Below, piece after piece: positions 1 to 64,000 of a stretch of 64,000 bases of DNA (positions are counted from its first letter, which is position 1; each line of letters begins with the position of its first letter). Location of the stretch: positions 88,221-152,220 of the forward strand of contig NZ_FQUG01000006.1 in assembly GCF_900129225.1 (NCBI RefSeq), in the 5' to 3' direction. The notes beneath the pieces were generated by a model. That model was not told the DNA's origin. It did not search any database and saw nothing but the letters and a program-made list of their open reading frames with translations. Source of the stretch: Schwartzia succinivorans DSM 10502 (lineage in GTDB: Bacteria; Bacillota; Negativicutes; Selenomonadales; Selenomonadaceae). A program made the position numbers and the translations under genes.

Positions 1-250
1 TCCACCTTGGATGGGGATTTTGCCACCTCCCTCATGGAGGGGGCTTTTAACTGCCTCCACCTTGGATGGGGATTTTGCTGCCTCTCTCATGGAGGTGGGC
101 TTTTAACTGCCTCCACCTTGGATAGGGATTTTGCTGCCTCCCTCATGGAGGGAGGTGGCACGCGTAGCGTGACGGAGGGAGTACTCTATGAGGTGTCAAC
201 ATGTCGGTGGTATGTTGTCTTGGCACGCTGAAAGCGTGACGGAGGGAATT
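1..250. repeat. 55-56 bp tandem repeat with REP-like palindrome
   Basis: Nearly three copies of a 55-56 bp unit begin at 1, 56 and 112. Each carries TCCACCTTGGATGGGGATTT, then a CTCATGGAGG core and GGCTTTTAACTGCC. The array probably continues to the left of the window. It ends in a palindrome (CACGCGTAGCGTG, then GACGGAGGGAG) of the family scattered through the window. A second palindrome (about 190-250) contains CAACATG and AAAGCGTGACGGAGGGA. Open frames here have no credible protein features. Confidence 0.85.
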
Positions 251-260
251 AATATGTATT

Positions 261-2672
261 TTATTTTTTCATAAGCTCCTTCGCCAGACGTACTGCGGCA
301 ACTCCGTCTGCGGCGTAGAAATCGGCGCCTGCTTCCTGAGCGTATTCAGGAGTAACGGCAGCACCGCCTACCATGACCTTTGCGGTGGAGCCTGCTTCAC
401 GGAGCTTCTTCACAACGTCGTCAATCTCAATCATGGTGGTTGTCATGAGGGCGCTGAGTCCGACGATATCTGCTTTTTTCTCAAGGGCTGCTTTTACAAT
501 TTCATCACTTGGAACGTCCTTGCCAAGGTCGATAAGCTCAAAGCCGCTGTTTCCTACGAGGGCGCCGACGATGTTTTTACCAAGGTCGTGAACGTCGCCC
601 TTCACCGTTGCGATGATGAAGGTGCCGAGCTTTTCGGTGGTTTTGCTTGGAGCAAGGCGCTGCAGCTCGTTGAAGGCTGTACGCATGGCCTCTGCGGAGA
701 GAAGAACCTCAGGCAGGAAGATACGTCCTGCGCCAAAGTCGTCGCCCATGTCGTTCATGGCATCCGTAAGTCCGTGCTCGGTGATGTCATTCGCAGGGAT
801 ACCCGCGTCCAGGGCCTTCTTTATGAGCTCAGGCATTGCTTCCTTTGAACCTTCGGTAACTGCTTCTTTTATTTCAGCAAGGATTCCCTCAGGTGAATCC
901 TTCGGAGCTGTTTCCTTCTTCGCGGCTTTTTCCGTACCGTTTGACATGAACTGCGTCTTGATTTCGCCCTTTGCCTGCATGGTCTTGCTGTAGAGGCGTC
1001 CGTTGGGGTCTTTCCCAAGCAGGGCGGAGCTTGCGAGAAGGGCAAGCTGCATGTCATCGTTGTAGGGGTTCATGATAGGCGCGTCAAGTCCGTGGGATAG
1101 GCACATTGCGAAAAATGTACTGTTGATAAGAGGTCTTGACGGCAGACCGTAGGATATGTTGCTGAGGCCCATTGTTGACGGGTAGCCGAATTCCTTACGG
1201 TAAAGGTCGAGGGTACGGAGTGTCTCTGAGCCTGCTTTGGCATCTGCCGCCGCAGTCATTACAAGGGCGTCGAGAAGAAAGTCGCCGTCATCAAGTCCCT
1301 GTTCCTTTGCAGCTTTGATGATTCCGCGCACAGCTTCGATACGCTTGTCTGCTGTTTCGGGAACGCCCTCTGCCGTGATAGGCAGGCAGAGGATTGCCGC
1401 GCCGTATTTTTTCGCAAGTGGCAGGAATTTTGCTATACGCTCAGGCTCCGCGCTGACGGAGTTGATGAGCGCACGACCCGGGTACAGGCGCAGACCTGCT
1501 TCCAATGCTTCCGCGTCGCTTGTGTCGATTGCCAGCGGGGTTGTTGTCATCTGGGCGATTTCCTTGATGGCGCGCTTCATTGCAGCCGCCTGGTCGATTC
1601 CCGCTACACCCATGTTTACGTCAAGAACCTTTGCTCCTGCCCGTGTCTGTTCAAGAGCGTCCTTTTTGACTGTGAGAAGTGAGCCTTCCTTGATTTCCGC
1701 GGCGAGCTTTTTGCGTCCCGTGGGGTTGATGCGTTCTCCGATAAGTACAGTCGGGAGGGAGGCGTCGATTTCAACTGTTTTGCTGCGGCTGGTGAGTCGG
1801 AGCATTTTTTTGACAGGTTTTCTTACTGCCTCGGTGCATTTTGCGGCAGCTTCGGCAACTGCACGGATATGCTCAGGTGTTGTACCGCAGCAGCCGCCGA
1901 GATATGTGGCGCCTGCTTCAATGAGCTTCGGGGTCCATCTTGCGAAGTCCTCAGGATTCATGGGGAAGATGGTTTTTCCGTTGACGAATTTCGGAAGGCC
2001 CGCGTTAGGCTGAACGCTGATGGGTTTATTTGTATTCTCAGCGAGAGTTTTTACAACAGGGAGAAGCTGCTCAGGGCCGAGGGAGCAGTTTACGCCGATA
2101 ATGTCCGCGCCAAGGGCGTCAAGTGTTATTGCCGCCGTCTGCGGGTCTGTGCCCGTGACTGTTCTGCCGTCCTCACTGTAGGAAAGCTGGCAGATGACAG
2201 GAAGGTTCGTGGCATCCTTTGCGGCGATGAGAGCCGCACGTGTCTCCTGTATATCAATGGAGGTTTCTATAAGAATATAATCCGCGCCGCCTTCGGCAAG
2301 GGCGGAAGCCTGCTCGTAGTAGTTTTTGTATGCTTCCTCGAAATCAAGGTCGCCAAGGGGCTCGATAAAACGTCCCGTCGGACCCATAGAACCGGCGATT
2401 TTGGCTTTGCCTTCCACGGCTTCCTTTGCAGCCTTTACCGCGGCAATATTGATTTCACGGACCTTGTCTGAGCAGCCGTAGTGCTCCAGCTTTATACGCG
2501 TTGCGCCGAAGGTGTTTGTCTCTACGATTGTAGAGCCTGCTTCAACGTACGCGCGGTGAACTGCCTTGATCATTTCAGGGCGTTCGAGGTTTACAAGCTC
2601 AGGGCACTCGCCGGGCTTGAGACCTGCTGCCTGCAGCATTGTACCTGTTGCGCCGTCAAATATATGTATCAT
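261..2672 (-). CDS. metH: Cobalamin-dependent methionine synthase, short form
   Basis: This 803-residue enzyme transfers a methyl group from methyltetrahydrofolate to homocysteine through a cobalamin cofactor in the cytoplasm. The order is a homocysteine S-methyltransferase barrel (residues 1-300; zinc cysteines in GVNCSLGP and GGCCGTTPEH), a pterin-binding barrel (about 330-570, beginning IGERINPTGRKK), a four-helix cobalamin cap and a B12-binding domain with KGDVHDLGKNIV, whose His ligates cobalt. The C-terminal reactivation domain of the E. coli enzyme (about 1,200 residues) is absent, and a separate reactivation protein is encoded just upstream. The start at 2672 is chosen because GAGGG lies 9 bases upstream and the product begins directly at MIHIFDGATGT. 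A longer frame reaches 2888, but its extra residues come from a repeat. No cobalamin riboswitch is recognisable upstream. Confidence 0.95.
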   Translation of the reverse strand: MIHIFDGATGTMLQAAGLKPGECPELVNLERPEMIKAVHRAYVEAGSTIVETNTFGATRIKLEHYGCSDKVREINIAAVKAAKEAVEGKAKIAGSMGPTGRFIEPLGDLDFEEAYKNYYEQASALAEGGADYILIETSIDIQETRAALIAAKDATNLPVICQLSYSEDGRTVTGTDPQTAAITLDALGADIIGVNCSLGPEQLLPVVKTLAENTNKPISVQPNAGLPKFVNGKTIFPMNPEDFARWTPKLIEAGATYLGGCCGTTPEHIRAVAEAAAKCTEAVRKPVKKMLRLTSRSKTVEIDASLPTVLIGERINPTGRKKLAAEIKEGSLLTVKKDALEQTRAGAKVLDVNMGVAGIDQAAAMKRAIKEIAQMTTTPLAIDTSDAEALEAGLRLYPGRALINSVSAEPERIAKFLPLAKKYGAAILCLPITAEGVPETADKRIEAVRGIIKAAKEQGLDDGDFLLDALVMTAAADAKAGSETLRTLDLYRKEFGYPSTMGLSNISYGLPSRPLINSTFFAMCLSHGLDAPIMNPYNDDMQLALLASSALLGKDPNGRLYSKTMQAKGEIKTQFMSNGTEKAAKKETAPKDSPEGILAEIKEAVTEGSKEAMPELIKKALDAGIPANDITEHGLTDAMNDMGDDFGAGRIFLPEVLLSAEAMRTAFNELQRLAPSKTTEKLGTFIIATVKGDVHDLGKNIVGALVGNSGFELIDLGKDVPSDEIVKAALEKKADIVGLSALMTTTMIEIDDVVKKLREAGSTAKVMVGGAAVTPEYAQEAGADFYAADGVAAVRLAKELMKK

Positions 2673-2689
2673 GGATATTTCCCTCATTT

Positions 2690-2890
2690 CTGTGAAACAA
2701 AATTGTACAGTATGTATTATTATAATGCCTTCAATCAAAGTTTGCCATAGGCAAACTTTCCTCTGCGGCATTTCAACGAGGCGGGAGATATGCTCACCGC
2801 CTGTTATTTGTCCTAGCCCCCACTTACGACGCGCAGCTAGTCCTTTAGGGCAGAAGTGGGGGACATCTTTTGCCGAGTTATATAACAAAA
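2690..2890 (-). repeat. Dispersed repeat with TTTGCC/GGCAAA palindrome, upstream of metH
   Basis: The 324 bases between metH and its reactivation gene hold no gene. They contain a perfect 23-base palindrome at 2737-2759 (AAAGTTTGCC-ATA-GGCAAACTTT), a TTATAATGCC motif, and a block ending CACCGCCTGTTATTTGT. Read on the opposite strand the block matches 4960-5130 upstream of parA, including AACAGGCGG-GAGCATATC and TTATAATGCCTTGAATCA. A CCCCCACTT / AAGTGGGGG inverted pair at about 2817-2863 could fold as a hairpin. Confidence 0.7.
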
Positions 2891-2976
2891 AGTGTATATA
2901 TGTATATCGGAGCCTGACGAAAATTTATTTCGATTTTTGCGGTGTATTTTGTAGATAAAGGAGTCAAAAAAATAAG

Positions 2977-3000
2977 CTAATGTTTCACGTGAAACATTAG
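2977..3000. promoter_or_regulatory. parS: parS centromere site 1
   Basis: The 16-base sequence TGTTTCACGTGAAACA at 2981-2996 is identical to the Bacillus-type parS site bound by ParB/Spo0J. It lies inside a perfect 24-base palindrome that begins CTAATG. It covers the stop codon of the reactivation gene. ParB is encoded 3 kb away, so ParB would be expected to load here. Confidence 0.95.
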
Positions 3001-3683
3001 CTGTTGTCTGCGATGAGAATCTTTCGACGAAATACACATTCCTTTTTGCCACAGGATGCGCAGCCTTGCATGTCCTGAGGGATTCTTTCTCCGTCAGGAT
3101 ATAAACCTATGACGGCGGTAATTGATTTTACCGGTGAAAGCATGTTTAGCTCTGTTATGCTTATCCCTATATCCTGACCGTGGCAGAGGGGAAGAAGCTT
3201 TGCCTGTTCCTCCAATGGCCAGTCACCATATCCCGGAGAATAACGCCAGTGCATTTTATAGCCCTTTGCTGCGGCTTTTGGGGTAAGCATACGCTCAAGT
3301 GCATCTGCGGTCTGTTCCACGGCGGTAGTCGCTGCGGCATCCAGCAGAAGACCGTGGGTATATTCGCCCTTTTGAAAATAACTGTTGGCTGTATCTGTAA
3401 GGGCAGAGCCGATTGTTGCCGCGATGCAGATTATTTTTGTCGCACCACGAAGATGCGCCCCGGCTTTTTCACCTTTGATGTGAACGGTGGGATTTGATTT
3501 TATGATTTGGCTTTTGCAGTCGTAATCATAAAGCTCCCATGAGGTCTTGGGCTCTATGTAAAGGAGCGCCTCACTGCGGGCAGCCTCAAGCCGTTCCTCG
3601 CTGAAGGAGACTTTTTGGAGGCCTGCGTATCGGCGCATTTCGTTTATATTGATTTGTTCAAGCCTTGCGTTGTATATCGGCAC
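2997..3683 (-). CDS. Methionine synthase reactivation-domain protein
   Basis: The 228-residue product resembles the C-terminal S-adenosylmethionine-binding activation domain of MetH, encoded here as a free protein. Such proteins support reductive methylation of oxidised cob(II)alamin on methionine synthase. Recognisable parts are ATIGSALTD, a central helix with LLLDAAATTAVEQ, the RYSPGYGDWPL signature that contacts SAM, and a C-terminal CASCGKKECVFR cysteine cluster. metH follows downstream on the same strand. The GTG at 3683 is chosen because AGGAGG stands 7 bases upstream. An ATG at 3737 would add a peptide starting MFHVKH, which is only a translation of the parS site. The gene is bracketed at both ends by parS. 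Confidence 0.88.
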   Translation of the reverse strand: MPIYNARLEQININEMRRYAGLQKVSFSEERLEAARSEALLYIEPKTSWELYDYDCKSQIIKSNPTVHIKGEKAGAHLRGATKIICIAATIGSALTDTANSYFQKGEYTHGLLLDAAATTAVEQTADALERMLTPKAAAKGYKMHWRYSPGYGDWPLEEQAKLLPLCHGQDIGISITELNMLSPVKSITAVIGLYPDGERIPQDMQGCASCGKKECVFRRKILIADNS

Positions 3684-3717
3684 GCCAAAGCCTCCTTTTT
3701 GAAATGAGGTGGGGAAT

Positions 3718-3739
3718 AAATGTTTCACGTGAAACATTT
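3718..3739. promoter_or_regulatory. parS: parS centromere site 2
   Basis: A second perfect TGTTTCACGTGAAACA (3721-3736) sits within a 22-base palindrome beginning AAATG. It lies 740 bases from the first site and just upstream of the reactivation gene's ribosome binding site. With parAB 1.6 kb away, the pair forms a small centromere. Confidence 0.95.
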
Positions 3740-3852
3740 TGAAAGACTTTGTGATGAGGATATTGTACCATATTTTTGAGGGTTTATTTATTTTAAATGT
3801 TTTTGTGCTGAAGATATTTTCGTAAATAATTACATTGTCTTAAACTGAAAAC

Positions 3853-4306
3853 TTTTTTCAGACGGGGCTTTGCCCCTTCTGGCTTCCTCACAATGGAGCC
3901 TTGCTCCCTTGACCCTTGCTTAACCGCTCCTTCGTCGCTCGAGGAACCCGCGGCGTTACACTCGTGGCAGGCTGCACACTCCGTCTCCCGCGTCTTTACT
4001 GTATTACTGAAGCTGATTAGTGGTAGCTTTTTACATAGAAGCATATCTGATATTATTCATCACTGCTCAACAGCTAGTCGCTAATTGGCCTGGGCACGAC
4101 AGTAGATTCGCAGGCGACGTGCATAAGAGCCTCCCTCTTTGAGGTGTCAACATGCCAGTGGCATGTTGGCTTGGCGCGTAGCGCCGGAGGGAGAGAATAA
4201 AATCACGCCGCGGGAAAAGGAAAAAAGCGAAGCGTTGTAGGAGGGTGTCCAGCGGGAACGTAGTTCCTGCGGTAGGGAAGAGCGAAGGGGCGACGCCCCG
4301 TCGCAT
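3853..4306. repeat. Large dispersed element, copy 1 (both arms)
   Basis: The left arm (about 3853-4025) runs from TTCAGACGGGGCTTTGCCCC through CCCGCGGCGTTACACTCGTG and CTCCCGCGTCTTTACTG to GATTAGTGG. The right arm (about 4075-4306) runs from CTAATTGGC through ACGACAGTA, GCCGCGGGAAAAGG and GGGAACGTAGTTCCTGCGG to AGGGGCGACGCCCCGTCGCAT. The two arms are diverged inverted copies of one another (ACAGTAAA, CGCGGG, CGCCGCGGG and a GAAGGGGC/GCCCC hairpin in the same order). A REP-like palindrome with CAACATGCCAGTGGCATGTTG is inserted in the right arm at 4121-4193. No protein is supported. Confidence 0.85.
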
Positions 4307-4462
4307 ATAAACATTTAGCTATAATATATCCTAAAATCATCACGTCATATTTAGAGATATATCCGATTAGTTTAAATGCTATTCAAAAGCGGGATTAAAA
4401 ATTTTTATCCGATTGTCAAAATTTAGTTTCACATACTTTATACTCGTCCCAGCTATAAATTT

Positions 4463-4845
4463 CTCTCAGACGGGGCTTTGCCCCTTCTGACTTCCCCACA
4501 TGGGGGGAGACCCCCATGCCCCCCTTTAACCGCTCCTCACGTCGCTCGAGGAACCCGCGGCGTTACACCCGTGGCAGGCTGCACACTCCGTCTCCCGCGT
4601 CTTTACTGTATTACTTGAACCAATTAGTGATAGGCCTAGAACTCGGAAAAGGAATTTAGGTATATGTAAAGCTAATCACTAACTGGCTCTACTACGACAG
4701 TAAATTCGCGGGTTGACGTGCAATTCGCTTTAAAATAAAATCACGCCGCGGGAAAAGGAAAAAAGCGAAGCGTTAAAAAGGAGGGGTCCAGCGGGAACGT
4801 AGTTCCTGCGGTGGGGAAGAGCGAAGGGGCGACGCCCCTTCGCAT
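4463..4845. repeat. Large dispersed element, copy 2 (both arms)
   Basis: Same structure as the copy just upstream: left arm about 4463-4635, AT-rich centre, right arm about 4672-4845. The right arm lacks the inserted palindrome and instead has an AATTCGCTTTAAAATAAAATC stretch, so it may show the uninterrupted form. Bases 4311-4462 between the copies are AT-rich with no recognisable feature. Confidence 0.85.
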
Positions 4846-4889
4846 GGAGTGTATAGCTATAAAGAAGTCTAAAATTTACATAGAGAAAA

Positions 4890-5247
4890 ATCAAACAAAG
4901 TTTGATGAAACGCTTAAAAGGTATATTTTGCCGTTGGCAAAATCTGAACTATGGCTTATAACTCGGCAAAGATGTTCTCCACTTATATAGGTGCTGCCTG
5001 TGGTAAATAACAGGCGGCGAGCATATCTTCTGCCTTGTTGAAACGCTGACAGAGGAAGTTTTGCCTGCGGCAAAACTGGAATGAATGCGTTATAATGCCT
5101 TGAATCAGAGTTTGTCGCAGACAAACTCACCTAAACTGCATTTCAACGCGATTATTGTAGTTTCATTATGGAAAAACTACAATAAAGGCGTTATATCAAA
5201 CAAAGTTTGATGAAACGCTCAAAAGGTATATTTTGCCGTTGGCAAAA
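4890..5247. repeat. Palindrome array upstream of parA
   Basis: Six palindromes related to GTTTGCC/GGCAAAC occur at 4890-4906, 4926-4942, 5057-5077 (AGTTTTGCC-TGC-GGCAAAACT), 5108-5128 (GAGTTTGTC-GCA-GACAAACTC), 5195-5211 and 5231-5247. Bases 4890-4955 and 5195-5262 are almost identical direct copies. A further stem (GTAGTTTC...GAAAAACTAC) lies at about 5156-5180. GCGTTATAATG motifs recur between palindromes. Spacing is irregular (19 to over 100 bases), so this is not a CRISPR array. It could be operators, a repeat-derived promoter region or a segregation-related site. Confidence 0.75.
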
Positions 5248-5268
5248 TCTGAACTATGGCGTTATAAT
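5239..5268 (+). promoter_or_regulatory. Sigma-70-type promoter of the parAB operon
   Basis: TTGGCA (5239-5244), an 18-base spacer and TATAAT (5263-5268) form a good vegetative promoter. The -35 box is the right half of the last GCC/GGC palindrome, so a protein binding the palindrome would compete with RNA polymerase. The same arrangement recurs at 44218-44247. Confidence 0.6.
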
Positions 5269-5315
5269 AAGAAATATGTAATCTGTATGATAACTCGTAC
5301 AGGGGAGATAAGGCG

Positions 5316-6083
5316 GTGAACTTTTTGGCAAAGATAATCGCGATTGCCAATCAAAAAGGCGGCGTCGGAAAGACCACAACGGCGGTCAATCTTTCCGCGT
5401 GCCTTGGAAAGCTCGGCAAGCGTGTACTGCTTGTTGACTTTGACCCGCAGGGAAATGCGACCACAGGCTGCGGGCTGGACAAAACATCATTGGAGAAAAG
5501 CGTATATCAGGTCATCATGAGAGAATTGACACTGAAGGATGTTGTGCAGCATACGGAATATCAGATTGATGTTCTGCCTGCAAGCATTGATCTTGCAGGA
5601 GCAGAGGTGGAGTTGGCCACATCTGAGGAACGAGAAACCCGCCTTAAGGATGCCCTGGATACTGCAAGGGGAGATTATGATTATATTATCATCGACTGTC
5701 CCCCTTCATTGGGGCTTTTAAGTCTTAATTCTCTTGCTGCCGCCGATGGAATCCTCGTGCCGATTCAGTGCGAGTTCTATGCTTTGGAGGGACTCTCCCA
5801 GATTGTCGACACCATTGACCTGGTGCATGAGGAAATAAATCCTGACCTTCAGATTGCCGGGGTGCTTCTTACCATGTTTGACCCGCGCACGAATCTTTCC
5901 GCGCAGGTGGTTGAAGAGGTAAAGAAGTTCTTCGAGGATAAGGTGTTTGATACGATTATTCCGAGAACAGTCCGTCTAAGCGAGGCGCCTTCATACGGTA
6001 TGCCCGTTATCGCGTACGATTCTTCGGCGAAGGGCGCGAAGGTATATATGGAACTTGCGGAGGAGGTACTCAGACGTGGCTAA
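5316..6083 (+). CDS. parA: Chromosome partitioning ATPase ParA (Soj)
   Basis: This 255-residue P-loop ATPase dimerises on nucleoid DNA when bound to ATP and is driven off by ParB bound at parS, which moves or orients the origin region. The deviant Walker A box is KGGVGKTT (residues 14-21); LLVDFDPQGN (about 39-48) and YIIIDCPPSLG (about 120-130) complete the site. The length is normal for the family. The GTG at 5316 has GGGGAG 9 bases upstream. A TTG at 5325 would give the family-typical start MAKIIAIANQKGG and is equally possible. parB overlaps the stop codon. Confidence 0.96.
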   Translation: MNFLAKIIAIANQKGGVGKTTTAVNLSACLGKLGKRVLLVDFDPQGNATTGCGLDKTSLEKSVYQVIMRELTLKDVVQHTEYQIDVLPASIDLAGAEVELATSEERETRLKDALDTARGDYDYIIIDCPPSLGLLSLNSLAAADGILVPIQCEFYALEGLSQIVDTIDLVHEEINPDLQIAGVLLTMFDPRTNLSAQVVEEVKKFFEDKVFDTIIPRTVRLSEAPSYGMPVIAYDSSAKGAKVYMELAEEVLRRG

Positions 6084-7056
6084 GAAAAGCGGACTCGGGA
6101 AGGGCCTGGGCGCGCTGGGTCTCAAAAAAGATGCAAAAAAGGAAATAAAGCAGCCGGCTGCTCCTGCGCCTGTTGAGCTGAAGGAAGGGGAGGTCGTAAG
6201 GGAGCTTGCCCTGAAGGATATACGCCCCAACGAAAAGCAGCCGAGAAAAACCTTTGATGAGGATTCCTTGGACGAGCTTAAGGATTCAATCCGTCAGTAC
6301 GGTGTCCTGCAGCCGATACTTGTAAAGAAGTCAGATAAGGGCTATGAGCTTATTGCCGGTGAGCGCCGTTACCGTGCTGCGAAGCTGGCAGGGCTGAAAA
6401 CTATTCCTGCCATAGAGCGTAAATTCACCCGTCAGGAGCTTACAGAGGTTGCCCTCATTGAGAATCTGCAGCGTGAGGACCTTAACGCTATCGAAGAAGC
6501 GCAGGCATACGCTCATTTAATGAAGGAATTTTCAATGACGCAGGAGCAGCTGTCCGGCAAGATAGGCCGCAGCCGTTCCCATATCGCAAACTTCCTTCGT
6601 CTTCTGAAGCTTCCTGAAAGAGTTCAGGAGAGTCTTGTCCAGGAGGTCATCTCCATGGGACAGGCAAAGCCGCTGCTTTCGCTGGAGGATAATGAGCTGC
6701 AGCAGAAGGCGGCAAATTATATCATCGACCATGAGCTTTCGGCTCGTGAGGCGGAGTCTCTCGTCGCAAAGCTGAAGAAGGATCCGTCTCTTCTTGATGA
6801 AAAGGGGAAGACACAGAAGCAGAAGCCCCAGAGCACGGCGGATGTTTTCATGGCTGACGCGGAGGAACAGCTTCGTGTGTTCTTCGGCACAAAGGTAAAG
6901 ATCATGCCGGGGAAAAAGCGCAGCAAAATCGAAATAGAATTTTATTCGCCTGAGGATCTCAGCCGTATAGTAGAAACGATACATGAGTTCCACGGAAATG
7001 ATGTTGCAAGAAAAACGGAGCTTCTTCGTCAGGCTTCGAGAAAATTTATAACCTGA
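6076..7056 (+). CDS. parB: Chromosome partitioning protein ParB (Spo0J)
   Basis: The 326-residue protein is a CTP-dependent DNA clamp that loads at parS and partners with ParA. It shows a basic N-terminal ParA-contact segment (KKSGLGKGLGAL), the CTP-binding GERRYRAAK motif (about residues 95-103) with ENLQRED after it, a helix-turn-helix (SGKIGRSRSHIANFLRLL) that reads parS, and a C-terminal dimerisation domain. The GTG start at 6076 overlaps the end of parA as GTGGCTAA and follows GGAGGA. Its two likely target sites lie at 2981 and 3721. Confidence 0.96.
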   Translation: MAKKSGLGKGLGALGLKKDAKKEIKQPAAPAPVELKEGEVVRELALKDIRPNEKQPRKTFDEDSLDELKDSIRQYGVLQPILVKKSDKGYELIAGERRYRAAKLAGLKTIPAIERKFTRQELTEVALIENLQREDLNAIEEAQAYAHLMKEFSMTQEQLSGKIGRSRSHIANFLRLLKLPERVQESLVQEVISMGQAKPLLSLEDNELQQKAANYIIDHELSAREAESLVAKLKKDPSLLDEKGKTQKQKPQSTADVFMADAEEQLRVFFGTKVKIMPGKKRSKIEIEFYSPEDLSRIVETIHEFHGNDVARKTELLRQASRKFIT

Positions 7057-7078
7057 TTTTGGGAGGCAGTCTAGTCGG

Positions 7079-7579
7079 ATGAACGAACTTTTAAAATTGA
7101 TTTCGGATAACAGCAGTTATATTATTTTAGGGCTCAGCGGAGTATCGGTTCTTCTGCTGATTGTAGTTATTTATCAGAGCATAAGCATTTCAGGCCTGAA
7201 AAAGCGCTATGACAAGATGATGACAGGCGAGGAGACAGGTACCAGCTTTGAAAAAATGATGCTCGACCACATAGAAGAGGTGCGCAGGGTTTCGGCAGCC
7301 AATGAAAAGCTCAATGAGAAGGCAAAGGACATGGACGCGCTTTTGAATCTGGCTATTACAAAGGTCGGTGTCATCAGGTTCCGTGCCTTTGAGGACATGG
7401 GAAGCGATTTGAGTTACGCGGTGGCGCTTTTGGATTCCAATGATGATGGCGTCATTCTCTCCAGTATTTTCGGACGTGAGGATTCCAGAAGCTATGTGAA
7501 ACCAATCGAACATGGAAAATCCAGCTACACCCTGACGAAGGAAGAGGAAGAAGCTATGAGGAAGGCACTTAATGGCTGA
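7079..7579 (+). CDS. DUF4446 family membrane-anchored protein
   Basis: A 166-residue protein with one N-terminal transmembrane segment (about residues 12-33, YIILGLSGVSVLLLIVVIY), then a coiled-coil stretch (about 37-90) and a conserved C-terminal part with VGVIRFRAFEDMGSDLSYAVALLD and DDGVILSSIFGR. These features match DUF4446, a family often found directly after parAB in Bacillota. Its function is unknown. It probably belongs to the parAB transcription unit (22-base gap, GGGAGG before the start) and overlaps the next gene by 8 bases. Confidence 0.88.
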   Translation: MNELLKLISDNSSYIILGLSGVSVLLLIVVIYQSISISGLKKRYDKMMTGEETGTSFEKMMLDHIEEVRRVSAANEKLNEKAKDMDALLNLAITKVGVIRFRAFEDMGSDLSYAVALLDSNDDGVILSSIFGREDSRSYVKPIEHGKSSYTLTKEEEEAMRKALNG

Positions 7580-8174
7580 TACGGGTGTGATATCAGAGGA
7601 ACAGAAAAGCCTTTGGGAACAGATGCTGAAAACGGCAGACGGCGACTATAGACGTCGCCGTCTTGTTCTATCTGTAATAGAGTTTTATCAAAGGCCAATG
7701 GAGGAGCTTTTGAGCGGATACGCGGAAAAGAGAATATCAATGCGCCGTCCCGAGCGAATCCATATCTCATCGGGCGTCAGGGTATACGGCACCTGCCGCA
7801 TGGAGCGGGGGAAAAATGACGTCTGCTCCATGACCTTCAGCCGGCATCTCTTTTTCGACGGAAATGTAGAGCGCCTCAGAAATGTCGTGTGCCACGAAAT
7901 GCTCCACGCGTGCCTTCCGTACAGGGAAGGACACGGGCAGAAATTTCATTTTTTCATGGAAAAGCTCAACGAAGCCTTCCATATAAATATAGCGGTTCAT
8001 TCCCCCGAAGACGCCATCAGACAGTCTGAGAGCCTGTATAAGTACAAGGTTGTCTGCAAAAGCTGCGGGAACACGTCCTATTATCTCAGGGCAGGAGCGC
8101 TGGTAAAGCACCCGGAACGCTTCCGCTGCGTGAAATGCAGGGAGAGCAGGTTCGAGGTAGAGCAGCTCAGATGA
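7572..8174 (+). CDS. SprT-like zinc metalloprotease
   Basis: A 200-residue protein with the SprT-family active site CHEMLHA (HExxH, about residues 108-112), a further His in REGHGQKFH, and a C-terminal zinc ribbon (CKSCG about 161; CVKC about 186). The SprT/Spartan family is linked to proteolysis of DNA-protein crosslinks in eukaryotes, but bacterial members are poorly defined. The start overlaps the DUF4446 stop (ATGGCTGA), which suggests translational coupling. Activity on DNA-bound proteins is an inference from the family and the parAB context. Confidence 0.82.
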   Translation: MADTGVISEEQKSLWEQMLKTADGDYRRRRLVLSVIEFYQRPMEELLSGYAEKRISMRRPERIHISSGVRVYGTCRMERGKNDVCSMTFSRHLFFDGNVERLRNVVCHEMLHACLPYREGHGQKFHFFMEKLNEAFHINIAVHSPEDAIRQSESLYKYKVVCKSCGNTSYYLRAGALVKHPERFRCVKCRESRFEVEQLR

Positions 8175-8200
8175 AATATTGAGAAATTTTTAAAAAGGCC

Positions 8201-8229
8201 TTGACATAATATTAATTCGAGCCTATAAT
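8201..8229 (+). promoter_or_regulatory. Consensus promoter of tRNA-Gln
   Basis: TTGACA (8201-8206), exactly 17 bases, then TATAAT (8224-8229). Both hexamers match the sigma-70 consensus, as expected for a strongly expressed tRNA gene 24 bases downstream. Confidence 0.9.
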
Positions 8230-8252
8230 GTATTCTGTTAACAGCGAAATAT

Positions 8253-8328
8253 TGGGGTATCGCCAAGTTGGTAAGGCAGTGGATTCTGAATCCACCATGC
8301 GTTGGTTCGAGTCCAGCTACCCCAGCCA
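8253..8328 (+). tRNA. tRNA-Gln (anticodon CTG)
   Basis: The 76-base gene folds as a cloverleaf: acceptor TGGGGTA/TACCCCA, anticodon stem GTGGA/TCCAC with loop TTCTGAA (anticodon CTG, reads CAG), T-arm with GTTCGAGTC, discriminator G and encoded CCA. The unusual U1-A72 acceptor pair is typical of bacterial tRNA-Gln. Confidence 0.96.
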
Positions 8329-8337
8329 TGAAAATTC

Positions 8338-8362
8338 AGCACCGCAATGCGGTGCTTTTTTT
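8338..8362 (+). terminator. Rho-independent terminator of tRNA-Gln
   Basis: AGCACCGC-AAT-GCGGTGCT followed by seven T residues. Confidence 0.93.
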
Positions 8363-8508
8363 ATTGCCATCAGAGCTTTTTAGCTGTCCTGATATTGTGC
8401 GGTCACAAAGTCATGCCCTCAAAATCCATTATCCTGTCATAAAATACAAGTGTATATTTATAAAAGACTATATGAAAAGATATATTTTAAAAATTGTAAA
8501 ATAAATGC

Positions 8509-8537
8509 TTGATTATCCTACGGAACAATGCTATACT
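8509..8537 (+). promoter_or_regulatory. Promoter of the T-box leader
   Basis: TTGATT (8509-8514), a 17-base spacer and TATACT (8532-8537). Transcription would begin near 8544 and run through the T-box before the TRAP operon. Bases 8363-8508 upstream are AT-rich and show nothing else. Confidence 0.7.
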
Positions 8538-8543
8538 GTATCC

Positions 8544-8792
8544 AATCTGAATTTTACATAATTACATTTTAGTAAAGGTAATGAACGGAAGCAATCGACA
8601 AATGTCCTCTACAGAGAGTCGTCGGCAGGTGCAAGGCGATGTGGATATGGCGAGTTCTCGTCCGGGAATCCGGCTGATGAAATCATTAGTCAGCCGCGTG
8701 TGGCATACGTTACAGGCTGAGAGTAAAATGCAGGGTGGTACCGTGCGGAATCCGCGCCCCGGCTGGTGGAAACATCGGTCGGGGCTTTTTTC
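8544..8792 (+). promoter_or_regulatory. T-box riboswitch upstream of a TRAP transporter
   Basis: Stem I contains the ACAGAGAGTCG motif and an apical GGCAGGTGCAAGGCG region. The pairings ATGTCC (8602-8607)/GGATAT (8643-8648) and CGGA (8585)/TCCG (8661) enclose a specifier loop whose 3' side reads GGCGAGTTCTCG. A CGGCTGA/TCAGCCG hairpin follows (8671-8697). The T-box AGGGTGGTACCG (8732-8743) has T at the position that pairs with the tRNA discriminator, so the sensed tRNA should have discriminator A. The terminator is a 12-pair stem with a GAAA loop (8757-8784) and a T run. The specifier cannot be fixed by eye: TTC (Phe) is favoured, with CTC (Leu) and GTT (Val) possible. Uncharged tRNA would favour antitermination and transporter expression. 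Confidence 0.9.
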
Positions 8793-9003
8793 ATGCCGGA
8801 GCTTTTTCCGTCATGCGTTGTCAGCTGCCGCTCGACGTAGTGTTGCTGCGGCGTCGAGCATTTTCCCAGCTTGACGAAAAATCCATTGGCATGAACACGA
8901 TTGACTCAATCAATGTGATTTTTTGGATAGAAGCGCGGTCAAAGAAGCAGGAGTGCGGACATTAAGTCCGTTTAGGTATCAACAAAATGAGGAGGCTGTC
9001 AAA

Positions 9004-10041
9004 ATGGTAAGGTTATCTAAGGTATTTCGAATGGCATTGATTGGAATGCTGGTTGCGGCGATGGCACTGGCAGCAGGCTGCGGTGCAAGCAAATCGGCGT
9101 CACAGAGCGGCGGCGCAGGCGGTAAGGTGGAGCTTAAGCTTGCGTATCATCTGCCTGTAGACCATCATCTTTCAAAGAGCATTGAGCGTTTTGCAAAGCG
9201 CGTAAATGAGAAGTCAAACGGCCAGATTACGGTTACAACGTATCCTGCGGGCCAGCTCTATACAGATAAGAGCATGAACGATGCCATCATGTCGGGCGGC
9301 CTTGATATGGGCCTCAACTCCACGGCTATGTGGACGACGGTGGTTCCTGTCCTGAACGTCCTCGATGTTCCGTTCCTGCTCCCGAACTACGACTCCGTTG
9401 CGAAGGCTATCGACGGCGGTCTTGGAAAGACTCTCGGCGAGGAAATGGAAAAGAAGGGCGTATATCCTCTGATGTGGGCAGATTACGGCTATGTGCAGTT
9501 CGCAAACAACGCACGTCCGCTGCAGAAGCCTGAGGATTTCAAGGGACTGCAGCTCCGCGGCTACGGTCAGATTCCTGCAGAAACCATCAAGGCACTGGGC
9601 GCTTCTCCTGTAACAATGGGCTCCGGTGAGGTCTATATGGCTATTCAGCGCGGCACGATTGACGGTCAGACCTCCGGTACAACGGCTATGTACAGCCGCA
9701 AAATCTATGAGGTTGCGAAATATCTTACCATGACGAACCACGCATTCTGCGAGTTTGTTGTAGCAGTAAATAAGGCTAAATGGGACAGCCTCTCCGCAGA
9801 CCAGAAGAAAATCCTGACGGACGCTGCCAACGAAACGCGTGATGAAATCCGCAAGGAAACAAAGGCTGCCGACCTTGAGTCCATGGAGGCTCTGAAGAAG
9901 CAGGGCATGGAGGTCTATGAGATTCCTCAGTCCGAGATTCCTATGTGGCAGGAGGCTACAAAGCAGGTGCGTGATGATTTCATCAAGGCAAACGGTGAAA
10001 TCGGTAAAAAGGTCGTTCAGGAGTGCCTGAAGGCCAACTAA
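9004..10041 (+). CDS. TRAP transporter substrate-binding lipoprotein (DctP family)
   Basis: The 345-residue extracytoplasmic solute receptor captures a small carboxylate-bearing ligand for the DctQM membrane partners. A lipoprotein signal ends in LAAGC (about residues 18-22), followed by a Ser/Gly-rich linker and the DctP fold beginning KLAYHLPVDHHLSKSIERF. The LQLRGYG segment carries the Arg that normally salt-bridges the substrate carboxylate. The ATG at 9004 has AGGAGG 9 bases upstream; a longer frame from 8923 lacks a sensible signal peptide. The T-box upstream implies that the ligand is an amino acid, its keto acid or a precursor; the exact substrate is unknown. Bases 8793-9003 contain a GCTCGACG/CGTCGAGC hairpin (about 8831-8860). 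Confidence 0.93.
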   Translation: MVRLSKVFRMALIGMLVAAMALAAGCGASKSASQSGGAGGKVELKLAYHLPVDHHLSKSIERFAKRVNEKSNGQITVTTYPAGQLYTDKSMNDAIMSGGLDMGLNSTAMWTTVVPVLNVLDVPFLLPNYDSVAKAIDGGLGKTLGEEMEKKGVYPLMWADYGYVQFANNARPLQKPEDFKGLQLRGYGQIPAETIKALGASPVTMGSGEVYMAIQRGTIDGQTSGTTAMYSRKIYEVAKYLTMTNHAFCEFVVAVNKAKWDSLSADQKKILTDAANETRDEIRKETKAADLESMEALKKQGMEVYEIPQSEIPMWQEATKQVRDDFIKANGEIGKKVVQECLKAN

Positions 10042-10059
10042 GGGAAGGGTGAACACGGG

Positions 10060-10587
10060 ATGTTGAAGCTGATGGAATGGTATGACAGGGCAGTGCTTAT
10101 GATAAGCCGTGCCGCGGCTGTTATTGCGGGCCTTTTCATTCTTGCGACGGCTTTCATTGTCGTATACGAAATCGTTATGAGGGGTATCTTCAATTCTCCT
10201 ACTGAGTGGGTGCTTGAAATATCAACGTATCTTATCATCGGGGCAGGCTTTTTGGGAATGGCGGTAACTCTAAGGCATAAAGCGCATATTTCCGTTGATT
10301 TTCTTACAAGCCACCTTCCTGTGAAGGCACGCTGCGCCCTTGAGCTCGTAACGACGGTGCTTTCAATCCTGTTGTTCTACGTATTTATGACGGAAAGCAC
10401 GGATCTTATGATTGTTTCCTATGAGGTAAACAAGCTGTCGCCGTCTATCCTGCGTTTTCCGCTTTTTATTCCGCAGAGCGCCCTTGTCATAGGCTCATTC
10501 CTTTTGGAGCTTGAGCTGATTCGTCAGCTGCTTGATGATGTGTGCATCGTCATGGGCATAAGAGATGGAGGCGAGGGCAAATGCTGA
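10060..10587 (+). CDS. TRAP transporter small permease (DctQ family)
   Basis: A 175-residue integral membrane protein with four predicted helices, starting about residues 13-35 (MISRAAAVIAGLFILATAFI). It contains the family pattern of a Trp-containing segment (SPTEWVLEISTYLIIGAGFLG) and then HKAHISVDFL. It forms the membrane complex with DctM. It lies 18 bases after the receptor gene and overlaps dctM by seven bases (ATGCTGA). Confidence 0.92.
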   Translation: MLKLMEWYDRAVLMISRAAAVIAGLFILATAFIVVYEIVMRGIFNSPTEWVLEISTYLIIGAGFLGMAVTLRHKAHISVDFLTSHLPVKARCALELVTTVLSILLFYVFMTESTDLMIVSYEVNKLSPSILRFPLFIPQSALVIGSFLLELELIRQLLDDVCIVMGIRDGGEGKC

Positions 10588-11858
10588 TAGGCTTTACGGC
10601 GCTGCTGCTGGTATTGCTCGTGTCGGGCATGCCGGTTGCCTTTACCCTTATGATTTCGGGCGTTTTGGGAATGCTGTTCTTTTTGGGAGGCCCTGCTTCC
10701 TTTGCGCAGATTCCTGTTATCGCCTACAAAACTCTTGATGATTTCGTCCTGACGGCTGTTCCACTTTATATCCTCATGAGTCAGATTCTCCTGAAGGGAC
10801 GGGTTGGAAATCAGCTTTTCGAGCTGGGGAGCCGCTGGCTGGGACATCTGCCCGGGGGCCTTGGCGTTGCTACTATCTTCGCCTGTGCGATTTTTGCGGC
10901 TATTTCGGGTTCCAGTGTGGCTACAGCCGTCACCATCGGCGCTATGGCTATCCCCGAAATGCTGAAACGGGGCTACAGGCGTGAGGTTGTTCTGGGCACC
11001 GTCGCCGCAGGCGGAACACTTGGAATCCTTATTCCACCAAGTATACCAATGATTCTCTACGGCTCCATTACGGATGAATCCGTGGGTAAGCTGTTCCTTT
11101 CGGGTATCGTACCCGGAACGCTCCTCACCCTCTTTTTCATCGCCTACGTTGTATGCCGCTCCTGGAGCATGGAACGTCAGGCACCGTCGCCGTGGAACGT
11201 CCGATGGGAAATACTGAGGGAAAATATCTGGGGACTGCTGCTTCCGATTCTCGTTGTCGGCGGTATCTATACCGGCGCCTTTACTCCGACGGAGGCCGCC
11301 GCTGTAGGCACACTGTATTCCCTTGTCATCACCTTTTTCGTGTACCGCTCGGTTACGGTGAAGGATATGCCGGAAATTCTTGAGGATACCGTGCGCACTA
11401 CCTCGATGATTTTCGCCATCATGATAGGCGCAATGCTCTTCGGATTTATCCTTACGGTTCTGCAGGTGCCACAGGCTATCATGGCCCTTGTGACAGAAAG
11501 CGATTTGAACCGCTGGATTATCTTCGTAGGGGTAAATATCGTGTTGTTAATATTGGGTTGCATATTAGAAACGATTTCAATAATATTGATAACACTGCCT
11601 ATGCTGTTCCCTGTAATGCGTCAGCTGGGGTTCGATTTGATATGGTTTAACGTGGTCATGCTCATCAATATGGAGCTGGCACTCATATCGCCGCCTATAG
11701 GTATGAATCTGTTCGTTATCAAGGGCATCAGCCCCGACAGCAAGCTGCAGCAGATTATCGCGGGCTCCATGCCATTCGCGGCAATCATGGCTTTGGAGAT
11801 ACTTCTCCTGTGCCTCGTTCCGGAGCTTGCAACATGGCTGCCCGGGGTACTGAAATGA
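10581..11858 (+). CDS. TRAP transporter large permease (DctM family)
   Basis: The 425-residue membrane subunit forms the Na+-coupled transport path of the TRAP system. It has the expected multiple helices, including the duplicated GxxxP-rich reentrant-loop regions (AAISGSSVATAVTIGAMAIPEM and the NMELALISPPIGMNLFVIKG stretch near the end). The ATG at 10581 overlaps the dctQ stop and follows GGAGGCGAGGG. The operon ends at the terminator at 11900. Confidence 0.94.
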   Translation: MLIGFTALLLVLLVSGMPVAFTLMISGVLGMLFFLGGPASFAQIPVIAYKTLDDFVLTAVPLYILMSQILLKGRVGNQLFELGSRWLGHLPGGLGVATIFACAIFAAISGSSVATAVTIGAMAIPEMLKRGYRREVVLGTVAAGGTLGILIPPSIPMILYGSITDESVGKLFLSGIVPGTLLTLFFIAYVVCRSWSMERQAPSPWNVRWEILRENIWGLLLPILVVGGIYTGAFTPTEAAAVGTLYSLVITFFVYRSVTVKDMPEILEDTVRTTSMIFAIMIGAMLFGFILTVLQVPQAIMALVTESDLNRWIIFVGVNIVLLILGCILETISIILITLPMLFPVMRQLGFDLIWFNVVMLINMELALISPPIGMNLFVIKGISPDSKLQQIIAGSMPFAAIMALEILLLCLVPELATWLPGVLK

Positions 11859-11899
11859 TGCTGCGCAGAGGATAAATTGTCTTTGAATATCTTGTTATG

Positions 11900-11940
11900 A
11901 AAAACAGCCATCTAGTTTTCGAAACTAGATGGCTGTTTTT
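11900..11940 (+). terminator. Terminator of the TRAP operon
   Basis: AAAACAGCCATCTAGTTT-TCG-AAACTAGATGGCTGTTTT: a long perfect stem ending in a T run. It could act on both strands. Confidence 0.92.
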
Positions 11941-11954
11941 ATCTCATACAGGGA

Positions 11955-12012
11955 GGTATTTGAGCCCCACTCTCGGAGGGGGTGACAGCCAAAGGCTGTC
12001 GGGGGGAGTAAG
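11955..12012. repeat. REP-like repeat fragment
   Basis: CCCCACTCTCGGAGGGGGTGACAGCC-AAA-GGCTGTC-GGGGGGAG. It contains the GACAGCC/GGCTGTC hairpin that also appears in the repeats at 22085-22130 and 57535-57555. Confidence 0.65.
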
Positions 12013-12029
12013 ATCAAAATAATGTCGAA

Positions 12030-12668
12030 TCAAAGTTTAAGCAACATAGACAAATCATCCATAATGCTTATATGGGGGTAGCTTTCCAGCTGCTCTTTTT
12101 TTGTTGTTCCTGTGGTGACTCCTGCGAAATCTATGCCGGCATTCTGCGCGGCCTGGGCGTCCACGATATTGTCCCCCACGTATATTGCCTCGGATTTTTC
12201 TGCACCGAAACGGGAGAGTGCCAGAAGTATTCCCTCCGGGTCAGGCTTGAGGTTTTTTATTTCAAGATTTCCTATGATGAAATCTATAAGCTCTGCTCCG
12301 CCGTCACGGTCAAACTTTTCCTGAATCCTGCTGCTTGTCTTCGAGGATATGATGGCGATATGCTTTCCTGCCGCGTGGAGCGCGGAGAGCGTTTTCATGG
12401 TGGAGGGGAAAAAGTGGGTGCCGGGAGTCATATATTCATCGGCAAAGACCTTGTAACGGTTGATGAAATCTGAAATCACCGCGTCATCGTCTGTACCGAG
12501 AATCTGTCCCACGGCAATCGGCATGGGAAGTCCGATGGTGCGCGTTATATTGTCCGCAGGAACGTGGGGACGGCCGAGCTGCTCGAGAGTCCGCGTAAAG
12601 CAGCCCACAATGCCCTCGGAGGAATCCACCAGAGTATAGTCAAAATCGAAAAGGTAATATGAGTACAT
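12030..12668 (-). CDS. HAD-family hydrolase, phosphoglycolate phosphatase/PpaX-like
   Basis: A 212-residue HAD phosphatase. Motif I is FDFDYTLVDSSEGIV (Asp nucleophile and acid), motif II is AIISSKTS, motif III is the Lys in KPDPEGILLAL, and motif IV is YVGDNIVDAQAAQNAG. The helical cap between motifs I and II places it in subfamily IA, which includes phosphoglycolate phosphatase and the pyrophosphatase PpaX. The substrate cannot be chosen from sequence. The ATG at 12668 follows AGGAG by seven bases. It is transcribed alone toward the TRAP operon. Confidence 0.85.
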   Translation of the reverse strand: MYSYYLFDFDYTLVDSSEGIVGCFTRTLEQLGRPHVPADNITRTIGLPMPIAVGQILGTDDDAVISDFINRYKVFADEYMTPGTHFFPSTMKTLSALHAAGKHIAIISSKTSSRIQEKFDRDGGAELIDFIIGNLEIKNLKPDPEGILLALSRFGAEKSEAIYVGDNIVDAQAAQNAGIDFAGVTTGTTKKEQLESYPHISIMDDLSMLLKL

Positions 12669-12756
12669 CAAGAGACTCCTTTCAGATGGAGAAAACGTAG
12701 TTCCATTTCGTGATAATTGAAGAGATATATGTATAGTACCATGTTAGCACATCATC

Positions 12757-12897
12757 CGTAAAATAACTGGACTATATACTTGCCTGAATTTCCTCCTGCT
12801 TTGTTATCGTCGCTTGACGTAGCTCTACTGCTACGACTGCGCTCCTCTGCCTCGCAGATGAAAATTCATGCTGCGTCTCTAATCCAGTTATTTTTCG
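12757..12897. repeat. MITE-like element with 15-base terminal inverted repeats
   Basis: CGTAAAATAACTGGA (12757-12771) and its near-perfect inverse TCCAGTTATTTTTCG (12883-12897; one mismatch) bracket 111 bases with no gene. The interior contains TTGACGTAG...CTACTGCTACG, resembling hairpins at about 8820-8860 and 57150-57172 (TGTCAGC-GCCGCTCG-CG-AG). The rest of the gap 12669-13046 holds only AT-rich DNA. Confidence 0.5.
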
Positions 12898-13046
12898 TCC
12901 GATGTACCAGGAGGGTTTTGCAAAAATCTTTTCTGTATGGTAAAAAAGCAGCGAAGGCATTATAATTAAGGGTAGAGCCGTCTGTACGCAGAGGTCGGCA
13001 GGCGGCTCTGGACTACAACGCAAAAGGAGGTGAAAAAGAAGAAACT

Positions 13047-14249
13047 ATGGCATGGATTTACGCAGTAAGAAAAGGACATAAGCCGGGAATCTACTATGAT
13101 GTAGAAGCGTATCAGAAGGCGATTGACGGATTCCCGGGAGCAGAAGGCCGCCGGTTTCAGGACGAGGCGGCAGCAAAGCGCTACATGGACGGCGAGGATC
13201 CGGTAAAAAAAGGCATCTATGCGGTACGCCGTGGACGAGTACCCGGAATCTATTTTACGGCAGCGGAATGCGAGGAACAGGTACGCGGATACAACGGCGC
13301 GGAGAGCCAGAGATTTTCGAATCTTGAGGAAGCGAAGCGGTACATGTCGTCACGGGACGACAACGGAGGTAAGGTATCGTCTAGGGGCGCGTCCTTCGGA
13401 CGGGGAGGCGCACGAAACCGTGAGTCCTACGGAGACCGTCGGGACGGTTCGCGGCACAGGGAGTTTCGCAGGCGCAGATTTGTGAGAGCGCCCCACAGCA
13501 TACGCGGACAGTTTGAAAACCATCCGGGGGCGGCATCGCAGCTCCGTGAGGGCGGAGCCCGGGCAGGGGAGCGTGTAGCGCAGCCCATAATGGTCTACAC
13601 CGACGGAGGCTGCCTTGTACATGAGGACGGCGCAGGCGGATATGCCGCTGTAATATGCCTTCCAAACGGAAACCGCAAGGAAATCTCCGGCGGCGTTGAT
13701 ATGACACGCAGTGACCGTATGGAGCTTCTGGCGGCAGCGGCGGCGCTTCGGACTCTTGATACATATGCTGACAAGGGAGACCGCGTACAGGTCTACACGG
13801 ACAGCCAGTATCTGTATCAGGGCGTGACGAAAAAAATCTGGACGGAATGGAACGACACAGAAGCGAAAAAACCGCTGAACTACGACCTGTGGACAGACCT
13901 CAGGGAACTGACAGAGGAATACGACATCACCTGGTTCTGGGTGAAGGGGCACAGCGGCAACCCCATGAATGAACGCTGTGACTGGCTGGCAACAGAGGCT
14001 GCCAAGAGAACCGTAGCAGAAAAACAATGGGTTCCGGACTTTGCGGCGCAGCTTGAAGCCGCGAAAAACCGTATCAAAGAGCTTGAACGTGAGAACAAGA
14101 AGCTCGCCTCGGATGCAGACCGCTTCCGCCTTTTGGCAGAGGACAGACTTTCGGTATCCGACAGGGACCTGTTCCAGGCTGTCTACAATGAAAGCGTTTC
14201 GGGATTCCTCCGCTGGAAAATGAAGCGTTGGATGGCAAAGCGCAAATGA
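13047..14249 (+). CDS. Ribonuclease HI with two N-terminal RNA/DNA-hybrid-binding modules
   Basis: The 400-residue protein should cut the RNA strand of RNA/DNA hybrids. Two RNase H1 N-terminal (viroplasmin-like) modules lie in tandem: residues 1-48 (WIYAVRKGHKPGIYYD) and about 55-100 (GIYAVRRGRVPGIYFT). A basic Arg/Gly linker follows, then an RNase HI domain (about 178-320) with Asp in VYTDGG, Glu in RMELLAAAAAL, Asp in VYTDSQYL, and KGHSGNPMNERCD supplying the His and last Asp. A coiled coil (about 335-372) ends the protein. Most bacterial RNase HI proteins are about 150 residues with no such modules. AGGAGGTGAAAAAG precedes the start. Confidence 0.93.
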   Translation: MAWIYAVRKGHKPGIYYDVEAYQKAIDGFPGAEGRRFQDEAAAKRYMDGEDPVKKGIYAVRRGRVPGIYFTAAECEEQVRGYNGAESQRFSNLEEAKRYMSSRDDNGGKVSSRGASFGRGGARNRESYGDRRDGSRHREFRRRRFVRAPHSIRGQFENHPGAASQLREGGARAGERVAQPIMVYTDGGCLVHEDGAGGYAAVICLPNGNRKEISGGVDMTRSDRMELLAAAAALRTLDTYADKGDRVQVYTDSQYLYQGVTKKIWTEWNDTEAKKPLNYDLWTDLRELTEEYDITWFWVKGHSGNPMNERCDWLATEAAKRTVAEKQWVPDFAAQLEAAKNRIKELERENKKLASDADRFRLLAEDRLSVSDRDLFQAVYNESVSGFLRWKMKRWMAKRK

Positions 14250-14250
14250 A

Positions 14251-14318
14251 AAAGAATCCCATCACGGTGAGAAGGAAAGTATGATACGGCGATTCTTCTC
14301 ATCGGGTGGGGTTCTTTT
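14251..14318 (+). terminator. Probable terminator after the RNase HI gene
   Basis: AAAGAATCCCATC pairs with GGGTGGGGTTCTTTTTT, and an inner GAGAAG/CTTCTC stem extends it. The T run ends near 14320. Confidence 0.7.
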
Positions 14319-14396
14319 TTGTTGAGAAATGCAGAAACGAAAATACATCAATGTTATGAAATATAGATAAATTTTACGAGTACAGAGGTGGTTTCC

Positions 14397-15203
14397 ATGA
14401 AGCTGAAACCTGTTTTGACTATTGCAGGGAGCGATTCCAGCGGCGGAGCAGGAATACAGGCAGACCTGAAAACAATGCTGGCCAACGGAGTATTCGGCAT
14501 GAGTGCAGTGACAGCCCTTACGGCGCAAAACACCCGGGGAGTTACGGATATTCTTGAGGCCTCTCCTGAGTTTTTGAAGGCTGAAATTGACGCGGTGTTT
14601 ACAGATATTCCTCCGGCAGCCGTGAAGGTGGGGATGGTAGCATCTGTGCCGCTAATCAGGACAATCGCGGCGTGCCTGAGAGAATACAGGGCAGAGCATG
14701 TGGTGGTGGACCCTGTGATGGTTGCCACCAGCGGAGCGAGACTCATCGCGGAGGATGCAGTGGAGGCTCTAACGGAGGAGCTTTTTCCTCTGGCTGAAAT
14801 CATCACTCCGAACCTGCCTGAGCTTGAGGTGCTTGCGGGATATGAGATAAAAACAGCCGATAAGGCAGTTGAGGCCGCGAAGGCTATCAGTGAAAAATAC
14901 GGCTGTGCGGTTCTTGCAAAGGGCGGACACGCCATTGGAAATGCTGACGATTATCTCGTATGGGACGGAGGAGTAAGGGTGTTCCGCGGCGAGCATATAG
15001 ACACAAAAAACACCCACGGCACAGGCTGCACCCTTTCCAGCGCCATCGCCTCGAATCTTGCCAAGGGAGCGGAGCTTTCCGGGGCGGTGGAAAAAGCCAA
15101 GGCATACGTTACGGGGGCAATCGCCGCAGGACTTGAGCTCGGGCATGGAAACGGACCCCTGGCACATGGATTTGACCTGACGGGAACATATATTGATGTG
15201 TAA
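14397..15203 (+). CDS. thiD: Hydroxymethylpyrimidine/phosphomethylpyrimidine kinase
   Basis: A 268-residue ribokinase-fold enzyme that phosphorylates HMP and HMP-P for thiamine biosynthesis (some members also act on pyridoxal). It opens with the family signature TIAGSDSSGGAGIQADLKT (about residues 7-25) and has VVDPVMVATSGARL, ITPNLPELEVL, AKGGH, and the phosphate/anion-hole motif NTHGTGCTLSSAI (about 205-217). The ATG at 14397 is preceded by AGAGGTGG. No other thiamine gene and no TPP riboswitch lie nearby. Confidence 0.92.
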   Translation: MKLKPVLTIAGSDSSGGAGIQADLKTMLANGVFGMSAVTALTAQNTRGVTDILEASPEFLKAEIDAVFTDIPPAAVKVGMVASVPLIRTIAACLREYRAEHVVVDPVMVATSGARLIAEDAVEALTEELFPLAEIITPNLPELEVLAGYEIKTADKAVEAAKAISEKYGCAVLAKGGHAIGNADDYLVWDGGVRVFRGEHIDTKNTHGTGCTLSSAIASNLAKGAELSGAVEKAKAYVTGAIAAGLELGHGNGPLAHGFDLTGTYIDV

Positions 15204-15281
15204 ACAGGAATTTCAGTGGAAGCAAAGCAGAATGTTCTTGATATTTTTAAATAGTTATTGAAACCAAGAAGGTGTAGTACG

Positions 15282-16019
15282 ATGGAACAGTATTTGGCAG
15301 CTCATGCCGGTCCGCTCATGGTGGTTTTTGTTGCATCTTTTTTGCAGTCCATTACAGGCTTTGGTCTTGTCATGATTATGGCACCGCTTCTGATGATGTT
15401 TTATGATCCGAAATTTGCGGTTATACTCGTAATCCTTATTGCTTCCTTTGGAAATCTTTCACAGGCGGTCGTGCTGAGAAAAGAAACTGCGTTTCACATG
15501 ATACTGTGGCTTTTTGTGGGCTCTCTCGCGGGACAGCCCCTGGGGCATTTATTTTACCGAAGCTTTCCGTCGGAGGCTATAAGACTCTGGGTAAATGTCA
15601 TCGTTCTCTTTTCGATTACGACTATGCTGGTTGCGAACTGGAAGGTTCGTCAGTGCAGGAGGAATACTCTCATAACTGGCGCTATAGCAGGTGTTACCTC
15701 TGTAAGTGCCGGTATCGGAGGGCCGCCGCTGCTCATATATTTCGCCAGCACGGATATGACTCCGGCAGTGCTCCGGGCGACAAGCATTACCTTTTTTGCC
15801 GTGTGCAACGTCTGCGTTCTTATCTCCTACGCTGTTACAGGGGTGAACGTCATGCCGGCATTTCAGGAGGCGGTGATGCTTCTGCCTGCGCTGCTCTCCG
15901 GCATTGGTCTTGGATATGTTGTTTTTCCTCATATACCGTCGAAGCTGTTTCGGAAAATTTTATTCGTTGTACTGTACATAGTCTGCAGCTATTCGGTTTA
16001 CACCACGCTGATAAAGTGA
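15282..16019 (+). CDS. TauE/SafE-family anion permease
   Basis: A 245-residue inner-membrane protein of about eight helices. Two halves show the TauE/SafE repeat pattern: FVASFLQSITGFGLVMIMAPLLM near the N terminus and GAIAGVTSVSAGIGGPPLLIYF in the middle. The family exports sulfite, sulfoacetate or related anions; the substrate is not determined here. The start at 15282 follows AAGGTG. Bases 16020-16165 downstream have two small GC-rich stems (such as GGCC-TTAAT-GGCC) but no RNA family I recognise. Confidence 0.85.
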   Translation: MEQYLAAHAGPLMVVFVASFLQSITGFGLVMIMAPLLMMFYDPKFAVILVILIASFGNLSQAVVLRKETAFHMILWLFVGSLAGQPLGHLFYRSFPSEAIRLWVNVIVLFSITTMLVANWKVRQCRRNTLITGAIAGVTSVSAGIGGPPLLIYFASTDMTPAVLRATSITFFAVCNVCVLISYAVTGVNVMPAFQEAVMLLPALLSGIGLGYVVFPHIPSKLFRKILFVVLYIVCSYSVYTTLIK

Positions 16020-16165
16020 TTGGATGTTTTACTTTACTATTTAATTTCTTATACGAGGGAAGCCCGGTGAAGGACCGCTGACTCTTGACTTTGGCCTTAA
16101 TGGCCGGGGCGGCAGTATTCAAATGGGCGCGACCTGGAACTTCTGATTATTGCTAGTCATTATTT

Positions 16166-16210
16166 AAGGGGCTGTGAATAAAATGCTTTCGCATTTTTCA
16201 CAGCCCCTTT
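16166..16210. terminator. Bidirectional terminator between permease gene and tRNA-Gly
   Basis: AAGGGGCTGTGAA...TTCACAGCCCCTT with an inner AAAATGC-TTTC-GCATTTT stem. T-rich flanks on both sides suit the permease gene on the plus strand and tRNA-Gly on the minus strand. Confidence 0.88.
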
Positions 16211-16216
16211 ATTTTC

Positions 16217-16290
16217 TGGAGCGGGCGGGGGGAGTCGGACCCCTCTCTAAAGCTTGGGAAGCTTTCATTCTACCGATGAACTACGCCCGC
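16217..16290 (-). tRNA. tRNA-Gly (anticodon CCC)
   Basis: Read on the minus strand: acceptor GCGGGCG/CGCCCGC, D-arm GTTCATCGGTAGAAT, anticodon stem AAAGC/GCTTT with loop TTCCCAA (anticodon CCC, reads GGG), T-arm AGGGGTCCGACTCCCCC, discriminator T and encoded CCA. Discriminator U is normal for bacterial tRNA-Gly. Confidence 0.95.
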
Positions 16291-16378
16291 GCTCACAATG
16301 TGTATGTTACCATAAATTGCGGACGCCCGCAAGATTTTTCAGTTTTTGCAGGCTGGCGATAGTGCAAATGCCGTGGTT

Positions 16379-16771
16379 TTAAATATGTTCCTTAATCCAA
16401 CAAGCCATTTTCTCATAGGATATACTTCCTTCTGCTACACCCAATATAATGTTTTCCAATTCGTCATCGGTGCATTCCAAGGTTTTTTCATTCAACAGCA
16501 GGAACATTTCCATGGCGTGAACCGCAGTACGCTTATTACCGTCAATAAAAGCATGATTATTTGCTATACCATAGCAAAGCCGGGCAGCTTTTTCATGCAG
16601 CTCGGGAAATAAATCTTCCCCTCCAAAAGTTTGAAACGGTGCGTTGACAGCAGCTTCCAGCAATGCAATATCTCTAACACCTTCTCCTACAGGTATTTCG
16701 CTTCCCTCTAAATCGGAATGAAATTGCAGGATATCAGTAAGAAGAAGTTGGACTGAATACTCTACGTTCAT
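16379..16771 (-). CDS. Doc-type (Fic fold) toxin
   Basis: A 130-residue protein with the Fic/Doc core motif HAFIDGNKRTA (residues 73-83; HxFx(D/E)GNKR). Doc proteins phosphorylate EF-Tu, while other Fic proteins AMPylate targets; the short length and the sequence around the motif (LCYGIANNHAFIDGNKRTAVHAM) fit Doc. All core motif residues are present, so it should be active. The start overlaps the antitoxin stop by four bases (ATGA), a typical toxin-antitoxin arrangement. Confidence 0.9.
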   Translation of the reverse strand: MNVEYSVQLLLTDILQFHSDLEGSEIPVGEGVRDIALLEAAVNAPFQTFGGEDLFPELHEKAARLCYGIANNHAFIDGNKRTAVHAMEMFLLLNEKTLECTDDELENIILGVAEGSISYEKMACWIKEHI

Positions 16772-16911
16772 TTGCTTGCAAGCCTTCTGTATAGATTTTC
16801 ATTTTTTTTCATAAGCTGCTTGGAAAGCTTTGACATAAGTTCTTTTATTGCAATGCTGTTTTGAGAGGTCAAGACAACGCGGGTTGTGTTATTTTTTTCT
16901 GTATTCTTCAT
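16768..16911 (-). CDS. Small putative antitoxin for the Doc toxin
   Basis: A 47-residue basic protein starting MKNTEKNNTTRVVLTSQN and ending RRLASK. GAGGTGA lies 8 bases before its ATG at 16911, and its stop overlaps the toxin start. The position, overlap and size indicate the cognate antitoxin. I see no clear Phd DNA-binding fold; about 47 residues is short for Phd (about 73). It may be a neutralising-only peptide or a member of a small antitoxin family. Confidence 0.72.
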   Translation of the reverse strand: MKNTEKNNTTRVVLTSQNSIAIKELMSKLSKQLMKKNENLYRRLASK

Positions 16912-17108
16912 ATTTCAGTTCACCTCATTTTATTATGTGTAATACCCACATCTAATTATAGCGCCGTAGTTGGAGTTTTACTATATGCAAAATGAACCCA
17001 TTGAGAGGTCTTCTCACGCTTCTAAAAACATGGTAAAATATAAATAACATGTGAGCGGCATGAAGGTGATTGGTGCCGCAACGGACGATTTGAAAGTGTG
17101 GGAAGAAA

Positions 17109-17594
17109 GTGAAATATTCATCAAAACTAAGTGACGCAGTACATATTCTGGCATTCATCGAGCTGCTGAGGGACCGCCTGCGGGCGTGTATGCCCTCCAA
17201 GCTTACCAGCGGAGAGATTGCACGGAGCATACATACCAATGCTTCCTTTGTGCGTCAGCTCATGATGCAGCTGAAGAAAGCAGGACTTCTGGTGAGCGAG
17301 CGCGGCGCGGCTAATCCCCGTCTCGGACGGCCCGCGGAGGAAATATCCCTCTACGATATATATCGTGCCGTGGAAGGGAACAAACCCCTTCTTCACCTGG
17401 ATGAAAACGTAAACGAAATGTGCGTTGTCGGAGTCCATATTCAGCTTGCGCTGCAGGAATCCTTTGATTCCATACAAAAGGCGGCTGAAAAAGAGATGCG
17501 CTCCATAACTCTTGCGAAGGTTATAGAGGACTATCATAAAAGACTGCCTGAGGAAGCAGATGAAAAGCCCTGCTTTGGACGATTTGAAGGGTAA
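17109..17594 (+). CDS. Rrf2-family transcriptional regulator
   Basis: A 161-residue winged-helix regulator. The N-terminal part (YSSKLSDAVHILAFIELL) and the recognition region (TSGEIARSIHTNASFVRQLMMQLKKAGLL, about residues 33-61) followed by wing GRPAEEISLYDIYRAVEG match Rrf2. Only one Cys lies in the middle region, so the three-cysteine iron-sulfur site of IscR/NsrR is missing. This resembles the YwnA-like subgroup. GTG start at 17109 after GGAAG. No obvious target gene adjoins it. Confidence 0.88.
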   Translation: MKYSSKLSDAVHILAFIELLRDRLRACMPSKLTSGEIARSIHTNASFVRQLMMQLKKAGLLVSERGAANPRLGRPAEEISLYDIYRAVEGNKPLLHLDENVNEMCVVGVHIQLALQESFDSIQKAAEKEMRSITLAKVIEDYHKRLPEEADEKPCFGRFEG

Positions 17595-17636
17595 AGGGCC
17601 ATGAACGGCTGTATACTCATAACTTCATAGAATGCA

Positions 17637-17665
17637 AAAGGAGCCGCGATGCGGCTCCTTTTTTG
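17637..17665 (+). terminator. Terminator after the Rrf2 gene
   Basis: AAAAGGAGCCGC-GAT-GCGGCTCCTTTTTT. The symmetric A and T flanks could also terminate the Sel1 gene on the minus strand. Confidence 0.92.
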
Positions 17666-17676
17666 TGTTCTTTTAG

Positions 17677-20106
17677 TTATTTCTCCGCAAGTGCTTTCAT
17701 GCGCTGCTGCATTGCGGCGATTTCCTTCATATTCCCGTAGAGTCTTTCGTTGGCTTTTCTTTCCCATTCCTGTGCCTTTTCTTCATCCTCGGGTATGCCG
17801 TCGCCGCTTCTGTAGAGGTCGGCAAGCGCCTGCATGGCATCGGGATAGCCGTAGCCTGCGGCACGTTCGTAGAGTGCGACCGCGCGGTTTGTATCCTTTG
17901 GGCCTCCCTTGCCCCGGCGGCAGAGCTCTGCCATCTGGTAATAAAGGTAAGGTGCGTTGTAGCCTTCATATCCGACGGAAATGACATCCTCGTAGAGGGA
18001 ACGTGCTTTTTCGTAGTCCTGCGGGACGCCTCGTCCGAAGCGGTATATGTTTGCGAGGTAGAAGCGCGCTTCCAGGTTTCCTGCGGAGAGTGCTTTTTCG
18101 TAAAGCTCCTTTGCCTTTGCACAGTCCTGCTGTACATGCTGGCCTATGTCGTACATGAGTCCGAGGAGGGTTGTTCCCAGGCTGCTGCCTGAAGCGTCTG
18201 CCATGGAGAACCAGTGGAAGGCTTCGGCGAAGTCCTTCTCCTCTCCGAAGTATGCCAGTTCGCCAAGCTCGCACATGGCTCCGGGGTGACCGCCCTGGGC
18301 GGCTTTTTTGAACCATACTGCTGCTTCCGCGTCGTCTTCGGTTACGACTTTTCCTCGGGAGTAGGCAAGTCCTACCTCGTATTGTGCCGACGGGTTTCCT
18401 TTTTCGGCGGCTTTTCTGTAGCAGGCGAGAGATTTTTCCCCGTTACGGGGGAGTATGTTCTCAAAGCCTGATTCGTAGAGGCAGCCGAGAGCGTAGATGG
18501 CAGGAACAAAGTCCGTTTCCGCGGCCTTCTCAAGGCAGGATACTGTCTTTTCGGGAGCGGGAGCAGTGCCTTCCCAGCCGTCACGGTACATGATGCTGAG
18601 GGCGTAGAGGGCAGGGCCGTAGCTGTTTGCCGCGGCTTTTTCATACCATTTTTTTGCTTCTTCAGGATTTGCTTCAAGGTGAAAGCCTGTGCTGTCGGTC
18701 TTGTCCGACTGCAGGAGGTCTCCGATGGCGCAGGCGGCATCCTCGGCATAGATGCAGTCGGCATCAGCGGCGCAGATTTTGTACTCCTCTATTGCCCTTT
18801 TGAAATATGACGGAAGGGCGCGTCCGTCCTCGTGAAGCCGTCCGAGGAAAAAGTGTGCGGAGGAAGAGCCCATTTCCGCGGCTTTGTTAAACCATTCCAG
18901 GGCTTTTGTGAAGTCGGTCTCGGGGCCTCCCGCGTATGGCTCCGAGTATATGCGGCCAATCATGACCGCGCCTTCGCTTATGCCGTCCTCCAGAGCTTTT
19001 TTGTAAAATTCCAGTGCCTTCATCGGCTCCTGTTTTTTGAAAAGGAAAAGCGAGCCCAGCTCCATCCACGCTTCAATGTCCGGGTCGTTATCGGTCTGGG
19101 TTGCGGCGATGAAAAGCTCTGCCGCGCTGTCGTAGAGACCTTCTCCGCGGGCAATGCTTCCAAGCGCAAAGAGGGCGTCGCCGTTTTCTTTTTCTGCGGC
19201 GAGGTTAAGATATTTTTTTGCTTTTTCGATATCCGGCTTTATTTCCGGCTCGCAGCCTCTCCGGTAGAGCTGTCCCAGGTGGAGCATGCAGGATTCGTTC
19301 TCCTTCTCCACGCCTTTTTCAAAGTAGGAGACGGCGCGGCTGATGTCTCTTTCCGCGTAATCGTCCTGAGTGTAGAGGCTTCCGAGCCATGAGTAGGCTT
19401 CGTCGTTTCCATGCTCAAGTGCCTGCAGGAAGTAATTTTTTGCTTTTTCGTAGTCCTTCGGAACGTCAGTGCCTTCGAAGTACAGTGCGCCGAGAATACA
19501 TTCTGCCATGTCGAAATGCTCCGCAGCAGCTTTTTCATAGCAGTCAATGGCGGCATTTATGTCGACCTCTGTGCCGATGCCCTCGCGGTACATACGTGCC
19601 AGTGCCGTGAGCGGGATGGACTCGCCGTTTGCTGCCGCGCGCTTCATGAAGGAAAAGGCTTTTTCCTCGTTTTTTTCAACTCCGTCGCCGTGCAGGTAGA
19701 GATGGGAAAGAGAGTACAGGGCAGGAGCGTAGTCCTTTTCGGCGGCTTTTTCAAAGTATTTGACAGCCTTTTCCATGTCGGAAGGTACTTCTTCGTCGCC
19801 GCCTTCGTATATCTGTCCGAGTGAGCAGGCTGCTTCGGCGCTGCCTGCTTTTTCCGCTTCCTCGTATATAGCTATTGCGCGTTTTATGTCGCGCTTTGTG
19901 CCTATGCCGTAGCGCAGGCTTTCCGCGAGGTAGTCTGCCGCGGCGGTGTGGCCGTGCTTTGCGGCTGCCTCAAAGTATTTATTTGCCTTTTCAAGGTCCT
20001 GTTCTCCGTCTTCACCGTTGCGATATTTTAAGCCGAGCAAAAAAAGCTCATCCGGGTTCTCCGGCATCGGCTGAATGGCGTTTTTTATCCAGTCTCCGAT
20101 TCCCAT
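17677..20106 (-). CDS. Large Sel1-repeat (TPR-like) protein
   Basis: An 809-residue protein made almost entirely of about 20 Sel1-like helical repeats of 33-40 residues, each with patterns such as A..LG.LY..G.G...D..KA..Y.EKAA. There is no signal peptide and no transmembrane segment. Sel1 proteins act as adaptors in protein complexes; its partner is unknown. AGGAGG precedes the start. It is 18 bases after the Ppx/GppA gene and probably co-transcribed with it. Confidence 0.92.
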   Translation of the reverse strand: MGIGDWIKNAIQPMPENPDELFLLGLKYRNGEDGEQDLEKANKYFEAAAKHGHTAAADYLAESLRYGIGTKRDIKRAIAIYEEAEKAGSAEAACSLGQIYEGGDEEVPSDMEKAVKYFEKAAEKDYAPALYSLSHLYLHGDGVEKNEEKAFSFMKRAAANGESIPLTALARMYREGIGTEVDINAAIDCYEKAAAEHFDMAECILGALYFEGTDVPKDYEKAKNYFLQALEHGNDEAYSWLGSLYTQDDYAERDISRAVSYFEKGVEKENESCMLHLGQLYRRGCEPEIKPDIEKAKKYLNLAAEKENGDALFALGSIARGEGLYDSAAELFIAATQTDNDPDIEAWMELGSLFLFKKQEPMKALEFYKKALEDGISEGAVMIGRIYSEPYAGGPETDFTKALEWFNKAAEMGSSSAHFFLGRLHEDGRALPSYFKRAIEEYKICAADADCIYAEDAACAIGDLLQSDKTDSTGFHLEANPEEAKKWYEKAAANSYGPALYALSIMYRDGWEGTAPAPEKTVSCLEKAAETDFVPAIYALGCLYESGFENILPRNGEKSLACYRKAAEKGNPSAQYEVGLAYSRGKVVTEDDAEAAVWFKKAAQGGHPGAMCELGELAYFGEEKDFAEAFHWFSMADASGSSLGTTLLGLMYDIGQHVQQDCAKAKELYEKALSAGNLEARFYLANIYRFGRGVPQDYEKARSLYEDVISVGYEGYNAPYLYYQMAELCRRGKGGPKDTNRAVALYERAAGYGYPDAMQALADLYRSGDGIPEDEEKAQEWERKANERLYGNMKEIAAMQQRMKALAEK

Positions 20107-20124
20107 ATTTATGTGTCCTCCTGT

Positions 20125-21036
20125 TTATTGCATTTTTGAAAGTATTTCGCTGTATAAGAAGCCTTCCCGTACGCCTGAGTCACTGTAGACTGCCTGCTTT
20201 ACGCCGAAATGGCGGAAGAGGGTGTCGGCTATGACGAGGCCGGGGAGAAGGGTGTGTATGCGGTCGGGGTCCGCGCGGAGCAGTACAAGAAGCTCGCCCT
20301 CGGGGATATTGTCTCCCAGGGCGAAGCGCGACAAAAGCTGGGATAGCTTTTCCGTGTCCATCGTGCGGTTGTCTGTGGGCAGCCCGAAGCATGAGTTGTA
20401 AACGGCGCGTGCTCCCTTGAAGGTTCCTCCGATGCCGCAGATGAAGGGGGCTTCTATTCCTGACCATGTGGAGAGGTCAAGCTCCTTTTCGGCGGTTTTC
20501 CGCATGGCGGTAATTTCATCGGGTGTGGGGAGAGTTGCCTTTACCCGTCCTGTTCTTAAAGCCAGGGAGCCGAGGGGGAGGCTGGCCTGCCGCTTTATTT
20601 CCTTCTTTTCGTAGAGTACCAGCTCAGTGCTGCCGCCGCCGATGTCTATGAGAAGACCGCTGTCCTCCGGGACATCATGGGTTGCGCCCACGAAATCAAA
20701 GAGAGCTTCCTCGTCGCCTGAAAGCACGCGTATGGATATGCCCGTTTCCTCCTCGATACGGGACACTGCCTCGCGGCTGTTTTTGGCGTTTCTGAGGGCG
20801 GCTGTGGTGAAGGCCGCGACGTTTTTTATGGAAAGGCGCTTCAGGAAGTCCTTGAACTCCGTTAGGACGGAAACGGCTTTTTCTATGCCTTCCTCCTGCA
20901 TGACACCGTCCTTTACGTAGGAAGCCAGCCCGACTATCTGTTTTCTTTTCAGAAGCTGCTCGGGGCATCCGCTGCCGACCTCATATAGAGCCATGCGGAC
21001 GGTATTGGAACCGATGTCGATGACTGCCTGTATCAT
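20125..21036 (-). CDS. Ppx/GppA-family exopolyphosphatase
   Basis: A 303-residue ASKHA-fold phosphatase. The N-terminal phosphate motif is VIDIGSNTVRMALYEV, the second is LLIDIGGGSTELVLY, and GSLALR and CGIGGTFKGARAVY follow. The family hydrolyses polyphosphate or the 5' phosphate of pppGpp. The length corresponds to the two-domain short form. It leads a two-gene minus-strand unit with the Sel1 protein; the start follows AAAAGGAGAAA. Confidence 0.9.
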   Translation of the reverse strand: MIQAVIDIGSNTVRMALYEVGSGCPEQLLKRKQIVGLASYVKDGVMQEEGIEKAVSVLTEFKDFLKRLSIKNVAAFTTAALRNAKNSREAVSRIEEETGISIRVLSGDEEALFDFVGATHDVPEDSGLLIDIGGGSTELVLYEKKEIKRQASLPLGSLALRTGRVKATLPTPDEITAMRKTAEKELDLSTWSGIEAPFICGIGGTFKGARAVYNSCFGLPTDNRTMDTEKLSQLLSRFALGDNIPEGELLVLLRADPDRIHTLLPGLVIADTLFRHFGVKQAVYSDSGVREGFLYSEILSKMQ

Positions 21037-21176
21037 AAAATTTCTCCTTTTACTTTGCGTCCGTTGGCTGGGGAAGCATTTTTCATGTACTATTATCCTA
21101 CCATATTTTAACGCTGTATGTTGCGAAAATTTCTGAAAAGAAATATATTGTAACAGGATGTGTTTGGAGGTGCTTT

Positions 21177-21782
21177 ATGGACAAGAATGAACTGCCGTAT
21201 TTTACCGTGGGAGAAAACGGTTATGGCGGAGCACAGGGATGGTTTACCGACAAGTGGATGAATATAGGCGGCTGCGCGGCTGTCACCGCCTGCGATTCAA
21301 GCATATATTTCGACCTTTACAGGGGGACCAGGCTCTATCCGAAGGACATGAATAATATCACCCGTGAGGATTATATTGATTTCGGTATGGAAATGAAGCC
21401 ATATCTGAAGCCCCGCTTCACGGGAATAGATACTCTCAAGATATATATCAACGGTGTCAAGGATTTCCTTTTTGACAAGGGAGAAGACAAGCTTTATCTG
21501 GCCCCCTTTGACGGGACGGAGCCGTACAGGTCAGCGAGGAGTCTGGTAAAGACACAGATAGATGATGGATTTCCTATACCGACGCTTACGCTGAGACACA
21601 GCGCGCCTGCAATGGCGGATTATGTGTGGCATTGGTACCTCATAACGGGCTACCGCTACGAAAACGGAGTGGATTTGGTGAAGGTAGTGACCTACGGAAC
21701 CTGGCGCTGGCTGGCCTTTGATATGCTGTGGAGCACGGGCTACAGCAGAAAGGGCGGGATGGTGATTTGGGGGGAGAAGTAG
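21177..21782 (+). CDS. Hypothetical protein, possible C39-like cysteine-peptidase fold
   Basis: A 201-residue soluble protein with GGAGGTG before its ATG. WMNIGGCAAVTACDSSIYF (around residue 33) followed far downstream by YVWHWYLITGYRYENG resembles the Cys and His blocks of C39-like papain-fold proteins (often GCxPT/A... and HWVVVxGY). There is no signal peptide. Function is unknown and the fold assignment is tentative. Confidence 0.55.
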   Translation: MDKNELPYFTVGENGYGGAQGWFTDKWMNIGGCAAVTACDSSIYFDLYRGTRLYPKDMNNITREDYIDFGMEMKPYLKPRFTGIDTLKIYINGVKDFLFDKGEDKLYLAPFDGTEPYRSARSLVKTQIDDGFPIPTLTLRHSAPAMADYVWHWYLITGYRYENGVDLVKVVTYGTWRWLAFDMLWSTGYSRKGGMVIWGEK

Positions 21783-21835
21783 GGAAAAATTGATAATTTT
21801 ACGTTTTATGATTTATGTTAGTTTACTGCTTCATA

Positions 21836-22312
21836 CTTGTTTCAGACGGGGCTTTGCCCCTTCTGACTTCCCCACACGGGGGGAGACCCCCGTGACCCCC
21901 TCTAACCGCCTGACGGCTCGAGGAACCCGCGGCGTTACACTCGTGGCAGGCTGTACACTCCGTCTCCCGCGTCTATACTGTATTACTAAAGCCGATTAGT
22001 GGTAGGCGTTATATTTCCGCAAATAAGTTAAACTCGTTTCAGCTTTCGTACAAGTTTCAGACGTGGCTAGCTCTGTCGTGCTTGCTCCCCCCGACAGCCT
22101 TCGGCTGCCACCCCCCTCTCGGAAGGGGGCTTTTAACGGCCTCCCTCCATGAGGGAGGTGGCACGCTGAAAGCGTGACGGAGGGAGAGAGTAGAGTTGGC
22201 CGCGGGAAAAGAAAAAAGCGAAGCGTTAAAAAGAAAGGTGTCCAGCGGGAACGTAGTTCCTGCGGTGGGGAAGTGCGAAGGGGCAAAGCCCCGTCTGAAA
22301 GAAGTATTAAAG
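21836..22312. repeat. Large dispersed element, copy 3, with inserted palindromes
   Basis: Left arm about 21836-22005 (TTTCAGACGGGGCTTTGCCCC to GATTAGTGGTAG). Right-arm 3' part about 22195-22312 (GGCCGCGGGAAAAG, GGGAACGTAGTTCCTGCGG, GGGCAAAGCCCCGTCTGAAA). Between them is a REP-like block at 22078-22192 with GACAGCCTTCGGCTG and CCTCCCTCCATGAGGGAGG hairpins. The right arm here ends with the left-arm-type hairpin CCCCGTCTGAAA, direct evidence that the arms are homologous. Bases 22313-22455 show nothing. Confidence 0.8.
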
Positions 22313-22455
22313 CTGAGGTAAATATAGAGCACAAGGAAATAAATTTAGCCAATCGAATAAAATTTTTGAGTAGCATCTAAGCCAATCGAATATATTCGGG
22401 AATATGACATGATGATTTCAGGATATGTTATAGCTAAATGCTTGTATGCAGGCAG

Positions 22456-22504
22456 CAAAAAAGGGTTATCTCCAAAGCCTTGTGCTTTGTGAGATAACCC
22501 TTTA
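22456..22504 (-). terminator. Terminator of gyrA
   Basis: AAAGGGTTATCTC pairs with GAGATAACCCTTT around an inner AAAGC/GCTTT stem; a T run follows on the minus strand. Confidence 0.92.
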
Positions 22505-22511
22505 ATATTTC

Positions 22512-24950
22512 TTATTCCGATTTCTGATCCATTACAGCCAACGACGCGACTCTGTCGCCGTTCTCTGTCTTCATCAGTGTCACACCCTGAGTGTTTCTGC
22601 TGATTACGGAGATTTCATCCACGTTGGTGCGGATTACTATTCCCTCCTGGGTGATGAGCATGAGCTCCTGGTTCGGTGTTACGACCTTGAGGCCTACAAC
22701 AGCGCCGGTCTTTTCAGTGACCTTCATGTTGATGACACCCTTACCGCCTCTCTGCTGTACGCGGTACTCGGTGGCTGCCGTGCGTTTGCCGTAGCCTTCC
22801 TCTGTGACTGTCAGGACTTCGCTGTCCTCTTTGACAGTATCCATGCCTACGACTTCGTCCATGTCGTTCAGGCGGATGCCGTGTACACCGCGAGCCTGAC
22901 GGCCCATGGAGCGTACATCGTCCTCCTCGAACATGATGGCAAGTCCGTCGCGGGTTCCGAGGATTATGCGGCGTTCACCGTCGGTGAAGCGTACTCCGAT
23001 AAGCTCATCGTCTTCATCCAGCGTGAGTGCGATAAGACCGCCCTTGCGCGCTGTATCGTACTCCTTGAGGCCCGTTTTCTTGACGATACCTTTTTTCGTC
23101 GCCATGAAGAGGAAGCGGTCCTCTCTGTATTCGCGGATAGGAATGACTGCCGTGATAGTCTCTCCGCTTGCAAGGGGAAGGAGATTTACGATAGCCGTGC
23201 CCTTCGCCTGACGTGTCGCCTCAGGGATATCGTAGCCCTTGAGACGGTAAACAAGTCCGCGGTTCGTGAAGAACATGATGGTGTGATGTGTCGTAGTGAT
23301 GAGAAGGTGCTCGACGAAATCCGTCTCCTTCGTTCCCATGCCCGTTACGCCGCGGCCGCCGCGTTTCTGGTTGCGGTATGTGGTGAGGGGCATGCGCTTC
23401 ACGTAACCGCCGTGGGTTACTGTGATGACAACATCTTCCTCTGCGATGAGGTCCTCGATATCCATGTCAGCGCCGGAAAGTGTGATGCGTGTGCGGCGGT
23501 CGTCGCCGTACTGCTCTTTGACCTTCGTGAGCTCTTCCTTGATGATGCCGAAGATTTTTCCTTCGTCAGCGAGGACACCCTGCAAGTATGCGATGGTTTT
23601 CAAGATTTCCTGATATTCTTCCTCAATCTTCTCGCGCTCGAGACCTGTGAGACGCTGGAGACGGAGGTCGAGAATAGCCTGAGCCTGCTTCTCCGTAAGA
23701 CCGAAGCCGTCCATGAGCGCCTGACGGGCGATATCTGCCGTGCGGCTTTCGCGGATGGTGGAGATGACAGCATCCAGATGGTCCAGAGCTATTGTCAAGC
23801 CCTGCAATATGTGAGCGCGGGCCTGTGCTTTGTTGAGTTCGTATTTCGTCCTGCGTGTGATGACATCCTTCTGATGCTCAACGTAGTAATGAAGCACCTC
23901 TTTGAGGTTCAGTACGCGGGGACGTCCGTCAACGAGAGCCAGCATGATGACACCGAAGCTGTCCTGCAGCTGGGTGTGCTTGTAAAGCTGGTTCAGAAGA
24001 ACATTCGCGTTTGCGTCGCGGCGAAGCTCCATTACAATGCTCATACCGTTGCGGTCGGATTCATCACGGAGAGCCGTGATGCCCTCAATCTGCTTGTCGC
24101 GGACGAGCTCGGCGATCTTTTCCACGAGACGCGCCTTGTTGACCTGATACGGAAGCTCCGTAACAATGATTCGCTGCTTGCCGTTGGACATAGTCTCGAT
24201 ATGAGCCTCGGCACGCATTGTGATAACGCCGCGGCCAGTGCGGTAAGCGCTCTTTATGCCGTCAAGACCGAGAATCTGTCCTGCCGTCGGGAAATCCGGT
24301 CCCTTGATGACAGTCATAAGCTCGTCAACAGTCGTTTCAGGATTGTCGATGAGCATGAGAACACCGTCGATTACCTCGCGCATGTTGTGCGGAGGAATAT
24401 TCGTCGCCATACCGACGGCGATACCAGACGAGCCGTTTACGAGAAGCTGCGGGAATTTCGACGGGAGAACGGAAGGTTCCTTTAAGGATTCATCATAGTT
24501 CGGAACGAACTCGACTGTATCCTTGTCGATATCCTGAAGCATAAGCTCAGCGATTTTCGACATGCGGACCTCTGTGTATCGCATAGCAGCCGCCGGGTCG
24601 CCGTCCACGGAGCCGAAGTTTCCGTGACCGTCAGCCATAGGGTAGCGGATGGAGAAATCCTGGGCCATACGCACGATAGCATCGTAGACCGAGCTGTCAC
24701 CGTGCGGATGATATTTACCGAGAACCTCACCGACGATACGGGCCGATTTCTTGTAGGGCTTGTTGGAGCCCATGCCCGCTTCCTGCATAGCGTACAGAAT
24801 GCGGCGGTGTACCGGTTTCAGACCGTCGCGGACGTCAGGCAGCGCACGCGCGACGATAACGCTCATGGCGTAATCGATGTACGAGTTTGACATCACGTCC
24901 GAGAGGTTTACCGGCAAAACTTTATCCTTGCCAAAATCCAAAAAACTCAC
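22512..24950 (-). CDS. gyrA: DNA gyrase subunit A
   Basis: The 812-residue breakage-reunion subunit of gyrase, which introduces negative supercoils. The catalytic Tyr is in [10 protein letters not shown] (about residue 123). The quinolone-determining region reads [17 protein letters not shown], with the drug-sensitive-type Ser and Asp. The C-terminal beta-pinwheel carries the GyrA box ([11 protein letters not shown]), so this is gyrase rather than topoisomerase IV. The frame starts at a GTG (24950), but AGGGG abuts it; a TTG at 24941 is better spaced. gyrB is not in the window. A TATAAT lies upstream on the minus strand at 24989-24994. Confidence 0.97.
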
Positions 24951-25194
24951 CCCTGTATGTGTGATTTGTAGACATAATCAGACTCTTAATTATAACGTAT
25001 TTTTTCGGATTTTTCCATAGGCTGCGTGTTGTACATTTATGTAGGATACGTTCCTTTTGATTTGATCTCTGCACAATCATTTGGGGATAACATGTCCAGA
25101 AATCATCATGTCATATTTGGAATATATCCGATTCTGTACGTATATCCATTGTACGCATTAAAATTTTATGAACGCATATAGTTCTGTGTATCGC

Positions 25195-25375
25195 TAGCCA
25201 CAAATTGGCTTGGGCACGACAGTAAATTCGCGGGTTGACGTGCAATTCGCTTTAAAATAAAATCACGCCGCGGGAAAAGAAAAAAAGCGAAGCGTTAAAA
25301 AGGAGAGTGTCCAGCGGGAACGTAGTTCCTGCGGTGGGGAAGAGCGAAGGGGCGACGCCCCTTCGCATGGAGTAT
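25195..25375. repeat. Large dispersed element, isolated right arm
   Basis: GCCACAAATTGGC, ACGACAGTAAATTCGCGGG, AATTCGCTTTAAAATAAAATC, CGCCGCGGGAAAAG, GGGAACGTAGTTCCTGCGG and AGGGGCGACGCCCC occur in order. No left arm precedes it. Bases 24995-25194 are AT-rich with no feature I recognise. Confidence 0.8.
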
Positions 25376-25461
25376 TTAGCTATAACGAGATTTAAAAATT
25401 TCTATCTGATTTCCACAAATAACTCCCATATATTCTATGCACGATTCAGCCATAAATTTCT

Positions 25462-26060
25462 CTCAGACGGGGCTTTGCCCCTTCTGGCTTCCCCACACGG
25501 GGGACAAATTCCCCCATGTCCCCTTTATTTAACCGCTCCTCACGTCGCTCTGGAAACCCGCGGCGATACACTCGTGGCAGGCTGCACACTCCGTCGCCCG
25601 CGTCTTTACTGTATTACTGAAGCCAATTAGTGATATTTTTTTACATAGAGGCATGTCCTATATTATTCATCTCTACACAACGATTTGTCCCTAATTGGCT
25701 CTGCCACGACAGTAAATTCGCGGGCTGACGTGCAATATAGCCTCCCTCCATGAGGGTGTCAACATGCCGGTGGCATGTTGGCTTTGCACGCGTAGCGTGA
25801 CGGAGGGAGTGAATAAAATCACGCCGCGTGAAAAGGAAAAAAGCGAAGCGTTTGAGGTAGGTGTTGACATGCCGGGGGCATGTCAACTTAGCGGGAACGT
25901 AGTTCCTGCGGTGGGGATGTGCGAAGGGGCAAAGCCCCTTCGCATACAAGGTTTCGCTATAACGAAACATAAGATATTTATCCGATTTCCGAAAGTGAAT
26001 CCGATATATTTCATATTTCGTCCAGCCATAAAAATGTTTCAGACGGGGCTTTGCTATAAC
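25462..26060. repeat. Large dispersed element, copy with both arms plus a stub
   Basis: Left arm 25462-25635, right arm 25683-25950, and a 25-base left-arm stub (TTTCAGACGGGGCTTTGC) at 26036-26060. The right arm carries a REP-like palindrome (about 25741-25812) and a GTTGACATGCC-GGG-GGCATGTCAAC hairpin (about 25862-25885). Bases 26061-26161 lead into the toxin-antitoxin module. Confidence 0.8.
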
Positions 26061-26161
26061 GGATTTTTCGAAATAGCTTTTGCACATTTCGCCTTCATGT
26101 ATTTCTTGCCTTATGATGATGTTTAAGTTATCATATAAATGGGATGGGGGATTGAACAGAA

Positions 26162-26523
26162 GTGTACAAAATATATTTTTATGCAGATAAAAATGGAAAT
26201 ATGCCTGTTCGTGAATATATCAAAGAGCTTGCAGCGAAGAAAGATAAAGACAGCAGGATAAAGTTGAATAAAATTCGGGACTACATCAACGCACTAAGCA
26301 ATATGGAGCTACAATAGGGGAACCGTATATGAAGAAGCTGGAAGGCGAAATATGGGAGCTCCGTCCTTTGCGGGACAGAATTTTATTTGCGGCGTGGACA
26401 GGAAGTAGTTTTGTACTTATTAGTCATTTTGTTAAAAAAATACAAAAAACACCACTCTCTGAAATTGAGAAGGCGAAGCGTCTTTTGAAGGAATATCTCG
26501 AAAGGAGTGAAAATGATGGATAA
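26162..26523 (+). pseudogene. HigB/RelE-type toxin, frameshifted
   Basis: The first part, from GTG at 26162, reads VYKIYFYADKNGNMPVREYI and ends early at a stop after NALSNMELQ. The second part is in a different frame (TIGEPYMKKLEGEIWELRPL, then FVLISHFVKKIQKTP) and contains the conserved LxxGxxELR-type core. Adding one A in AGCAATATGG near 26300 restores a single frame reading ALSKYGATIGEPYMKKL. The restored protein would be about 121 residues, normal for phage-derived Gp49/HigB toxins. It may be a true inactivating deletion or a sequencing error. A shorter product from ATG 26329 would lack the N-terminal half. Confidence 0.85.
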
Positions 26524-26872
26524 AGAATATAAAAAAGCTATCGCTCACGCACAGGCTTGCCTGGAAGATGCAAGGCAGCGTGGAGAAGAAGCAATTGGTG
26601 GAAGTTGGGATGACGAGTTCGAGAAAGAGATTTTTACGCCGGAAGAAATCGCGGAAAGTGATTTGCGCGTTGCCCTTATCGGGGAATTGATTAAAGCACG
26701 GAACGAAAAAGGAATCACTCAGAGAAAGCTGGAAGAATTGAGCGGAGTGAGTCAGCCTGTTATTGCACGCATCGAAAAGGGAAATATCAGCCCGCAGATT
26801 GGCACGCTTATTAAACTGCTCGCGCCACTGGGAAAGACATTAGGAATTGTTCCTTTGCAGTCAAATTCGTGA
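26513..26872 (+). CDS. HigA-type XRE antitoxin
   Basis: A 119-residue protein with a C-terminal Cro/C1 helix-turn-helix (LIKARNEKGITQRKLEELSGVSQPVIARIEKG, about residues 62-95) and a charged N-terminal region. Toxin-first order and overlap with the toxin's end fit HigBA, where the antitoxin binds the operator and the toxin. The ATG at 26513 follows AAAGGAG. It remains intact although the toxin is broken. Confidence 0.85.
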   Translation: MMDKEYKKAIAHAQACLEDARQRGEEAIGGSWDDEFEKEIFTPEEIAESDLRVALIGELIKARNEKGITQRKLEELSGVSQPVIARIEKGNISPQIGTLIKLLAPLGKTLGIVPLQSNS

Positions 26873-26949
26873 AAACGAAAAGAACGGGTACTTTCAAAAC
26901 TGAAAAATTTTAAGGTTTTGAACGCAGAATCAAACCGTAAACAAAAAAC

Positions 26950-26978
26950 GAGCCGTCGATTGTAAAAATCGGCGGCTC
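26950..26978. terminator. Terminator between higA and the Ntn hydrolase gene
   Basis: GAGCCGTCGAT-TGTAAAA-ATCGGCGGCTC with AAAAAA before it on the plus strand, which gives a T run on the minus strand, so it most likely ends the minus-strand hydrolase transcript. The AT-rich stretch just upstream (CAAAACTGAAAAATTTT) resembles 29300-29330 next to another CCGACGATT hairpin. Confidence 0.7.
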
Positions 26979-27045
26979 TTGTCATTTCATCTTTAATCCC
27001 TGCGACCGTGATTTCTTCTACGGGTCCAGTTTTCTCCTTCAGCAA

Positions 27046-28227
27046 TTACAGCTTGAAGTCGTAATGCTTGGAATAATCCTCCTGGATGTTCAGACGGAGT
27101 GTTTTGTTCTTAAGGTCGTAAACCGCCGTGTGCCATGTCTGCCAGAAGTTGTTCGGCTGAATTTCTCTGTCGCGCAGCTGGTAGGTATCCACTCCGGACT
27201 GAATAGCAGCTTTGAAATCCATCGGCGCACTGTCGATTGTCAGTGTTCCGCCGCAGGACTCTGTGTACCAGATTGGATTTGTATCAGCCTCATAGGTCCG
27301 GGTGTATTTCACGCGCTCCATCAGGCGTGCCATTCCTTCAGCGGACTCTCCGCCCTCTGCGTAATGCTCCCTCAGTATGGCGTAACGTTCAACTCCGCAG
27401 GCATGGGGTGTAAGGATTGGGAAGTTCTCATAGGTTTTTCCCACAACCTTCTGTCCTGCCCGCGCTATATGCTTTGCGTAATTAGTATTCGGCGCGTAGT
27501 TGATATAGAAATTTGTCATGATATTGTCCGTGTTGTTTCTTGCCACAAGCTCGCCGTCGATGCACTCAACAATGTAGGTTTCCTTCGGGTCGGAGAGCAT
27601 CCAGTGAATCCCGCACGTGCCATAGCTGCCGTAAATGTCCATATTCTTCAGAAGCTCTACACCATGAGCAGCGGATTCTGCGTGGTCAAGAACGTAGCGG
27701 ACTACAGCAAGAGCATGAATTCGCGGTTTGCCGTAATTGGTTGACTGCAATGTAGCAAAGTCCAGATCCTCGGCAGGAACGACGTTGCTGTTCATCGCCA
27801 CGCCGTTTTCATTGATGCCGTCAAAGGTCATGTTTGGCATTGCCTGAAGATCAGCCTCCGAAACGTTGTCAACCTCACCGGATTTAAGCGTAAGAATTGC
27901 GGCCATTCCGATACTTGCGTAACGGCCCTTTGACTCGTCTCCGGCAACCTTGATTACGAACTCAGGGACATCTGCGTAATCCAAATCCAGATTGCGGCCG
28001 TAGAAGTTTCCGTTGCGAACGGCGGAGCAGGCGAAGCCTGTTTTGACCTTTTCCCCTGTTGTGAGGTCAGGAACATAGTCTGTGTACTCCATGTAGTACA
28101 GGTACTTATCCAGCTTTTGGGGAGCTGTGTATGAAGCAGCCTGCGCCGCCGAACCGCAAATGGCGAAGCTTAACGCCAAAAACGCGGCAAAAAAGAGACC
28201 CAACAATTTTTTTCGGATATGCATCAT
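27046..28227 (-). CDS. Exported Ntn-hydrolase of the acyl-transferase/choloylglycine-hydrolase-like clan
   Basis: A 393-residue protein with a Sec signal peptide (basic MMHIRKK, hydrophobic LLGLFFAAFLALSFAI, cleavage near AAQA-AS). Cys67 in TGFACSAV followed by NGNFYGRNLDLDY matches the nucleophile and the N/R residues of N-terminal-nucleophile amide hydrolases (penicillin V acylase, isopenicillin N acyltransferase). DGINENGVAMNSNVV and YGTCGIHWMLSD are further family blocks. In this clan, self-cleavage exposes the Cys. The substrate is unknown. ATG at 28224 is better spaced from GGAGGAG than the first ATG. Confidence 0.8.
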   Translation of the reverse strand: MMHIRKKLLGLFFAAFLALSFAICGSAAQAASYTAPQKLDKYLYYMEYTDYVPDLTTGEKVKTGFACSAVRNGNFYGRNLDLDYADVPEFVIKVAGDESKGRYASIGMAAILTLKSGEVDNVSEADLQAMPNMTFDGINENGVAMNSNVVPAEDLDFATLQSTNYGKPRIHALAVVRYVLDHAESAAHGVELLKNMDIYGSYGTCGIHWMLSDPKETYIVECIDGELVARNNTDNIMTNFYINYAPNTNYAKHIARAGQKVVGKTYENFPILTPHACGVERYAILREHYAEGGESAEGMARLMERVKYTRTYEADTNPIWYTESCGGTLTIDSAPMDFKAAIQSGVDTYQLRDREIQPNNFWQTWHTAVYDLKNKTLRLNIQEDYSKHYDFKL

Positions 28228-28363
28228 ATCTCCTCCTTTTTGATTGAAAAAGGCTTACGTCCTGCGGCTTTATTAAACCGTATTTACCGCGCTTCGGGCG
28301 TTCCTTCTTCATCGTTGACACTTATGGACATCCTGCGCCGCATTTACCTGAGAACCTTAGGTA

Positions 28364-29191
28364 TCAATCGGCGAAGGCAAAATCCTGCCAATGCTCCAGC
28401 ATGAATTGAATCAGCGTGGAAGAATTTTTCGCCGCGGTTTTCGTAAACTCAGCGAAGTCCATGTGACCGCTGTCATCGGCCTTGTCCGAAATTGCCCGCA
28501 AAATCACGAAGGGGACTTCATTGAGGAAGCACACCTGGGCAACGGAGCCGCCTTCCATCTCCGCGCAATCTCCTGCAAATTCCGCAACAATCCTGTCCTT
28601 TTCCATATGGGAGGCAATAAACTGGTCACCGGAGCAGATTCTTCCTTCCACGGCGGCAATCCCCGGCAATGTCTTCTGTATTGCCCGGACCGCTCTTTGA
28701 CGCAGCTCCTTATCCGCCGCAAAGGCGACCTTGCCTGTATAGGGAATCTCCCCTTTTTGGAAACCAATCGCTGTCACATCGAAATCATGCTGCACGGCAT
28801 CCACCGCAACCACAATATCGCCGATATTCAGTTTGGGGTTCAGCGAGCCTGCCACGCCGGTATTGATAACATGCGTCACCGCGAAATCATCAATGAGAAT
28901 CTGGGCGCAAATACCCGCATTTACCTTGCCCATGCCGCATTGGACGATAACGGTGTCTGTGTTCCCTATAGTTCCCTCGTGGAATGTCATTCCCGCTTTC
29001 TTCACTTGCCGTTTGAGTCGCATCGCTTTCTTCAGATTTGCGACCTCCGATTCCATCGCGCCAATGATGCCGACCTTTGCCTTTGCTGTTTTCTGCGCCG
29101 CTGCCGTCCCTGTTTCCATGAAAAAGGAACCGCCCAAAACGCCGGCAGCTCCCAAAGCTGACAACCGCAAAAACTCCCTGCGATTCATCAT
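28364..29191 (-). CDS. MTA/SAH nucleosidase with a twin-arginine signal
   Basis: The 275-residue protein belongs to the MtnN/Pfs family, which removes adenine from methylthioadenosine and S-adenosylhomocysteine. Core motifs are GIIGAMESEV, GMGKVNAG, NTGVAGSL, CAEMEGGSVAQV (catalytic Glu region) and RAISDKAD (catalytic Asp). Unlike normal cytosolic forms (about 230 residues), it begins MMNRREFLRLSALGAAGVLG, a Tat signal with RR and a hydrophobic stretch, so it is probably exported. It stands upstream of the exported Ntn hydrolase on the same strand, 136 bases apart. Confidence 0.9.
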   Translation of the reverse strand: MMNRREFLRLSALGAAGVLGGSFFMETGTAAAQKTAKAKVGIIGAMESEVANLKKAMRLKRQVKKAGMTFHEGTIGNTDTVIVQCGMGKVNAGICAQILIDDFAVTHVINTGVAGSLNPKLNIGDIVVAVDAVQHDFDVTAIGFQKGEIPYTGKVAFAADKELRQRAVRAIQKTLPGIAAVEGRICSGDQFIASHMEKDRIVAEFAGDCAEMEGGSVAQVCFLNEVPFVILRAISDKADDSGHMDFAEFTKTAAKNSSTLIQFMLEHWQDFAFAD

Positions 29192-29367
29192 CTATCGCTC
29201 CTCTGTCAAAATTTTTTAATCGGACTCAGAAATTCATTAATGAGGACTTATTCGATATTTTGTATTTAATTTCCTGCCGAACCGAAAATGTTTTTACGGA
29301 AAATGCCGTTTTCAAAACTTAAAAATTTTTGAAGCTTTGAAAGTAGAAATAAAGCGCGCAAAAAAAC

Positions 29368-29400
29368 ACAGCCGACGATTCAAACGAATCGTCGGCTGTT
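29368..29400 (-). terminator. Terminator hairpin downstream of the FtsA-like gene
   Basis: ACAGCCGACGATT-CAAACG-AATCGTCGGCTGT; a T run lies on the minus-strand side (AAAAAA at 29360-29365). Confidence 0.85.
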
Positions 29401-29431
29401 GTTTATGAACATTTTAACCCGGCTGCTGCTC

Positions 29432-31939
29432 TCAGGAATGGAATTTCTTCCACGGGTCAGTTTTTTCTTCCTTCTGTGCAGGGGCTTTTTCTTTATCGTC
29501 CTTGAGCTTTGAGAGGTAGTCGCCAAGGAGGCTTTCCTTGAGCTTTGGCTCCGGCTCAGGAAGGGGAGTTTTTCCTTCTCCGATGGGTTTTACGTTGATG
29601 TCGAGGCTGTCACCGTTCTTTATGGGGTCGGTGAACTGTGCCGGTTTTTTGTTGACGAGTATTTCCACCGTGACACGGCTGGTGGCGGAGGGAGGCACGA
29701 AGCCTACCGCGGCCATGGCGTCGGCTACGTTTGTAGCGCGGCGTTCGCTCTTTGTATAGCGTACAGATGAGCCCTCCGTAAGTATGGTGTTCGTGGTGGC
29801 AGGGCGTCCGTTGACCTCAAGGCTTACTACGGCTGAAGGTATGTGTTTTTCTTCGCCGTTGAAGTCTATCACGAGGCTCGCCTCAAGCTCGGATATGTCC
29901 AGAACATCACCCAGCTTCGGTTCCTTCGGAAGCTCGTAGTCTATGCGGTCGCCTTCATGAACCTCTGTGGAGAGTGTCACAGGCTCGTCGTCAACTCGGA
30001 TTTCGGGTGCTGCCGTGTACTGTGAGCTGCTGCCGTTCAGGGTGTAGGGAACCTTGCGGCCTGTCGGGGAGAAGCCTGCTGCCGCGAGGGTTTCCCCGAT
30101 GGTGCGGAGCTTTTTCGCAGTTATTACGTCCCCGTCCTTCAGAGCGTGGTCCAGCGGAGTCGGTGTCTGATTCAGAAGCACCTGCGGTGTGAGGACCGTT
30201 TCCTCTCCGTTGATGTAAACGACAAAGGATGGCGGTGTGTCGAGAACATCGGCGAGAGTGATGTGCGGGATGACTCCGTCCTGCCCCGGTTCTATGGTTA
30301 TGCGGCTGCCGTCGGAGATAGGCGTGTCCAGGGCGGCTTCTTCGCCGTTCATTGTGAGCTTTGCGAGAGTTCCCATGGTGCCGGGGAAGAATTTCGACTG
30401 TCCTTCTACGGTTACCATGATGCCGAGGCCCGGTTTGCCGTTGAATTTTTTCAGCTGAATGCCTGCATTCAAAAGCGCATCCGATACTGTGAGGTCGCGG
30501 AAGTTAAAGAGACGGTATTCAATGTCGTTGACGTATACCGTGAGGAAATGCAGGGTGTTGAGGGACGCGATTTTCAAAATACCCAGCGGCGTCACGGCAT
30601 CAGGCAGCTTCAGCTCGTCGGGGAGCTCGCTGACTCCTTCGATTTTTTCGGGGTGGCGTACTGCCACTCGTCCCTTCGGGAGCTTCAGCACCTCTGTCAG
30701 AATGTCCGAAAGACGCGGTGTGAGCGCGCCGCCGCCTACGAGAAGCACTGCCTGGGGCTCGCTTCCGTTGAGGTCTATTATCTGCTTTGCTATCGCTTCC
30801 GCAAGCTTTTCGATATTCGGAAGAATCGGCTCGATTATGTCCTTAGGCTTCAGCTTGTAGTGCATGCCCAGGATGTCGTCAAATTCCACCTCTCTGCCGT
30901 CGGCAGCTTCACGCTTTATGTGCTCTGCCACGTTGAAATCCAGAAGGAAGCGCTGGGAGATGGCTTCGGTGATTTCGTCGCCTGCCTGCGGTACCATGCC
31001 GTATGCGATGACGGAGCCGTTTTTCGTTATGGCAACGTCGGAGGTGCCTGCGCCGATATCTACAAGAACGAGGTTCAGATGGCGCATGGTGGGCGGAATG
31101 AGTACGTTGATTGCTGCAATAGGCTCCAGGGTGATTGCGCGCATGCCGAGGTTAACGGACTGGAGCGCGGAGTCCATGGAGTCGATGACCTGACGGGGCA
31201 GGAATGTGGCTATTACTGATGCCTTTGCGATTTTGCCCCGCTGTCCCACGAGGGTTTTCAGCTGTACGTCGTCGAGGGTGTAGCGGATAGTGCTGTAGCC
31301 TACGCAGTAGTAGCGCGTAGGGTCGTCTACTGTGCCGCCTGTTGCCAGCTTCGTCTGTGCCGCCTGTACGCCTGCGAAGTCAAGGCGGCGTTCCTGCTCG
31401 GCTGTGATTATGCCGCTGACCTCCATTTCGGATTCGGCGGTGGTGGTGTAGAGGGCGCGGCCCGCGGCTGCGACAGCGACGTTATGGAGCACGCCGACTC
31501 TCTTTTCGAGAGCCTTCTTAACGTCCTTGATGACAGCGGCTACCTGCGGAACGTCGTGAATCTGTCCGTCCAGCATGGCGCGTGTCTTATGCTCCTCGCG
31601 CTCCGTATCAAGGAGTGTCAGCGAGCCGTCTGATTCCTGCTCTGCCACGATGCCTATGACGCTTCTCGTACCGATATCGAGGGCAAAAATGCGCTCCTTG
31701 CGCGGTTTCTTTTCTGCTGCTGAGGCAGTTTTCTTTTTCGTCGTCTTGCGCTTCGTTGTTTTCTTTGCGGTTTTTGTCGTTTTCGCTGCCCTTTTCCTCG
31801 TCGGCGCTGCTGCCTGTTCCTCGGGCGCGGCTTCCGGTACGGAGGTTATGACTGTTTCTTTTTTTGCTTTGGCGGCTGCCGTTTTTTTCGTTGTTTTGGC
31901 AGCGGCTGTTTCTGTTGTTGTCTTTTTTACAGTTGCCAT
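29432..31939 (-). CDS. FtsA-like ATPase with histone-H1-like N-terminal tail
   Basis: An 835-residue protein. Residues 1-85 are a Lys/Ala/Thr-rich tail (patterns such as TTKKTAAAKAKK and KRKTTKKK). Residues about 86-450 form an ASKHA ATPase resembling FtsA/PilM: FALDIGTRSVIGIVAEQE (phosphate 1), LVDIGAGTSDVAI (phosphate 2) and LLVGGGALTPRL (adenosine). The C-terminal half carries several repeated modules with NG/DG turns (FFPGTMGTLAKLTMNGEE, VYINGEETVLT). Long FtsA-domain proteins of unknown role occur in Bacillota and coexist with the division FtsA. AGGAG precedes the ATG. It diverges from the DAK2-like gene. Confidence 0.82.
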   Translation of the reverse strand: MATVKKTTTETAAAKTTKKTAAAKAKKETVITSVPEAAPEEQAAAPTRKRAAKTTKTAKKTTKRKTTKKKTASAAEKKPRKERIFALDIGTRSVIGIVAEQESDGSLTLLDTEREEHKTRAMLDGQIHDVPQVAAVIKDVKKALEKRVGVLHNVAVAAAGRALYTTTAESEMEVSGIITAEQERRLDFAGVQAAQTKLATGGTVDDPTRYYCVGYSTIRYTLDDVQLKTLVGQRGKIAKASVIATFLPRQVIDSMDSALQSVNLGMRAITLEPIAAINVLIPPTMRHLNLVLVDIGAGTSDVAITKNGSVIAYGMVPQAGDEITEAISQRFLLDFNVAEHIKREAADGREVEFDDILGMHYKLKPKDIIEPILPNIEKLAEAIAKQIIDLNGSEPQAVLLVGGGALTPRLSDILTEVLKLPKGRVAVRHPEKIEGVSELPDELKLPDAVTPLGILKIASLNTLHFLTVYVNDIEYRLFNFRDLTVSDALLNAGIQLKKFNGKPGLGIMVTVEGQSKFFPGTMGTLAKLTMNGEEAALDTPISDGSRITIEPGQDGVIPHITLADVLDTPPSFVVYINGEETVLTPQVLLNQTPTPLDHALKDGDVITAKKLRTIGETLAAAGFSPTGRKVPYTLNGSSSQYTAAPEIRVDDEPVTLSTEVHEGDRIDYELPKEPKLGDVLDISELEASLVIDFNGEEKHIPSAVVSLEVNGRPATTNTILTEGSSVRYTKSERRATNVADAMAAVGFVPPSATSRVTVEILVNKKPAQFTDPIKNGDSLDINVKPIGEGKTPLPEPEPKLKESLLGDYLSKLKDDKEKAPAQKEEKTDPWKKFHS

Positions 31940-32115
31940 TAAAATAACTCCTCTGGAAAAATCAAAATAAAATTCAAAATAAATTCAAAAATAAGAGGTA
32001 TTCTAGTATATATTCGCGAATAAATATAAGAATACCTTTTTTTAATTTGATTTCTTTTAAAAAAATTTGCAGGACGTGCCTGCGCACGTCGGATAAAATT
32101 CGGGGGTTATTGGTC

Positions 32116-33414
32116 ATGACATTGCGTAATCTGACAAATCAGGAGGTTATAACGGGGAGTGATTTCCGCCGCATGATAACAGGCGCTTACAGTGAGTTTC
32201 TTCTTGAATACGAGTCCATAAACGAGCAGGCGGACAGGGATAATCCTTCCCTTGTTACAAAGCCGGGGACTAATATTCTGCGGACAATGGGGGCAGCAGT
32301 TATGCCGCTGGAGGACGCTCAGGACGATACCATAGGCGGCCTTGCGCGGCGTGTGGCATCGGCAGCGGCTCTCGGGGCCCGGGGCTCGTCGGGAGTTGTC
32401 CTTTCCCAGCTTTTCCGCGGCATAGCAAAGGGGCTCATCGGTAAAATCGACGCTACCTCGTCGGAGTTCGGAAAGGCGTTCCAGTATGGCATTCTCTACG
32501 CGCAGCGCGTGCTGCCGGAGGATGTGGACCGTCCGATTGTCTCCGCGGCACGGGCCGTTGCAAAGGGCGCGTACAAGGCAGTGCGTGCAAATCTTCCGAT
32601 TTATGAAATTCTCGCGGCGGCGATAGAGGCAGGCAGCCACAGGGACGATGCTCCCTTCGTCGTGGGCGAGCGCATAATGATGGATTTCCTCAAGGGCTGT
32701 CAGAAGGGCCTTACGGGAAATTTCGTTTCTCCTGTGCTGAGCTTTTCCGTGGGAACGGGGGACCAGAAGCTGGGAATCCCCGACCCGCGGCAGGACGAGG
32801 TGCACCCATACTGTATGACCTTTGGGATTGAGAACTCAAAGGGGGACAGCAGACGTCTTGAGGAATATCTGCAGGGAGACGCCAGCTTTATCGTGGCAAC
32901 GAGACACCGTTCGCGTCTGGAGGTTCATCTTCACACGGCGCACCCGGGGCTTGTGCTGGAAAAATGCATCGGGTTCGGACGTCTTGAGTCCATACGCATA
33001 AATAACATGGCGGAGCCTCATGCAATGATTCTCGCCCATCATTCCCTGATGCCTGTGGCGCTTCTCGCGGCTGCCTATGATGAGGCACATGCGGAGAGAC
33101 TGCAGAAGCAGGGTGTGAACCTCATTACTCTCGGAGGCGAGGACAACACGCCGTCGGTTGGCGCACTGGTGAATGCGGCCCACAGCGATCTCGCGGAATC
33201 CTACGTGATGGTGTCGGACGGCACAAGGCTGAATCTTGAGCTTCGTCAGGTGAAGCGTATACTGGGTGACCGCGTGGAGATTATAACGGTGGATAATCCC
33301 GAGGAGCAGGAAATCGCCGTACGCGCCTTTAACAGGCACATGTCCGCGAAGGAAAACGCCGCAAGAATGACGGAAAGTCTTGAGGAATACAGAGGGAGAG
33401 ACGGGAATTGCTGA
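32116..33414 (+). CDS. DAK2/FakA-like protein lacking the kinase motif
   Basis: The 432-residue protein has the FakA/YloV layout: an N-terminal DhaL/DAK2 domain, with GARGSSGVVLSQLFRGIAKGL and later blocks (PYCMTFGIEN, LEVHLHTAHPGLVLEKCIGFGRLESIRINNM, GGEDNTPSV). FakA phosphorylates fatty acids held by FakB. In kinases the nucleotide-metal loop reads DGDTGTNM; here it is LVTKPGTNI, so the metal-binding aspartates are missing and it is probably not an active kinase. The start at 32116 follows GGGGGTT; an upstream ATG at 32047 is less likely. Its last codons overlap the helicase gene. Confidence 0.82.
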   Translation: MTLRNLTNQEVITGSDFRRMITGAYSEFLLEYESINEQADRDNPSLVTKPGTNILRTMGAAVMPLEDAQDDTIGGLARRVASAAALGARGSSGVVLSQLFRGIAKGLIGKIDATSSEFGKAFQYGILYAQRVLPEDVDRPIVSAARAVAKGAYKAVRANLPIYEILAAAIEAGSHRDDAPFVVGERIMMDFLKGCQKGLTGNFVSPVLSFSVGTGDQKLGIPDPRQDEVHPYCMTFGIENSKGDSRRLEEYLQGDASFIVATRHRSRLEVHLHTAHPGLVLEKCIGFGRLESIRINNMAEPHAMILAHHSLMPVALLAAAYDEAHAERLQKQGVNLITLGGEDNTPSVGALVNAAHSDLAESYVMVSDGTRLNLELRQVKRILGDRVEIITVDNPEEQEIAVRAFNRHMSAKENAARMTESLEEYRGRDGNC

Positions 33415-36400
33415 CGGATATTGAGATACGCTCTGCCGCAAACGACGCGGCGTATCCAAGAGGGCTCCGTTATTACAGGAACGGAGCGGTAAAGGATATT
33501 ACCGCGGTCTCCGAAAGAGGCGGAAAAATCACATACACAGGCCATGTGCACGGAAATCTTGATACATACGAGGTAAGCGCCGTTATAAGGGGCAGCGAAA
33601 TTGAGGAATGGGACTGCACCTGCCCTGCCGCCGCGCAGTATTCGGGAGCATGCAAGCACGTGGTGGCTTTTTTGAAGCGGATACAGGAAATCGAGCGGCT
33701 GAAATCCGTGGGCCGGAGCACTATTTCCAGCAGAAGGGAAACAGGGCTCAGGCTCTTTTCTCTTTTCGGTGAAAAGAATACCGCCGCCGCAATAAGAAAA
33801 GAGGATGCGCCCCTGCGTATGGAGGCGAAGCTTTTCGTTTCCCATGAATACAGCAATGTGACGAACTGGCTGGAGTTTAAGCTGGGCCGTGACAGACTCT
33901 ACGTAATGAGGAATATTCCCGACCTCATGCATACCGTTGACAGCGGTCTTCCTGTGGAGTTCGGAAAGCAGCTTACCCTTGAGCCTGAGGATTTTAGGTT
34001 TGAGCAGGGAGTGTCGGAGAAGCTGTGGGATTTTCTGAGGCGCGCGTACCGCGATGTAGCCAGCACGGAGGTCTACAGCTCCTATTTCCGTTCCTCATAC
34101 AACAACGTAAGCACAATGTTCGAGCAGAAAAGGTTCAAGCTGACTCCATCGCATCTTCGGGAGTTTCTTGAAATAATGAAGGATACTCCCTTTGTGCTTG
34201 CCGCAGGAGACAGGGAAAGAACGGTATACATAAAGGATGAAAACCCCGAGGTGCGGATACGGGTGGAGGACGTGGACGGTGGAGGAAGGATTTCCCTTCT
34301 GGAGCCTGAGAACATGATACTTCTGGACACCACAGGGGAGCTTGTTTTCATTGAGGATACCATATACAGAACAGAAAAGGATTTTGCGGAAAAGCTTCGG
34401 GCGATAGACAGGGCCTTTACCCAGTCCCGTTCACTGCGTCTTGGAGAGGAGCATATGGGAGGCTTTTTCGCGGAGGTTCTTCCTAAGCTTGAAAAGGCCG
34501 CGCATGTGGAGGTAGCCTCATCATTTACTGAGCGGTATGAGATGATGCCGTTGGCGGCAGAGGTGCACCTGGATTATTTTATGGACGGAGCCGCGGCAGA
34601 GCTTATTTTCAGCTACGGAGAGGAGACCTTTAATCCTGTTATGCAGGAGCCGCCTGTGAAAATAGGGGACAGGAGCCTTATACGGGACACGGAAACGGAG
34701 CGCAGGATACGGGCCATTTTTGACGCATTTTCCTTTGAGCAGGTGGGAGATCGTCTCGTGCAGCCTGAGGAAGAGCCCTTTTACGAATTTCTTGAGGATG
34801 GGCTGCCTGAGCTTTCGAAGCTGGCGGATGTTTACTACGCGGAGACCTTCAGGCGAAAACCGATTTCGAAGATGCCGCCTGTGACACTTGGCGTCAGCGT
34901 AAACGACGAAAATCTCCTTGAGGTCACCTTTCAGAACCGTGATTTTGACTTTGACGAGCTGATAGATATTTTGAAATCCTACCGCCTGCGAAGGCGCTAT
35001 CACAGGCTGAAGGACGGAGGCTTTATCTCTCTCGGCGACCAGCAGCTGGCATCCCTTGCGGAGTTCGTTGAGGGCGCGGGCATTAAGGGCGGCGAGGGAG
35101 AAAAGGCGGAGATTCCTCTGGCCCAGGCGATGTACCTTGATACCCTCGCCCGTGAGGACAGCACTCTGAGGCTTGAACGGGGGCGCAGCTTCAAGGCTCT
35201 CGTCCGTGATATAAGAGAACCGTCGGAGACGGATGCTGTTGTCCCCGAATCCCTTTCGGGAGTGCTGCGGAGTTATCAGGTCACGGGCTTTTCGTGGCTT
35301 ACGGCCCTTGCGGCCCACGGACTGGGAGGGATTCTCGCAGATGACATGGGCCTCGGGAAAACCCTTGAGGTACTGACCTTCCTGCTGTCCCAAAAAGAGG
35401 AAGGTGCCGCCCCTTCGCTGGTGGTTACACCTACATCCCTCATGTACAACTGGCTTGACGAAGCGGCACGGTTCGCTCCGGAGCTTATGGTTACGGTCAT
35501 TGACGGAACGAAAAGGGAGCGTGGAGAAAAGCTTGCAAGTACGGATGCGGACGTCATTATTACCACATACAACATGCTCCGCCGTGACATAGATATGTAT
35601 GAAAAGAAAAATTTCCGCTACTGCTTCCTTGACGAGGCGCAGCATATAAAAAATCCCTCCACACAGAGCGCAAAGGCGGTAAAGCGTATACGCGCCGGAG
35701 TATCATTTGCTCTCACGGGAACACCTATTGAGAACACCCTTACGGAGCTTTGGTCCATTTTTGATTTCCTTATGCCGGGTTATCTCGGAAATCACAAGCG
35801 CTTTCATTCACATTATGAAGTGCCGATTGTCCGCGCGCAGGACAGGGAAGCCTCCGAGGACCTCAGGCGTCATATCGCCCCCTTTGTGCTGCGGCGTCTT
35901 AAAAAGGACGTCCTCACGGAGCTTCCCGACAAGGTGGAAAGCCGCATGACAGCGGAAATGACATCCAATCAGGAAAGAGTTTACGCAGCGTATTTCGCCC
36001 AGGCGCAGAAGGATTTTAGAAAGGAACTCAAGGCTCACGGCTTTGACGCCAGCCACATAAAGATACTGGCGCTCCTTACAAGGCTCCGCCAGATTGCCTG
36101 CGACCCATCACTCTTTCTTGAAAACTATGACGGCGGCTCGGGAAAACTTGACCTTCTGGAGGAAATTCTCAGTGATGCGGCAGCCGCGGGACACCGTGTG
36201 CTGATTTTTTCGCAGTTTACGACTATGCTGCAGCGCATCGGAAGGCGTCTTGAGGCAGCAGGACTTGACTACAGCTATCTTGACGGGGCAACGCCGCCTC
36301 TCACGCGGCTTACCCTTGTGAAGGAGTTCAACGCGGGGAGCGTTCCCGTGTTTTTGATTTCCCTCAAGGCAGGGGGTACGGGACTCAACCTCACGGGGGC

Positions 36401-36647
36401 CGATATGGTCATACATTTCGACCCGTGGTGGAATCCTGCCGTTGAGGACCAGGCAACTGACCGCGCCTACAGAATCGGACAGGAAAAGAACGTGCAGGTG
36501 CTGAAGCTGGTAACTAAGGGGACTATAGAGGAGAAAATTTTTGCCCTGCAGGAAAAGAAAAAAGCCCTCATCGACCAGATGATACGTCCGGGAGAGAGCT
36601 TTTTGTCGAAGCTCAGCGAGGAAGAAATCGCGGAGCTTTTCCGCTGA
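33408..36647 (+). CDS. SNF2-family helicase with N-terminal SWIM zinc finger
   Basis: A 1,079-residue ATP-driven DNA translocase. A SWIM finger (WDCTCPAAAQYSGACKHVVAF, about residues 66-85) leads a SNF2-associated domain. The helicase N lobe has ADDMGLGKT (Walker A, about 640-650), ITTYNMLRRD, LDEAQHIKN (motif II) and LTGTPIENTLTELWSIFDF. The C lobe has LIFSQFTTML, LISLKAGGTGLNL and ATDRAYRIGQ (motif VI). Bacterial SWIM/SNF2 proteins are associated with nucleic-acid remodelling, including RNA polymerase recycling and repair. TTG start at 33408 overlaps the preceding gene and follows GGGAGAG. Pol IV follows. Confidence 0.93.
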   Translation: MLTDIEIRSAANDAAYPRGLRYYRNGAVKDITAVSERGGKITYTGHVHGNLDTYEVSAVIRGSEIEEWDCTCPAAAQYSGACKHVVAFLKRIQEIERLKSVGRSTISSRRETGLRLFSLFGEKNTAAAIRKEDAPLRMEAKLFVSHEYSNVTNWLEFKLGRDRLYVMRNIPDLMHTVDSGLPVEFGKQLTLEPEDFRFEQGVSEKLWDFLRRAYRDVASTEVYSSYFRSSYNNVSTMFEQKRFKLTPSHLREFLEIMKDTPFVLAAGDRERTVYIKDENPEVRIRVEDVDGGGRISLLEPENMILLDTTGELVFIEDTIYRTEKDFAEKLRAIDRAFTQSRSLRLGEEHMGGFFAEVLPKLEKAAHVEVASSFTERYEMMPLAAEVHLDYFMDGAAAELIFSYGEETFNPVMQEPPVKIGDRSLIRDTETERRIRAIFDAFSFEQVGDRLVQPEEEPFYEFLEDGLPELSKLADVYYAETFRRKPISKMPPVTLGVSVNDENLLEVTFQNRDFDFDELIDILKSYRLRRRYHRLKDGGFISLGDQQLASLAEFVEGAGIKGGEGEKAEIPLAQAMYLDTLAREDSTLRLERGRSFKALVRDIREPSETDAVVPESLSGVLRSYQVTGFSWLTALAAHGLGGILADDMGLGKTLEVLTFLLSQKEEGAAPSLVVTPTSLMYNWLDEAARFAPELMVTVIDGTKRERGEKLASTDADVIITTYNMLRRDIDMYEKKNFRYCFLDEAQHIKNPSTQSAKAVKRIRAGVSFALTGTPIENTLTELWSIFDFLMPGYLGNHKRFHSHYEVPIVRAQDREASEDLRRHIAPFVLRRLKKDVLTELPDKVESRMTAEMTSNQERVYAAYFAQAQKDFRKELKAHGFDASHIKILALLTRLRQIACDPSLFLENYDGGSGKLDLLEEILSDAAAAGHRVLIFSQFTTMLQRIGRRLEAAGLDYSYLDGATPPLTRLTLVKEFNAGSVPVFLISLKAGGTGLNLTGADMVIHFDPWWNPAVEDQATDRAYRIGQEKNVQVLKLVTKGTIEEKIFALQEKKKALIDQMIRPGESFLSKLSEEEIAELFR

Positions 36648-36692
36648 ACACAGAGATTTTTGGAAATTCGGTTAGGAAAGGGGGGAGACGGC

Positions 36693-37850
36693 ATGGACCG
36701 CTGGATACTGCATGTGGATATGGACGCATTTTTCGCGTCGGTTGAGCAGCGTGACCACGAGGAATACAGGGGAAAGCCTGTCATAGTCGGCGGCCTCGGC
36801 CCAAGGGGCGTCGTCTCCACCGCCTCCTACGAAGCGCGGCGCTATGGCGTGCACTCGGCTATGCCTATGGCCACCGCAAGACGGCTTTGCAGGGACGGAA
36901 TCTTTTTATCGGGGAGCTACGAGACCTACCGCGCCGTTTCGAAAAAGGTCTTTTCCGTGCTTTCGCGATTTTCCCCTGTTATAGAGCCTCTCTCCATTGA
37001 TGAAGGCTTTCTGGATATCACGGGGATGGAAGGACTTATGGAAAGCCGCAGGGAATACGGTCTCAGACTGAAAAAGGAAATATTTGAGGCAACGGGACTC
37101 GTCGCCTCCGTGGGTATCGCGCCGAATAAATTCCTTGCAAAGCTTGCATCGGATTTGGAAAAGCCTGACGGCCTCGTAATAATCGAAAAAGAAGACATCA
37201 TGCGCGTGCTTTCGCCGCTCCCTGTGAGACGAATCTGGGGCGTGGGAAAGAAAATGAACGAAAGGCTCGCCCTTCTTGGCATAAAAACAATCGGCGAACT
37301 GGCGAATACGGATATAAAAATCCTTGAGGAAAATCTGGGAACCCATGCGGCACGTCAGCTTTATGAGCTGTCCCACGGCATTGACAACCGCCCCGTAGAG
37401 CCTGAGCGGGAGGTTAAATCCATCGGCCGCGAGGAAACCTTCACAGAGGATATATACAAAAGGGAAGATATAGACAAGGCGCTTTTGTATCTGGCGGAGC
37501 AGGTGGGGTGGCGGCTTCGGAAGGCAGGGACAATGGCGCATACCATTCAGCTGAAAATTCGATTCGGAGATTTCTCTACCTATACAAGGAGGAAAACCCT
37601 GGAGCAGCCTACGGCATACGACGAGGAAATATATGAAACGGCAAAGGAGCTGTGTTCATCTGTAACAATGCCGAGAGGCATGGGAGTTAGGCTTCTTGGC
37701 ATAAGCGGCAGCGGCCTCGGCACATCCTCGGAAATCTCCCTTTTCTCCGCAAGGGATACACAGAAAAAAGAAAAGCTGTACGGAGCGATAGACGACCTGA
37801 AGGCACGTTTCGGCGAAGGCATAGTGACAAAAGGAAATCTGATTAGGTAG
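36693..37850 (+). CDS. dinB: DNA polymerase IV (Y-family)
   Basis: A 385-residue translesion polymerase. Catalytic acidic residues lie in HVDMDAFFASVEQ (about residues 7-19) and PLSIDEGFLDITG (about 105); VVSTASYEARRYGVHSAMP is the fingers signature, VASVGIAPNKFLAKLASD the palm end, and IWGVGKKMNERLALLGIKTIGEL the thumb. The little-finger domain follows (SIGREETF). The ATG at 36693 follows GGGGGGAG. It is third in the unit with the DAK2-like protein and the SNF2 helicase, which suggests a DNA damage or replication-stress role. No LexA box is evident before the operon. Confidence 0.95.
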   Translation: MDRWILHVDMDAFFASVEQRDHEEYRGKPVIVGGLGPRGVVSTASYEARRYGVHSAMPMATARRLCRDGIFLSGSYETYRAVSKKVFSVLSRFSPVIEPLSIDEGFLDITGMEGLMESRREYGLRLKKEIFEATGLVASVGIAPNKFLAKLASDLEKPDGLVIIEKEDIMRVLSPLPVRRIWGVGKKMNERLALLGIKTIGELANTDIKILEENLGTHAARQLYELSHGIDNRPVEPEREVKSIGREETFTEDIYKREDIDKALLYLAEQVGWRLRKAGTMAHTIQLKIRFGDFSTYTRRKTLEQPTAYDEEIYETAKELCSSVTMPRGMGVRLLGISGSGLGTSSEISLFSARDTQKKEKLYGAIDDLKARFGEGIVTKGNLIR

Positions 37851-37865
37851 GGAAAACATGGCAGG

Positions 37866-37975
37866 GTACTCCCTCCGTCACGCTTCCAGCGTGCCACCTC
37901 CCTCAATGAGGGAGGCAGAAAAAGCCCCCCTCATTGAGGGGGGTGCCCTGGAAGGGCGGGGGGAGTACCAGGGAG
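37866..37975. repeat. REP-like palindromic repeat after dinB
   Basis: CTCCCTCCGTCACGCTTCCAGCGTGCCACC, then CCTCA-AT-GAGG and CCCCCCTCATTGAGGGGGG hairpins and GCCCTGGAAGGGCGGGGGGAG. Several nested hairpins lie on one strand. Confidence 0.85.
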
Positions 37976-38120
37976 AGTGTTGATTACAAGCGTCCAGGTG
38001 CGGGGAGTACAGCAGCACTGTGTGTGGCGTGCCCTTAAAGGGCGCACAGTACCATGCTTGGGTATTCTGAATGGCGGGGGAGTACCGAAGGTCGCAAAAA
38101 AACGAAATGGAGACTTTCAA

Positions 38121-38489
38121 ATGTCACTGACATACAACAAAAAACTCATTCCGTTGGCAAAAGCATTAAGAACAAAAATGACAAGGCAGGAAAGACATTT
38201 GTGGTACGATTTTCTACGTAATTATCCAATACGTTTTCAACGGCAAAAAACCATTGATAACTACATTGCTGATTTTTACTGCCATAAAGCCAAACTTGTT
38301 ATTGAGATTGATGGCAGTCAGCATTACACAGAAGAAGGACTGGAATACGATGAAATTCGTACCAATATTCTGCAAGAGTACAGACTGGAAATTATCAGAT
38401 TTACTAATGTGGATATTGACAGAAACTTTGTGAATGTATGTCAGGCAATAGATAATAAAGTAAAGCAGGTACTGAGCACCACTCCGTAA
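38121..38489 (+). CDS. DUF559 (Vsr/MutH-like fold) endonuclease-domain protein
   Basis: A 122-residue protein with the DUF559 layout: LRTKMTRQERHLWYDFLRN, FRQKTI-type strand (IRFQRQKTIDNYIADFYC), then the nuclease core VIEIDGSQHYTEEG and the end RLEIIRFTNVDI. The Asp/Glu-x-Asp and Gln residues correspond to the PD-(D/E)xK-like active site. Start 38121 (ATGTCACTG) is preceded by GGAGAC. REP-like palindromes lie immediately on both sides. Its target is unknown. Confidence 0.85.
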   Translation: MSLTYNKKLIPLAKALRTKMTRQERHLWYDFLRNYPIRFQRQKTIDNYIADFYCHKAKLVIEIDGSQHYTEEGLEYDEIRTNILQEYRLEIIRFTNVDIDRNFVNVCQAIDNKVKQVLSTTP

Positions 38490-38511
38490 GAGGTTCGTGA
38501 TGCAACTGACA

Positions 38512-39145
38512 CTCCCTCCGTCACGCTTACAGCGTGCCAAGCCAACATGCCACTGGCATGTTGACACCTCAGCGAGGGAGGCTCCAAAAGCCCCCAACAT
38601 AGAAGGAAGCAGATAAAAGTTCTACTCAAAGAGTGGTACTCCCTCCGTCACGCCTTCAGCGTGCCAAGCCAACATGCCACCGGCATGTTGACACCTCATG
38701 GAGGACACTCTCTCCGTCACGCCTTCATTTAGCAAAGCCAACATGTCACCGGCATGTTGACACCTCAGCGAGGACACTCCCTCCGTCACGCTTCCAGCGT
38801 GCCAAGCCAACATGCCACCGGCATAGTGACACCTCAGCGAGGGAGGCTCCAAAAGCCCCCAACATATAAGGAAGCAGATAAAAGTTCTACTCAAAGAGTG
38901 GTACTCCCTCCGTCACGCCTTCAGCGTGCCAAGCCAACATGCCACCGGCATATTGACACCTCAATGAGGGAGGCCTCAAAAGCCCCCATTGAGGAGTGCT
39001 AAGGAAGGATGATCAGCATGACGGCAGCTCCAATAAAATCCACTTCATTTAGTGGTGCTAAGGAAAAATGATAAATATGTCGGCAGTTCCAATAAAAGCC
39101 CCCCTCATTGAGGGGGGTGCCCTGTAAGGGCGGGGGGAGTATTGT
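38512..39145. repeat. Cluster of REP-like palindromic repeats
   Basis: At least five copies start near 38512, 38640, 38705, 38777 and 38900, with a shorter sixth at about 39095-39145. Each has CTCCCTCCGTCACGC, a CGCTT..AGCGTG hairpin, GCCAAGCCAACATGCC-AC-GGCATGTTG, then CCTCA..GAGG. Bases 38580-38640 and 38845-38905 are also near-identical (AAAAGCCCCCAACAT, AGATAAAAGTTCTACTCAAA), so larger blocks were duplicated. Unit lengths differ and no unique spacers or cas genes are present, so it is not CRISPR. Bases 39146-39504 hold no supported gene apart from the microprotein frame below. Confidence 0.88.
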
Positions 39146-39425
39146 AGGAGATCGCAATACATCTAAAAATGATAAGCCTAAAGGTGGAGATACGTTACCA
39201 CCACTATTGGAAAGGGTTCGGAGGAGAATCGAATAACTCAAAAAAGATATGAAAACGACAAGAAATGCCCCCACATACATCAAAAGCCCGGAACATAGGC
39301 ATGAAGAAAATAATCAAGATTGTCCGTAGTAAATACTTCCGCAATTCCATTGGAACACCATGAAAAAGAGGAAGTCGCTTGGCTTCCTCTTTCAGTTTAA
39401 TCGTTGTCTCCTCAAAACTCTTTAG

Positions 39426-39488
39426 CTCAATCGGGGATATCATCTCCAAAGCGTTTTTCTACCCAGTCTGGGTGATTTGGATTATGCA
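39426..39488 (-). CDS. Possible 20-residue microprotein
   Basis: A frame starting MHNPNHPDWVEKRFGDDIPD with ATG at 39488 and a GAGG-containing upstream stretch (AATGAGGTTTTGACC). It follows the small Asn/His-rich gene by 16 bases and shares its Asn/His/Pro taste. An overlapping frame (MEMISPIELKSFEETTIKLKEEAKRLP from 39449) could instead be the real product. Low certainty. Confidence 0.3.
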
Positions 39489-39504
39489 TGGTCAAAACCT
39501 CATT

Positions 39505-39660
39505 TTACTTATGAGTGTTGTGATGTGCGGCGTTGTTTGGATTGCACTGATTTGCGTGGTTATTGGCTGCTGCCGTGTGTGCGGAGTTGTTGGGATTGCT
39601 TTGGTTAGCGTGGTGATTCATTTGGGATTGTGTATGAGTGTTTCCTGATACTTTAGCCAT
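39505..39660 (-). CDS. Small Asn/His-rich tandem-repeat protein
   Basis: A 51-residue protein with a strong ribosome binding site (GGAGGTG, 7 bases before ATG 39660). It begins MAKVSGNTHTQSQMN and contains two near-identical 14-residue copies, NHHANQSNPNNSAH and NNHANQCNPNNAAH. I do not recognise a family with assigned function. It sits at the edge of the AT-rich island, on the same strand as the XRE regulator. His and Asn bias could suit metal binding, but that is a guess. Confidence 0.7.
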   Translation of the reverse strand: MAKVSGNTHTQSQMNHHANQSNPNNSAHTAAANNHANQCNPNNAAHHNTHK

Positions 39661-39900
39661 CAACTGCACCTCCTTTCATTAACTTGTGTCATGCTTGTTG
39701 CTTTTTCACCCTTTCAGACACCTGTATGGTTAAATATCGAGAACAAGTCGCTTTTGCAAAAAAATAAATTGGGTTGATTATATTCCTGCCTCTTGAATTG
39801 CTAAATCCGAATCTTTAGCCATCATAAAAGGTGCCTTCGCTTTTTGATGAATTAAGATTATCATCAAAGAACGAAGACGACAAACAATTCGTAGTTGTAT

Positions 39901-40560
39901 TTAAAACTGTATGGTGGATGTGAAACCTATTAACGAAAGATAATGTAAATAGTCTTTATGTGAGAGCCATGGATTATTGATATTATGCGGCATCCCTGAT
40001 GAACAAGTTAATCCCCAAGTCTTAAACATTTTATCAATCCAAGCTTTCGAAACTTGTTCTTTATTCCCGTTAAATTCTTTCAATTTGTTTATGCACCAAA
40101 CATAATCTGCCGGAGTGTCTAATGCGAATTTTACGCCATATTCATCAAGAACAGACCAAAACTTCACCGCATCCTTTTTGTCTGCATTTAAAGTTTTATA
40201 GCTATCCATTTCATTTTTGGAAAGCCTTAGAATAACAGTCATTTTATTATTGCAATCTATAAGCGCTCGTTTCATGACTTCTTTAACCTGATTGCTTTCG
40301 CGTTCCATCCGAGCCTTATAATATGGGGTAAAATCAATGTATAAGTCGTAATGTTTTTCGTCACAATATAAATCTGGCAAAGCAACATCAAGGGCAGATG
40401 AAAGTGCTTCCAAAGTATCAATCGGAGGCATAATCTTTCCTTTTTCGATACGTCCCACATTTTGTTGTGTCATATGTGCTTTTTTAGCGAGTGTTGTTTG
40501 TGTTAAACCGCGAAGTTTACGATAAAACTTCACATTTTCGCCTATAGCTTTAGCATTCAT
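39901..40560 (-). CDS. XRE-family regulator with unknown C-terminal domain
   Basis: A 219-residue protein. Residues 1-65 form a Cro/C1 helix-turn-helix (FYRKLRGLTQTTLAKKAHMTQQNVGRIEKGK). The remaining 150 residues (from YDLYIDFTPYYKARMERESN to the end) match nothing I recognise. It is divergently transcribed from the PLD/AAA+ gene across a 133-base promoter region, and probably represses that operon and itself. The region is visibly richer in AT than the flanking housekeeping genes. Bases 39661-39900 hold no supported gene. Confidence 0.82.
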   Translation of the reverse strand: MNAKAIGENVKFYRKLRGLTQTTLAKKAHMTQQNVGRIEKGKIMPPIDTLEALSSALDVALPDLYCDEKHYDLYIDFTPYYKARMERESNQVKEVMKRALIDCNNKMTVILRLSKNEMDSYKTLNADKKDAVKFWSVLDEYGVKFALDTPADYVWCINKLKEFNGNKEQVSKAWIDKMFKTWGLTCSSGMPHNINNPWLSHKDYLHYLSLIGFTSTIQF

Positions 40561-40591
40561 AAATACATTCCTTTCAATATAGGTATTCTTT

Positions 40592-40651
40592 GCTGTCTAA
40601 AAATATTGACCTATTTCTGGATTACTGCTACACTATATTAAGCCGTCTAAA
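40592..40651. promoter_or_regulatory. Promoter with flanking direct repeats, island operon
   Basis: TTGACC (40606-40611), 17 bases, TACACT (40629-40634) drive the plus-strand operon. Direct repeats GCTGTCTAAA (40592) and GCCGTCTAAA (40642) flank the promoter 50 bases apart, and ATAGGT/ACCTAT form a wider inverted pair. These are candidate operators for the divergent XRE protein. Confidence 0.55.
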
Positions 40652-40693
40652 TTTTGCATTTTATTTTTGGAATAATGTAAGGGGGATAATAGT

Positions 40694-42853
40694 ATGGCAG
40701 AAAATCAAGTAATAAGTCTATTTGGAAATGAAGAATTACCTAAAGTAGTAAATGGTAATAATTCTACAATTAATAACAAAATAAAATGTCATTGGGTAAA
40801 TTATAAAGACACGACTATGGAATGTCCATTAAGTCTTTTTGATGGGTATCAGGATTTAAAGGTTATATCATTTTCGTATAATTTTGGATTTATTGCACAG
40901 CTAACAGAAAAATTTGAGCAATCACAAATTATTCTTGGGGCAGAATTTATTGCTTCAAAAATGAATAAAACGATAGTAAACCAGATGAAAGAAGTAATGG
41001 CCAATGCTGATGAATTACGCTTGAATCTTCATCGAAATAAGAAATTGGCTAAACGGGTTGTTGAAGAAGTAGTGGAAATTCGGTGTCCGTTGATGGTGAT
41101 AGACCATCGAAAAATATATCTGTTAAAATCGGATGGTGACCGAAAGCGCGTAATTATGCCGTCTGCTAATATTTCTGCCCGTGCCTGGACAGGACTTAAT
41201 CAAATTGAGAACTTTAATGTTAGTGATGATCCGGCATTATATGATGTATATTTAGCTGAATTTGAAACTGCTTGGGAATTGTCGGAACCTGTAGTTCCGA
41301 ATGCGCGAGTCACAAAAGAAATAAACGAAAAATCAATTGATGAACTTCCGGATAAAGATGTATCAGGAAAAGAAACGGAAATATATTCTGTTGAATCTGA
41401 TAATCCCATACTGGAAAATGCCACCAAAGCTGTAATTGACAAGGCTATCATTGTAAAAGAAGTCGATGATATGGAAACAAAGCTTGAAATTATTGAATAT
41501 GATAAAGATATGGAAAAATTAAAACAGTTTCATGCTGAGATACTAAAGGAGCTTAAATTAAAAAACAATAGAAATCAAATACAGCTTGTCCCTAAGATGA
41601 TAGAGGAATATCGCTTTAACGCAAATAAAATTAGTAAGAAAAAAATGAATTTTGAAAAGAAATCGGTGGCATATCCTCGTATGATAGTAGATTACTCAAC
41701 AGAGGAGATTTTTTTAGACAAACAAAAGATGGATTTGTCTCCAACTGATGATGCTGTAAAAAATGACATTAAAGAGATGCTTGCAGTTTTTTCAAACTTT
41801 GATAATTTTATTGGACAAGTTAATAAAGCAAGGGAAAATTTTTTTAAACTAATGGTTGCGTTATTTTCCTCACCGTTTAATGCAAAGCTTCGCTGTGTTG
41901 CGTTTTTAAAAGATAAAGCAACTCAGGGCCTGCCATTGTATATCTTGTTAAACTCCCCTAGAGCAAATTGCGGTAAAACCTTTATGGTTAGGTATTTCCT
42001 GAAAATGATGACGGGTAAAAAGCAGCTTGGTTATAAATTTGAAAAAATAAAATCAAAAGAGTTGGAAGCTTTTTTGAAAAGTGATGAAGTACAGCATAAG
42101 GGTATTCCGATTTTTATTGATGAGGTAACTTCTGCTTTTAAAATATCGTTTTCGGGGATGATTAGAACAGTAGATTCTTGTGAAGAGGAATTTCGGGAAT
42201 GTCAGCCGTTGACGATATTTGCTTCCAATGATGTACCTAAACCTGACGAACCTTTGCGAAAAAGAATGGTATTTATGAATTTTGATATTGGACTGCCAAG
42301 TGATGTAATGCCGCGCGAAATGGATACAATAGGCAGACAGTTAGTTAATCGGGTAAATACTGCGTTTTATCGCAAATATTTATCCTATATGCTTCCATAT
42401 GTAACGGGTGAATTACGTAAAATGACTACAGGCGAAGGACTTACAGATGAATACTCTCCGGAGCTTATGAAAAAATCGTCCGAAATTATTATTGAAATAA
42501 TAAAAGGATATGGGTTTGAGATTCCTGAGTATATGAAAATTTTATCCTGGGATACTGATTATGCAGCAAATTCCCAATCAATTTATGAAGATGAATTAAA
42601 CAAAATAATTGAACTATACAAGACGGATAGAAAGCTGTTTAATATCGATGAAAGATATGTTACTATTTGCTTGAACGATGATGGAACAGGCTCTAAAATG
42701 ATATCAAACTGGGTAAACCTTCTCCCTGGTGAAATTCAAGCAGAAAAACTTCCTAATTTTAAAATTCGCATGAATCGTAAAGCATTGGAAAAGCATCTTG
42801 ATTATCATTTTGAAACAGGCCTCCGCGCGAAATTAAAAGACTGGTTTTCATAA
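40694..42853 (+). CDS. PLD-like domain fused to an AAA+/SF3-like ATPase
   Basis: A 719-residue protein with two parts. Residues about 45-205 resemble a phospholipase-D-type nuclease module with one HxK motif (VIDHRKIYLLKSD, about 136-146) followed by RVIMPSANISARAWTGLNQIENF. Residues about 210-300 are an acidic linker. Residues about 370-620 resemble an SF3/D5-type helicase ATPase: NSPRANCGKTFMVRYFLK (P-loop GKT about 427; its first Gly is replaced), IPIFIDEVTSAF (Walker B about 473), LTIFASNDV (sensor 1) and EPLRKRMVF (arginine finger). A nuclease-helicase or replication-type role on DNA is inferred. GGGGAT precedes the ATG. The resolvase-like gene follows by 20 bases. Confidence 0.72.
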   Translation: MAENQVISLFGNEELPKVVNGNNSTINNKIKCHWVNYKDTTMECPLSLFDGYQDLKVISFSYNFGFIAQLTEKFEQSQIILGAEFIASKMNKTIVNQMKEVMANADELRLNLHRNKKLAKRVVEEVVEIRCPLMVIDHRKIYLLKSDGDRKRVIMPSANISARAWTGLNQIENFNVSDDPALYDVYLAEFETAWELSEPVVPNARVTKEINEKSIDELPDKDVSGKETEIYSVESDNPILENATKAVIDKAIIVKEVDDMETKLEIIEYDKDMEKLKQFHAEILKELKLKNNRNQIQLVPKMIEEYRFNANKISKKKMNFEKKSVAYPRMIVDYSTEEIFLDKQKMDLSPTDDAVKNDIKEMLAVFSNFDNFIGQVNKARENFFKLMVALFSSPFNAKLRCVAFLKDKATQGLPLYILLNSPRANCGKTFMVRYFLKMMTGKKQLGYKFEKIKSKELEAFLKSDEVQHKGIPIFIDEVTSAFKISFSGMIRTVDSCEEEFRECQPLTIFASNDVPKPDEPLRKRMVFMNFDIGLPSDVMPREMDTIGRQLVNRVNTAFYRKYLSYMLPYVTGELRKMTTGEGLTDEYSPELMKKSSEIIIEIIKGYGFEIPEYMKILSWDTDYAANSQSIYEDELNKIIELYKTDRKLFNIDERYVTICLNDDGTGSKMISNWVNLLPGEIQAEKLPNFKIRMNRKALEKHLDYHFETGLRAKLKDWFS

Positions 42854-42873
42854 TTGAAAGGTTGATTATATCA

Positions 42874-43482
42874 ATGAAAAAAATTGATAATATTTACATA
42901 TATGCAAAACAGAAAGACAACATAGAAGAACTGAAATATGTCCTCCTAAATATTGATGCATTTCATAGGTGCGATAATGTTTATATTAGTCAAGAACCGA
43001 GACGAAGCTTTACTGAGCTTGAAAAAATAAAGGAAGTAATCAAAGAGAATGATGTTTGTATTATAACAAACCCTGCATCGTTAGGACTAAATGAAGCTGA
43101 AATTGTCAAGCAAATTGAGTGGTTTATTCAAAAGCCGAGGATATTGTTGATATACGATTTTTCGGCTACATACTCATGGGGTATTTACCAGCCTATGAAT
43201 CAAGCTATTCTTCAAACAATACAGCAATCGGTATTAATTCAGTCAGGAAAGCATATTGTAAAAATGCCGGAAAACAGAAAATCGAATGCAGGGCGAAGTC
43301 GTGTAGACTTTCCTGAAAATTGGGAAGAACTATATGACGAATGGGAAAGGAAAATAATAACGTCTAAGGAATTCTTGGAGAAATCAGGGTTAAAAAGAGC
43401 TACTTTTTATAATATGATAACGGAATATAGAGAAATTAAAGAGGAAAAAAACAAGTTTTATAATTCATACAAAACACTATAA
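42874..43482 (+). CDS. Resolvase-like protein without catalytic serine, with C-terminal HTH
   Basis: A 202-residue protein. The N-terminal part (IYIYAKQKDNIEELKYVL, EVIKENDVCIITNPASLGLNEAEIV) aligns by eye with serine recombinases (YARVSTxDQ..., GDxLVVxxLDRLGRN), but the active Ser position reads Lys/Gln and the RLGRN arginines are replaced (SLGLN). The C-terminal GRSRVDFPENWEELYDEWERK...LKRATFYNMITEYRE matches the DNA-binding end of small resolvases. It is probably a DNA-binding partner of the ATPase and not an active recombinase. ATG at 42874 is chosen; a TTG at 42862 abuts the GAAAGG site. Confidence 0.7.
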   Translation: MKKIDNIYIYAKQKDNIEELKYVLLNIDAFHRCDNVYISQEPRRSFTELEKIKEVIKENDVCIITNPASLGLNEAEIVKQIEWFIQKPRILLIYDFSATYSWGIYQPMNQAILQTIQQSVLIQSGKHIVKMPENRKSNAGRSRVDFPENWEELYDEWERKIITSKEFLEKSGLKRATFYNMITEYREIKEEKNKFYNSYKTL

Positions 43483-44217
43483 GGTGGGTTGCTGGGGAAT
43501 GTTTATAGTCATTCTAAGAAATAAAACCTTTCTTTATATTCCCGTATACTGGTGGCTAAGAACAAATAAAGGTTAAAATAACGCAGATATGTCCGCTACT
43601 GGGACCACCAGCTGAGAGCATTAAGCATTTTGTATGTTTATTTTACACAGAAAAAATGGCTATCATGTTTCGATTACGTCTGAATGGGATGAATTTTAAT
43701 GTATTTTCGTCAGACGATGAATCGGTCGTTACGGAGTAGCATGGTCTACGCCGAGTATCAGCTGACACAGCATGGCGGAAAAAGACAAGGAAAAAGACCA
43801 CACAAAAAGGACCTACCGCAAGCAGTAAGTCCTTTTCAAAGATGGGGTCCAAAATGCCGTCGGCAATATCTGCCTAAACCTGCATGTGCAGGTGGGTACC
43901 CTAAGCCGTGTCTTTGATCATCGTCCTAAACGCTACATCAGCCACATGGTTCAAATCAGGTTCCCTGAAGGTAAAAGTCGGTTAGACATCAATATCTGCC
44001 AACGCACACCCCAGACGTTTCCTTCTTCACCTGTATAGTAGCACAAAGCAATGGCCAAAACAAGTCTTGACAAAGCGTTATGGCAGTGCTTTTCGAGCGT
44101 TTTTTATTGGATTTTCGGAAAATGTTTTTCATATTTAATATACCTCGGTCAGAATTGGGAAAACTGTACGGGAACGCAATGATTTCGGGAGAACGGGGGA
44201 GCGAATCTCATTTTAGG
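43483..44217. other. Gene-free stretch at the island's right edge
   Basis: No supported gene. A hairpin AAAGGAC-C-TAC..GTA-A-GTCCTTT lies at 43805-43838 and could terminate transcription on either strand. An inverted pair CTGGTGG/CCACCAG spans about 43549-43610. Short frames on both strands (for example 43643-43852) have no coding signs. This may be decayed mobile DNA, but no transposase motif is readable. Confidence 0.5.
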
Positions 44218-44247
44218 TTGGCAAAACTTGAATTAATGCGTTATAAT
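44218..44247 (+). promoter_or_regulatory. Promoter matching the parAB promoter
   Basis: TTGGCA (44218-44223), 18 bases, TATAAT (44242-44247). The segment TTGGCAAAACTTGAATTAATGCG closely resembles the parA promoter (TTGGCAAAATCTGAACTATG), so both derive from one repeat family. Confidence 0.6.
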
Positions 44248-44283
44248 CATTAGATAGAATCTACGGATGAAAGGAAGAAAAAA

Positions 44284-44643
44284 ATGGCAAACAAGTTCAG
44301 CGTAGCCGTCCATTACAATGATGTCCTGGGCTATATCGAATATGATGAGGATACACATAAAGCTGTTGTAACGCTGCCTGATGAAAAGGGCAAAAAGCTC
44401 GCGGAGGAATATCTCGGCACAACCCATAAAATCAACGTACCTCAGAGCAATCTCGTTGATTTCAAGGAAGAAACCATTGACCCGCTGGCGGATGTAAGAA
44501 GCTTTCAGATTGCGCTCACACGTATCTGGGAGGAGACTGAGGTCTACGTTGACTGGAGCCGTCCGGTAGAGTTCATTAAAAAATATCCGACTCTCGACAG
44601 CCTGCCGAAGGGCGGAGAGCATTTCGAGCTTTCGGAAAACTAA
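44284..44643 (+). CDS. Conserved-looking hypothetical protein
   Basis: A 119-residue acidic soluble protein beginning MANKFSVAVHYNDVLGYIEYDED and ending with a segment including WEETEVYVDWSRPVEFIKKYP. GAAAGGAAG precedes the ATG. I do not recognise the family. GC content is like the housekeeping genes and unlike the neighbouring island. It has its own promoter and a terminator. Confidence 0.75.
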   Translation: MANKFSVAVHYNDVLGYIEYDEDTHKAVVTLPDEKGKKLAEEYLGTTHKINVPQSNLVDFKEETIDPLADVRSFQIALTRIWEETEVYVDWSRPVEFIKKYPTLDSLPKGGEHFELSEN

Positions 44644-44661
44644 AGCTGTACTATGAATTAA

Positions 44662-44695
44662 AGGGCACTGACTCTTATTGAGCCGGTGCCTTTTT
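44662..44695 (+). terminator. Terminator after the 119-residue gene
   Basis: AAAGGGCAC...GTGCCTTTTTC. The gap to the next gene (44696-44950) contains no further recognised element apart from GAGGGAGGGG before the start. Confidence 0.7.
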
Positions 44696-44950
44696 CTATG
44701 CTCAGTGCCGGAAAACTCCAAAACGCAATAGTGGGATTCTGAGCATCACTCTGATATTTGTTGCTGTCCCGGAGATATACGACCGCGTAATACGTACATA
44801 TATGTATACAATATACCACTATGAAAACCATGTACAATTAGGAAATGTCCACTTATAATGTTAAATGTCTTATTTTGTATATCGGAGATGGACGTGCGGT
44901 ATGTTCAGAGTGGATTCTGCCCGCCCGGAGTTCTCCGAGGGAGGGGTTTT

Positions 44951-46156
44951 ATGAACTTATCAATTAAAATTTTCATTGCTCTGGTTTTGGCTGCCGTCGT
45001 CGGTGTCGCCGCAGGTCCCGAGGGACTTCCTTTCATTAAATGGTGGATTGCTCCTATCGGAACGATTTTCATCAATCTTATCAAGATGATGATTGTTCCT
45101 GTAGTATTTACATCTCTTGTCGTTGGCATGACAAGCCTCGGAGATACAAAGACTCTTGGCCGTATCGGAATCAAGACGGTTCTTATCTATCTCGTTACGA
45201 CGGCTGTCGCTATCGTAATCGGCTTCGGTGTTGCCAGCTTCGGTCATCCTGGCACAGGCATTCAGCTTGCCGCTGATGCAACGGTCACGGTAAAAGAGGC
45301 TCCGTCAGTCATGCAGGTTTTGGTGAACATGGTTCCGACGAATCCTGTTCAGTCCATGGCAAAGGCTGAAATCCTGCCTGTCATCATGTTCGCTATCTTC
45401 ATCGGCTACGGTATCATTGAGGTAGGCGGCAAGAAGGCTGAGCTTTTGATGGTGGTTTTTGATGCTGCCGCTGAGGTCTGCTACAAGATTATTGCCGCAA
45501 TCATGAAGGTTTCTCCTATCGGCGTATTCGCGCTCCTTCTTCCTGTTGTTGCCGCAAACGGCCCTAAGGTTCTTCTTCCGCTCATTTCCGTTATTGCCTG
45601 CATGGCAGTCGGAAGCATTATACATGTAGTCGGCGTTTACTCCACTATCGCAAGTGTCGGTGCGCATATTTCTCCGGCTAAATTCTTCCGCGGCATGGCT
45701 GAGGCTATGCTTATCGCTTTCTCCACCTGCAGCAGCGCAGGTACGCTTCCCGTCAACATGAAAAATCTTCAGGAGAAGCTTGGCTGTTCCCGTGAGGTCA
45801 CCAGCTTCGTTCTTCCGCTGGGCGCGACAATCAACATGGATGGAACAGCGCTCTACATGGGCGTATGCTCCCTCTTTATCGCAAATGTATTCGGTGTTGA
45901 CCTTTCTGTACAGCAGATGCTGATGATTGTCTTCACAGGTACGCTTGCTTCCATCGGTACGGCAGGTGTTCCGGGCGCAGGTCTTATCATGCTCGCTATG
46001 GTTCTCCAGTCCGTAGGTCTTCCGATTGAAGGACTTGCACTGGTAGCAGGTATTGACCGTGTTCTTGATATGTTCCGTACATGCCTGAACATCACAGGCG
46101 ATGCTGCTGTTGCTCTCGCTATCGACCGCACTGAGCATCATAAGGTTGTTGCGTAA
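44951..46156 (+). CDS. Dicarboxylate/amino acid:cation symporter (DAACS family)
   Basis: A 401-residue membrane carrier for glutamate, aspartate or C4-dicarboxylates with Na+ or H+. The start is at MNLSIKIFIALVL. Family motifs are the serine-rich hairpin loop (STCSSAGTLPVNM), NMDGTALYMG in TM7, the GTAGVPGAG loop (hairpin 2) and a final GIDRVLDMFRTCLNITGDAA with the conserved Asp/Arg substrate contacts. The ATG at 44951 follows GAGGGAGGGG. No partner genes adjoin it. Confidence 0.93.
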   Translation: MNLSIKIFIALVLAAVVGVAAGPEGLPFIKWWIAPIGTIFINLIKMMIVPVVFTSLVVGMTSLGDTKTLGRIGIKTVLIYLVTTAVAIVIGFGVASFGHPGTGIQLAADATVTVKEAPSVMQVLVNMVPTNPVQSMAKAEILPVIMFAIFIGYGIIEVGGKKAELLMVVFDAAAEVCYKIIAAIMKVSPIGVFALLLPVVAANGPKVLLPLISVIACMAVGSIIHVVGVYSTIASVGAHISPAKFFRGMAEAMLIAFSTCSSAGTLPVNMKNLQEKLGCSREVTSFVLPLGATINMDGTALYMGVCSLFIANVFGVDLSVQQMLMIVFTGTLASIGTAGVPGAGLIMLAMVLQSVGLPIEGLALVAGIDRVLDMFRTCLNITGDAAVALAIDRTEHHKVVA

Positions 46157-46182
46157 TATCCCCGAAAACTCAAGATTTTCAG

Positions 46183-46212
46183 AGACCGTCCGCAGAAAAC
46201 GGACGGTCTTTT
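46183..46212 (+). terminator. Terminator of the DAACS gene
   Basis: AGACCGTCCG-CAGAAAA-CGGACGGTCTTTTC. Confidence 0.9.
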
Positions 46213-46368
46213 CTTTTGCCTTTTTCTAATAAACATAAAATATTTAAGGGATATACCTGAAATACCTTAATGATTTCTTGATTTTGCCGTTATATGGTTA
46301 CATTGAGTTTACAAAATTAAGCTGCGCCCCTATACTTATATACATACTTAACATCGGAGGGGTTTCAG

Positions 46369-47799
46369 ATGGATTTTGCAAAGCTTTTGGCTGATATAAA
46401 TAACTTCGTGTGGGGACCCGTCATGCTGGCGCTTCTCGTCGGCACAGGCGTATTTCTCACGGTTCGGCTTCACTTCCTGCCCTGGAGAAACCTTTTTTAC
46501 GCCATGAAGCTCATTTTTACAAAAAAAGGAGAGACTGAGGGCGATATTACGCCGTTCCAGTCCCTGATGACGGCGCTTTCCGCTACCATCGGTACAGGAA
46601 ACATCGTCGGTGTCGCTACGGCTATGGTGCTGGGCGGCCCGGGTGCTCTCGTGTGGATGTGGATCAGCGCGGCCTTCGGACTTTCCACGAAATACGGTGA
46701 ATCCGTTCTTGCGGTCAAATATCGTGAGACCAACAGCATCGGCGAGATGTCAGGCGGCCCGATGTATGCCATGCGTAACGGCATAGGCGGTACGGTGGGC
46801 AAGGTAATGGGTGTTATGTTTGCCTTCTTTGCGGCAACGGCGTCCTTCGGAATCGGAAACATGACACAGGCCAACGCAATGGCAGCGGCACTTGAGAGCG
46901 GATTTTTTGTGCCGACGTGGATTACGGGCGCGGTTGTCATGGTTGCCTCTCTTATCGTTTTGACACGCGGCATAAGAAGCATAGGCGCTGTATCCGGGGT
47001 AGTGGTTCCTGCTATGTCAGTTTTCTACTTCTGCATGACGCTTATCGTTATCGTTATGAATTTCTCCGCTATTCCTGCAGGTCTTTCCGAGATATTCCGC
47101 ATGGCGTTTTCCTTTGACGCTGTGGCAGGCGGCGTCGGCGGCTCCATAATCGCAACCATCCTCACCTCCATGCGCTGGGGTGTTGCCCGCGGCGTATTCT
47201 CCAACGAAGCAGGTCTCGGCTCCGCTCCTATAGCTGCGGCTGCCGCGCAGACAGACCATCCGGCGCGTCAGGGCTATGTAAATATGACAGGAACCTTCTT
47301 CGATACCATGATTGTATGTATGCTCACGGGACTTGCCATCTCCTCGTCGGGAGTTCTCGGCACTGTGGACCCTGAAACGGGAAAGCTTGTATCGGGAGTA
47401 CAGCTCACGGTCCTGGCTCTCGGCACGGTATTCGGTGAATACGCGAAATACGTCGTGGCAGTTGCTCTGGCACTGTTTTCCTTCTCAACTATTCTCGGCT
47501 GGGAATATTACGGTGAAAAATCCTTCGAGTACCTTTTCAAAAACCGCAAGGCCATCATGGGCTACCGCATAGTCTACAGCATGGCGACCTACATCGGCGC
47601 AACAATGGCACTTGATATGGTCTGGAATATCTCCGATACAATGAACGGCCTCATGGCTATTCCAAACCTCATCTGCCTGCTGTGGCTCAGCAAGGACATT
47701 GCAGATGTGACCTTTGATTACGAGGAAAATGTAGTGGCTCTCGAAAAAAAGGGCGTAGAGAATAACTGCAAGGACACTTTTGCAGATACAAATCAATGA
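46369..47799 (+). CDS. Alanine/glycine:cation symporter (AGCS family)
   Basis: A 476-residue Na+-coupled carrier of alanine or glycine. Family signatures are LSATIGTGNIVGVATAMVLGGPGALVWMW near residues 65-95 and GVARGVFSNEAGLGSAPIAAAAA around 270. The usual 11 or so helices can be followed. AUCGGAGGGG-type ribosome site (GGAGGGG) precedes the ATG. It is single, ending at the hairpin at 47811. Confidence 0.94.
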   Translation: MDFAKLLADINNFVWGPVMLALLVGTGVFLTVRLHFLPWRNLFYAMKLIFTKKGETEGDITPFQSLMTALSATIGTGNIVGVATAMVLGGPGALVWMWISAAFGLSTKYGESVLAVKYRETNSIGEMSGGPMYAMRNGIGGTVGKVMGVMFAFFAATASFGIGNMTQANAMAAALESGFFVPTWITGAVVMVASLIVLTRGIRSIGAVSGVVVPAMSVFYFCMTLIVIVMNFSAIPAGLSEIFRMAFSFDAVAGGVGGSIIATILTSMRWGVARGVFSNEAGLGSAPIAAAAAQTDHPARQGYVNMTGTFFDTMIVCMLTGLAISSSGVLGTVDPETGKLVSGVQLTVLALGTVFGEYAKYVVAVALALFSFSTILGWEYYGEKSFEYLFKNRKAIMGYRIVYSMATYIGATMALDMVWNISDTMNGLMAIPNLICLLWLSKDIADVTFDYEENVVALEKKGVENNCKDTFADTNQ

Positions 47800-47810
47800 A
47801 ATAAGCAAAG

Positions 47811-47846
47811 AAAAGGCTTCCGCGCCATGAAGTGCGGAAGCCTTTT
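47811..47846. terminator. Bidirectional terminator, AGCS gene and PSD-like gene
   Basis: AAAAGGCTTCCGC-GCCATGAAGT-GCGGAAGCCTTTT lies between convergent genes and works symmetrically. Confidence 0.9.
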
Positions 47847-47874
47847 GCTATTCAGTGTTTAGTATTTAGTATAT

Positions 47875-49140
47875 TCAGCGTTTAACAGGGGTCAGCTTTG
47901 CGTATGCCTCACCCATGAGGAGATGCTTGAAGGTTCCCGCTGCTTTTCCCGGCGGACAAACCAAAGATACATCCACGCAGGACTGGAATACCATTACGAT
48001 ATCGCTGCCTCCGAAGAGGAAGTATCCCATGGGGTCGCCCTTCTTGACGACTTTGCCCACAGCAAGGTCTTTTTCCCAGTTGCAGGAGCATATCTGCGAC
48101 ATGCCGATGGGGAGAATAGCGACAAGTCCGTATTTTTCAGTTTCAACCACAACGCAGTCGCGGGTTTCGAGCATCTGCCATCCGGGGATGGTATCCTCGA
48201 GAACATAACGGGAGCTCTTGGGATCCCATACGGTGATGCCGCCGGCACCGTTGACGGCAGGAATTTTCCGAAGTTCAACAATTTTTCCGCTGACAGGGAA
48301 GTGATAGCGGTGATAGTCGTTTACATCAAGGAAGGTATGTGTCAGCGTGCCGCCCTTAAACGCGTCGGCGTAAGCAGAGCCCGGGCCCAGGAGCTGGGCA
48401 ACGGAATTAAAGGTTGCGGACTTGATGGCAACGCCTTCTTTTTGCACCAGGTTGCCTTCATTGTCGATTTTCCAGATTCCCTGTGGCTGGGCATCCGCAG
48501 GAGAAACCACCTCGGATTTTGCAATCGGACGGACAGACGGGTCAATCAGATGACGGGCAAACCAGTCGTTAAAGCTGACCCATACGTTTTCCTCTGCATA
48601 CCATCCGTGCTGCATGTTCATGGAGGGGTCCTGTTTTATCTTCTGATAATAGCTGTCGTTCCAGCTTTCCTTCGTTGAAAGATATTTTCCCCATTCAATG
48701 GAATATTCACGGAGCCATGAAGCGAGGGGCTCATGGTATTGAAGGGTAGGATAATAATATCCGTGCCCTTCCAGCTCCTCCAGAGGCTGGTCAAAAAGGA
48801 ACCAGATGTAGTCCACGCTCTGGTCAATATGGCTATAAAGCGTGGGGTAGGAAGCATCCTTCAGAACGTTCCACGGCATACATGTAGCAGCCCAGTCCAG
48901 AAACGGATAAAGCTCCTGAACGCTCTGAACCGGATTCGTATTGCGGTCCGGATTGATTTCCTTCGCCTTTGCGATGGATTTTTCCATCAAAACCATAAGC
49001 TCCGGGTCGGATTCCAGACAATTCATCATTGCGATGGCGGGCTTCGAGTGGGGCGTATACGGGGCGGATGCCGCCTGAACACTTAGACTGAAGACCACGA
49101 GCAAAAAGCCGAGCAGCAGAGCAGAAAGCTTTCTTCTCAT
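47875..49140 (-). CDS. Exported phosphatidylserine-decarboxylase-related protein
   Basis: A 421-residue protein with a Sec signal peptide (MRRKLSALLLGFLLVVFSLSVQA-A). Residues 60-200 are a helical PSD-associated region (SFNDWFARHL). The C-terminal part has the PSD core: LDVNDYHRYHFPVSGKI (catalytic His near 275) and YFLFGGSDIVMVFQ (around 376), corresponding to the LGST-type self-cleavage site that forms the pyruvoyl group; here it reads GGSD, keeping the serine. Ordinary PSD is a membrane enzyme without a cleavable signal. Substrate or activity outside the cytoplasm is unknown. Confidence 0.78.
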   Translation of the reverse strand: MRRKLSALLLGFLLVVFSLSVQAASAPYTPHSKPAIAMMNCLESDPELMVLMEKSIAKAKEINPDRNTNPVQSVQELYPFLDWAATCMPWNVLKDASYPTLYSHIDQSVDYIWFLFDQPLEELEGHGYYYPTLQYHEPLASWLREYSIEWGKYLSTKESWNDSYYQKIKQDPSMNMQHGWYAEENVWVSFNDWFARHLIDPSVRPIAKSEVVSPADAQPQGIWKIDNEGNLVQKEGVAIKSATFNSVAQLLGPGSAYADAFKGGTLTHTFLDVNDYHRYHFPVSGKIVELRKIPAVNGAGGITVWDPKSSRYVLEDTIPGWQMLETRDCVVVETEKYGLVAILPIGMSQICSCNWEKDLAVGKVVKKGDPMGYFLFGGSDIVMVFQSCVDVSLVCPPGKAAGTFKHLLMGEAYAKLTPVKR

Positions 49141-49325
49141 AAAAACTCCCCCTTTGTCATTATAAAAAGATTTTTGTACTTAAATTTTGACTGAAATAGA
49201 GAATATTGTCAATTATCTGTAAAATGTTTTTTGCCTGCAAATAACTCTGCCGCAGCTGAATTTAATATTTTTTTATGGAAAAACTTCATCGGGGGCAGTA
49301 TATTAGAAGGGAAGGAGGGGCTTAT

Positions 49326-50270
49326 ATGGATTTTTCGGGCTTTCAGATTGCGTTTCAGGCTGTTGCCCCTGTGTTTGTTCTCATAGGCATCGGACTTGTC
49401 ATACGCGCCCGTCATCTTTTGACGGATGAGGAGCTGAAACGGGTAAACGGCATGGTATTTCAGATATTCTTCTTTATCATGCTTTTTTACAGCACCTACA
49501 CGACTAATATCCGTCAGACCTTTCAGCCGAGGCTCATCGCCTTTGCCTTATGCTCCCTTGCCGTTATCTACATTGTGCCCTTTCTGCTTGTGCCGCGCTT
49601 TGAGCCATCGGACAAACGCCGCGGCGCCATGATACAGGCGATATACAGAAGCAATTTTGTCCTTTTGGGCATTCCCTTAATAGCGAATCTTTTCGGCGAG
49701 GAAAATATCGCTGTAACAACCATGATGGTTGCTGTTGTTGTGCCCATATACAATGTCCTGGGTGTCATGACTCTTGAAATATTCCGGGGAGGAAAGGTCG
49801 CGCCCCTTACTCTCATGAGGAACGTTTTCAAAAATCCCATGATACAGGGAGCAATCGTCGGAGCATTGTTTCTTATCATTGGAATCCCTGTGCCGGAAAT
49901 CGTGATGAAGCCCCTCAGACAGGTCACCGCAGCCACGAGTCCTATCGCCCTCATCATTCTGGGGGCGTCCTTTCATCTCGGCAGTACAGCTGACCACATG
50001 AAGCAGCTCGTTACCTGCGTTGTGAGCCGTCTTATTATCATACCGGGAGTGGTGCTGTCGTCGGCAGCCCTCTTGGGCTTCCGCGGCGTGGAGTTTGCCA
50101 CTCTCATCGGAATCTTTGCGTCACCCTGCGCGGTAGCAGGCTTTGCCATGGCGCAGCAGATGGACAGCGACGCGGAGCTCGCCGGGAACTGTGTCGTGTT
50201 TACCACCGCTCTTTCCTGCCTTACACTTTTCGGGTGGATTGTTCTTTTCCACACTCTTGGCGTTCTTTGA
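49326..50270 (+). CDS. AEC-family (auxin efflux carrier-like) permease
   Basis: A 314-residue membrane protein of about 10 helices. PVFVLIGIGLVIRARHLLTDEELKRVNGMVFQIFF at the start and a central IYRSNFVLLGIPLIANLFG are typical of AEC proteins, which move malate, other organic acids or amino acids. The ATG at 49326 follows GAAGGAGGGG. The substrate is not determinable. Confidence 0.88.
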   Translation: MDFSGFQIAFQAVAPVFVLIGIGLVIRARHLLTDEELKRVNGMVFQIFFFIMLFYSTYTTNIRQTFQPRLIAFALCSLAVIYIVPFLLVPRFEPSDKRRGAMIQAIYRSNFVLLGIPLIANLFGEENIAVTTMMVAVVVPIYNVLGVMTLEIFRGGKVAPLTLMRNVFKNPMIQGAIVGALFLIIGIPVPEIVMKPLRQVTAATSPIALIILGASFHLGSTADHMKQLVTCVVSRLIIIPGVVLSSAALLGFRGVEFATLIGIFASPCAVAGFAMAQQMDSDAELAGNCVVFTTALSCLTLFGWIVLFHTLGVL

Positions 50271-50303
50271 ATATCTATGAGAATTTAAGCTAAAACCCTT
50301 CGG

Positions 50304-50580
50304 GATATCCACGATACTGTGTGGATAACTTGAAAGGTTTTTCGTATTTTCGGGCAGGTTATCCACAGTTATGCACAGAGAACGGCTGTTTTGTGAATAA
50401 AATTGGGGATAACTGTGGAAAAATACATGATATTCCCGGTGAAAAATTTCCGACACCAGATATTGTATTGTTTTGCATATTTATGAAAATATGCAAATTA
50501 AAATAAACCCTATTGACAAAGTATGAAATAACCATTACTATATAAACATAGCAATCAACTATGTTATGTATTTTTTCAGG
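50304..50580. other. DnaA-box cluster with adjoining AT-rich DNA (candidate oriC)
   Basis: Four exact TTATNCACA boxes lie within 81 bases: 50320-50328 (reverse), 50359-50367 (TTATCCACA), 50369-50377 (TTATGCACA) and 50392-50400 (reverse). Two one-mismatch boxes follow at 50404-50412 and 50414-50422. The next 150 bases are strongly AT-rich (TTTGCATATTTATG, AAATTAAAATAAACCC) and could be an unwinding element. No dnaA, dnaN or rpmH gene adjoins it, so it may instead be a DnaA-titrating or regulatory site. Confidence 0.65.
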
Positions 50581-50592
50581 AGGCAGAGAAGC

Positions 50593-51525
50593 ATGGGAAA
50601 AATCTATCAAAGTATTACGGAATTGATTGGGCATACACCGCTGCTTCAGGCAAACAACTTCATCAAGGCAAACAAGCTTGAGGCGAACATTCTTGTTAAG
50701 CTGGAGTATTTCAATCCGGCAGGCAGTGTAAAGGACCGCATCGCAAAGGCTATGATTGAGGACGCGGAGAAAAAGGGAATTCTCACGAAGGACTCCGTCA
50801 TCATCGAGCCTACCAGCGGCAACACAGGTATCGGACTTGCAAGCTTTGCCGCGGCCCGCGGCTACCGCGCAATACTCACGATGCCTGAGACGATGAGTGT
50901 GGAGCGCAGAAATCTTTTGAAGGCCTATGGCGCGGAGATTGTTCTGACCGACGGAGCCAAGGGAATGAAGGGCGCAATCGAAAAGGCTGACGAGCTTGCG
51001 AAGAAGACACCCCATTCATTTATTCCGTCGCAGTTCACGAACCCTGTAAATCCCGCGGCACATAAGGGCTCCACAGGACCGGAAATCTGGGAGGACACAG
51101 ACGGCAATGTGGACGTATTCATCGCAGGTGTAGGCACAGGCGGTACTCTTACGGGAGTCGGCTCGTATATTAAGGAAAGAAAGCCTGAGGTCAAGGTGAT
51201 TGCCGTAGAGCCTGCATCCTCCCCGGTGCTTTCCGAGGGCAAGGCCGGAGCGCACAAGATTCAGGGTATCGGCGCAGGGTTTGTTCCTGATACACTGGAT
51301 ACGTCGGTGTACGACGAGGTTATCCCTGTTGCCAACGAGGATGCCTTCCGTTATGGCCGTGAGTTCTCCAGGACAGAGGGTGTTCTTGTGGGTATATCCT
51401 CGGGAGCAGCTCTGGCAGCCGCAGTGCAGGCAGCAGGCCGTCCCGAGAACAAAGGAAAAAATATCGTGGTTCTTCTTCCGGATACAGGAGACCGCTATCT
51501 CTCAACAGAGCTTTTCGCTGACTGA
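50593..51525 (+). CDS. cysK: Cysteine synthase (O-acetylserine sulfhydrylase)
   Basis: A 310-residue PLP enzyme making cysteine from O-acetylserine and sulfide. PLP Lys lies in [11 protein letters not shown] (about residue 47). [12 protein letters not shown] binds the substrate, [14 protein letters not shown] the phosphate, and [11 protein letters not shown] and [10 protein letters not shown] complete the signature. The ATG at 50593 follows CAGGAGGCAG; bases before it are the AT-rich part of the DnaA-box region. No cysE or sulfate genes are adjacent. Confidence 0.95.
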
Positions 51526-51533
51526 GCAGAAAA

Positions 51534-51564
51534 AATCCCGGCACGTTTTTCGTGTCGGGATTTT
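51534..51564 (+). terminator. Terminator of cysK
   Basis: AATCCCGGCACG-TTTTT-CGTGTCGGGATT followed by TTTT; A residues before it allow use by the converging gene too. Confidence 0.92.
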
Positions 51565-51589
51565 TTATTGGAATAATTGAGGCAAAGTC

Positions 51590-52603
51590 TTATTTCCTTA
51601 AAATATACTTCTCGGCATTCAGGTGGAATACCTTTTCTTTTTCTTCGTCGGTCAATTCCAGAGAATCCATATATTTCATCATAGCAGACAAGCATTCATA
51701 AGGATAATCCGAAGCAAAAATAATGCTGTCAATACCGAGAGCCTTCTTTGTGCATTCAAAAGCAAGCTTGGACATATTACCGCTTGTTGTTACAACAACA
51801 TTTTTGTTCTTGAAGTAATACGAAACGGAATGCTTCATTTTTACTTCATCATCCCTGATCCATTCAAAGCGGTTATCAACTCTTTCCAATATAAACGGGA
51901 AGTATTCACCCAGATGACCAAGAATCATTCTTAATTTCGGGAATTTATCAAATGTCCCGTTTAATATGAGTCTTAATGAAGTTTTCATGGCGTCCAGGCC
52001 AAAACCGAGTCCCGGGGAAGAATACACGTAACCCATATTTTTCATATCTGCGTCATCGGATGCCTGCGGATGAACATAAACCGCGCAGCCCAGCTCTTCA
52101 GTCTTGGCAAGCAGAGGAAGATATTTTTCCTCATATAAGTGTTCAGTCTTATAGTTGGAATGTGTATGCCAATATTCAAACCCTAATTCATTTATACAGC
52201 GTTCAAGCTCTTTGATTGCTTCATCAACATAAGGAGTTGGCAAAACTGCGGCGCCAAGGAAACGGCCGGGGTATTTTTTCATTATTTCAGCAACTGCGTC
52301 ATTAGACTTCTTCGCAAACGCAACCGCTTGTCCCTTCGGCAGCTCTTCCAGAGCCGGAGAGGAAGACAGAACGCTTACATCAATACCGTTTTTATCCATA
52401 ACGGCAACTCTTTCTGCGCCAAAATTCAATAATTCATCAATAACAGGATATTCATTTGTTACACCGTCAAAGCGGGCAAAAACCTTATCCCGCACCTCCA
52501 GGACTTTAGTTTCCGGATAGTATCGCATTGCCTCCTTTCGTGTGGAAAGATAGTCCATCATTTCAGGTAAGTAGTAGTGGAATTCGCAGTCAATGATTTT
52601 CAT
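51590..52603 (-). CDS. Amidohydrolase-superfamily protein (ACMSD/gamma-resorcylate decarboxylase-like)
   Basis: A 337-residue TIM-barrel metal enzyme. The N-terminal metal motif reads CEFHYY (Glu-x-His, in place of His-x-His), as in some decarboxylases of this group. Further ligands are the His in VYVHPQAS, LGHLGEYFPF and Asp in FASDYPYE. The group contains nonhydrolytic decarboxylases and hydratases for aromatic or unsaturated acids; the substrate is unknown. GGAGGGG precedes the ATG. It is encoded alone. Confidence 0.85.
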   Translation of the reverse strand: MKIIDCEFHYYLPEMMDYLSTRKEAMRYYPETKVLEVRDKVFARFDGVTNEYPVIDELLNFGAERVAVMDKNGIDVSVLSSSPALEELPKGQAVAFAKKSNDAVAEIMKKYPGRFLGAAVLPTPYVDEAIKELERCINELGFEYWHTHSNYKTEHLYEEKYLPLLAKTEELGCAVYVHPQASDDADMKNMGYVYSSPGLGFGLDAMKTSLRLILNGTFDKFPKLRMILGHLGEYFPFILERVDNRFEWIRDDEVKMKHSVSYYFKNKNVVVTTSGNMSKLAFECTKKALGIDSIIFASDYPYECLSAMMKYMDSLELTDEEKEKVFHLNAEKYILRK

Positions 52604-52779
52604 AATATCCCCTCCAATGATAACCTTTTTATAATAATAGAATATTATTCTTTGATTGTAAAATGATTTCTACCGTGTAAAAAGGAATTATGACGAGGCA
52701 GCTTCTTTTTTGGACAGATTTTAGAACATACAGACGTGACATTTCGTGTTCTGCACGAAAAACAGTAGCATTTTCGCAT

Positions 52780-52837
52780 GGAATAGAGTATGATTTATTA
52801 TCATGTACGGAATAGAGTATGAGTTATTATCATGTAT
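52780..52837. repeat. Two tandem 29-base copies before trkA
   Basis: The unit begins GGAATAGAGTATGA and ends TTATTATCATGTA; copies at 52780-52808 and 52809-52837 differ at two positions. Being just upstream of trkA, the duplication may double a promoter or operator. Confidence 0.85.
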
Positions 52838-52862
52838 CGAAGGAAACAGGGAGTGAAGAATT

Positions 52863-54209
52863 GTGAGAATCGTCGTTGTGGGTGCAGGAAAGCTGGGCTA
52901 CAGCATTTCCGAGCTTTTGTCCCGCGAACAGTATGAGGTCGTTTTGATTGACCGTGACGCGACGCGTCTGGAGGAGGCAAAAAACCGCCTGGACGTGCTC
53001 ACCATCATGGCGAACGGCTCCCATCCGCAGACGATGCAGGATATGGACGTAAAAAAGGCGGATGTTCTTATAGCGGTTACGGCAAGCGATGAGACGAACA
53101 TGGTCAGCTGCATGCTGGCAAAGAAAGCAGGTATACGCCATACTGTCGCCCGTATCAGCGACCTTCTCTTTATTGAGCGTTCAAAGGACGAGATAAAGAG
53201 AATGTTCAACATTGACCTTCTTCTGATGCCTGAATACATAGCTGCCCGTGAAATCAACCGCATTCTCATGACACCTGCTGCTCTCAACGTAGAGGATTTT
53301 GCGGACGGCAAGGTGCGTCTTTTCGAGACAAAGGTAAAGGCCGACTCCAAATACGTAGGCGTGCCGTTCAAAAAGCTGAATATGCCGCCGTCCATTCTCG
53401 CAGGCATGATATTCCGCGACCATCGGATGATTATTCCTCACGGTGATGACTGCCTTATGCCCATGGACAACGCGTATTTCATCGGAAGCACAAAGGATAT
53501 TGAGGCCTTCAGCAAAAACTTCGTACGCCGTGAGGCCCACAAGCTGGAGCGCGTTCTCATAATCGGCGCGGGCCGCACAGGCCGCTCCCTTGCCACCATG
53601 CTTGACAGGCAGGGTGTAAATGTAAAGATTATAGACAAGGACCGGGAACGTTCGCAGCTTGCGGCGGAGCGCCTCAAGAACAACGGTATTTCAATACTGG
53701 GTGACGGAACGAATATCGACCTTTTGAACGAGGAATCCGTAAGCGCGGCTGATGTGGTTGTCTGCCTTACCCAGGATGACAAGCTGAACATGATGATGGC
53801 ACTTCTGGCGAAGCATCTTGGTGCCCGCGAGACAGTAGTGCGCGTTGCGAGAAGCGAATACAACGACCTTATGGAGAAGGTCGGTATCGACATAGTTATT
53901 TCAGCGAGACTCCTTGCAGCCAGCGAGGTGCTTGCGTTTGTACGCCGCGGCGGTGTCGTATCCGTGTCTCTTCTTGAGGGCGCACAGGCTGAGGCGGTGG
54001 AGGTCATCGTACAGGAAAAATCCCTTGTGGCGGGACGTCCGCTGAAGGAAGTCCGTGTACCGAAGGAATGTCTCGTCTGCGCTTACGTCAGAAACGGAGA
54101 GGCATTTATCCCTAACGGTAACTCGGTGCTGATGCCCGGGGACCGCGCCGTGCTCTTCATTCAGCCGAAGTTTTCGCAGAAGGTCATGTCGTATTTCAAG
54201 AGAGGTTAA
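52863..54209 (+). CDS. trkA: Potassium uptake regulator TrkA
   Basis: A 448-residue cytoplasmic gating ring with two RCK units. Each has a Rossmann nucleotide fold (VVVGAGKLGYSISELL at the start; VLIIGAGRTGRSLATML near residue 235) followed by a TrkA-C domain. It binds NAD(H) or ATP/ADP to gate TrkH. GTG start at 52863 follows GGGAGTG. It is 6 bases before the first trkH gene, so one operon is likely. Confidence 0.95.
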   Translation: MRIVVVGAGKLGYSISELLSREQYEVVLIDRDATRLEEAKNRLDVLTIMANGSHPQTMQDMDVKKADVLIAVTASDETNMVSCMLAKKAGIRHTVARISDLLFIERSKDEIKRMFNIDLLLMPEYIAAREINRILMTPAALNVEDFADGKVRLFETKVKADSKYVGVPFKKLNMPPSILAGMIFRDHRMIIPHGDDCLMPMDNAYFIGSTKDIEAFSKNFVRREAHKLERVLIIGAGRTGRSLATMLDRQGVNVKIIDKDRERSQLAAERLKNNGISILGDGTNIDLLNEESVSAADVVVCLTQDDKLNMMMALLAKHLGARETVVRVARSEYNDLMEKVGIDIVISARLLAASEVLAFVRRGGVVSVSLLEGAQAEAVEVIVQEKSLVAGRPLKEVRVPKECLVCAYVRNGEAFIPNGNSVLMPGDRAVLFIQPKFSQKVMSYFKRG

Positions 54210-54215
54210 GCGTTC

Positions 54216-55661
54216 ATGAGTATCCGGCTGATTTCATATCTTCTGGGTCAGACGACAATTCTGGCCGGAATATCTATGCTGATTCCACTGGTATATACAG
54301 TGGTGAAAAAGACAGCAGAGATGCCGGCCTTTTTTGCGTCCGCGATTATCGTCATGTGCGCAGGAGAGCTGTTTCTTCATATAGGAAAAGAGCACCCCGA
54401 CCGCATGAATGTCATGGAGGGAGCGGCCTTTATGTTCGGAGGCTCCGCCGTGCTTGCGGTCTGCGGTATGCTTCCATATCTTCTGTCTGGAAACCTTTCA
54501 CTGGTGGATTCGTTTTTTGAAAGCGTATCAAATCTCACCACTACGGGAATTACCTTCTTTTCCCAGGACAGTCCGTATTCCCTGCGCTTTTGGGGAGGTA
54601 TCATAAGCTGGCTGGGCGGGCTTTGCTTTGTCATGATACTGGTCACGATACTGCCTCAGGTGGTGGGGGGCTTCGGACTCACCATATCAAGGGAGCAGAA
54701 TCTCATGTTCAGCCCTGTGCTGGGGCGTATGCGCCGTATGGCAGGACAGGCAGCGATGGTGTACCTTGCCATGACAGCCTTCACAACGCTTCTTTATTAC
54801 ATTGCGGATCTTGGCCCTATTGACTCCCTGCTGGCGGCAATGCTCACCCTTTCCACCAACGGCGGAAGCCAGCAGATGGGCTTTATAGTGAGGAACAGCG
54901 TCGCCCTTGAGATGGCGGCGATTATTGCCATGCTCATAGCCAGCACGAACTTTCTTATGCTTTGGCAGGCGGTGCATCACCGTTCCTTTAAGGAATTTTT
55001 CTCCGACGTGGAGCTTCGGGTATTTCTTCTCATGGTTGCCGTGTTCACATTGATTGTGGCATGGCATCTGAACTGGACGGGCACCTATGACAGTATTTCT
55101 GAAAGCCTCAGGTATTCCCTTTTTGCCGTTGTTTCCTTTGCATCTACCAGCGGCTTTATTGCGGCTCCTGTGGAGGACTGGCCTGACTTCGACCGCTTCG
55201 TTCTGCTGCTTCTTGTATTCGTCGGCGGCTGTATAGGGTCATCCACCGGCGGACTGAAGGTCAAGCGTTTCCTGATTCTTTTCAAAATGGCACTTTCAGA
55301 GGCAGAACGAACCCTGCATCCCCACATGGTTGCGGATATCCGTGTGGGAGAGCAGCATGTTTCAAGGCTGGGCGTTCTGCGCGTGCTTTCCTATTTCTTC
55401 CTGTTTCTGGCCACCTTCTACGTGTTCATCCTTTTCCTGACGATAGCGGATATTACAATGCCTGAGGCAGCCGGAATGGCAGTCGGTATGCTTTCCAGTG
55501 TCGGCACCGCGTCAGGACTCTACGGACACGAGACACTTATAGACCTGCCCGGCTGGACAAAGCTGGGCTGCTGCTTCTTTATGCTTCTTGGACGGCTTCA
55601 GATATTCGGAGTCCTGCTATTGGTCTCCGGAACCTCGCGCCGTCAGGAAAATCGATGGTAA
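54216..55661 (+). CDS. Potassium channel/transporter TrkH, first copy
   Basis: A 481-residue membrane protein built of four membrane-pore-membrane repeats. Pore-loop motifs include NLTTTGITFF, LSTNGGSQQM, ASTSGFIA and GTASGLYG (Gly in each selectivity loop); SWLGGLCFVMI and GGCIGSSTGGLKVKR are family blocks. K+ uptake is gated by TrkA. It directly follows trkA and precedes a second copy. Confidence 0.93.
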   Translation: MSIRLISYLLGQTTILAGISMLIPLVYTVVKKTAEMPAFFASAIIVMCAGELFLHIGKEHPDRMNVMEGAAFMFGGSAVLAVCGMLPYLLSGNLSLVDSFFESVSNLTTTGITFFSQDSPYSLRFWGGIISWLGGLCFVMILVTILPQVVGGFGLTISREQNLMFSPVLGRMRRMAGQAAMVYLAMTAFTTLLYYIADLGPIDSLLAAMLTLSTNGGSQQMGFIVRNSVALEMAAIIAMLIASTNFLMLWQAVHHRSFKEFFSDVELRVFLLMVAVFTLIVAWHLNWTGTYDSISESLRYSLFAVVSFASTSGFIAAPVEDWPDFDRFVLLLLVFVGGCIGSSTGGLKVKRFLILFKMALSEAERTLHPHMVADIRVGEQHVSRLGVLRVLSYFFLFLATFYVFILFLTIADITMPEAAGMAVGMLSSVGTASGLYGHETLIDLPGWTKLGCCFFMLLGRLQIFGVLLLVSGTSRRQENRW

Positions 55662-55676
55662 GGGGGGCGTGCTTCA

Positions 55677-57134
55677 ATGGACTTTTGGATTGTAGCAGAG
55701 GTACTGGGCGCGCTTTCATACTGTGTGAGCGCGGCGATGATGATACCTCTTGCCTATGCGGTATATGCGGCTGAGGGAGATGCCGCAGGAGTATTTTTCT
55801 ATGCATCATTTGTAAGCCTTCTTCTTGGCGGCGCACTTCGTCAGAAAGGACACAAGCCGGACAGGGATTTTACCCTCAGGGAAGGAATTGCCATCACAAC
55901 CCTTGGCTGGATGATGGTATCCGTTCTGTCAATGCAGCCGTATCTTTACGGCGGTTGGCTGGGGCTTCTCGACAGCATAACGGAATCCGTGTCGGGACTC
56001 TCAGGTACGGGCGCGACGGTCATGGACGTTCTCGACCATCTGCCCAGAAGCCTTTTACTTTGGCGAAGCCTCACAAACTGGGTGGGAGGTCTCGGAATCA
56101 TCGTCATATTCATGGCGCTTCTGCCCCAGTTCGGACGCGGCGCCGTCTACATGATGCAGGCGGAATCCACGGGCCCGACCAAGGAACGCCAGCTTCCACG
56201 GATAAAGGACAACGCGGCGGCACTTTTCAAAATATACCTGACCTTTACAGTGGTGTGCGGGATAGTGTATATAGTCTGTGGCATGACGCCCTATGACGGA
56301 GTCAACCACGCTCTCACCACCATAGCGACAGGAGGCTTCTCGACCCACGGTGAAAGCTTCATATACTATAACAGCTCCCTTCTCGAGGCGTGGGCAGTCT
56401 TTTTCATGGTAATATCCAGCGGCAGCTTCGGCATGTATGTTATGGCATGGCGCCATGGCGGACATGTGATACTGAAAAATACGGAATTCAAGGTATTTCT
56501 AGCTGTTTTCGTAATTGCTACGATAATTGTGACGATTGACCTTGTGACGGAAATGGGCTTTAACTTTACCCATTCCCTTCGCTGCTCCGCCTTTCAGGTT
56601 GCAGCGCTCTTTTCCACTACAGGCTACGTGTCCGACGACTTTGACCTTTGGCCCTCATTTTCAAAATCCGTGCTGCTTCTTCTGATGTTCGTTGGCGGCT
56701 GCGGAGGCTCGACAGCAGGCGGACTCAAAGTAATGCGTCTTGTGGTGCTGATGAAAATGGTAAAGGCTGCCGCGTGGCAGAAGCTTCATCCGCAAATAGT
56801 GGCTCACGTCCGCATGAACGGAAACATAGTGCCTCCCGATGTTCTATACGGAATCGCGCGGCACTTCTTCATCTATGTCATGCTCACGGTACTCTTTGCC
56901 TTTGCAATGATACTCGACGGAATATCCATGATAGACGCGGTCAGTGTTGCCGTATCTACAATGGGAAGCGTAGGACCGGGCTTCGGTATCGCGGGCGCGA
57001 CGAGTACATACGCGCTTTTGCCGCCATTTTCAAAAGCAGTGGCATGCTTTGCAATGTTCCTTGGACGTCTTGAGATATTCACGGTACTGGCGCTGCTGCA
57101 GCCGGAGTTTTGGAGATGGCACAAGGCATGGTGA
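55677..57134 (+). CDS. Potassium channel/transporter TrkH, second copy
   Basis: A 485-residue paralogue of the preceding protein. Pore-loop motifs include LSGTGATVM, IATGGFSTHG, FSTTGYVSDD and GSVGPGFGI; NWVGGLGIIVIFMALLPQ and GGCGGSTAGGLKVMR match TrkH. AAGGGGGGC precedes the ATG, 15 bases after the first copy. Sequence divergence between the two is large, so the duplication is not recent. Confidence 0.93.
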   Translation: MDFWIVAEVLGALSYCVSAAMMIPLAYAVYAAEGDAAGVFFYASFVSLLLGGALRQKGHKPDRDFTLREGIAITTLGWMMVSVLSMQPYLYGGWLGLLDSITESVSGLSGTGATVMDVLDHLPRSLLLWRSLTNWVGGLGIIVIFMALLPQFGRGAVYMMQAESTGPTKERQLPRIKDNAAALFKIYLTFTVVCGIVYIVCGMTPYDGVNHALTTIATGGFSTHGESFIYYNSSLLEAWAVFFMVISSGSFGMYVMAWRHGGHVILKNTEFKVFLAVFVIATIIVTIDLVTEMGFNFTHSLRCSAFQVAALFSTTGYVSDDFDLWPSFSKSVLLLLMFVGGCGGSTAGGLKVMRLVVLMKMVKAAAWQKLHPQIVAHVRMNGNIVPPDVLYGIARHFFIYVMLTVLFAFAMILDGISMIDAVSVAVSTMGSVGPGFGIAGATSTYALLPPFSKAVACFAMFLGRLEIFTVLALLQPEFWRWHKAW

Positions 57135-57192
57135 TTTTTACGCCATGCTGTGTCAGCGGCCGCTCGGCGCAGCGATATTTTCGTTTATTGGA

Positions 57193-57227
57193 GAAAAAGA
57201 AGGTTTGTCTATGACAAACCTTCTTTT
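57193..57227 (+). terminator. Terminator of the trkAHH operon
   Basis: AAAAAGAAGGTTTGTC-TAT-GACAAACCTTCTTTTT. A degenerate TGTCAGCGGCCGCTCGGCGCAG hairpin-like segment lies just before (57150-57172). Confidence 0.92.
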
Positions 57228-57259
57228 TGTGTATTACGCTTGGTTTTAGCTTTAACTTT

Positions 57260-57660
57260 GTTTCAGACGGGGCTTTGCCCCTTCTGACTTCCCCACACGG
57301 TGGGAGACCCCCGTAAGTTGATATGCCACTGGCATATCAACACCCTTTAACCGCCTGACGGCTCGAGGAAGCCGCGGCGTTACTCTCGTGGCAAGCTGCA
57401 TACTCCGTCGCCCGCGTCTATACTGTATTACCGAAGCTGATTAGTGGTAGGCGTTATACTTCAGTAAAAAATTTACACTCGTTTCAGTTTTAGTACTAGT
57501 TTCAGACGGGGCTAGCTCTGTCGCGCTTGCTCCCCCCCGACAGCCTTCGGCTGCAAGCCAACATGCCACCGGCATGTTGACACCCTCCCGGAGGGGGCTT
57601 TTAACTGCCTCCCTCTCAGAGGGAGGTGGCACGCCGTAGGCGTGACGGAGGGAGTGATGT
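57260..57660. repeat. Large dispersed element left arm plus REP-like block
   Basis: Left arm 57260-57450, carrying an inserted GTTGATATGCC-ACT-GGCATATCAAC hairpin (57316-57341). A left-arm start (GTTTCAGACGGGGC) recurs at 57499 and runs into a REP-like block (57515-57655) with GACAGCC-TTC-GGCTG, CAACATGCCACCGGCATGTTG and CCTCCCTCTCAGAGGGAGG. Confidence 0.8.
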
Positions 57661-57744
57661 AGCGAAGGCTAAAGATATTTATCTGATTTCCATAAAATAA
57701 ATCCGATATTTTCATATTTCGTTAAGCCACAAACTTCTCCTTAA

Positions 57745-58238
57745 AGAAGACACGGTGGGAGACCCCCGTAAGTTGATATGCCACTGGCATATCAACACCC
57801 TTTAACCGCCTGACGGCTCAAGGAACCCGCGGCTATACACTCTTGGTAAGCTGCACACTCCGTCTCCCGCGTCGTTACTGTATTACTGAAGCTGATTAGC
57901 GGTAAAGTCTAGATACTCCTAAGGCATTTAATTTTATGTAAAGCTACACGTTTTCTATGGAAATATTTAGTTATGACATACGCATTTACTTCTATGTAAA
58001 GCCAGCCACAAACTGGCCTTACCACGACAGTAAAATCGCGGGCGACGTGCATAACGGCCTCCCTCCATGAGGGAGGTGGCACGCGTAGCGTGACGGAGGG
58101 AGTGAATAAGCCACACCGCGGGAAAAGGAAAAAAGCGAAGCGTTTGAGGAGGGTGTTGACATGCCGGGGGCATGTCAACTTAGCGGGAACGTAGTTCCTG
58201 CGGTGGGGAAGAGCGAAGGGGCGACGCCCCGTCGCATA
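57745..58238. repeat. Large dispersed element, both arms, 5' end truncated
   Basis: Left arm starts within the element (CACGGTGGGAGACCCCCG) and runs to about 57905, again with the GTTGATATGCC hairpin; right arm about 58005-58238 with a REP-like insert (58051-58102) and the GTTGACATGCC-GGG-GGCATGTCAAC hairpin. The two left arms here (57297-57440 and 57747-57895) share the same inserted hairpin at the same place, so they derive from one another. Confidence 0.8.
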
Positions 58239-58384
58239 CGATTATTTAGCAACAAAATATTCTGGGAGTATCTTGTCAAGTTGAAAAATATATCCTCAGG
58301 TTTTTATATCATATGTACAAATATATTCGGTTGTCCAAATTTACATCCATATAATTTATGTTCGTATCAGCTTTAACACTTTAT

Positions 58385-58822
58385 TTCAGACGAGGCTTTG
58401 TCCCTTCTGACTTCCCCACATGGGGGGAGACCCCCATGGCCCCCTTTAACCGCCTGACGGCTCGGGGAACCCGCGGCGTTACTCTCGTGGCAAGCTGCAC
58501 ACTACGTCGCCCGCGTCGTTACTGTATTGGTGAAGCTGATTAGTGGTAGGCTTATGGTATATCTAAAGTACTTAATGCTATGTAAAGCTGTACGTTTTCT
58601 ATGTAAACATTTAGTTTTGACGTACGCATTTACTCCTATGTAAAGCCAGCCACAAATTGGCTCTGCCACGACAGTAAATTCGCGGGCGACGTGCAATTTA
58701 GCCATAGAGTAGAGTTGGCCGCGGGAAAAGGAAAAAAGCGAAGCGTTAGGAGGAGAGTGTCCGGCGGGAACGTAGTTCCTGCGGTGGGGAAGGGCGAAGG
58801 GGCGACGCCCCGTCGCATACTG
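58385..58822. repeat. Large dispersed element, both arms
   Basis: Left arm about 58385-58550, AT-rich centre, right arm about 58645-58822 ending AGGGGCGACGCCCCGTCGCAT. Bases 58550-58640 resemble 57895-57990 (TTTTCTATG, AACATTTAGTT, GCATTTACT), so the centre also belongs to the repeat. Confidence 0.82.
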
Positions 58823-58965
58823 TCTTTGGCTATGACATGTCTAAAATCATCATGTAATATTTTGAAAAATATCCCCTTTTTACAATTTCATTAACATCAA
58901 GGCTGGAAGCTCCAGCCCTTTTCTGTTATACTTTAGTTATCGTAACAATAACGGAGGCGATACGA

Positions 58966-59574
58966 ATGATAATTACGGGAGAACACAAGCTGACTGTCGG
59001 ACGGCTTTCACTTTCGGCCATCAACACAGGCGCCCGCAAACGTCTTGCACGCAAAATCGTAGACGTGGATGATGTATATCTTCTGAATCTGAACCGAGAA
59101 AAGGGACACCTTCTTGTGCTGGCTGTAGAGGGAGAAACATGGAAGCTTATAGATGACACGGCAGCAGATCCTGAGAAGGGCTACAGTGAAATCTACCGCG
59201 AGAATACCATTGACCGCGAGGGCATTGAGCTTATCATCCGCGCGGCACAGAGCCAGCTGGCACGTTCTCCGGGACGTCCTGCACGGTACAAGGATGCCGA
59301 GGAAGGACAGGAAATTTTTGTCGCTCACATATATGAAGGAAAACCTATCCGGCAAATAGCAAAGGAAATGCACATGAGCCCGTCCACTGTACAGAAAATA
59401 CTGAACCGTGTGCGCCTCAGGGTTGCCGATGACCTTGTAAACGGAGTGCTGCCGCTCAACCCTGAATCCGGGACATATTCCCAGAGCCTTGAGATTCTCC
59501 GCTGGGCTGTCAAAAACAGCACAGGAGAAAAACAGGAAAAATACCGTATGTTTCTGCACGAAGTTTTAATGTAA
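58966..59574 (+). CDS. Helix-turn-helix protein of unknown family
   Basis: A 202-residue protein. The first 100 residues (IITGEHKLTVGRLSLSAINTG, KGHLLVLAVEGETWKLIDDTAA) are not recognised. A C-terminal helix-turn-helix (IYEGKPIRQIAKEMHMSPSTVQKILNRVR, about residues 123-151) follows a GRPARYKD hinge, as in resolvase or sigma region-4-like DNA binders. ACGGAGG precedes the ATG. The next gene starts 82 bases on, so they may be co-transcribed. Confidence 0.72.
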   Translation: MIITGEHKLTVGRLSLSAINTGARKRLARKIVDVDDVYLLNLNREKGHLLVLAVEGETWKLIDDTAADPEKGYSEIYRENTIDREGIELIIRAAQSQLARSPGRPARYKDAEEGQEIFVAHIYEGKPIRQIAKEMHMSPSTVQKILNRVRLRVADDLVNGVLPLNPESGTYSQSLEILRWAVKNSTGEKQEKYRMFLHEVLM

Positions 59575-59656
59575 TATCCGTGTTACAGAAATGCTAACGA
59601 TAACGCAGCACACAAGCAGGGAGGATTGTCTGCGTATATCGGGGAGGATGGATTTG

Positions 59657-60964
59657 ATGAAACAGATAGGTTTTTTGCTCCTTTGTCTATGTATGCTTTT
59701 CCCGACAGGGGCACAGGCAGCATCAATGATGGAGGTATCCTACTGGGAAGCGCGGGCAGGCTCCCTTGGAGATGTAGAGGTGGCAGGTCGTGATGAAATC
59801 AGGCTGATGAATGAAGCCCTCCGCGAAAAGGATACGCTCTCCGTTGATTTTTCAGCATATCCCGATGAACTGTCAGGTGATGTTGTTTCCACATACATAA
59901 AGGAAGCAACTCCATCTGCCGATGGACTTTCTGAGCTTGGAAAGGGCGGAGCAGTGAGCCGTCTTACCTCTGAGGACGTGGATGAGCTCCTTGCACTCAG
60001 AAATCTTGAGGATGTTCCTGCGGTCGTACCCGTGCGGTACGCTGTGACGGTGACAAGGGCAAACCTCAGATTTCTTCCGACGGCTACGGCATGGGTTGAT
60101 GCTTCAGGCGTTCGGAAGGAAGACCGTCTGCAGGGAACGGCTGTTGACCCTGCAGAGCCTTTGGCAGTACTCATGGACAGCGACGACAAGAAATTCTGCT
60201 TCGTGCAGATGCGAAACTACCGCGGCTGGGTATCGAAGGACGACATTGCCTTTACTGACCGTGGAACATGGATGAACTACGCCGCGCCGTCGAGATTTCT
60301 CGTAGTCACTGCGAACCTTGCGATGGTAGATGTTGGCGGAAGAAAAGAAATATTTCAGATGGGAAGCCGCATTCCGCTCATTGACCACGCGTGGCAGACA
60401 TGGAAGATATCCGTGCCCACAGCAGATGTGTCGGGACGGCTGGTGGAAAAGCGCGTATCCGTACCACATGATGTGAAAATTTTCCATGAAGGATGGCTTT
60501 CCTACACAACAAATAACATCATCCGTCAGTCCTTCCGATTCCTGGGCGACGCGTACGGCTGGGGCGGACTGGATAACAGTGTGGACAGCTCGGCATTGGT
60601 GGCAGATGTATATCGGACGGTAGGAATAGAGCTGCCAAGAGACAGTGCCCGACAGGAGCTCGCCATGAGCCATCGGGTGGAGCTGCCGCCTATACTTACT
60701 GAAGATGAAAGAAACTCCGTAATTGCCTCCGCAATGCCGGGAAGCCTGCTTTTCCAGCCGGGACAGGTCTCGGTGCTTCTCGGAACAACACATGAAGGAA
60801 AACCGATGGTGCTTCAGGCACTCTACCAGTGTGGAGCAAGCGGACTGAACGGAACAGAGATGCAGTACCCCTGCAGAGTACTTCTTTCCAGTCTTGCGCT
60901 TCTGGGAGATGACGGAAGGACGTTTTGCAAGAGGATTACGAGTGTGGGAACGATGATACCGTGA
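59657..60964 (+). CDS. Exported SH3/NlpC-P60-like protein, catalytic residues lost
   Basis: A 435-residue secreted protein: signal peptide (MKQIGFLLLCLCMLFPTGAQA), an N-terminal region, SH3-like segments (VTRANLRFLPTATAWVD; MRNYRGWVSKDDIAF) and a C-terminal NlpC/P60-type domain (LGDAYGWGGLDNSVDSSALVADVYRTVGIELPRDSARQE). The active Cys of DCS is replaced by Ser (DSSAL, about residue 311), and the His strand reads PGQVSVLLG in place of PGHVxxYLG. It probably binds peptidoglycan or a partner without cutting. Start 59657 has GGGGAGG 8 bases upstream. Confidence 0.82.
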   Translation: MKQIGFLLLCLCMLFPTGAQAASMMEVSYWEARAGSLGDVEVAGRDEIRLMNEALREKDTLSVDFSAYPDELSGDVVSTYIKEATPSADGLSELGKGGAVSRLTSEDVDELLALRNLEDVPAVVPVRYAVTVTRANLRFLPTATAWVDASGVRKEDRLQGTAVDPAEPLAVLMDSDDKKFCFVQMRNYRGWVSKDDIAFTDRGTWMNYAAPSRFLVVTANLAMVDVGGRKEIFQMGSRIPLIDHAWQTWKISVPTADVSGRLVEKRVSVPHDVKIFHEGWLSYTTNNIIRQSFRFLGDAYGWGGLDNSVDSSALVADVYRTVGIELPRDSARQELAMSHRVELPPILTEDERNSVIASAMPGSLLFQPGQVSVLLGTTHEGKPMVLQALYQCGASGLNGTEMQYPCRVLLSSLALLGDDGRTFCKRITSVGTMIP

Positions 60965-60969
60965 AAATG

Positions 60970-61006
60970 AAAACAGGAGTGACCGAAAAGGTCATTCCTG
61001 TTTTTT
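60970..61006 (+). terminator. Terminator of the NlpC/P60-like gene
   Basis: AAAACAGGAGTGACC-GAAAA-GGTCATTCCTGTTTT, then TT. Confidence 0.92.
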
Positions 61007-61110
61007 ATGGTTTTGAAATATATCCGACTAGCTTAAATGCTGTATAAAAATTTATTCTATTGTCCAAGTTTAGTTCTATGTGCTCTATGTTCGTTTCAGC
61101 TTTAGTACTA

Positions 61111-61284
61111 GTTTCAGACGGGGCTTTGCCCCTTCTGGCTTCCCCACATGGGGGAGTCCCCCATGGCCCCCCTCTAACCGCTCCTTCGTCGCTCGAGGAA
61201 GCCGCGGCGTTACTCTCGTGGCAGGCTGCACACTCCGTCTCCCGCGTCGTAACTGTATTGGTGAAGCTGATTAGCAGCAGGCCT
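61111..61284. repeat. Large dispersed element, isolated left arm
   Basis: GTTTCAGACGGGGCTTTGCCCC through CCGCGGCGTTACTCTCGTGGCAGG and CTCCCGCGTCGTAACTG to GATTAGCAG. No right arm follows; bases 61285-61451 are AT-rich and lead into the kinase gene. Confidence 0.8.
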
Positions 61285-61451
61285 GAAACCCGATAAAGGA
61301 TTTTAGGTTTGAGTAAAATCTCGTCGCATGAATTAAAAAAATATGAAATGTTTTGCGATTGTAATTAGATTTGCAGGAAAAAGGTATTGAATATCGAATT
61401 ATAGAATTATGACGAAGTGTTTTTTCAGGTCACTGCAGAGGAGAAAATTTT

Positions 61452-64000
61452 ATGCAGCAGAAGATATACAGACTCTTCCTTGATAAGAGTGTTCTGGGAA
61501 CGGCAGAAAAAAAGGAATTAAAGCATTACTGCGAAGAGATGAAGGAGCTGGCCGAAAAGAGCGGGGCGAAGTGCGCCCTTTTGAAGGTTCTTTTTCAGGG
61601 CATTTTTATGGTTGAGGCCGAGAAGATTGTAAAAAGCCTTCGAAAGCAGCTCCCGGGCATCGAGGTAGTCGGTGTATCGAAGACCTATTATGAAAAAATG
61701 AAGGGCCGCAGAAGCATCGAGCTCTGTTTTATCACGACGGAGCAGGCTTCAATCACGGTCATGGATTATAACGGTCTTGTGGAGGACTATGACGAGCTGG
61801 GGAAAAAGTTCGGAGAACAGGCGAAGGCCGTGGAAAACCTCAAGGCTGTCGAGGTCTACGTCACAGGGCTTAATACAGCCTTTTCGCGTTTTGTTGAAAG
61901 GCTTGGGGACGAGATTCCCGAGGTACCTGTTTTCGGAGCTATGTCGGGAATGTTTTTCCAATATAAGGGGGAGCTTCTGCAGGAGTCTATTTTTGAGCTT
62001 ATAGGACGGGAGCTTTCCATCCGTCAGCCTGTGGAGCCGGAGGAGAAGATCACTTCGGATTACCGCAAAATCGCGGAGGCTGTTCATTCGCTTCTCCCGA
62101 AGGAGATGGGAAAGGCCGCGGAGTCTTCGGATATGCACCGGATTTTTATCGGATTTTTGCAGAAGCTTGATGAAACCTTCGGCATGAAGCTGGAGCAGTA
62201 TGTTATTGGTAAAAAGGGAATACACATGGGTGCTCTCATGATTTTTTACAGTGGTGAGAGTCTGCACGTTCATGGGGAGCATATACTTGGGTGGAAGCCC
62301 ATCGGAAAGGAAATGGTCATTACAGAGACTTTCGGAAACAACTGCCTTTCAAGGATTGATGATGAGCCTGCGACAGAGATTTATAAAAAATACCTTGGGG
62401 TAGAGGCCGGTAAAACGCTCTTTTTTGCGAATATTGTCGAGTTTCCAATGGTCATTGAGCGTGATGATGTGCGGATAGCCCGTGTGCCCTTCTTTTTTGA
62501 TGAGCAGCATCGTCTTTATATGGTCGGCGATGTGCGGCAGGGCGAGAGAGTGCGCCTTGCCTACGGCAATCCCCGGGAGATTCTTTCGGAGAGCCGCAGG
62601 GCGAGCCTGCGTATGGAGGTGTTTTCGCCTCAGGTGCTTTTCATGTGTACCTGCAGCAACCGTCAGGTGTTTATGGGAGAACTGGAAAACACGGAGATAG
62701 GTTATTTCAGCCGTCTTGTTCCCGATGTGGCAGGGGTTTTGGGGCAGGCAGAGGTGTTCCGCCATCATAAAAAGGGCGGTATCATGAACAATACTGTTGT
62801 CTTCCTCGGTCTTCGTGAGGGTGATGAGCGGACTGATTATCAGGAAGAGGTCGTTGCGGAGGATAAAAAGCCCGTCGGCGTTATTCCTTTTTCCACCCGT
62901 CTTGCTTCTTTCCTTGATGCGACGATGAAGGAGCTGGAGGAGAAGAATGAAACTCTTGAGGAAATGGCCCACGCTCTGGCGGACAAGACGCAGGAGTTCG
63001 GTCATCTGGTGCAGAAGGCTGATGCGGCTAATATTGCGAAGTCCCAGTTCCTTTCAAATATGAGCCATGAAATCCGCACGCCTATAAATGCCGTGCTGGG
63101 CATGGATGAGATGATTCTCCGTGAGACGAAGGAGCCCTTTACCCGCGAATACGCGGAAAATATCCGTGGCGCAGGCAACAGTCTGCTGTCTCTCATAAAT
63201 GATATTCTTGATTTTTCAAAGATTGAGTCCGGGCGCATGGATATCATCCCTGTGGAGTACGCATTGAGTTCCGTCCTGAACGATATCATGAACATGCTGA
63301 GCAAGCGGGCAGGAGACAAGGGGCTCAGGTTCATCATAGAGGTAGACCCCTTCCTGCCAAGTGTTATAAAGGGTGATGAAATCCGCATAAAGCAGATTCT
63401 CACGAATATCATAACCAACGGAATCAAGTATACGGAAAAGGGACAGATTACTCTTACTGTGCGCGAGAAATACAGGAAGGACGGCGAGGTGCGTCTTTAT
63501 TTCGAGGTAAAGGATACGGGAATCGGAATAAAGAAGGAGGACATTCCGAAGCTTTTCTCTGCCTTTGAGCGCATAGAGGAGGAAAGAAACCGCACCATAG
63601 AGGGAACAGGTCTGGGCATGAATATCACCCAGCGGCTTCTTGCGCTTATGGGGGCGGAGCTGAAGGTGACAAGTACCTACGGCAGGGGCTCTAAGTTTTT
63701 CTTTGAGCTTACACAGCCCATAATGGATGAAACACCCATGGGCAATTTCGGCGATGCCGTAAGACGTATGATGCAGAACGAGGTGTACAGGGAGAGCTTT
63801 ACAGCGCCTACCGCGCGCATTCTCGTAGTAGACGATACGGAGATGAATCTCACTGTTGTTAAGGGGCTTTTGAAGCAGACGAAGCTCGTCATTGACACGG
63901 CAGGCGGCGGAGAGGAAGCGCTGCGGCTTCTTTCCAAGCGTGATTACGACGTTATTTTCCTCGACCACCGCATGCCTGTCATGGACGGTATTGAAACCCT
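61452..64000 (+). CDS. FIST-domain hybrid histidine kinase (cut by window end)
   Basis: At least 849 residues. The N-terminal region (about residues 25-380) is a FIST sensor (FIST_N with VVGVSKTYYEK; FIST_C), thought to bind small ligands such as amino acids. A short coiled coil (about 490-515) leads to HisKA with SNMSHEIRTPINAVLGM (phosphorylated His about 538), then a HATPase domain (NIITNGIKYTEKG N-box, DTGIGI, GTGLGMNI). A receiver domain starts about 788 (ARILVVDDTEMN) with acceptor Asp in VIFLDHRMPVMDG. There is no transmembrane segment, so it is cytoplasmic. GAGGAG precedes the ATG. The end and any further domains lie beyond the window. Confidence 0.93.
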   Translation, partial: MQQKIYRLFLDKSVLGTAEKKELKHYCEEMKELAEKSGAKCALLKVLFQGIFMVEAEKIVKSLRKQLPGIEVVGVSKTYYEKMKGRRSIELCFITTEQASITVMDYNGLVEDYDELGKKFGEQAKAVENLKAVEVYVTGLNTAFSRFVERLGDEIPEVPVFGAMSGMFFQYKGELLQESIFELIGRELSIRQPVEPEEKITSDYRKIAEAVHSLLPKEMGKAAESSDMHRIFIGFLQKLDETFGMKLEQYVIGKKGIHMGALMIFYSGESLHVHGEHILGWKPIGKEMVITETFGNNCLSRIDDEPATEIYKKYLGVEAGKTLFFANIVEFPMVIERDDVRIARVPFFFDEQHRLYMVGDVRQGERVRLAYGNPREILSESRRASLRMEVFSPQVLFMCTCSNRQVFMGELENTEIGYFSRLVPDVAGVLGQAEVFRHHKKGGIMNNTVVFLGLREGDERTDYQEEVVAEDKKPVGVIPFSTRLASFLDATMKELEEKNETLEEMAHALADKTQEFGHLVQKADAANIAKSQFLSNMSHEIRTPINAVLGMDEMILRETKEPFTREYAENIRGAGNSLLSLINDILDFSKIESGRMDIIPVEYALSSVLNDIMNMLSKRAGDKGLRFIIEVDPFLPSVIKGDEIRIKQILTNIITNGIKYTEKGQITLTVREKYRKDGEVRLYFEVKDTGIGIKKEDIPKLFSAFERIEEERNRTIEGTGLGMNITQRLLALMGAELKVTSTYGRGSKFFFELTQPIMDETPMGNFGDAVRRMMQNEVYRESFTAPTARILVVDDTEMNLTVVKGLLKQTKLVIDTAGGGEEALRLLSKRDYDVIFLDHRMPVMDGIET

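What the first reader, a model, noticed from the sequence alone, without database searches (positions are those of the whole stretch)
39505..43482. AT-rich island: XRE regulator divergent from a PLD/AAA+ ATPase and a catalytically dead resolvase
Seen: a block clearly richer in AT than its surroundings, with a divergent promoter and paired GCYGTCTAAA repeats, encodes a regulator with an unknown C-terminal domain, a 719-residue PLD-like plus SF3/D5-like ATPase, and a resolvase-like protein lacking its Ser and Arg residues. Known: PLD nucleases and SF3 ATPases occur in defence and mobile-element replication. Inference: this may be a small defence or mobile-element maintenance module, with the resolvase-like protein as its DNA-recognition subunit. 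I know of no named system with this combination.
Basis: partly seen in the sequence, partly recalled or inferred. Interest (0 to 1): 0.85.

Follow-up and report, generated by a model that had tools for sequence, protein, structure and literature searches.

The report
Dead resolvase guarding a nuclease operon
An acquired gene pair encodes a likely DNA-cutting motor protein and a DNA-rearranging enzyme that has lost its active site and now probably just switches the pair off, a combination that looks like a mobile defence system.

Summary
39505-43482 has GC 0.340 against 0.502 elsewhere in the window and lies in a 5.9 kb insertion absent from a same-genus genome. Gene 2 is a restriction-type PLD nuclease domain fused to an AAA+ motor folded like SCCmec Cch and SaPI Rep. 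Gene 3 is a Sin-type serine recombinase without catalytic residues. The pair is conserved: in 380 genomes of the class all 10 strong gene-3 matches directly follow a PLD-ATPase.

The new point is the 'paired repeats': two 28-bp res-like inverted repeats on gene 2's promoter, the only two places in the genome within 2 mismatches. They occur in relatives without the XRE gene, are missing from 16 of 17 PLD-ATPase loci without gene 3, and share their half-site with sites upstream of active relatives of gene 3. So gene 3 is most likely the operon's autorepressor, not the nuclease's targeting subunit. Neighbours (DISARM core genes, restriction-modification) suggest defence cargo; that role is inferred. 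The XRE is an accessory (2 of 100 relatives). Ten literature searches found no description of the pair.

The parts
37853..43745 (.). insertion relative to the one other genome of the genus (between dinB and the 119-aa gene)
   Evidence: blastn against G001: window 32000-37852 and 43746-44644 match there with 63 bp between
39505..39669 (-). small Asn/His-rich protein (NPNN repeats), accessory
   Evidence: same protein beside the XRE homologue in Anaerovibrio (L060 7593-7748); no other locus of those scanned; no Pfam match at E<=0.001 or NCBIfam match at E<=0.1
39901..40560 (-). XRE-family regulator, accessory
   Evidence: HTH_3 E 3e-14; match at E<=1e-15 in 2 of 100 genomes, its own included, both beside the PLD-ATPase
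40595..40622 (+). operator site I, res-like 28-bp inverted repeat containing the -35
40606..40634 (+). predicted promoter: -35 TTGACC 40606-40611, 17 bp, -10 TACACT 40629-40634
   Evidence: consensus match with the -35 11-12 bp into site I in 6 of 6 loci of this clade
40645..40672 (+). operator site II, res-like 28-bp inverted repeat after the -10
   Evidence: centre 50 bp from site I; a second site in 5 of 6 loci of this clade
40694..42853 (+). PLD nuclease - AAA+ ATPase fusion, 719 aa
   Evidence: H138/K140/S157/N159/E172 and K428, D476, N512, R524; PLD fold and Cch/SaPI Rep fold
42862..43482 (+). catalytically dead Sin-type small serine recombinase (start TTG 42862 or ATG 42874)
   Evidence: family profile matches Sin 2r0q E 2.3e-5; model Z 15.1 over 162 residues to 2r0q, rmsd 7.3; catalytic columns changed
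37977..38489 (+). DUF559 gene inside the same insertion; link to the operon not shown
   Evidence: Pfam DUF559 E 7.5e-27

Best explanation
A horizontally acquired two-gene operon. Gene 2 is a predicted ATP-driven DNA nuclease: a restriction-type PLD nuclease domain on an initiator-type AAA+ motor. Gene 3 is a Sin-type small serine recombinase that has lost catalysis but kept its fold and helix-turn-helix. It binds two res-like sites on the operon's own promoter and represses it, as TnpR does at res. When repression is lifted, for example on entry into a new cell or by titration of gene 3, the nuclease-motor is made and attacks invading DNA. Shown by computation: gene content, linkage, changed catalytic columns, intact PLD and ATPase motifs, conserved promoter-embedded sites whose half-site recurs upstream of active relatives. 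Inferred: binding, repression, hexamer, nuclease activity, defence role.
For: Linkage: all 10 gene-3 matches above 220 bits in 380 genomes lie directly behind a PLD-ATPase; the next match is 90.5 bits and is an intact resolvase. The two genes are 3-22 bp apart or overlap in 12 of 12 loci, by longest-frame starts. Motifs: H138 22 of 24, K140, S157, N159 24 of 24, E172 22 of 24; K428, D476, N512, R524 24 of 24. Gene 3: the three Arg columns are changed in 10 of 10, the Ser column in 9 of 10. Operator: 0 of 200 shuffles as good in 6 of 11 loci with gene 3 (all 6 of the window's clade), 3 of 200 in a seventh; of 17 loci without gene 3 only the truncated gene L070 has it. In the genome the only places within 2 mismatches are sites I and II. 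Half-sites in 200 bp: 17 seen, 2.3 expected with gene 3 (10 loci); 3 seen, 2.8 expected without (15 loci); 24 seen, 4.0 expected upstream of 17 resolvases. Recognition helix [A/G]TFY in 10 of 10 dead proteins; [A/P]TFY in 5 of 6 resolvases with two or more half-sites and 0 of 11 others. The XRE homologue is found at only 2 of the 6 clade loci. Precedents: TnpR autoregulates at res (PMC7157771, passages); MrpR, a former tyrosine recombinase, is a repressor (PMC10516654, abstract). Setting: DrmA, DrmB, DrmC and Vsr beside L060, type IIG R-M beside L073.
Against: No binding, cleavage or protection has been measured. The half-site was read from the gene-3 loci, so their own count is partly circular, and the loci are related. 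Four of 11 gene-3 loci (L062, L064, L075, L074) lack the site, a fifth (L061) has it weakly. One locus without gene 3, L070, has the site; its gene 2 is truncated. A generic palindrome test did not separate the groups; for the window it preferred another palindrome, p 0.10. L063, without gene 3, has two half-sites, p 0.01. L144, a resolvase of another subgroup, has two half-sites without the [A/P]TFY helix. L062 keeps a Ser at the catalytic column. L059 has a weak short HTH match to the XRE, E 2e-4, and L084 is a 6.4 kb contig, so an XRE further off cannot be excluded. Eleven of 21 genomes of the class with gene 2 have no gene 3 behind it. By sequence profile the nearest solved AAA+ domain is Msp1/ATAD1 (E 9e-5), Cch only E 0.007. 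Defence neighbours are common in accessory DNA.
Confidence: 0.55

Rival explanations
1. Gene 2 is a replication initiator or maintenance protein of a mobile element: a Cch/SaPI Rep-type helicase whose PLD domain nicks the origin, with the repeats as origin iterons.
For: The C-terminal half aligns with SCCmec Cch (Z 13.1, 307 residues, rmsd 7.2) and SaPI Rep (Z 11.8, 299 residues, rmsd 6.8); homologues lie on 12 plasmid records and beside genes that look like parA/parB by eye in L061 and L064. Cch2 is a 3'-5' helicase that binds iterons (PMC7581432, passages).
Against: Three plasmids that carry a homologue have their own annotated replication initiator (L005, L006, L007). In one genus the gene sits beside the same phosphatase-like gene in L066, L067 and L068 (by eye). 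The repeats track gene 3, not gene 2.
Confidence: 0.2
2. Gene 3 is the DNA-recognition subunit that brings the PLD nuclease to particular sites.
For: Tight linkage and a kept helix-turn-helix; may hold alongside autoregulation.
Against: The only places with the site in the host genome are on the operon's promoter; 11 of 21 genomes of the class with gene 2 lack gene 3 behind it.
Confidence: 0.2
3. The operator is bound by the AAA+ protein's own C-terminal domain or by the XRE, and gene 3 does something else.
For: Cch2 binds DNA through its C-terminal domain (PMC7581432, passages); the XRE is divergent across the same intergenic region.
Against: The site is absent upstream of 16 of 17 PLD-ATPase loci without gene 3, and present in 4 clade loci where no close XRE homologue was found; the half-site recurs upstream of resolvases on other elements.
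Confidence: 0.12

Closest known systems
SauUSI, NgoAVII/CglI and PbeA: PLD nuclease plus ATP-driven motor
   Same: PLD nuclease with an NTP motor in one chain or complex; SauUSI is the top fold match (Z 14.1, rmsd 16.6), NgoAVII R protein Z 12.4
   Different: their motors are helicase-like (SauUSI, PMC7913695, abstract), DEAD-family (CglI, PMC5737866, search listing) or Res/DEAD (PbeA, PMC6459918, passages); here an AAA+ motor. The label SF2 for them is recalled. No target-recognition domain of theirs was identified here
SCCmec Cch and SaPI Rep initiator helicases
   Same: fold of residues 329-708 and 328-719
   Different: N-terminal PLD nuclease; no origin or primase partner recognised; three plasmid carriers have their own initiators
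Sin / Tn552 / gamma-delta resolvases
   Same: fold, helix-turn-helix, promoter-embedded inverted sites
   Different: catalytic Arg columns changed in 10 of 10 and Ser in 9 of 10, end of the long helix shortened
TnpR of Tn3 as repressor, and MrpR of SPbeta
   Same: recombinase-fold protein repressing genes of its own element (PMC7157771 passages; PMC10516654 abstract)
   Different: TnpR is still a recombinase; MrpR is of the tyrosine type and a prophage repressor
DISARM (DrmC PLD protein)
   Same: PLD protein with a motor protein; DrmA, DrmB and DrmC lie beside the homologous unit in Anaerovibrio
   Different: the 719-aa protein matches no PADLOC model at E<=1, DrmC included

Membership tests
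small serine recombinase (resolvase/invertase), gene 3 | resolvase fold with C-terminal helix-turn-helix | tested here: met
   Z 15.1 to 2r0q over 162 residues; family profile E 2.3e-5; no Pfam match for the window protein itself, Resolvase in 2 of 10 relatives
small serine recombinase (resolvase/invertase), gene 3 | catalytic Ser and Arg of YxRVS and LDRLGR (role of these motifs recalled) | tested here: not met
   window: Lys at the Ser column, no Arg at three Arg columns; family: Arg columns changed 10 of 10, Ser 9 of 10 (L062 keeps Ser)
PLD superfamily, restriction type (BfiI/NgoFVII) | HxK plus Asn and Glu (Asn/Glu recalled), fold of Nuc/NgoAVII/BfiI | tested here: met
   H138/K140/N159/E172; RE_NgoFVII at E<=0.1 in 22 of 24 homologues, though not listed for the window protein; Z 13.0 Nuc, 12.4 NgoAVII, 9.6 BfiI
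SauUSI / NgoAVII type ATP-dependent restriction enzyme | SF2 helicase-like motor (recalled) | tested here: not met
   no SF2 helicase Pfam match in the window protein at E<=1; motor aligns with AAA+ Cch
SauUSI / NgoAVII type ATP-dependent restriction enzyme | target-recognition domain | tested here: inconclusive
   none listed, but a fold search with a 719-aa model can miss domains
Cch / SaPI Rep initiator | AAA+ core and C-terminal part of that fold | tested here: met
   Z 13.1 and 11.8, rmsd 7.2 and 6.8; sequence profile support for Cch weak, E 0.007
Cch / SaPI Rep initiator | acts on an origin with iterons as the element's own initiator | tested here: inconclusive
   no iterons recognised; plasmid carriers have their own initiators
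DISARM | PLD component recognised as DrmC | tested here: not met
   gene 2: no PADLOC family at E<=1
Tn3-type transposon | terminal inverted repeats and transposase | tested here: not met
   among the 25 longest inverted repeats of 37.9-44.3 kb none bounds the island or the insertion; no transposase recognised among its ORFs, by Pfam for four and by eye for the rest
anti-phage defence system | protection against phage or plasmid | not testable with these tools
   needs an experiment

The most novel reading that the evidence does not exclude
The dead resolvase is a decoy sensor: it keeps the nuclease operon silent by sitting on a fossil res site, and incoming plasmids or phages that carry GTCTA-type res sites, like those seen upstream of resolvases on Priestia and Paenibacillus plasmids and on viral contigs (L142, L145, L097-L099), titrate it away, so that the PLD-AAA+ nuclease is switched on exactly when an element with a resolution system enters.
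Probability: 0.1. Interest if true: 0.85.

Novelty: new variant of a known kind. Interest (0 to 1): 0.62.

Why it matters
A restriction-type PLD nuclease joined to an initiator-type AAA+ motor is an architecture not matched by the defence library searched, and its regulator appears to be a recombinase turned repressor that kept its res-like site. If true, it shows how mobile-element machinery is turned into the switch of an immune operon, and gives defined residues and a 78-bp operator for direct tests.

Tried and rejected
Transposon or integrative element with its own ends: no bounding repeats among those listed, no integrase or transposase recognised; the empty site in G001 shows no clear target duplication. 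Phage origin: no phage record matches genes 2 or 3 at E<=1e-3; two gene-2 scans of viral contigs found nothing, but the gene-3 scan found one prophage-like contig with both genes (L095, same gene order and proteins as L074). XRE as core member: rejected, 2 of 100, none on plasmids at E<=1e-15 or viral contigs. Generic palindrome scan: did not separate loci with and without gene 3. First site pattern included the spacer and so could not have found site II; one search repeats it without the spacer.

Defence enrichment: 126 neighbour proteins of 22 loci matched 118 PADLOC families at E<=1e-10 against 23 for 126 control proteins. The families are redundant (one L063 protein alone has 25 at E<=1e-8), no count of proteins is given, control family mad3 was hit by 5 proteins, L067, L069, L070, L074, L082, L083 and the plasmid loci L003-L008 were left out, only 14 of 20 control stretches existed and L135 gave no protein to the list. 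Suggestive only. The ten proteins were picked by me.

The 17 resolvases are 7 of the 10 A4 matches L114-L123 (L118-L120, a second dead family, left out), L097-L099 of the 7 viral contigs, and 7 of 26 plasmid records, picked before their upstream DNA was seen. The Fisher tests left out L144, L117 and L070, treat related loci as independent and are not relied on.

Literature: ten searches of the open-licence library listed no description of this pair.
Full report
Observation. The island is real. GC of 39505-43482 is 0.340, while 205 overlapping windows of equal size outside it average 0.502 (sd 0.021, minimum 0.456). Against the one other genome of the genus searched (G001, 63% complete), 37853-43745 is an insertion between dinB and a 119-aa gene; there the two flanks are 63 bp apart. 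A 6S RNA gene lies 96 bp beyond the right edge.

Gene 2. The 719-aa protein has a PLD domain with HxK (138, 140), S157, N159 and E172; H and E are kept in 22 of 24 homologues (not in L063 and L065), the others in 24 of 24. At E<=0.1 RE_NgoFVII matches 22 of 24 and PLDc_2 21 of 24 homologues. BfiI is a homodimer with one metal-independent site and a covalent intermediate (PMC4081073, passages). The ATPase residues are kept in 24 of 24. The model (mean pLDDT 76.5) aligns over 34-531 with SauUSI (Z 14.1, rmsd 16.6), over 41-202 with Nuc (Z 13.0, rmsd 3.1), over 329-708 with SCCmec Cch (Z 13.1, rmsd 7.2, 307 residues) and over 328-719 with SaPI Rep (Z 11.8, rmsd 6.8, 299 residues). A sequence profile finds Msp1/ATAD1 (E 9e-5) before Cch (E 0.007) for the ATPase. 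Strong matches occur in 14 of 189 genomes of the family (E below 1e-70; 27 of 189 at E<=1e-3, many of these short or partial), 21 of 380 of the class and 10 of 398 of a phylum sample at E<=1e-20, and on 12 plasmid records of Acetobacter, Komagataeibacter, Arcobacter, Athalassotoga and Thermus, 3 of them over at least 80% of the query.

Gene 3. A profile of ten relatives matches Sin (2r0q, E 2.3e-5), and the model (mean pLDDT 77.6) superposes on Sin bound to DNA (Z 15.1, rmsd 7.3, 162 residues). Against active resolvases from the same class, the three catalytic Arg columns are changed in 10 of 10 and the Ser column in 9 of 10; L062 keeps a Ser. Part of the long helix is missing. In 380 genomes of the class, ten matches exceed 220 bits and all ten follow a PLD-ATPase directly; the next is 90.5 bits (positions compared). 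With two named loci (L084, L087) gene 3 was seen behind gene 2 in 12 loci, 3-22 bp apart or overlapping. A tree of 24 PLD-ATPases needs three changes of the gene-3 label; the window lies in a 100/100 clade of six that all have it.

Operator. Upstream of gene 2 in the window's clade lies GTCTAAAAAT-N8/9-ATTTTTAGAC or a near copy, with the -35 in its spacer and the -10 behind it; five of six loci have a second copy, centres 50-51 bp (window, L073, L084) or 42 bp (L060, L087) away. The best fit is unmatched in 200 shuffles for 6 of 11 loci with gene 3 and matched by 3 of 200 in L061; L062, L064, L075 and L074 fail. Of 17 loci without gene 3, 16 fail and one, the truncated gene L070, has the site. 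A generic palindrome scan did not separate the groups. In the host genome a spacer-free pattern finds only sites I and II with up to 2 mismatches; places with 3 mismatches are no more than in the control. Half-sites GTCTAWAA, up to one mismatch, in 200 bp: 17 against 2.3 expected in 10 loci with gene 3, 3 against 2.8 in 15 without (two of them in L063), and 24 against 4.0 upstream of 17 resolvases, concentrated in six. Five of these six have an [A/P]TFY recognition helix, as [A/G]TFY in all ten dead proteins; 0 of the other 11 have it; L144 is the exception. These sequences are related, so the counts are not independent. A close XRE homologue is present at only two of the six clade loci. I conclude that gene 3 is the likely binder.

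Setting. In Anaerovibrio the unit is followed, on the other strand, by Vsr, DrmC, DrmB and DrmA, the last three the core of DISARM ('core' recalled, no methylase was looked for). L073 lies by a type IIG enzyme, L059 by a type I-like methylase, L063 by an Orf5/HEC-06-type protein. L074/L095 looks like a prophage by gene content, and L095 comes from the viral collection. L061 and L064 lie by parA/parB-like genes (by eye). Three named plasmids have their own initiators. This favours cargo with a defence role over a replication module, without proving it.

Mechanism. Most likely gene 3 represses the operon through two promoter-embedded sites, as TnpR does at res (PMC7157771, passages), and the expressed protein moves on and cuts foreign DNA as SauUSI does with another motor (PMC7913695, abstract). 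Binding, repression, cleavage and protection are all untested. MrpR shows that a recombinase fold can become a pure repressor (PMC10516654, abstract).

Verdict. Its core is two genes and an operator; the XRE and a small NPNN protein are accessories shared with one other locus. New variant of a known kind (PLD nuclease with an ATP motor), with an unusual regulator.

Noticed in passing
37977-38969: A DUF559 gene and five 70-nt GC-rich repeats (38508-38969) lie in the same insertion as the operon.
   Followed up: partly
43842-44020 (-): 6S RNA gene (RF00013, 62.9 bits) 96 bp from the right edge of the insertion.
   Followed up: no
39505-39669 (-): Small NPNN-repeat protein conserved beside the XRE in Anaerovibrio (L060 7593-7748) in another gene order.
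   Followed up: partly
L118 1507-2088, L119 1489-2088, L120 1471-2082: A second resolvase-like family with changed Arg columns (GYAEN.., LSALGDSD; Ser also changed in L119 and L120) in one genus, near genes that look like sugar metabolism by eye.
   Followed up: no
L074 7992-11144 / L095 4829-7981: Prophage-like copy of the PLD-ATPase read as a 1050-aa frame with a long N-terminal extension, beside a 540-aa protein resembling CoiA by eye (no Pfam match); L079 has a true CoiA match near its PLD-ATPase.
   Followed up: partly
L061 6454-7383, L076 9760-10731: RNase H-like gene directly behind gene 3 in two loci (Pfam RNase_H in L061; L076 by eye).
   Followed up: no
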